Notes: a model not told the origin generated them from the sequence alone. 17,955 bases of DNA from Nitrospirae bacterium CG2_30_53_67 (GCA_001873285.1 MNYV01000111.1:1-17955), one strand, 5' to 3'; counted from the first letter of the stretch, positions 1 to 17,955 are shown. Program-made: numbers and translations.

Positions 1-23
1 TCCGTGCTCTCGTGGGGCAGGCC

Positions 24-1178
24 ATGAAACGGTACAGCATGGATATGACGGGGAGGAGCGCCCGGAGGAAGCCCAAGGGCCGGGCATTGATACCCAATGA
101 GGATGAGGTCTGGAAGGGGGAGATCCGGAACCGGGTACGAGAGCCTGATGAGCTGAAACGGTTCCTGAACCTTGATGATGCCTGCATCTCCTGGCTCAAA
201 GAGCATGGGGAGAGGCTCCCCTTTGCAGTGACCCCGTACCTTCTTTCCATAGCGGACCCGGATGATCCCCACTGCCCGATCCGGCGTCAGTTCCTTCCTT
301 CACCTGAGGAACTGAATGACCATCTGGGATATGCCGACCCCCTCCTGGAGAAGGAGCACGAGGCCGCACCCGGGCTGATCCGGGTCTATGAGGACCGTGC
401 AGCCTGGTGCGTCTCTTCGTTCTGCCCGAGTCTCTGCAGGCACTGCCTGAGAAGGGACCGGTTCCAAAGCGATCACCAAAACCCACCGAGCTGGGACCGG
501 ATCGCCTCTGTGCTGGATGCGGTATCATTGAATCCGGGGATACGGGACCTGCTCCTGACCGGAGGAGACCCTCTGGTCTACGAAGACGGTTTTCTGGAGG
601 AACTCCTCTTAAAGATCCGTGAGCTCGATCAGATCCAGATTGTAAGGATCGGGACCCGGCTTCCCTGCACGCTCCCGCAGCGCATCACCAACAACCTGCT
701 CAGGATGCTCAGGAAGTTCCAGCCCCTTTGGATCAGCACGCAGTTCAACCACCCCAGAGAGATCACCAAAGATTCGGCTGAGGCGTGCGTCAGGATTGCA
801 GAGGCCGGAATCCCCGTGCTGAACCAGAGCGTGCTGCTCCGGGGGGTCAACGACACAGCGCCGGTGATGAAGGATCTCGTGGAGAGACTGATCCGTATCC
901 GGGTCAGGCCCTACTATCTCTACCAGTGCCAGCTCGTCTCCGGCACGGCCCACTTCCGAACGACCATAGAGCAGGGCATGGGGCTTGTCCGGGCCCTCCG
1001 GGGCCGAACCAGCGGATTCGCCATCCCGCAGTACGTGCTTGATACCCCTTACGGCAAGGTCCCCCTCGGCCCGAACTACTTCAGAGGGAGGGAGGACGGC
1101 TCGGTGATGATGGAAAGCTACGACGGGCGTCTCTGGAAGGAGAAGAACCCGGTTTCAAAACCGGATATAGGAAATTAG
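24..1178 (+). CDS. KamA-family radical SAM aminomutase-like protein
   Basis: Probable cytoplasmic [4Fe-4S]/SAM/PLP enzyme of the lysine 2,3-aminomutase family, which moves an amino group from the alpha to the beta carbon of an amino acid. Numbering is from the GTG at 12, four codons upstream in frame. The radical SAM cluster motif CPSLCRHC gives C138, C142 and C145. The SAM-binding LTGGDPL follows at 182-188, then the family C-terminal block GTAHFRT and LRGRTSG. K349 in DTPYGK fits the PLP lysine. Of the two aspartates that bind the substrate side-chain amine in lysine aminomutase, D344 is present, but the first is Q307 (CQL instead of CDL). The PLP loop is also shorter than the usual DAPGGGGK. 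The substrate is therefore uncertain: lysine, another amino acid or a protein lysine as in EpmB are all possible. ATG 24 is preferred because GGGGCAGG precedes it. The frame is open to the window edge, so a longer start cannot be excluded. Confidence 0.85.
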   Translation: MKRYSMDMTGRSARRKPKGRALIPNEDEVWKGEIRNRVREPDELKRFLNLDDACISWLKEHGERLPFAVTPYLLSIADPDDPHCPIRRQFLPSPEELNDHLGYADPLLEKEHEAAPGLIRVYEDRAAWCVSSFCPSLCRHCLRRDRFQSDHQNPPSWDRIASVLDAVSLNPGIRDLLLTGGDPLVYEDGFLEELLLKIRELDQIQIVRIGTRLPCTLPQRITNNLLRMLRKFQPLWISTQFNHPREITKDSAEACVRIAEAGIPVLNQSVLLRGVNDTAPVMKDLVERLIRIRVRPYYLYQCQLVSGTAHFRTTIEQGMGLVRALRGRTSGFAIPQYVLDTPYGKVPLGPNYFRGREDGSVMMESYDGRLWKEKNPVSKPDIGN

Positions 1179-1327
1179 ATTGTACGGGGGTGTAATTTTT
1201 TGTATGATTGTAAAGAGACACGGCGCTTCAAATGATGGCGACAGAGATGAATAAGACTGTATAACAAGGGATGATCTATACATGGCGTCATAAGTCAACG
1301 ACACCTTGTCATTACCCGATCCCCGTC

Positions 1328-1396
1328 GTCATTCCACGGCTCGACCGGGGAATCCAGCCAGTCAAACTGGATTGTCCGGTCAAGCCGGACAATGAC
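1328..1396. repeat. Intergenic multi-hairpin repeat (GTCATTCC-type)
   Basis: The element is bounded by GTCATT at 1328 and its complement AATGAC at 1391. Inside are a 4-bp stem CCAG/CTGG (1358-1370) and a perfect 9-bp stem with a 5-nt loop (1371-1379 with 1385-1393). Related GTCATTCC...GGGGAATCCA sequence recurs at 13627-13690. Such elements are known as dispersed non-coding repeats in several bacterial genomes. The apparent minus-strand ORF here is a translation of the repeat. The rest of the 1179-1497 spacer shows nothing I recognise. Confidence 0.6.
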
Positions 1397-1497
1397 AAAC
1401 AGCCTAATACTTCGGTCGTTCTGTATAATATGCTTTGGAGATAATGCGCAATCATTTAAAACGTTGAGTATAACATCCGGAGTCATAAGGGTTACTT

Positions 1498-2262
1498 ATG
1501 CATATCGTTGCCATCCACAATCTGACCGGAGACAAGGAAGCCCCCGCCTTGGCCCTGGCCTCGGCACTGGGGACCACGGTCTATGAGGCCCGTCTTCGAC
1601 TTAACGTTCCGGGCGGGGGGCCATCGGTGGTTGCCGGCTTTGCGGAGATCAGGCAGGCCGAGGAGTCCGCTCGGAAACTCCGTGCCGCAGGATTCACGGC
1701 CATGATCCTGTCACAGAATGCGATTGAGTCCGATGCCTCACGATTCATCGTGCGGAGGTTCGAGTTCTCCGACCAGGGGATCCATGCCGAATCACGTCAG
1801 GAAAAGAGCCTGGAGGTTGCCTTCCGGGATATAGACCTGATATTGCGAGGGACCTCTATCGTCCGAAAGACCGAAACCAAGACGATTGAGAAACGGAAGC
1901 TCGACATAGGCCGGGCGCTGATGACGAGCGGTCTCAGCATCACCAAGTCCGAGAAAAGTATTCGGGAGACCACGACTGAAGATCGGGAAGGTTTTTTCCA
2001 TCTCTACTCCAAAGGCGGGCCTGCGCTCGTCTTCAGAGAGTGCGGCGTGCTCTATGACTCCCTCGGCCCGGCCATGCAGCCGTCCCGTGCGGCAAACTTC
2101 ATCACCATCCTCACTGAACTCCGGCGGCGATGCCCGCACGCGCTTTACGACGACCGCCTGGTGAACCGTGGAGGGCTGGCCCAGCTTCTGGGACCCATGC
2201 TCAGCCCGGAAGAGCACCTAAACGTGGCCACATCTCTCCTTGCCAGGGTTCTTCGGCCATGA
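1498..2262 (+). CDS. Conserved-looking hypothetical protein, 254 residues
   Basis: I do not recognise this family. The protein is soluble, with no signal peptide or membrane segment. Residues 1-75 read as alternating strand-helix-strand-helix-strand (IVAIHNL, an Ala-rich helix, a PSVVAGFA strand, a RQAEESARKL helix, then FTAMIL). This resembles a small alpha/beta ligand or protein-binding fold. Residues 80-165 are charged and Lys/Arg/Glu-rich. Residues 165-254 form a second compact region containing FFHLYSKGGPALVFRE and a helix with LTELRRRCPHALYDDR. ATG 1498 is preceded by AAGGG (1487-1491) at a 6-nt spacing, which supports the start. Codon use resembles the neighbouring core genes, so it looks like a real resident gene. 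It stands alone: there is a repeat upstream and repeat debris downstream. Confidence 0.7.
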   Translation: MHIVAIHNLTGDKEAPALALASALGTTVYEARLRLNVPGGGPSVVAGFAEIRQAEESARKLRAAGFTAMILSQNAIESDASRFIVRRFEFSDQGIHAESRQEKSLEVAFRDIDLILRGTSIVRKTETKTIEKRKLDIGRALMTSGLSITKSEKSIRETTTEDREGFFHLYSKGGPALVFRECGVLYDSLGPAMQPSRAANFITILTELRRRCPHALYDDRLVNRGGLAQLLGPMLSPEEHLNVATSLLARVLRP

Positions 2263-2317
2263 TTTCCATCATAATCATATTAACGACATGATCTTTCTAA
2301 ATCCGCCCTACCCCCTT

Positions 2318-2450
2318 CCCCGATAAAATCATTCGAGGACAAGTTTTCAAAAGGGGAAACGCAAGGAAGATCGTTTTTTTGATCTCCCTCCTCACCATTC
2401 ACCTCCCCTCCTTACAAAGAGGGGGAACCAGAGGTGAGGGGAGATTTTTC
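2318..2450. repeat. Degenerate dispersed repeat upstream of the TA cassette
   Basis: Two modules are recognisable. 2318-2340 begins CCCCGATAAA and contains CATTCGAGG. 2353-2391 begins GGGGAAACG and ends GATCTCCCTCC. Both recur at 3512-3572, but in the opposite order. After them, complementary CTCCCC and GGGGAG tracts (about 2404-2442) can pair and are followed by ATTTTT, so the block could also stop transcription. The remainder of the 2263-2692 spacer holds no gene that I can support. Confidence 0.55.
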
Positions 2451-2653
2451 AAGAAAACGTCTATTGAATTATGGAATGATCGATAATTCTGAAGGTTCAC
2501 TCCCCCGGGATGCTCCCTGTAAAAATTTCTGGTCAGTGTCAAATAATTGTGCTATCTTTTGTTGCGTATCCTTTTTATGATGATCGGTGAATATGAATGG
2601 ATTGCGGGATGCGTCGTGAGGCGGCGGGTATTGATGGGTTCAAGTTTTGATAA

Positions 2654-2940
<287 letters not shown>

Positions 2941-2941
<1 letters not shown>

Positions 2942-3309
2942 TGAACATCAAACTGGATGAGAACATGCCTACTGCTCTCGCAGAAATGCTCCTGTCAGAA
3001 GGTTATAATGTGTCCACCGTTTCTGAAGAAAACCTTTCGGGAGCAAGTGATGCCCTGCTCTTGGAAAAGGCTACAGAAGAGAATCGTCTATTGATCACAT
3101 TTGATGTTGATTTTGGGAACATCCGGACCTTTCCGTTCGGATCGCACGCTGGCATTGTGGTTTTCCGCCTTCGGGATCAGCGCTGGGCTGTCTTGAAAGA
3201 GCCTGCCAAACGGTTGGTCACATCCGGTTTATTGGAGCGTCTTCAACGCGGCTTAGCAGTCGTGGATGAAAACCGCGTACGACTGCGGTTCAAAGGACCC
3301 AAGAAATGA
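2941..3309 (+). CDS. DUF5615 PIN-like toxin candidate
   Basis: This 122-residue protein matches the DUF5615 (Mut7-C/PIN-like) family: KLDENMP at residues 4-10, an E at about 41 (LLEKA) and the TFDVDFGN acidic motif near residue 54-61. The acidic residues are placed as in PIN nucleases, which bind a divalent metal and cleave RNA. In this family, DUF433-DUF5615 pairs are annotated as putative toxin-antitoxin systems. The start overlaps the DUF433 stop by one base, and the SD for this gene lies inside the upstream ORF. The 3' end runs directly into repeat debris. Ribonuclease activity has not been shown for most members, so toxin function is an inference. Confidence 0.82.
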
Positions 3310-3511
3310 GATGGAACCCAAAGGGGACATGGTTCACTTGTTCGCTGGAGCGAGCCACCGAAATGAACAAATCAACAAACCCTGAGTGATGCGGCCGAGG
3401 CGCTGCCCTGAATCGTGAATCAACGGGGACCAAATCTATATTCGTGATCACATATTGGCGCCAAACCTTAAAAATTCATTTTTCTTGATTCCTTTGCCCC
3501 CCTTTTTCAAG

Positions 3512-3572
3512 GGGGAAACGTAAGGAAGAGCATCTTTTTGATCTCCCTCCCCCGATAAACCCATTCGAGGGC
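3512..3572. repeat. Second copy of the shuffled dispersed repeat
   Basis: 3512-3550 aligns with 2353-2391 at about 35 of 39 positions by eye. 3550-3572 aligns with 2318-2340 at about 20 of 23. The module order is reversed relative to the upstream copy. The two blocks lie on either side of the DUF433/DUF5615 cassette. Further along, GCCCCTTCGACTGCGCTCAA (about 3591-3610) resembles another widespread intergenic repeat core. Confidence 0.55.
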
Positions 3573-3660
3573 AGGCTCTCACCTCCCTTTGCCCCTTCGA
3601 CTGCGCTCAAGGCAGATGCCGGGAGGAATTTTCCCCCCTTTGGAAAAGAGGGGCGAGGGC

Positions 3661-3721
3661 CTATGGCTCGTTGCCTATTGGCCCGTGGGCCAACGGCCCA
3701 TAGGGAGCCAACGGCTCATAG
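3661..3721. repeat. Palindromic and direct repeats of a CCAACGGC(C/T)CATAG unit
   Basis: CCAACGGCCCATAG (3690-3703) is repeated as CCAACGGCTCATAG (3708-3721) with an 18-bp period. The preceding CTATGG...TTGGCCC (3661-3683) is an imperfect inverted copy, so the whole block can fold into alternative stems centred on GGCCCGTGGGCC. Function is unknown. Confidence 0.55.
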
Positions 3722-3981
3722 AGGAGATTTTAAAATCAATGTCCATTCTATTTCGAGACCCTTCATAACGCACAAAGAGAGACATGAGCGGAGAGGATTA
3801 GTTTCTCGATCCAAGGCGGAGCCGGTTTTACGTTATCCTCAACGGCACTTCTGACAAGGCCTTGATATGAGGAACCCAGTTTCGTAATGTGAATTCCCGT
3901 CATGCTCGATTTGGAAGGTTTTGGATCCATATCAACGGAAAGTCGGACTGCCGAAGGTGGCGTCATAGAGGGGGATTTTGC

Positions 3982-6897
3982 ATGAGATCACCAAATAGGG
4001 TTCGTTTTGGGTGGCTTCAAGCTACAATTATTCCAATCTGCTCGATCATATTTATGGTTTCGTCGGCGCCTGCTTTGGCGCTTGCAGGACAGTCTGTGGG
4101 AATTTCCACAATTCCAAACCCGCAACATATCCTGCCTATGGCCGCAAATGCGGCGACCACCTGCCCAAATTACAACGGTTTGTTGGACTCTATCTCCGTC
4201 CCTGTCTCGCACCAGATAAGCCTTTACGTTGTGATTTTTCAGCCTGCGCCAAAGGGCGGAGCAACCTTCCAACTGAGCTCAGACAACCCTTCCATCGCCG
4301 CTGCTGGCGACATCAAACAAGCTTTCCTGCCGAAGGTTTTCATCCCGGAAGGGCAAACTTATAGCAATCCATTCTCAATATTTGGGATTAGCGTGGGAGC
4401 CACACAACTCCGCATCACGCCACTAACATCCGGTTTTGTTCAAAGTGCCTTTCCTCTCGGTGCATGGGACGTCAACCAGGCCGGCAATCAAAAGTTTGTT
4501 GATGCCAACCCTCCCGTCAACCACTGCCGGGTTAGCGATTCAAGCAACGATCTCTCTACCGACGCGGCGGTTCTTGCGAGTTGCGGCAGTACGGTAAGAA
4601 ACGGCATTTCGGCAGATGGCGCCAGCCAATTTCTGATGCGCACCATCTCCGGCCTGCCCGGTACCGTCTGTTTTCAAATTACCTCCCAATCGAATTTCGA
4701 TCAGGGGGCGCTTCAGGACAGCGTAGTGCAAACGCAAACCGTATCCGGCCGCGAATACGGTTTCACTTACTACAAAGCGCCCGATTCCTTTGGCGATACC
4801 GTGAGTTTCCGACCGCTCGAAATCGAGTTTACCTTCACCCCCTCGATTGGCAATGGCAACACGAGCAGTTTCCGCGCTCAAACACAGATCGTTCGGCCGC
4901 CTGTTCTTCTGGTTCACGGTATTTGGAGTAAAGGAAGCGCCTGGTCTGGCATCTACATACCCAAGGACGATCCTTTTCACACTACCTACGTGGCTGACTA
5001 CGAAGCCACCAATGGGGCCGGTTTTTCCAACAATTTTCCCCGCGTACAGGACTTTGTGAAGCGCGCTATCGATAACGCCCGCGCCAAAGGATATGCTGTC
5101 ACACAAACGGACGTGATCGGCCATAGCATGGGCGGCATCTTGACCAGGCTCTACATAGGAAGCAATACATTCCAGCGTCCGGACAATTTCGGCAAGGGCG
5201 ACATTCGCCGGCTCCTCACGCTGGATACTCCCCACAGCGGCAGCACATTTGCCAATTTGGTCGCCGCGCTCCACCGCGTAAACGCGACGGAGGCTGATAA
5301 AGCCGTTAGAAGCATCACAGGTTATGCTCCAGATGGCGGAGCGGTGTGTGACCTTGCCGAAAACAGCCCAGCTCTACAGGGACTAAACAATCCAACCACG
5401 ATCTTGGGGCAATCTATTACTGGAACCGGTGGACCTGCCGTAGGTACTTACGACGCAGTGTCGGCTAAGTTTTTTGGAGGTGTTTTGGGAATTGGAAATA
5501 TTGAAGGAACGCTCACAAATACGCGCTGTCTCCACAGGAATATATTGTTCTCGTGCGATCAGAGAGAATTCATCTTCCCGCAAGACATCATCAATGGATT
5601 CCGATTCCGACAGGGCAACGACACTATCGTAGCCCTCAGCAGCCAACAAGGTGGACTTGCGGGTATCAATTTTCCTGATGTCATTCACTCAGGCCCTTTT
5701 TTTGTAAACGGCGTCCTCAGTTCATCATCCGTAGCGACCCGAGCCTACCAGTTGCTGGATGGTCCTCCCTCTATCTTTGAAAACAGCTTCCCAGGTATCG
5801 GTTCCAGCGGCTCGGGTGTCCCGATCACTGTTCCCGGCAGAGGCGCCGCGCAGGACCAGCAAGATTATTCCAATCAATGCGGTCCCGGAGGCCCCTTACA
5901 ACCCGCAGCTTCCGCTATCAATCAGCGCTTCGCAGCCGCCCTGCAACAGGCATCTGTCCCGGATAGCCGCGTACAAATGATCTCGCCTGCGGATGGCCGG
6001 ATTTTCGCTCCGGGCGACACCGTGAACATCACGGTCAAGCTGACCCCGCCTCTCATTGCGAACAACATCGCAGTCGATATGACGGAGGGGTTCGGGGAAC
6101 TGGAGGGGACAAACTACGATGGCACACAGTATCAGGCTATCTTTGTGATCCCGGACTTTTTCGCCGGACCCCTCATCCTGACACCCGACATCACGGATAC
6201 GAATAACATCCCCATACTTGGCGCACCCATCACTATAGCCGTAAGACCCGCAACGCCCCCGATTGACATCGCGTTCCGGCAGAAGAACTTCCGTATCACG
6301 CTTCCGACTACCAATCCATCGGAGTCCCTTGCCCTCATGGGCACTTACGATGGACCCATCGAGTACGATATGACTTCTTCCGTTACCGGGACATCCTACC
6401 AAACAACGAACCCCGCAGTAGTCAAGGTCAATAACGAAGGTATCTATCAGATTATGGGTAGTGGGACAGCCGTTGTTACCGCCTCCAACTCTGGACTCAA
6501 GGACTTTGCCGCTTTTGTCGTGGAAGACCCGGTTAATCCCCTGCAACCGGAAGATGTCAGCGCTCAGTTCTCCATTCAAGAGAGCGGCTTCCGTCTTGAT
6601 CGCACGAAGGGTTTCTTTGTCCAGAGCGTGTCCATGACCAATAACGAGCCCATACCGGCGCCTGGTCCGCTCTATCTGCTGATCAGCGGGTTGCCGGCGG
6701 GAGTCAACCTGGTCAACCAATCTGGTATCACCCAAAACATTCAGATGGGGACCCCTTATATCACTCTCCCACTAAGTTCAGATGGACTCAATCTACAGCC
6801 AGGCCAAAGCATCACTCTTACATTGCAATTCCTAAATCCCACGCGGACAAACATTGGTTACATTGCAACGGTTTGGCGAACAGCAGGGGTTCCTTAA
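3982..6897 (+). CDS. Secreted lipase-like alpha/beta hydrolase with C-terminal beta domains
   Basis: This 971-residue exported protein carries a signal peptide at about residues 1-35 (MRSPNR, hydrophobic core, then APALALAG). ATG 3982 is chosen over the upstream in-frame GTG 3889 because GAGGGGG sits seven bases before it and the signal peptide starts there. The hydrolase core has the oxyanion-type VHGIW (H312, G313), the nucleophile elbow GHSMGG (S382), LDTPHSGS (414-421), and likely acid D547 and base H569. This layout matches lipases and esterases of the triacylglycerol lipase/PGAP1-like type. From about 665 come beta-sandwich-like segments, including ISPADGRIFAPGDTVNITV. A Big_2-like domain spans about 770-850. 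The last domain (850-971) is of a kind seen at the ends of secreted proteins. The substrate is unknown. A PEP-CTERM protein follows 37 bp downstream, probably in the same operon. Confidence 0.8.
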   Translation: MRSPNRVRFGWLQATIIPICSIIFMVSSAPALALAGQSVGISTIPNPQHILPMAANAATTCPNYNGLLDSISVPVSHQISLYVVIFQPAPKGGATFQLSSDNPSIAAAGDIKQAFLPKVFIPEGQTYSNPFSIFGISVGATQLRITPLTSGFVQSAFPLGAWDVNQAGNQKFVDANPPVNHCRVSDSSNDLSTDAAVLASCGSTVRNGISADGASQFLMRTISGLPGTVCFQITSQSNFDQGALQDSVVQTQTVSGREYGFTYYKAPDSFGDTVSFRPLEIEFTFTPSIGNGNTSSFRAQTQIVRPPVLLVHGIWSKGSAWSGIYIPKDDPFHTTYVADYEATNGAGFSNNFPRVQDFVKRAIDNARAKGYAVTQTDVIGHSMGGILTRLYIGSNTFQRPDNFGKGDIRRLLTLDTPHSGSTFANLVAALHRVNATEADKAVRSITGYAPDGGAVCDLAENSPALQGLNNPTTILGQSITGTGGPAVGTYDAVSAKFFGGVLGIGNIEGTLTNTRCLHRNILFSCDQREFIFPQDIINGFRFRQGNDTIVALSSQQGGLAGINFPDVIHSGPFFVNGVLSSSSVATRAYQLLDGPPSIFENSFPGIGSSGSGVPITVPGRGAAQDQQDYSNQCGPGGPLQPAASAINQRFAAALQQASVPDSRVQMISPADGRIFAPGDTVNITVKLTPPLIANNIAVDMTEGFGELEGTNYDGTQYQAIFVIPDFFAGPLILTPDITDTNNIPILGAPITIAVRPATPPIDIAFRQKNFRITLPTTNPSESLALMGTYDGPIEYDMTSSVTGTSYQTTNPAVVKVNNEGIYQIMGSGTAVVTASNSGLKDFAAFVVEDPVNPLQPEDVSAQFSIQESGFRLDRTKGFFVQSVSMTNNEPIPAPGPLYLLISGLPAGVNLVNQSGITQNIQMGTPYITLPLSSDGLNLQPGQSITLTLQFLNPTRTNIGYIATVWRTAGVP

Positions 6898-6934
6898 GTA
6901 GAGTGAGAATGAACCGTCCTATAGTGGAGGAAAT

Positions 6935-7549
6935 ATGAAAAAATCGAGACTCTTAGCAATCGTACTGCTCATTGAAGCATGGTTGTCCGGTCCGGTTTAT
7001 GCCGTTCCTTTTCTGATTACAGTGGATACAATCCCATTGAGCGGACAAAGCGGATTCATCGCTTTTGATTTCGCGGCCGGTTCGCCTGTACCAGGCAACT
7101 CTGCGGTCATCAGCAGCTTCAACTCCGACAGCACACTCGGCTCTTTTTCACAGAGCGGCGATGTATCGGGAATCCTGGTGCCAGGCCCCCTTTCTTTGGG
7201 CGATACCCAGTTCTTCAACGAATGGCTACAGAGCATGAGCTCTTTCGGCACCACACTCTCCTATCAGTTGGATTTGGGATCAAATACGGCTTTGGGCGGC
7301 AGTCCGGATTCATTCTCTTTTTTCCTGCTCGATAGTCATCAGATACCTTTCGCCACATCTGACCCTACGCAAGCAGACGCACTGATCGCCATTGACTTGA
7401 ATGGGTCAAGTACCACCCCTTCCGTTTATACTTCCAGCTTCGCCACTGCCGGCATACAACCCATAAATATTATTCCAGAGCCATCATCATTATGGCTAAC
7501 AGTGATAGCCCTACCGTTGTTGTGGCGAAAAAGAAGGAACGTTGCATAG
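6935..7549 (+). CDS. PEP-CTERM sorting-domain surface protein
   Basis: This 204-residue exported protein has an N-terminal signal peptide (MKKSRLLAIVLL..., likely cleaved after VYA at about residue 23). Its C terminus is a classic PEP-CTERM signal: PEP at 181-183, then a hydrophobic helix (LWLTVIALPLLW) and a basic RKRR tail. In known systems an exosortase (EpsH/Xrt) recognises this tail and anchors or releases the protein at the cell surface, usually in exopolysaccharide-producing Gram-negatives. No exosortase is visible here, so it must be encoded elsewhere. The mature part is Ser/Gly/Asp-rich and beta-like, which is common in this class, and its role is unknown. GGAGG (6926-6930) precedes the ATG. 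A GCATAGC/GCTATGC stem (7544-7568) spans the stop codon. Confidence 0.85.
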   Translation: MKKSRLLAIVLLIEAWLSGPVYAVPFLITVDTIPLSGQSGFIAFDFAAGSPVPGNSAVISSFNSDSTLGSFSQSGDVSGILVPGPLSLGDTQFFNEWLQSMSSFGTTLSYQLDLGSNTALGGSPDSFSFFLLDSHQIPFATSDPTQADALIAIDLNGSSTTPSVYTSSFATAGIQPINIIPEPSSLWLTVIALPLLWRKRRNVA

Positions 7550-7590
7550 CGAATTTGCACAGCTATGCGTTTATATGGCATTAATCTACG

Positions 7591-8034
7591 ATGCTATTAG
7601 ACAAGATGATGATTATTAAAATGCTCGTGATCGTCATCGCCATCGCTCAAGTTGCGGCTGTCGCAACAAGTTTGGACGAGACGATTATTATTAAGCCGCT
7701 CGTGATCGTCATCGCCATCGCTCAAGTTACGGCTCTCGCAGCAGGTTTGAAGGGCTCAGTTCGCTTGGGTTCCTGGATCAGCCTTCTTTGCCCCTTGATT
7801 CTTCTCGGTATTTACCTTACCGGCATGGGACCAATAATATCATGGAGCGACTTCACACACCACGTACAGAAAATTTTTCCTCTCTTTGCCATCCATGTGG
7901 TTAGTATTCTTTTGTTACTTCTGCTCTGTCAAACACGCGGACGACCCCCACAGTTATTCTGGATTGTCTGGACCGTTAATTCGTACTTATGCACTTTAAT
8001 GATCTATGCAGTCTTTTTTTTCAGGCTCTTTTAG
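7591..8034 (+). CDS. Small four-helix membrane protein, tandem copy 1
   Basis: I do not recognise this family. The 147-residue protein is almost entirely hydrophobic, with about four to five membrane segments. The first two helices are internal duplicates: LVIVIAIAQV at residues 12-21 recurs exactly at 37-46, a 25-residue (75-bp) offset, and each copy is preceded by I-I-K. A charged hinge (LKGSVRLGSW, from about 53) leads to SLLCPLILLGIYL. A second hinge, CQTRGRPPQ, lies before the last helix. No clear Shine-Dalgarno precedes ATG 7591, so M6 or M7 remain possible starts. The next gene is a paralogue, 465 bp downstream start to start. Base composition looks poorer in G+C than in the flanking core genes, which fits an accessory origin. 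Confidence 0.65.
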   Translation: MLLDKMMIIKMLVIVIAIAQVAAVATSLDETIIIKPLVIVIAIAQVTALAAGLKGSVRLGSWISLLCPLILLGIYLTGMGPIISWSDFTHHVQKIFPLFAIHVVSILLLLLLCQTRGRPPQLFWIVWTVNSYLCTLMIYAVFFFRLF

Positions 8035-8055
8035 GAACAAAGGCATTTATCTACT

Positions 8056-8493
8056 ATGCTATTAGATAAGATGATGATTATTAAAATGCTCGTGATAATC
8101 ATCGCCATCGTTCAAGTTATGGCTGTCCAGACAGGTTTGGAAGAGATGATTATTATTAAGCCGCTCGTGATCGTCATCGCCATCGCTCAAGTTGCGGCTC
8201 TCGCAGCAGGTTTGAAGGGCTCAGTTCGCTTGGGTTCCTGGATCAGCCTTCTTTGCCCCTTGATTCTTCTCGGTATTTACTTTACCAACATGAGACGCAT
8301 GCAATCATGGAGCAACCTCAAACCGATAGAATTTTCCTTCCTTGCTATCAATGTGGTTACTATTCCTTTGTTACTTCTGCTCTGTCAAACACGCGGACGA
8401 CCCCCACAGTTGTTGTTCTGGGCTGTCTGGACCGTTAATTCGTGCTTATGCACTATAATGATCTATGCAGCCTTTTTTTCCAGAGTCTTTTAG
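8056..8493 (+). CDS. Small four-helix membrane protein, tandem copy 2
   Basis: This 145-residue paralogue of the preceding gene has the same layout, with two similar N-terminal helices, the LKGSVRLGSW hinge and the CQTRGRPPQ hinge. Divergence is uneven. About 125 bp covering helix 2 and the LKGS hinge are nearly identical to copy 1. The first helix has changed (LVIIIAIVQV) and the loop near residues 75-100 differs strongly, including length changes. AAAGG lies 12 bases before the ATG, which is long for a ribosome site. The retained reading frame through two indel differences suggests that both copies are, or recently were, under selection as proteins. Function is unknown. Confidence 0.65.
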   Translation: MLLDKMMIIKMLVIIIAIVQVMAVQTGLEEMIIIKPLVIVIAIAQVAALAAGLKGSVRLGSWISLLCPLILLGIYFTNMRRMQSWSNLKPIEFSFLAINVVTIPLLLLLCQTRGRPPQLLFWAVWTVNSCLCTIMIYAAFFSRVF

Positions 8494-8615
8494 GAACAAA
8501 GGGGACAAAGGGGAGGGAACAAAGGGGACGCAACCCTTTTCATGTCTCGCAACCAATTAGACCGATCTTCTCTTGTTTCCGATAGGGGAATAGGGACACA
8601 GAGGATAGGCGGGTT
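8494..8615. terminator. Spacer between convergent genes with a possible terminator
   Basis: GGAACAAAGGGGAC is present twice (8493-8506 and 8516-8529). AAAGGG (8521-8526) pairs with CCCTTT (8534-8539), followed by a fourth T, giving a weak stem that could act on both strands between the converging membrane-protein and GAF genes. The stem is short, so terminator function is tentative. The sequence also resembles decayed repeat flanks seen at 3310-3440. Confidence 0.3.
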
Positions 8616-10946
8616 TCAGTTTCTCGATCCGAGGCGAAGCCGGTTGGCCTGGTGGAGGATGGTATCCAGATCGGCGCCGTCTTCGGGGTAGAGGGCGTAC
8701 CCCAGTTTGAAGTTCAGTTCCACGGCGGACAGGGCGGACCCCGGCTGTTTCTTTTTTTTGCGGATCGCACGGATCAGCCTGATGCTGAGATCTCGGATCT
8801 GCTCTACAGACTCCGGGAAAAGGATGCTGAATTTCAACGGGCCGGTGCGGGCCAGGGTGTCGTATTCCCGGATCTTTTCCTTAAGGATGTCGCAGACCTC
8901 GATGAGAATGTTGTTCCGCATCTCCACGTCGTACTGTTCGATGCCCGGTTTCTGATAGCTCCAGCAGAGGGTCAGGAGAATGAATCCCCTCTTGTATCGC
9001 TTAGAGCGGTTGATCTCGTTTTCAATCTCTTTATGGAAGGCGGTTTCATTGGGGAGGCCGGTGAGCTTGTCGTAGTTCAGGAAGATCCTGGACTGGTCGC
9101 TCCCCCGGGCATTGACCAGGGCCTTCTCCACGTAGAGGACGAATTTTTTAAAGATCTCCATATCCTCGTCGCCGAAGGAGGTCGCGTGGAAGGAGCCCTT
9201 GGGGATCTTGTCATAGATGGAGAGGACCCCCTGGACGATCCCGTTCCCCATGACGGGGAGGGCGATCACGGACTTGACCACCCTGCCGAATCTTTCGTAA
9301 CCTTTTTTCTCTCTCAGGTCCAGGATATGAACAGGCCCCTTCGTCTGCTCGGCCTCTGATGAGATCTCCTTGTCCAGTTCCATGATCTTGTCACGGATTT
9401 CCTCCTCCCACATGGAGTAGGTCGAGCGGATCTTCATCTCCCCGCCTTTCTCCCGAAGACGAAGGATGCAGCCGTCCGCATCCATGATCATGGCCGCTGA
9501 GGGGGGAATCAACTCCATGAGCTTGTTAAGATCAATGATGGAGAGGATGTTGATCCCGGCTTCGTTGATGGCCTCAATCTTCGTCGCCCGCAGGTTTGCG
9601 CTGTCTTCCTTCTGCGCGCTCTTGACGGTATCGGAGAGATTCCATCCGATCTCACGGAGCAGGGACTCCTCGTCCTCGGCAAGACCCCTGGGCGAAATCA
9701 CCTGGATGTTCATGACGCCGGTGATCTGGCCTTCCGAAACCAGGGGGATGGACATGAACGCCTTTTTCGCCTTGGAATCCAGGCTCGGGTGCTCCTTGAG
9801 GATCACCACTTCCTGCTCTTTCGCCGCCCAGCCGTCTATGCCTTCGTCCAGCAGTATCCTGTAATGGTCCGATGCCGTGAAGTTTCTGAGACTGGTTGCC
9901 TTCAGCGCCAGTTCCTTGGTGTTCTTGTCAAAGAGATAAATGGAGCAGACGCTTTTCTGAAAATGTTCTGAAATGGTCTTGCAGACTCTGCTTAAGCGTT
10001 CATCGAGCGGATCCTGAGAGTTGAGAATCTGGTTGAGCTCCTTCCAGATCACAAAGGTTTGCGCATTCTCCTTGAGGACTTGGTACTCCTGGGACTTGAG
10101 CAGGATCTCTGCATCGAAGGCGGCCAGCTTCGAGATGAAGGAGAGGTCCTCGCCGGTGAAACCGTCAATGCTTTTCAGGTTGTTGAGATTCAGGACGCCT
10201 ACCGTCGAACCGTTGATGGTCAGGGGAACACAAAGCGCCGATTTGATCTCCTCACGCTCGCGCAGGATCTTGAAGACGCTGTCGTCCGCCTTGCCGGAGA
10301 GGAGCAGAGGCTTACCTTCCAGGGCCACCTTGCCGGCGACCCCCTCCCCAAGCTTGCATCGGATGCTGGGGATCACTTCCGCAGGGATTCCCATGGCCAC
10401 TTCAACCTTCAAGACATTTTCCATGGGGTCCAGCAGCATGAGTGAGCCGTTGTCGGCCCCGGTGGATTCGATGGCCACCTTCAGGATCAGGGAGGTCACC
10501 TGTTTTCTGTCCGTGGTGAGGTTGACCGCTTCCACGATCTCGTTTAAGCTTGTGAGGAGCTTGGAATACCTGCTGCCTCCCTCAGGGATTTTCTCCTCCT
10601 CTTTTCCCTTGTATTCCCAGAGAAGGCGCGCGCTGAGAGCGCTGATGATCTCCACGGACTTGAATTCCTGTTTTTCCAGGAAGGCCCGTGCCTGAGGATC
10701 CGAAGAGGCGTCGATGATGATGCCGAGGCCGTCTTCCGACAGGAGGTCTTTCCATTCAGAGCAGATTCGGATGTCATACTTTTGCGCCAGCCGGAACCCG
10801 AGTTCATCGAGCTTGTAGATCATGGCGTCCTTGTTGGGTTCCACAATCAGCTTGACCTGGACAGTCGGGTCTTTCTCAAGGAGCGGAAGGAGGCCCAATG
10901 CCTGCTTATTTCCTCCGACGATGGCGATTTTCTTTCTCTGTTTCAT
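8616..10946 (-). CDS. Rossmann-like / triple-GAF / degenerate-GGDEF signalling protein
   Basis: This 776-residue cytoplasmic protein has no membrane segments. Residues 1-110 look like a nucleotide-binding Rossmann fold (KIAIVGGNKQALGLL, later GIIIDASSD). Three GAF-type sensor domains follow at about 126-287, 297-442 and 455-612, the first with GSLMLLD and GEGVAGKVA. Residues 625-776 are a GGDEF-domain homologue, with DKLTGLPN at 626-633 and the terminal QANRLRLGSRN. The active-site loop that should read GGDEF reads GPLKF (702-706), and the usual metal-binding LDIDxFK is LTLCWSY. Diguanylate cyclase activity is therefore not expected, and a GTP-binding or purely structural role is more likely. 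It is the second gene of an operon, 17 bp after the pseudo-receiver gene. Its 3' end is repeated at 3798-3827. Confidence 0.85.
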   Translation of the reverse strand: MKQRKKIAIVGGNKQALGLLPLLEKDPTVQVKLIVEPNKDAMIYKLDELGFRLAQKYDIRICSEWKDLLSEDGLGIIIDASSDPQARAFLEKQEFKSVEIISALSARLLWEYKGKEEEKIPEGGSRYSKLLTSLNEIVEAVNLTTDRKQVTSLILKVAIESTGADNGSLMLLDPMENVLKVEVAMGIPAEVIPSIRCKLGEGVAGKVALEGKPLLLSGKADDSVFKILREREEIKSALCVPLTINGSTVGVLNLNNLKSIDGFTGEDLSFISKLAAFDAEILLKSQEYQVLKENAQTFVIWKELNQILNSQDPLDERLSRVCKTISEHFQKSVCSIYLFDKNTKELALKATSLRNFTASDHYRILLDEGIDGWAAKEQEVVILKEHPSLDSKAKKAFMSIPLVSEGQITGVMNIQVISPRGLAEDEESLLREIGWNLSDTVKSAQKEDSANLRATKIEAINEAGINILSIIDLNKLMELIPPSAAMIMDADGCILRLREKGGEMKIRSTYSMWEEEIRDKIMELDKEISSEAEQTKGPVHILDLREKKGYERFGRVVKSVIALPVMGNGIVQGVLSIYDKIPKGSFHATSFGDEDMEIFKKFVLYVEKALVNARGSDQSRIFLNYDKLTGLPNETAFHKEIENEINRSKRYKRGFILLTLCWSYQKPGIEQYDVEMRNNILIEVCDILKEKIREYDTLARTGPLKFSILFPESVEQIRDLSIRLIRAIRKKKKQPGSALSAVELNFKLGYALYPEDGADLDTILHQANRLRLGSRN

Positions 10947-10963
10947 AGGTCCCGTTGAGAGAG

Positions 10964-11803
10964 TCAGGGTTTGCGGTGCTCTTCAATGACCCCTTTTTCG
11001 AAGAGTTCCTTGATCCCCTCGCTATGAAGCAACCTGCCGGGGGCAGCCGATGCGGTCTTGCCCTGGGTGTTGTTGGCCATGGAGATCTTGTTTTCGTCCA
11101 GCCAGCACATGGCTTCCATGACCAGGTTGGTCGGAGAGAGATGGATGGACCGGATCTTCGATGTGATATGGTGATGAATGATGAAGATTCCATCCTGTAT
11201 CGAGAGGAGATCGAAGAGGGCCTCCTTGCCGAAGAGCCTCCCGCACACGGCATGGATCACTTCTCCACCCTCGAAGTAGACCCTTCCTTCCTTGCCTTCA
11301 CCTTCGATCTGAATGACGGCCGTCTTTCTTCCCATGTCCAGAAGCTGTATCAGGTCGATCAGATGGATATCTTTCAGGTTCCCCTTGATGCCGTCATCCT
11401 TGGTCAGGGTGGAAATACTGGAAAGGTTGGTTCTCCGCAGGACCGCCTTGATTCTGGCGATGAGTTCGTTCTCGTTGAAAGGTTTTGTGATGTAATCGTC
11501 GGCCCCTGCCTCCAGGGTGGAGATCTTGTCATGGATCAAGGTCCTGGAGGTCAGGAAGATGAAAGGGGTGTTCGAGATTTCAGGCGTCTTCCGGACCATC
11601 CGCATGAACTCCCTTCCATCCATATCCGCAAGGTTGATCTCGGAAAGGATCAGGTCGGGCTTGTTCTTGACGGTCAACTGCATGGCGAGTTCAAAACTGT
11701 GCGCAAAGTGAATCACGAAGCCGTTCTGGAGCAGGGCCTCTTTCACGATCCGAAGTGTTTGTGCGTCACTCTCTGCAACAAGAATCTCGTGGCCGATCAG
11801 CAT
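10964..11803 (-). CDS. Pseudo-receiver with PATAN (DUF4388) domain
   Basis: This 279-residue cytoplasmic response-regulator-like protein has a receiver fold at residues 1-125 and a DUF4388/PATAN domain at about 138-250 (GNLKDIHLIDLIQLL, then GRVYFEGGEVIHA). The receiver keeps T85 and K107, but the phospho-acceptor aspartate is E55 (LILSEINLADMDG) and the acidic pair is E11/S12. It cannot be phosphorylated in the normal way and may mimic the phosphorylated state. PATAN-receiver proteins of cyanobacteria act by protein-protein contact in type IV pilus control, so a similar binding role is plausible here but unproven. A frame-extending ATG at 11863 exists, but it lies at or upstream of the transcription start predicted from the promoter at 11866-11894, so ATG 11803 is chosen. 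SD support is weak at either start. Confidence 0.85.
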   Translation of the reverse strand: MLIGHEILVAESDAQTLRIVKEALLQNGFVIHFAHSFELAMQLTVKNKPDLILSEINLADMDGREFMRMVRKTPEISNTPFIFLTSRTLIHDKISTLEAGADDYITKPFNENELIARIKAVLRRTNLSSISTLTKDDGIKGNLKDIHLIDLIQLLDMGRKTAVIQIEGEGKEGRVYFEGGEVIHAVCGRLFGKEALFDLLSIQDGIFIIHHHITSKIRSIHLSPTNLVMEAMCWLDENKISMANNTQGKTASAAPGRLLHSEGIKELFEKGVIEEHRKP

Positions 11804-11865
11804 GGCGGATCCCGTCAGGAACGTGTTGAAAAACCTTAAAAATATCAAATATTTATTCTTCATTC

Positions 11866-11894
11866 ATTTTATGAAATTCCAGTTGGATTGTCAA
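11866..11894 (-). promoter_or_regulatory. Sigma70-type promoter for the pseudo-receiver/GAF operon
   Basis: Read on the minus strand, TTGACA (11889-11894, perfect -35) is followed by a 17-bp spacer and TAAAAT (11866-11871, five of six -10 matches). Transcription should begin near 11858-11860, leaving a leader of about 55 nt before ATG 11803. Confidence 0.75.
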
Positions 11895-11937
11895 TATTTT
11901 TGGAACGTTTGGAAAATTCCGGTTTAGATCCGGTCAG

Positions 11938-11951
11938 AACTCTTAAGAGTT
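11938..11951. promoter_or_regulatory. Perfect 14-bp palindrome in the divergent promoter region
   Basis: AACTCTTAAGAGTT is a perfect palindrome about 45 bp upstream of the minus-strand -35 and about 60 bp upstream of the plus-strand -35. A dimeric regulator could bind there and act on both transcription units. No regulator gene is visible nearby. Confidence 0.4.
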
Positions 11952-12013
11952 TCCAAAGGCCGGCAGACCTGGACTGAAAGGCCGCTTCTTGATGGGCCCT
12001 TTGTTTTCATCTG

Positions 12014-12042
12014 TTGCCTTTATACAGGGATCATTATATAAT
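12014..12042 (+). promoter_or_regulatory. Sigma70-type promoter for the TPR-like membrane protein
   Basis: TTGCCT (12014-12019, four of six -35 matches), a 17-bp spacer and a perfect TATAAT (12037-12042) predict transcription starting near 12050, about 55 nt before ATG 12106. The region after the -10 is A/T-rich. Confidence 0.6.
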
Positions 12043-12105
12043 ATAATAAAAAACAGGATGGCAGAGGTCTTGATTCACAACGTCATATCCAATGAGTGAT
12101 TTCCT

Positions 12106-13398
12106 ATGCGTGCTGTCAAAAGTTTTATCGGCATCTTCATCGTTGCGGTTTCCCTTATTCTTCTTTTTTTCCCTGCGGGCGGACACGCTGAGACCCTGAT
12201 CGTTCTCAAGGATGGGCGCCGGATCAAGGTAGAGAATTTCTGGCGGGAAAATGAGATGGTGAAGTATCAGAGCTATGGGGGGATCGTGGGTATCCCGGGT
12301 GAGGACGTGGAACGGATCATCACGCCTGATATGGTTGCATTCGATGAAGCACAGGGGGTCCATACCATAGATGCCTATGAGCAGTTCCTGAGGAAATATC
12401 CCCAGAGTTCACTCGTTGCCGATGCGCGTGACCGGATCAGCGCGTTGACATTTGAAAAGGTCAAACAGATCCATTCGGCCCAGGCCTATCTCGACTATAT
12501 CAGGAGAAATCCCCAAAGCGCCTTCCTTCAGGAGGCCAAGGAGAGGGCCGAAGATCTGGTTTTTCAGGAAGCCGTCGTCATCAATCAATTGGATCAGTTT
12601 CAGGAGTATCTTGAAATCTATCCTGAAGGAAAGTTCTCAAGGGCGGCACGGAAGGCCGTGGAGATCATTAAATACGACGCCGTCAAACAAAGCGTGAACA
12701 TCCCCGATATCGAGACCTACCTGCACGACTATCCGCAGAGCGCCTACCGGCGGGGTCTCGAAAACCGCCTGGCCCAATTGGTTTCCGAATCAGAGGCCAA
12801 GGCCAAGGCGAAAAAGGAACAGGAACTGAAAAAAAAGAAGCTTCAGGAATTGGAGGCAAAGAAGAGGCACAGGTTCTGGATGGTCTTGTTATCCGTGGCC
12901 GGCCTTCTATCTGTTTCCGTTCCCGCGGCCCTGTTTTTCGTTAAGAAACGAAAAGCGGGCATGACCGCATCGGGCAAGGGGGTCACGGAATCCAAGAAAG
13001 GGCTGCCCCAGGAGGAATACGGGCAGAAGTCCCCTTTCAAGAAGGAGCCTGTCCGTTATGAGGACCTGATCAGCACGCCGCGCAACAGGGACCCTCAGTC
13101 CGCTTCGGGTTCAGAAACGACCCTGGCATTGGACCATAAGACGCAGTTCTCCCTTCCCGAACCCGAGAAAAAGGGAGGATCGTCTTCAGAAGAAGAAACG
13201 GATCCGTTAAAGGATCAGTTTGAGAATGCTTCGTTTGCAAAAGAGGAAACCGCCATTCCTATGGGTTACAAAGAAGACAAGGGGCCTGACGAGAAACCGT
13301 CTTCATACGAAAGGACGATTGATCTTTCGGATCATGAGACCGATTTCAATCTGGAATTGGAGGATGTTCCGGAGGAGACCGAAGGGAAAGAGACTTAG
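12106..13398 (+). CDS. Membrane-anchored TPR-like repeat protein with acidic tail
   Basis: I do not know a named family for this 430-residue protein, but its layout is clear. A signal peptide (1-28, ending GHA) is followed by a small beta domain at 29-72 (TLIVLKDGRRIKVENFW...GGIVGIPGEDVERI). Four helical-hairpin repeats with an exact 37-residue spacing start at 90, 127, 164 and 201, each with a core like AYxxFLRKYPQS. A Lys/Glu/Ala-rich coiled coil (230-256) precedes a membrane helix (about 257-279), a KKRK stop-transfer and a polar acidic tail (283-430). The repeats should face the periplasm and the tail the cytoplasm. The tail holds two related motifs (338-350 and 403-416) of the form T-[LI]-x-L-D-H-x-T-x-F-x-L. 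The gene is divergent from the pseudo-receiver operon. No strong SD is seen. Its TAG stop lies on the edge of a MITE-like element. Confidence 0.75.
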   Translation: MRAVKSFIGIFIVAVSLILLFFPAGGHAETLIVLKDGRRIKVENFWRENEMVKYQSYGGIVGIPGEDVERIITPDMVAFDEAQGVHTIDAYEQFLRKYPQSSLVADARDRISALTFEKVKQIHSAQAYLDYIRRNPQSAFLQEAKERAEDLVFQEAVVINQLDQFQEYLEIYPEGKFSRAARKAVEIIKYDAVKQSVNIPDIETYLHDYPQSAYRRGLENRLAQLVSESEAKAKAKKEQELKKKKLQELEAKKRHRFWMVLLSVAGLLSVSVPAALFFVKKRKAGMTASGKGVTESKKGLPQEEYGQKSPFKKEPVRYEDLISTPRNRDPQSASGSETTLALDHKTQFSLPEPEKKGGSSSEEETDPLKDQFENASFAKEETAIPMGYKEDKGPDEKPSSYERTIDLSDHETDFNLELEDVPEETEGKET

Positions 13399-13563
13399 TG
13401 GCCCTATTCGTAAATACGGTGGCATTCGAGTGCCGTAGGGGGGCGGTCGGATCAAAGTTTCGCTCCTTGCGGTGTACCAAAGGGGTACGCCTCAGTCGCG
13501 CGCTTTAATGAAACCGCCCTACGACCCTCTCGGTACGTCACCATATTTACGAACAGGACCACT
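13397..13563 (+). mobile_element. MITE-like inverted-repeat element, copy A
   Basis: This 167-bp element has terminal inverted repeats of about 23 bp, with outer ends AGTGGCCCTATTCGTAAATA and its partner ending ACAGGACCACT. Inner segments GTAGGGGGGCGGT and ACCGCCCTACG are also complementary, so the whole element can fold into a long hairpin. It has no coding capacity. A second copy in opposite orientation lies at 14992-15177. No target duplication is obvious. The element begins inside the TAG stop codon of the upstream gene. Confidence 0.75.
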
Positions 13564-13586
13564 TGTTTTTAAATCCCCGCAGTTTT

Positions 13587-13799
13587 GGGTGTGCGGCAAA
13601 TTTATGGGTAAATATTTCTCTGGCAGCGTCATTCCCCGACCCCCGATCGTAGTCGAGGGCAGGCTCGATCGGGGAATCCATGGTTCGACAAGCTCACCAT
13701 GACAATTGTCACCCTGAGCCTGTCGAAGGGTGGATTGTCCGGTCGGGCCTGTCCTCCGATCCCCCGATCCAGTCGGAGGACAGGCATTTTTGTCGCAGA
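13587..13799. repeat. Composite hairpin repeat block flanked by 12-bp direct repeats
   Basis: CCCCGCAGTTTT occurs on both sides (13575-13586 and 13800-13811). Between them are GTCATTCCCCGAC...GGGGAATCCA, GTTCGACAAGCTCACCATGAC, GTCACCCTGAGCCTGTCGAA and a 12-bp stem at its end. These are cores of well-known non-coding intergenic repeats. The direct repeats suggest insertion into a single CCCCGCAGTTTT target. The minus-strand ORF across the block is a repeat translation, not a gene. Confidence 0.55.
13748..13791 (+). terminator. Probable rho-independent terminator
   Basis: A perfect 12-bp G+C-rich stem (13748-13759 with 13773-13784) has a 13-nt loop and is followed by CATTTTT. It would end transcription entering from the 12106-13398 gene and insulate the asd promoter 28 bp downstream. 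It also forms part of the repeat block. Confidence 0.6.
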
Positions 13800-13818
13800 C
13801 CCCGCAGTTTTTATCCTC

Positions 13819-13848
13819 TTGACACTCCGTGTCTGAAGAAAGTATGAT
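13819..13848 (+). promoter_or_regulatory. Sigma70-type promoter for asd
   Basis: A perfect TTGACA (13819-13824), an 18-bp spacer and TATGAT (13843-13848, five of six) predict transcription starting near 13855, giving a leader of about 98 nt. The leader is too short for a lysine riboswitch and has no obvious attenuator. Confidence 0.7.
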
Positions 13849-13952
13849 CATCCCACTCGATTCGATATCTTGATAAAAGCGGACCATGATGTCTGTAAGA
13901 GCCTATTTTACCATGATTTTAATGAATTATTAATAGTGTCACAGGAGCGTTC

Positions 13953-14963
13953 ATGCAAAAGAAAGACCGGTATCATGTTGCCGTTGTGGGTGCAACCGGC
14001 GCCGTAGGCAACGAGATGATCTCCATCCTCGATGAGAGGAAATTTCCGGTGGGCGATCTGCGTCTTCTGGCTTCCTCGAGGTCCATAGGGAAAACGCTTT
14101 CCTTTAAGGGCAGGGATCATGATGTGGAGGAGTTGAAAGAGACCTCGTTTGAAGGGGTGGATCTTGCTCTTTTTTCCGCCGGAGCATCCAGGAGTCTTCA
14201 ATTCGCGCCCATCGCCGTAAAAAGCGGGGCCGTGGTCGTGGATAACAGCAGCGCATTCCGTACGGATCCCGATATCCCTCTGGTGGTTCCGGAGGTGAAT
14301 GCGCCGGCCCTGGCGCGCCACCATGGGATCATCGCCAATCCCAACTGCTCCACCATCCAGATGGTTGTTGCCTTGAAGCCGATCCATGACGTGGCGAAGA
14401 TCCGAAGGATCGTGGTGACCACGTTCCAGGCGGTCTCCGGCACGGGGCAGAAGGCCATGGATGAACTTTTGGATCAGACCCGTTCCCTGCTCTCTTTCAG
14501 GGAAGTCGTCCACAAGGTCTATCCCCATCAGATCGCCTTCAACTGTCTGCCGCACATCGACGTATTTCTTCCGAACGGTTATTCCAAAGAAGAGATGAAG
14601 ATGGTGAACGAGACGAGAAAGATTCTGGAAGACGACAGCATCGGTGTTACGGCGACCACGGTCCGGGTTCCGGTCTTCCGCTGTCATTCCGAATCGGTCA
14701 ATATCCAGACCGAAAAGAAGATTACGGCCGGCCAGGCGAGGGAATTGCTGGCGTATGCCGAAGGAGTCTGTGTGCTGGACGATCCGGCAAACCATATCTA
14801 CCCCATGGCCATCGACGCGGCCGGCAAGGACGAGACCTTTGTCGGAAGGATACGGGAAGACGAATCCATAGAGAACGGGCTCAACCTGTGGATTGTTTCG
14901 GACAATCTCCGGAAAGGCGCCGCCTTGAATGCCGTTCAGATCGCCGAACGCCTTATTTCCTGA
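13953..14963 (+). CDS. asd: Aspartate-semialdehyde dehydrogenase
   Basis: Asd reduces aspartyl-4-phosphate to aspartate-4-semialdehyde with NADPH, the branch point to lysine/diaminopimelate, threonine and methionine. The 336-residue length is typical. The dinucleotide-binding motif GATGAVG is at residues 13-19. The catalytic cysteine C132 sits in NPNCST, and the active-site histidine H245 in RCHSES. VVDNSSAFR and the QAVSGTGQKA segment are also family signatures. AGGAG (13943-13947) lies five bases before the ATG. The gene has its own promoter and stands alone, enclosed by two inverted MITE-like elements. No U-rich terminator is seen after the stop, so read-through toward tldD is possible. 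Confidence 0.95.
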   Translation: MQKKDRYHVAVVGATGAVGNEMISILDERKFPVGDLRLLASSRSIGKTLSFKGRDHDVEELKETSFEGVDLALFSAGASRSLQFAPIAVKSGAVVVDNSSAFRTDPDIPLVVPEVNAPALARHHGIIANPNCSTIQMVVALKPIHDVAKIRRIVVTTFQAVSGTGQKAMDELLDQTRSLLSFREVVHKVYPHQIAFNCLPHIDVFLPNGYSKEEMKMVNETRKILEDDSIGVTATTVRVPVFRCHSESVNIQTEKKITAGQARELLAYAEGVCVLDDPANHIYPMAIDAAGKDETFVGRIREDESIENGLNLWIVSDNLRKGAALNAVQIAERLIS

Positions 14964-14991
14964 GAGATGTTGAGGGTCGCTGCTCGCTCGA

Positions 14992-15177
14992 AGTGGTCCT
15001 GTTCGTAAATATGGTAACGTACCGACTTGTACTCGGTTTACCGGTAGAGGGTCATAGGGTGGTTTCATCAAGGGGCGTGACTGAGACGTACCCCCTGTGG
15101 TACGTCGCAAGGAGCGGAACGCCGATGAGACCGCCCTACGGCCCTCGAATGCGACTGTATTTACGAATAGGGCCGCT
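14992..15177 (-). mobile_element. MITE-like inverted-repeat element, copy B (inverted)
   Basis: This 186-bp copy aligns with the reverse complement of 13397-13563 over its whole length, except for an extra segment of about 20 bp near CTTGTACTCGGTTTACC. It has the same terminal repeats: AGTGGTCCTGTTCGTAAATA at its left, TATTTACGAATAGGGCCGCT at its right. It ends immediately before the AAGG ribosome-binding sequence of tldD. The open frame through it is not coding. Confidence 0.75.
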
Positions 15178-15190
15178 AAGGTTTCAGGCC

Positions 15191-16603
15191 ATGATATTCC
15201 CCAAAGAAAAAATCCCCGGCATCCTGAAAAAGGCCCTGAGCAGGGGTGGGGATTTCGCAGAATGCTATTTTGAAAACGGCGGTCATTCTTCTGTGATCCT
15301 TGAGGACCAAAAGATAGAAAAGGTCATCACGGGGAGCAGCAGAGGCGTGGGGCTTAGGGTTATTTCCGGCCTGCGGACCGTCTATGCCTACTCCAACGAG
15401 ACCTCTCCCCGATCCCTGATGGAGATGGCGGGCATGGTCAGCCGGGCCGTTCAGCGAGGAGCCGCGGAAAAGGTCATCCCACTGGTTTCTAAGACGCCCC
15501 CTTTTGAGATGCCGGTCTTGACCGATCCTGTTTCGGTTCCGATCCGGGCCAAAGTCGATCTGGCGCTCTCCGCCGATGCCGCCGTGAGAAGGGTTGATCC
15601 GCGGATCCGCCAGTCCAAGGTGCTGATCTTAGACGGCCGCAAGGAGGTTTTGATCGCCAATTCATTGGGCGAACTGGCCGAGGATGAGCGAGTCTACCTT
15701 CTTGCGCATGTTCAGGCTGTGGCCGGGGACGGGAACCTGATCCAGACGGGGGCGGAAACCCTGGGAGGCGCTGTGGGATATGAACTCTTCCAGGCCGAGC
15801 CCCTGGAAGAGGCCGCCCGGCGCGCGGCGGTCCGGGCCGTTCTCATGCTTTTCGCCTCTCCTGCGACTGCAGGCAGGATGCCCGTGGTTCTTTCCTCCAG
15901 GGCCGGGGGGACCATGATCCACGAGGCGGTGGGGCACGGTCTCGAGGCCGATCTGGTTCAGCAGAGGCTCTCGGTTTACAGCGGCCGAGTGGGAGATTGT
16001 ATTGCATCGCCCACGATCTCCGTGGTGGACGATTCCACGGTTCCTTATAAAAGAGGCTCTTTCCGGTTTGACGATGAAGGGACTCCGTCCCGGCGCACGG
16101 TCTTGATCGAGCAGGGCGTGCTCAAGGGATACCTCTATGACCGTCTGTCCGCCATGAAGGACGGGGCTGCATCCACAGGGAACGGAAGGCGGGAGTCCTT
16201 CCGCTGCCGTCCGATCCCCCGGATGACCAATACGATGATCCTGCCCGGGCGTGAGGACCCTGAGGAGATTATACGGGCCACGGCCTCAGGACTCTTTGTC
16301 GTCCGTATGGGGGGAGGACAGGTGAACACGGTCAACGGAGATTTTGTCTTTGAGGTAGGGGAGGGGTATCGGATTGAAAATGGCCGGATCGGAGAACCGG
16401 TGAGGGGGGCGACCCTGACAGGGAACGGACCGGCCGTTCTGATGCAGATTGACCGGGTCGGGAACGATCTGGGGTATGCGGTCGGGACCTGCGGCAAGGA
16501 CGGACAGGGGGCGCCGGTCGCGGATGCGCAGCCCACGGTCCGGATTCCGGAGATGACGGTCGGCGGGGAGGTCGGAGATGGGACTCGACGCGCGGCACGA
16601 TGA
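15191..16603 (+). CDS. tldD: TldD-type metalloprotease
   Basis: This 470-residue member of the TldD/PmbA (U62) family is the zinc-bearing subunit of a cytoplasmic TldD-TldE heterodimer that cleaves unfolded peptides. In enterobacteria it processes microcin and CcdA. The metal motif HEAVGH lies at 244-249 in [14 protein letters not shown]434 in VGTCGKDGQ, typical of TldD rather than TldE, supplies a further ligand. [17 protein letters not shown] and [12 protein letters not shown] are family blocks. The open frame extends upstream through MITE copy B, but homology starts at [14 protein letters not shown] (15178-15181) lies nine bases before ATG 15191. The end, beyond the usual MTVGG, adds about 11 residues and overlaps the next gene by 26 nt. 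No tldE is in the window. Confidence 0.92.
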
Positions 16604-17483
16604 GCTGGAAGCATTGAACCGGCGGCTTGAAGAGATGATCCTGCAGAGGACGCAGGAACTCATTGAAAAGAGCAGGGAGCTGGAACGGCAGAACCGGGAG
16701 CTTGCCGAGGCCAACATCCGGATACGGGAGGCGGATAAGCGCAAGTCCGAGTTTCTGGCCAATATCTCTCACGAGCTTAGGACCCCCATGAACTCGATCC
16801 TGGGCTACACCAACATGCTGCTGAAGGGGAATTACGGGTACATGAACGAGCAGCAGCAGAAGAGCCTGAGGAAGGTCTATGAGAACGCCCAGCACCTGAT
16901 GCATATCTTAAATGATCTCCTTGATCTTTCCCATCTTGAGGTCGGCAGGCTCCTGCTGAAAATCAGCCCGGTGAGCGTGAGAAAGGTCGTCTTGTCCTCT
17001 ATGGTCAGCGTGGAGCCCATTCTTATGGGCCGTGTGCTGACGGTGGACCACGATATTCCCCCGGATATCCCGTTCGTGCTTGCCGATGAGGTCCGGATCA
17101 GGGAGGTCCTGATCAACCTGATCAGCAACGCGATCAAGTTTACGGCGGACAACGGAAGGGTTACGGTCCGGGCGAATGTCCTCAGCGTCAGGGGCGACGG
17201 CGATGCAAAAGAGATGGTGGAGATACACGTGGAGGATACCGGCATCGGGATTGATCAGAAGAACCATGAGATCATCTTCGACCAGTTCCGACAGCTCAAT
17301 GAACACAAAAAGCCGGAGGAAAGAGGGTCGGGGCTCGGTCTTTTTATCAGCAAGAGGCTGGTGGAGGTGCATGGAGGGATGATCCGGGTCCAGAGCGAAC
17401 CGGGGAAAGGGAGCATCTTCTCATTCACCCTGCCTTCGGCTGGGCCGGGGAAAAGGCCGGTTGCGGAAGATCCGTCCGCATGA
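16578..17483 (+). CDS. Sensorless cytoplasmic histidine kinase
   Basis: This 301-residue two-component kinase has no membrane segment or recognisable sensor domain. Residues 1-55 form a Glu/Arg-rich coiled coil ([20 protein letters not shown]). The HisKA domain has the phospho-acceptor H65 in [10 protein letters not shown]. The ATPase domain has N-box NLISN (180-184), G1 box DTGIGI (220-225) and G2 box GSGLGL (250-255), all intact, so catalysis is expected. Input probably arrives through the coiled coil from a partner protein. The start lies inside the end of tldD in another frame. GGGGAGG (16564-16570), seven bases upstream, supports ATG 16578 and suggests co-transcription with tldD. The receiver gene at 17787 is a possible partner. 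Confidence 0.9.
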
Positions 17484-17498
17484 TTGAATAAGGGTAAA

Positions 17499-17517
17499 CC
17501 CCCGGCTCTGCCGGGGG
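17499..17517 (+). terminator. Strong hairpin after the kinase gene
   Basis: CCCCCGGC and GCCGGGGG form an 8-bp stem with a TCT loop 15 bp after the kinase stop. It lacks a U run, so it may be a transcript-stabilising or repeat hairpin rather than an intrinsic terminator. A sister hairpin of the same design lies at 17707-17725. Confidence 0.4.
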
Positions 17518-17565
17518 ACTCTTAGAGTTCGGCCATTCCGGGAGTATGCAGTGAACCGAAATGCT

Positions 17566-17661
17566 TTACCCCTAACTCCCCCTTGCCCCCTCTTAAAATA
17601 AGAGGGGGAACCTCCCCTTGTAGTAAGGGGAGGAGGGGAGGGGTTAAGGGAGGGTGTTTTT
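17566..17661. repeat. Nested-hairpin dispersed repeat
   Basis: Two adjacent 9-bp stems are visible: CCCCCTCTT/AAGAGGGGG (17586-17608, 5-nt loop) and CCTCCCCTT/AAGGGGAGG (17611-17633, 5-nt loop). Outer CCCCTAAC and GGGGTTA arms may pair around them. It resembles the purine/pyrimidine-biased repeats near 2395-2450 and 3490-3660. The minus-strand ORF across it is not a gene. Confidence 0.6.
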
Positions 17662-17706
17662 AACCGTTTGCGAATAGGCCTCTTTGAGGGGCCGGCAAAT
17701 GTCAAG

Positions 17707-17725
17707 CCTCCGGCTTTGCCGGAGG
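17707..17725. repeat. CCTCCGGC-TTT-GCCGGAGG hairpin
   Basis: This perfect 8-bp stem with a 3-nt loop has the same architecture as 17499-17517. It is followed by further GTGCCGGCGGCAC and CGGCACG self-complementary sequence (17740-17760), just upstream of the receiver gene's ribosome-binding site. It may fold in the leader of that transcript. Confidence 0.5.
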
Positions 17726-17786
17726 TTGATGATTGAAACGTGCCGGCGGCACGCGGCACGGATTGCAGGAGAGGGCTGAGGGGTTT

Positions 17787-17955
17787 ATGCAGATCGTTTC
17801 CAACATTCTGGTCGTGGACGACAACAGGAACAATCTGGAACTCCTTTCCGACATGCTGGAAATGGAAGGGTATTACGTACGGACGGCTGAGACCGGTGAG
17901 ACGGCCCTCAAGGAGGTCTTGAAAGAGAGGCCTGATCTGATCCTTCTGGATATCA
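17787..17955 (+). CDS. Response regulator receiver domain (partial, cut by window end)
   Basis: Only the first 56 codons are inside the window. They give a canonical receiver start: ILVVDDNRNN with the acidic pair D11/D12, then the Ala/Glu helix, and PDLILLDI with phospho-acceptor D55 at the very end. Unlike the receiver at 10964-11803, all acidic residues are intact. GAGGGG (17778-17783) precedes the ATG closely, and GGAGAGGG lies slightly further upstream. It lies in the same direction as the histidine kinase about 300 bp upstream and may receive phosphate from it. What follows the receiver cannot be seen. Confidence 0.88.
   Translation, partial: MQIVSNILVVDDNRNNLELLSDMLEMEGYYVRTAETGETALKEVLKERPDLILLDI

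Follow-up and report, generated by a model that had tools for sequence, protein, structure and literature searches.

A conserved gene block in the window (the whole stretch of DNA analysed, a 17,955-base contig of a 2.36-Mb draft genome) contains an operon for two signalling proteins that have lost their catalytic residues. One, of 776 residues, carries a degenerate GGDEF domain in which an intact RxxD motif, the putative c-di-GMP I-site, is kept in all six genomes of the family; the other joins a pseudo-receiver to a PATAN domain. Divergent from this operon lies the gene for a predicted envelope protein. The genes are called here GAF (776-residue GAF/GGDEF protein), REC (REC-PATAN protein) and MEM (membrane protein). 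Tentatively, and with somewhat less than an even chance, the operon is read as encoding a non-catalytic receptor for signals together with an output partner, with the divergent membrane protein as the likely anchor. Within this reading, support is best for the non-catalytic nature of the operon's signalling proteins and for the GGDEF protein as a candidate c-di-GMP receptor, and weakest for docking to MEM.

The gene block and its conservation

Three open reading frames were confirmed, at 8616-10946 and 10964-11863 on the minus strand and at 12106-13398 on the plus strand. The phylum sample consisted of eight genomes, six of one family (three genera) and two of a sister family. By tblastn and open reading frames, the order GAF <- REC <- / -> MEM -> asd -> tldD -> histidine kinase was found intact in all six family genomes, and the H, N and G boxes of the kinase are intact in each. 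The outer flanks in the window's genus are unlike those of the other two genera, while the block itself is kept. In the two sister-family genomes neither MEM nor the Rossmann-GAF protein was found, and the REC-PATAN query recovered general receivers only.

The sequence-only reading had proposed a catalytically silent three-gene module, an idea that unlinked genes in relatives would have undone. The three genes are together in every family member, but the conserved block is wider, adding asd, tldD and the intact histidine kinase, which had been missed. Silence likewise describes the GAF/GGDEF and REC-PATAN proteins and not the block as a whole, and a wholly silent module was rejected on account of the syntenic kinase. 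Synteny supports the block as a unit and is no proof of a functional link; linkage alone is weak evidence of function, because the comparison covers six genomes only and the synteny extends to asd and tldD. Outside the window's genus, the GAF gene faces a PASTA - ABC1 kinase - TPR/peptidase cluster in convergent orientation (L036, 487-5232); in the window's genus this cluster does not adjoin the module.

Table 1. Features of the block, with positions counted from the first base of the window.
Feature	Position	Strand	Basis or remark
Protein with Rossmann, three GAF and degenerate GGDEF domains, 776 aa	8616..10946	-	Pfam GAF x3 and GGDEF
N-terminal Rossmann-like domain	10605..10946	-	Homology to N-terminal domains of other proteins
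Putative I-site RxxD and degenerate GGDEF loop, IREYDTLARTGP, residues 692-703	8838..8873	-	Invariant in six genomes
Pseudo-receiver and PATAN (DUF4388) protein, 279 aa from likely start	10964..11803	-	Pfam, orthologue alignment, promoter
REC-PATAN/GAF operon promoter, TTGACA-17-TAAAAT	11866..11894	-	Found by scan
14-bp palindrome, AACTCTTAAGAGTT	11938..11951	none	Not conserved
Promoter-like site of MEM, TTGCCT-17-TATAAT	12014..12042	+	Found by scan
MEM: predicted signal peptide, YgdR-like barrel, four 37-residue hairpins, transmembrane helix, disordered acidic tail	12106..13398	+	AlphaFold; orthologues in 6/6
Conserved MEM tail motif, TIDLSDHETDFNLELED	13315..13365	+	Invariant in six orthologues
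Aspartate-semialdehyde dehydrogenase (asd)	13953..14963	+	Syntenic 6/6
TldD/PmbA-family protein	15188..16603	+	Syntenic 6/6
Soluble histidine kinase	16578..17483	+	H, N, G boxes intact; syntenic 6/6

A degenerate GGDEF domain with a retained RxxD

Orthologues of the GAF protein are 67-86% identical in the five relatives. The GGDEF signature reads GPLKF in the window and GPxKF in all six genomes. In an alignment with active cyclases, among them one of Rossmann-GAF-GGEEF architecture from a different lineage (L053), each of the six was found to have lost GG(D/E)EF, the GHxxGD motif and the metal-binding Asp, so that none has the signature or the metal-binding Asp by which an active GGDEF domain is recognised. 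The degeneracy claimed earlier therefore holds, and the residues are not restored in close homologues. What the sequence-only reading overlooked is the intact RxxD in IREYDTLARTGP, which is invariant in the six genomes. The RxxD keeps the canonical spacing of five residues to the signature (REYD-TLART-GPLKF), and in the alignment it matches the RxxD-x5-GG(D/E)EF of active enzymes. An inactive GGDEF domain with an intact RxxD five residues before its signature is the sequence pattern of the degenerate-GGDEF receptors, and the protein has it. Binding of c-di-GMP by a degenerate GGDEF domain was reported for PopA, via an intact I-site (PMC5052742), and for SgmT (PMC4877007).

Across the six genomes IREYDTLARTGP is also the longest invariant run of the 776-residue protein. 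A run of this length (12 residues) has P = 0.006 in within-domain shuffles and occurs in 14% of whole-protein shuffles, a statistic that is supportive, not decisive. A structural role may be what preserves the R and D of RxxD and the hairpin after them. Judged from its sequence, the GGDEF protein is a moderately supported candidate c-di-GMP receptor, and the retained I-site strengthens the earlier "binding-only" reading; that the protein does bind c-di-GMP is about evenly balanced between yes and no. The genome has 13 GGDEF and 5 PilZ matches, which favours the proposed explanation.

It is improbable, though arguable from the GAF domains, that the protein binds no c-di-GMP and uses its GGDEF domain as a dimerisation platform only, the Rossmann and GAF domains sensing, for example, redox or a cyclic nucleotide. 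Conservation is highest in GAF1 (68% invariant vs 47% for GGDEF), the best solved match of the protein is a cGMP-phosphodiesterase GAF, and in M. xanthus the GGDEF protein TmoK can neither synthesise nor bind c-di-GMP (PMC4877007). Against a mere platform stands the RxxD, which is kept in all six genomes, within the longest invariant run, where every catalytic feature examined was lost. A confident full-length model of the protein was not obtained (pLDDT 37).

No Pfam family matched the Rossmann domain of the window protein. Its homologues elsewhere form the N-termini of active GGDEF, GGDEF-HD-GYP-like and sigma-54 AAA+ proteins, and among relatives of another lineage there is a Rossmann-GAF-GGDEF protein with intact catalytic residues.

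The pseudo-receiver and its PATAN domain

The REC product combines a receiver with a PATAN domain (Response_reg, PF00072, E=3.9e-22; DUF4388, PF14332, E=7.8e-23), the architecture of PATAN-CheY regulators of type IV pili. Its start, earlier placed at 11863, is almost certainly 11803, because the -10 box of the operon promoter reaches to 11866, with the first ATG three bases further on, and because alignment with the relatives begins at the internal Met.

The phospho-acceptor position is Glu in four of the six genomes, the window included (genera g1 and g3), and Asp in two (g2), whereas Ser replaces the second metal-binding acid in every one of the six, g2 included; the receiver K is kept, and the T is kept or replaced by Ser. 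The D-to-E change reported earlier is thus right for the window and for four of the six, and does not extend to g2. All six are nevertheless pseudo-receivers, since this class is defined by missing key phosphotransfer residues (PMC12632262). According to the same review, pseudo-receivers often carry a non-acidic residue at the second metal-binding position, which true receivers do not, and a D-to-E change characterises the pseudo-receivers of plants and some of those of fungi. Asp was found in five of eight distant REC-PATAN proteins, and a tree gave no direction for the ancestral state.

The syntenic kinase raises a two-component explanation, in which it partners the receiver: the g2 receivers would be phosphorylated, and the Glu elsewhere would mimic phosphorylation and lock the PATAN output on, leaving it to be set only by partner binding. 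The conserved H, N and G boxes of the kinase, the alternation of Asp and Glu between genera with the T/S and K positions kept, and the precedent of plant and fungal D-to-E replacements all point that way. The Ser at the second metal-binding position, g2 included, points the other way, as do the conservation of the kinase even where the receiver cannot be phosphorylated and its location three genes beyond MEM on the other strand; such an output is decidedly improbable. Whichever way the receiver works, a single pseudo-receiver that has Asp in one genus but Glu in the other two, and is accompanied in every case by the same dead-GGDEF protein and by an intact kinase, offers a natural experiment on pseudo-receiver switching, which in bacteria was called a mystery in a 2025 review (PMC12632262).

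As to output, PATAN matches number 10-17 per genome in the family vs one weak match in each sister-family genome. Synechocystis PATAN regulators contact the type IV pilus motor PilB (PMC10519157), as in PixE-PilB1 (PMC7690835), and the genome encodes four strong PilB/GspE-type ATPases; the PATAN domain of the window may likewise contact a target. A sequence search found no solved PATAN relative.

The predicted envelope protein

Pfam gave MEM weak BamD/TPR matches. An AlphaFold model built with three sequences reached pLDDT ~90 over residues 30-260 and predicts a small beta barrel, four helical hairpins and a long helix through the transmembrane segment. The second helices of the hairpins begin at 88, 125, 162 and 199, an exact 37-residue period, and the tail, predicted disordered, has 35 D/E vs 19 K/R and is acidic in all six orthologues; the repeats and acidic tail described earlier were thus confirmed. 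The topology is probably that of a signal peptide, periplasmic repeats and a cytoplasmic tail, with the caveat that basic residues flank the transmembrane helix on both sides.

The hairpins resemble BamD (VIA Z up to 8.4; Foldseek E 7e-5; PF13525 E 5.5e-6, just over the cut-off) and so have the BamD-type TPR fold, and the barrel gives structural matches to the small SH3-like barrel of YgdR/DUF903 (Z 5.2-5.8 over ~50 residues) with no Pfam hit to YgdI/YgdR (DUF903). These matches are best taken as fold likenesses of the model and not as membership, since Z values in such a range can reflect common arrangements. BamD is an outer-membrane lipoprotein, whereas MEM has a C-terminal transmembrane helix and tail, and the window protein has no lipobox, there being no Cys in its signal-peptide region. 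MEM also differs from the TPR proteins BamD/CpoB and the small lipoproteins YgdI/YgdR in that both folds are fused in a single protein, predicted to sit in the inner membrane with its tail in the cytoplasm, and in having no bam neighbours in the window.

The tail keeps RYED and DLSDxxTD...ELE motifs, with D406, L407, S408, D409, T412, D413, E417, L418 and E419 (TIDLSDHETDFNLELED) invariant in the six orthologues. In the six genomes the DLSDxxTD...ELE motif was found in no other protein at E<=1, and the idea of a motif common to other proteins, with a common reader, was rejected.

The intergenic region

The operon promoter, TTGACA-17-TAnAAT, is conserved in all six genomes. Upstream of MEM, TATAAT occurs in five of the six, as a -35/-10 pair in three (the window and two relatives) and as a visible TATAAT in two more; it was not found in the closest relative (L035), where ~2.3 kb with a Gp49-like/HTH pair (9992-12308) lies between the divergent REC and MEM. 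Given this insertion between the two genes, co-regulation of MEM with the operon cannot be assumed. The palindrome described earlier between the divergent promoters is real and somewhat unusual, present in 1.7% of shuffles of the intergenic region, but it is absent from all five relatives, and the insertion splits the promoters in one of them. A shared operator is therefore unsupported, and the palindrome was rejected in that role.

These observations bear on whether MEM belongs with the operon at all. The two may be independent units, the operon a c-di-GMP/ligand effector and MEM an unrelated envelope TPR factor (a scaffold or a helper in assembly) that simply stays alongside, as asd and tldD do; this is a serious possibility, if on the doubtful side. 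The unconserved palindrome, the insertion between MEM and REC in the closest relative and the presence of asd and tldD in the syntenic block agree with it, as does the much faster divergence of MEM (35-63% identity vs 67-86% for the GAF protein). Two independent units would not readily account for a block retained across three genera despite differing outer flanks, nor for the phyletic pattern that MEM shares with the GAF protein among the eight phylum members, and the conserved linear motifs of the MEM tail need some cytoplasmic partner. The relay from the envelope proposed in the sequence-only reading is thus one that we still infer, because the synteny includes housekeeping asd and tldD and the inter-promoter palindrome is unconserved.

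Proposed mechanism and relation to known systems

If the operon does encode a receptor and its output partner, the 776-residue protein would sense small molecules via its Rossmann and GAF domains and bind c-di-GMP at the retained I-site of the dead GGDEF domain. Ligand binding would alter its shape and its interaction with REC-PATAN, a pseudo-receiver whose PATAN domain would contact a target. MEM would most likely be the inner-membrane anchor, its periplasmic barrel and BamD-like repeats binding a partner there, and the cytoplasmic pair could be recruited by short motifs conserved in the disordered acidic tail, a docking that we rate as rather doubtful. The FimV cytosolic region binds the diguanylate cyclase DgcP (PMC7033161), so an envelope-docking arrangement of this kind exists.

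PopA, SgmT and PelD share with the 776-residue protein a dead GGDEF active site and attached sensory or receiver domains; here the attached parts are a Rossmann and triple-GAF array, the GPxKF loop is conserved, and the partner of this candidate receptor is a PATAN pseudo-receiver. The Rossmann-GAF-GGDEF and Rossmann-AAA+ (sigma-54) proteins of other phyla have a homologous N-terminal Rossmann domain, one of them with GAF and GGDEF domains as well, but keep catalytic GG(D/E)EF or AAA+ outputs. In the cyanobacterial output adaptors PixE, PixG and LsiR, PATAN (DUF4388) is likewise joined to a CheY-like receiver, whereas in REC-PATAN the receiver precedes PATAN and is a pseudo-receiver, with no che-like genes in the neighbourhood. 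FimV/HubP resembles MEM in its N-terminal periplasmic part, single transmembrane helix and acidic cytoplasmic region, and FimV recruits a diguanylate cyclase. The MEM repeats, by contrast, are predicted to be periplasmic and are BamD-like; no LysM was found in MEM (Pfam, E<=1), nor the FimV C-terminal TPR, its tail being disordered without a Pfam domain. MEM may be at most analogous to FimV.

A bolder form of the proposal, and an unlikely one, is a lineage-specific envelope hub in which short motifs in the acidic tail of an inner-membrane BamD/YgdR-like sensor recruit a complex of the pseudo-receiver-PATAN protein and the dead-GGDEF c-di-GMP receptor. If true, a single output would integrate the state of the envelope, a ligand in the cytoplasm and c-di-GMP, with neither phosphotransfer nor enzymatic turnover. 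The family adds a candidate c-di-GMP effector architecture and a possible FimV-like envelope anchor in a poorly studied phylum.

Other features of the window

The stretch 13397-13563 is a 167-bp element with imperfect 25-nt terminal inverted repeats that belongs to a very abundant MITE-like family, with ~40 full-length copies of 86-94% identity among the matches listed (40 scored of 101 candidates) in the 2.36-Mb genome. About 80 bases from it lies a second, palindromic repeat (13640-13770) with 54-nt arms and a few dozen genome copies. A small membrane-protein gene is duplicated in tandem at 7577-8502, the copies being 83-90% identical in DNA and the first without a Pfam family, and at 2693-3309 a DUF433-DUF5615 (PIN-like) pair was found in a toxin-antitoxin-like arrangement.
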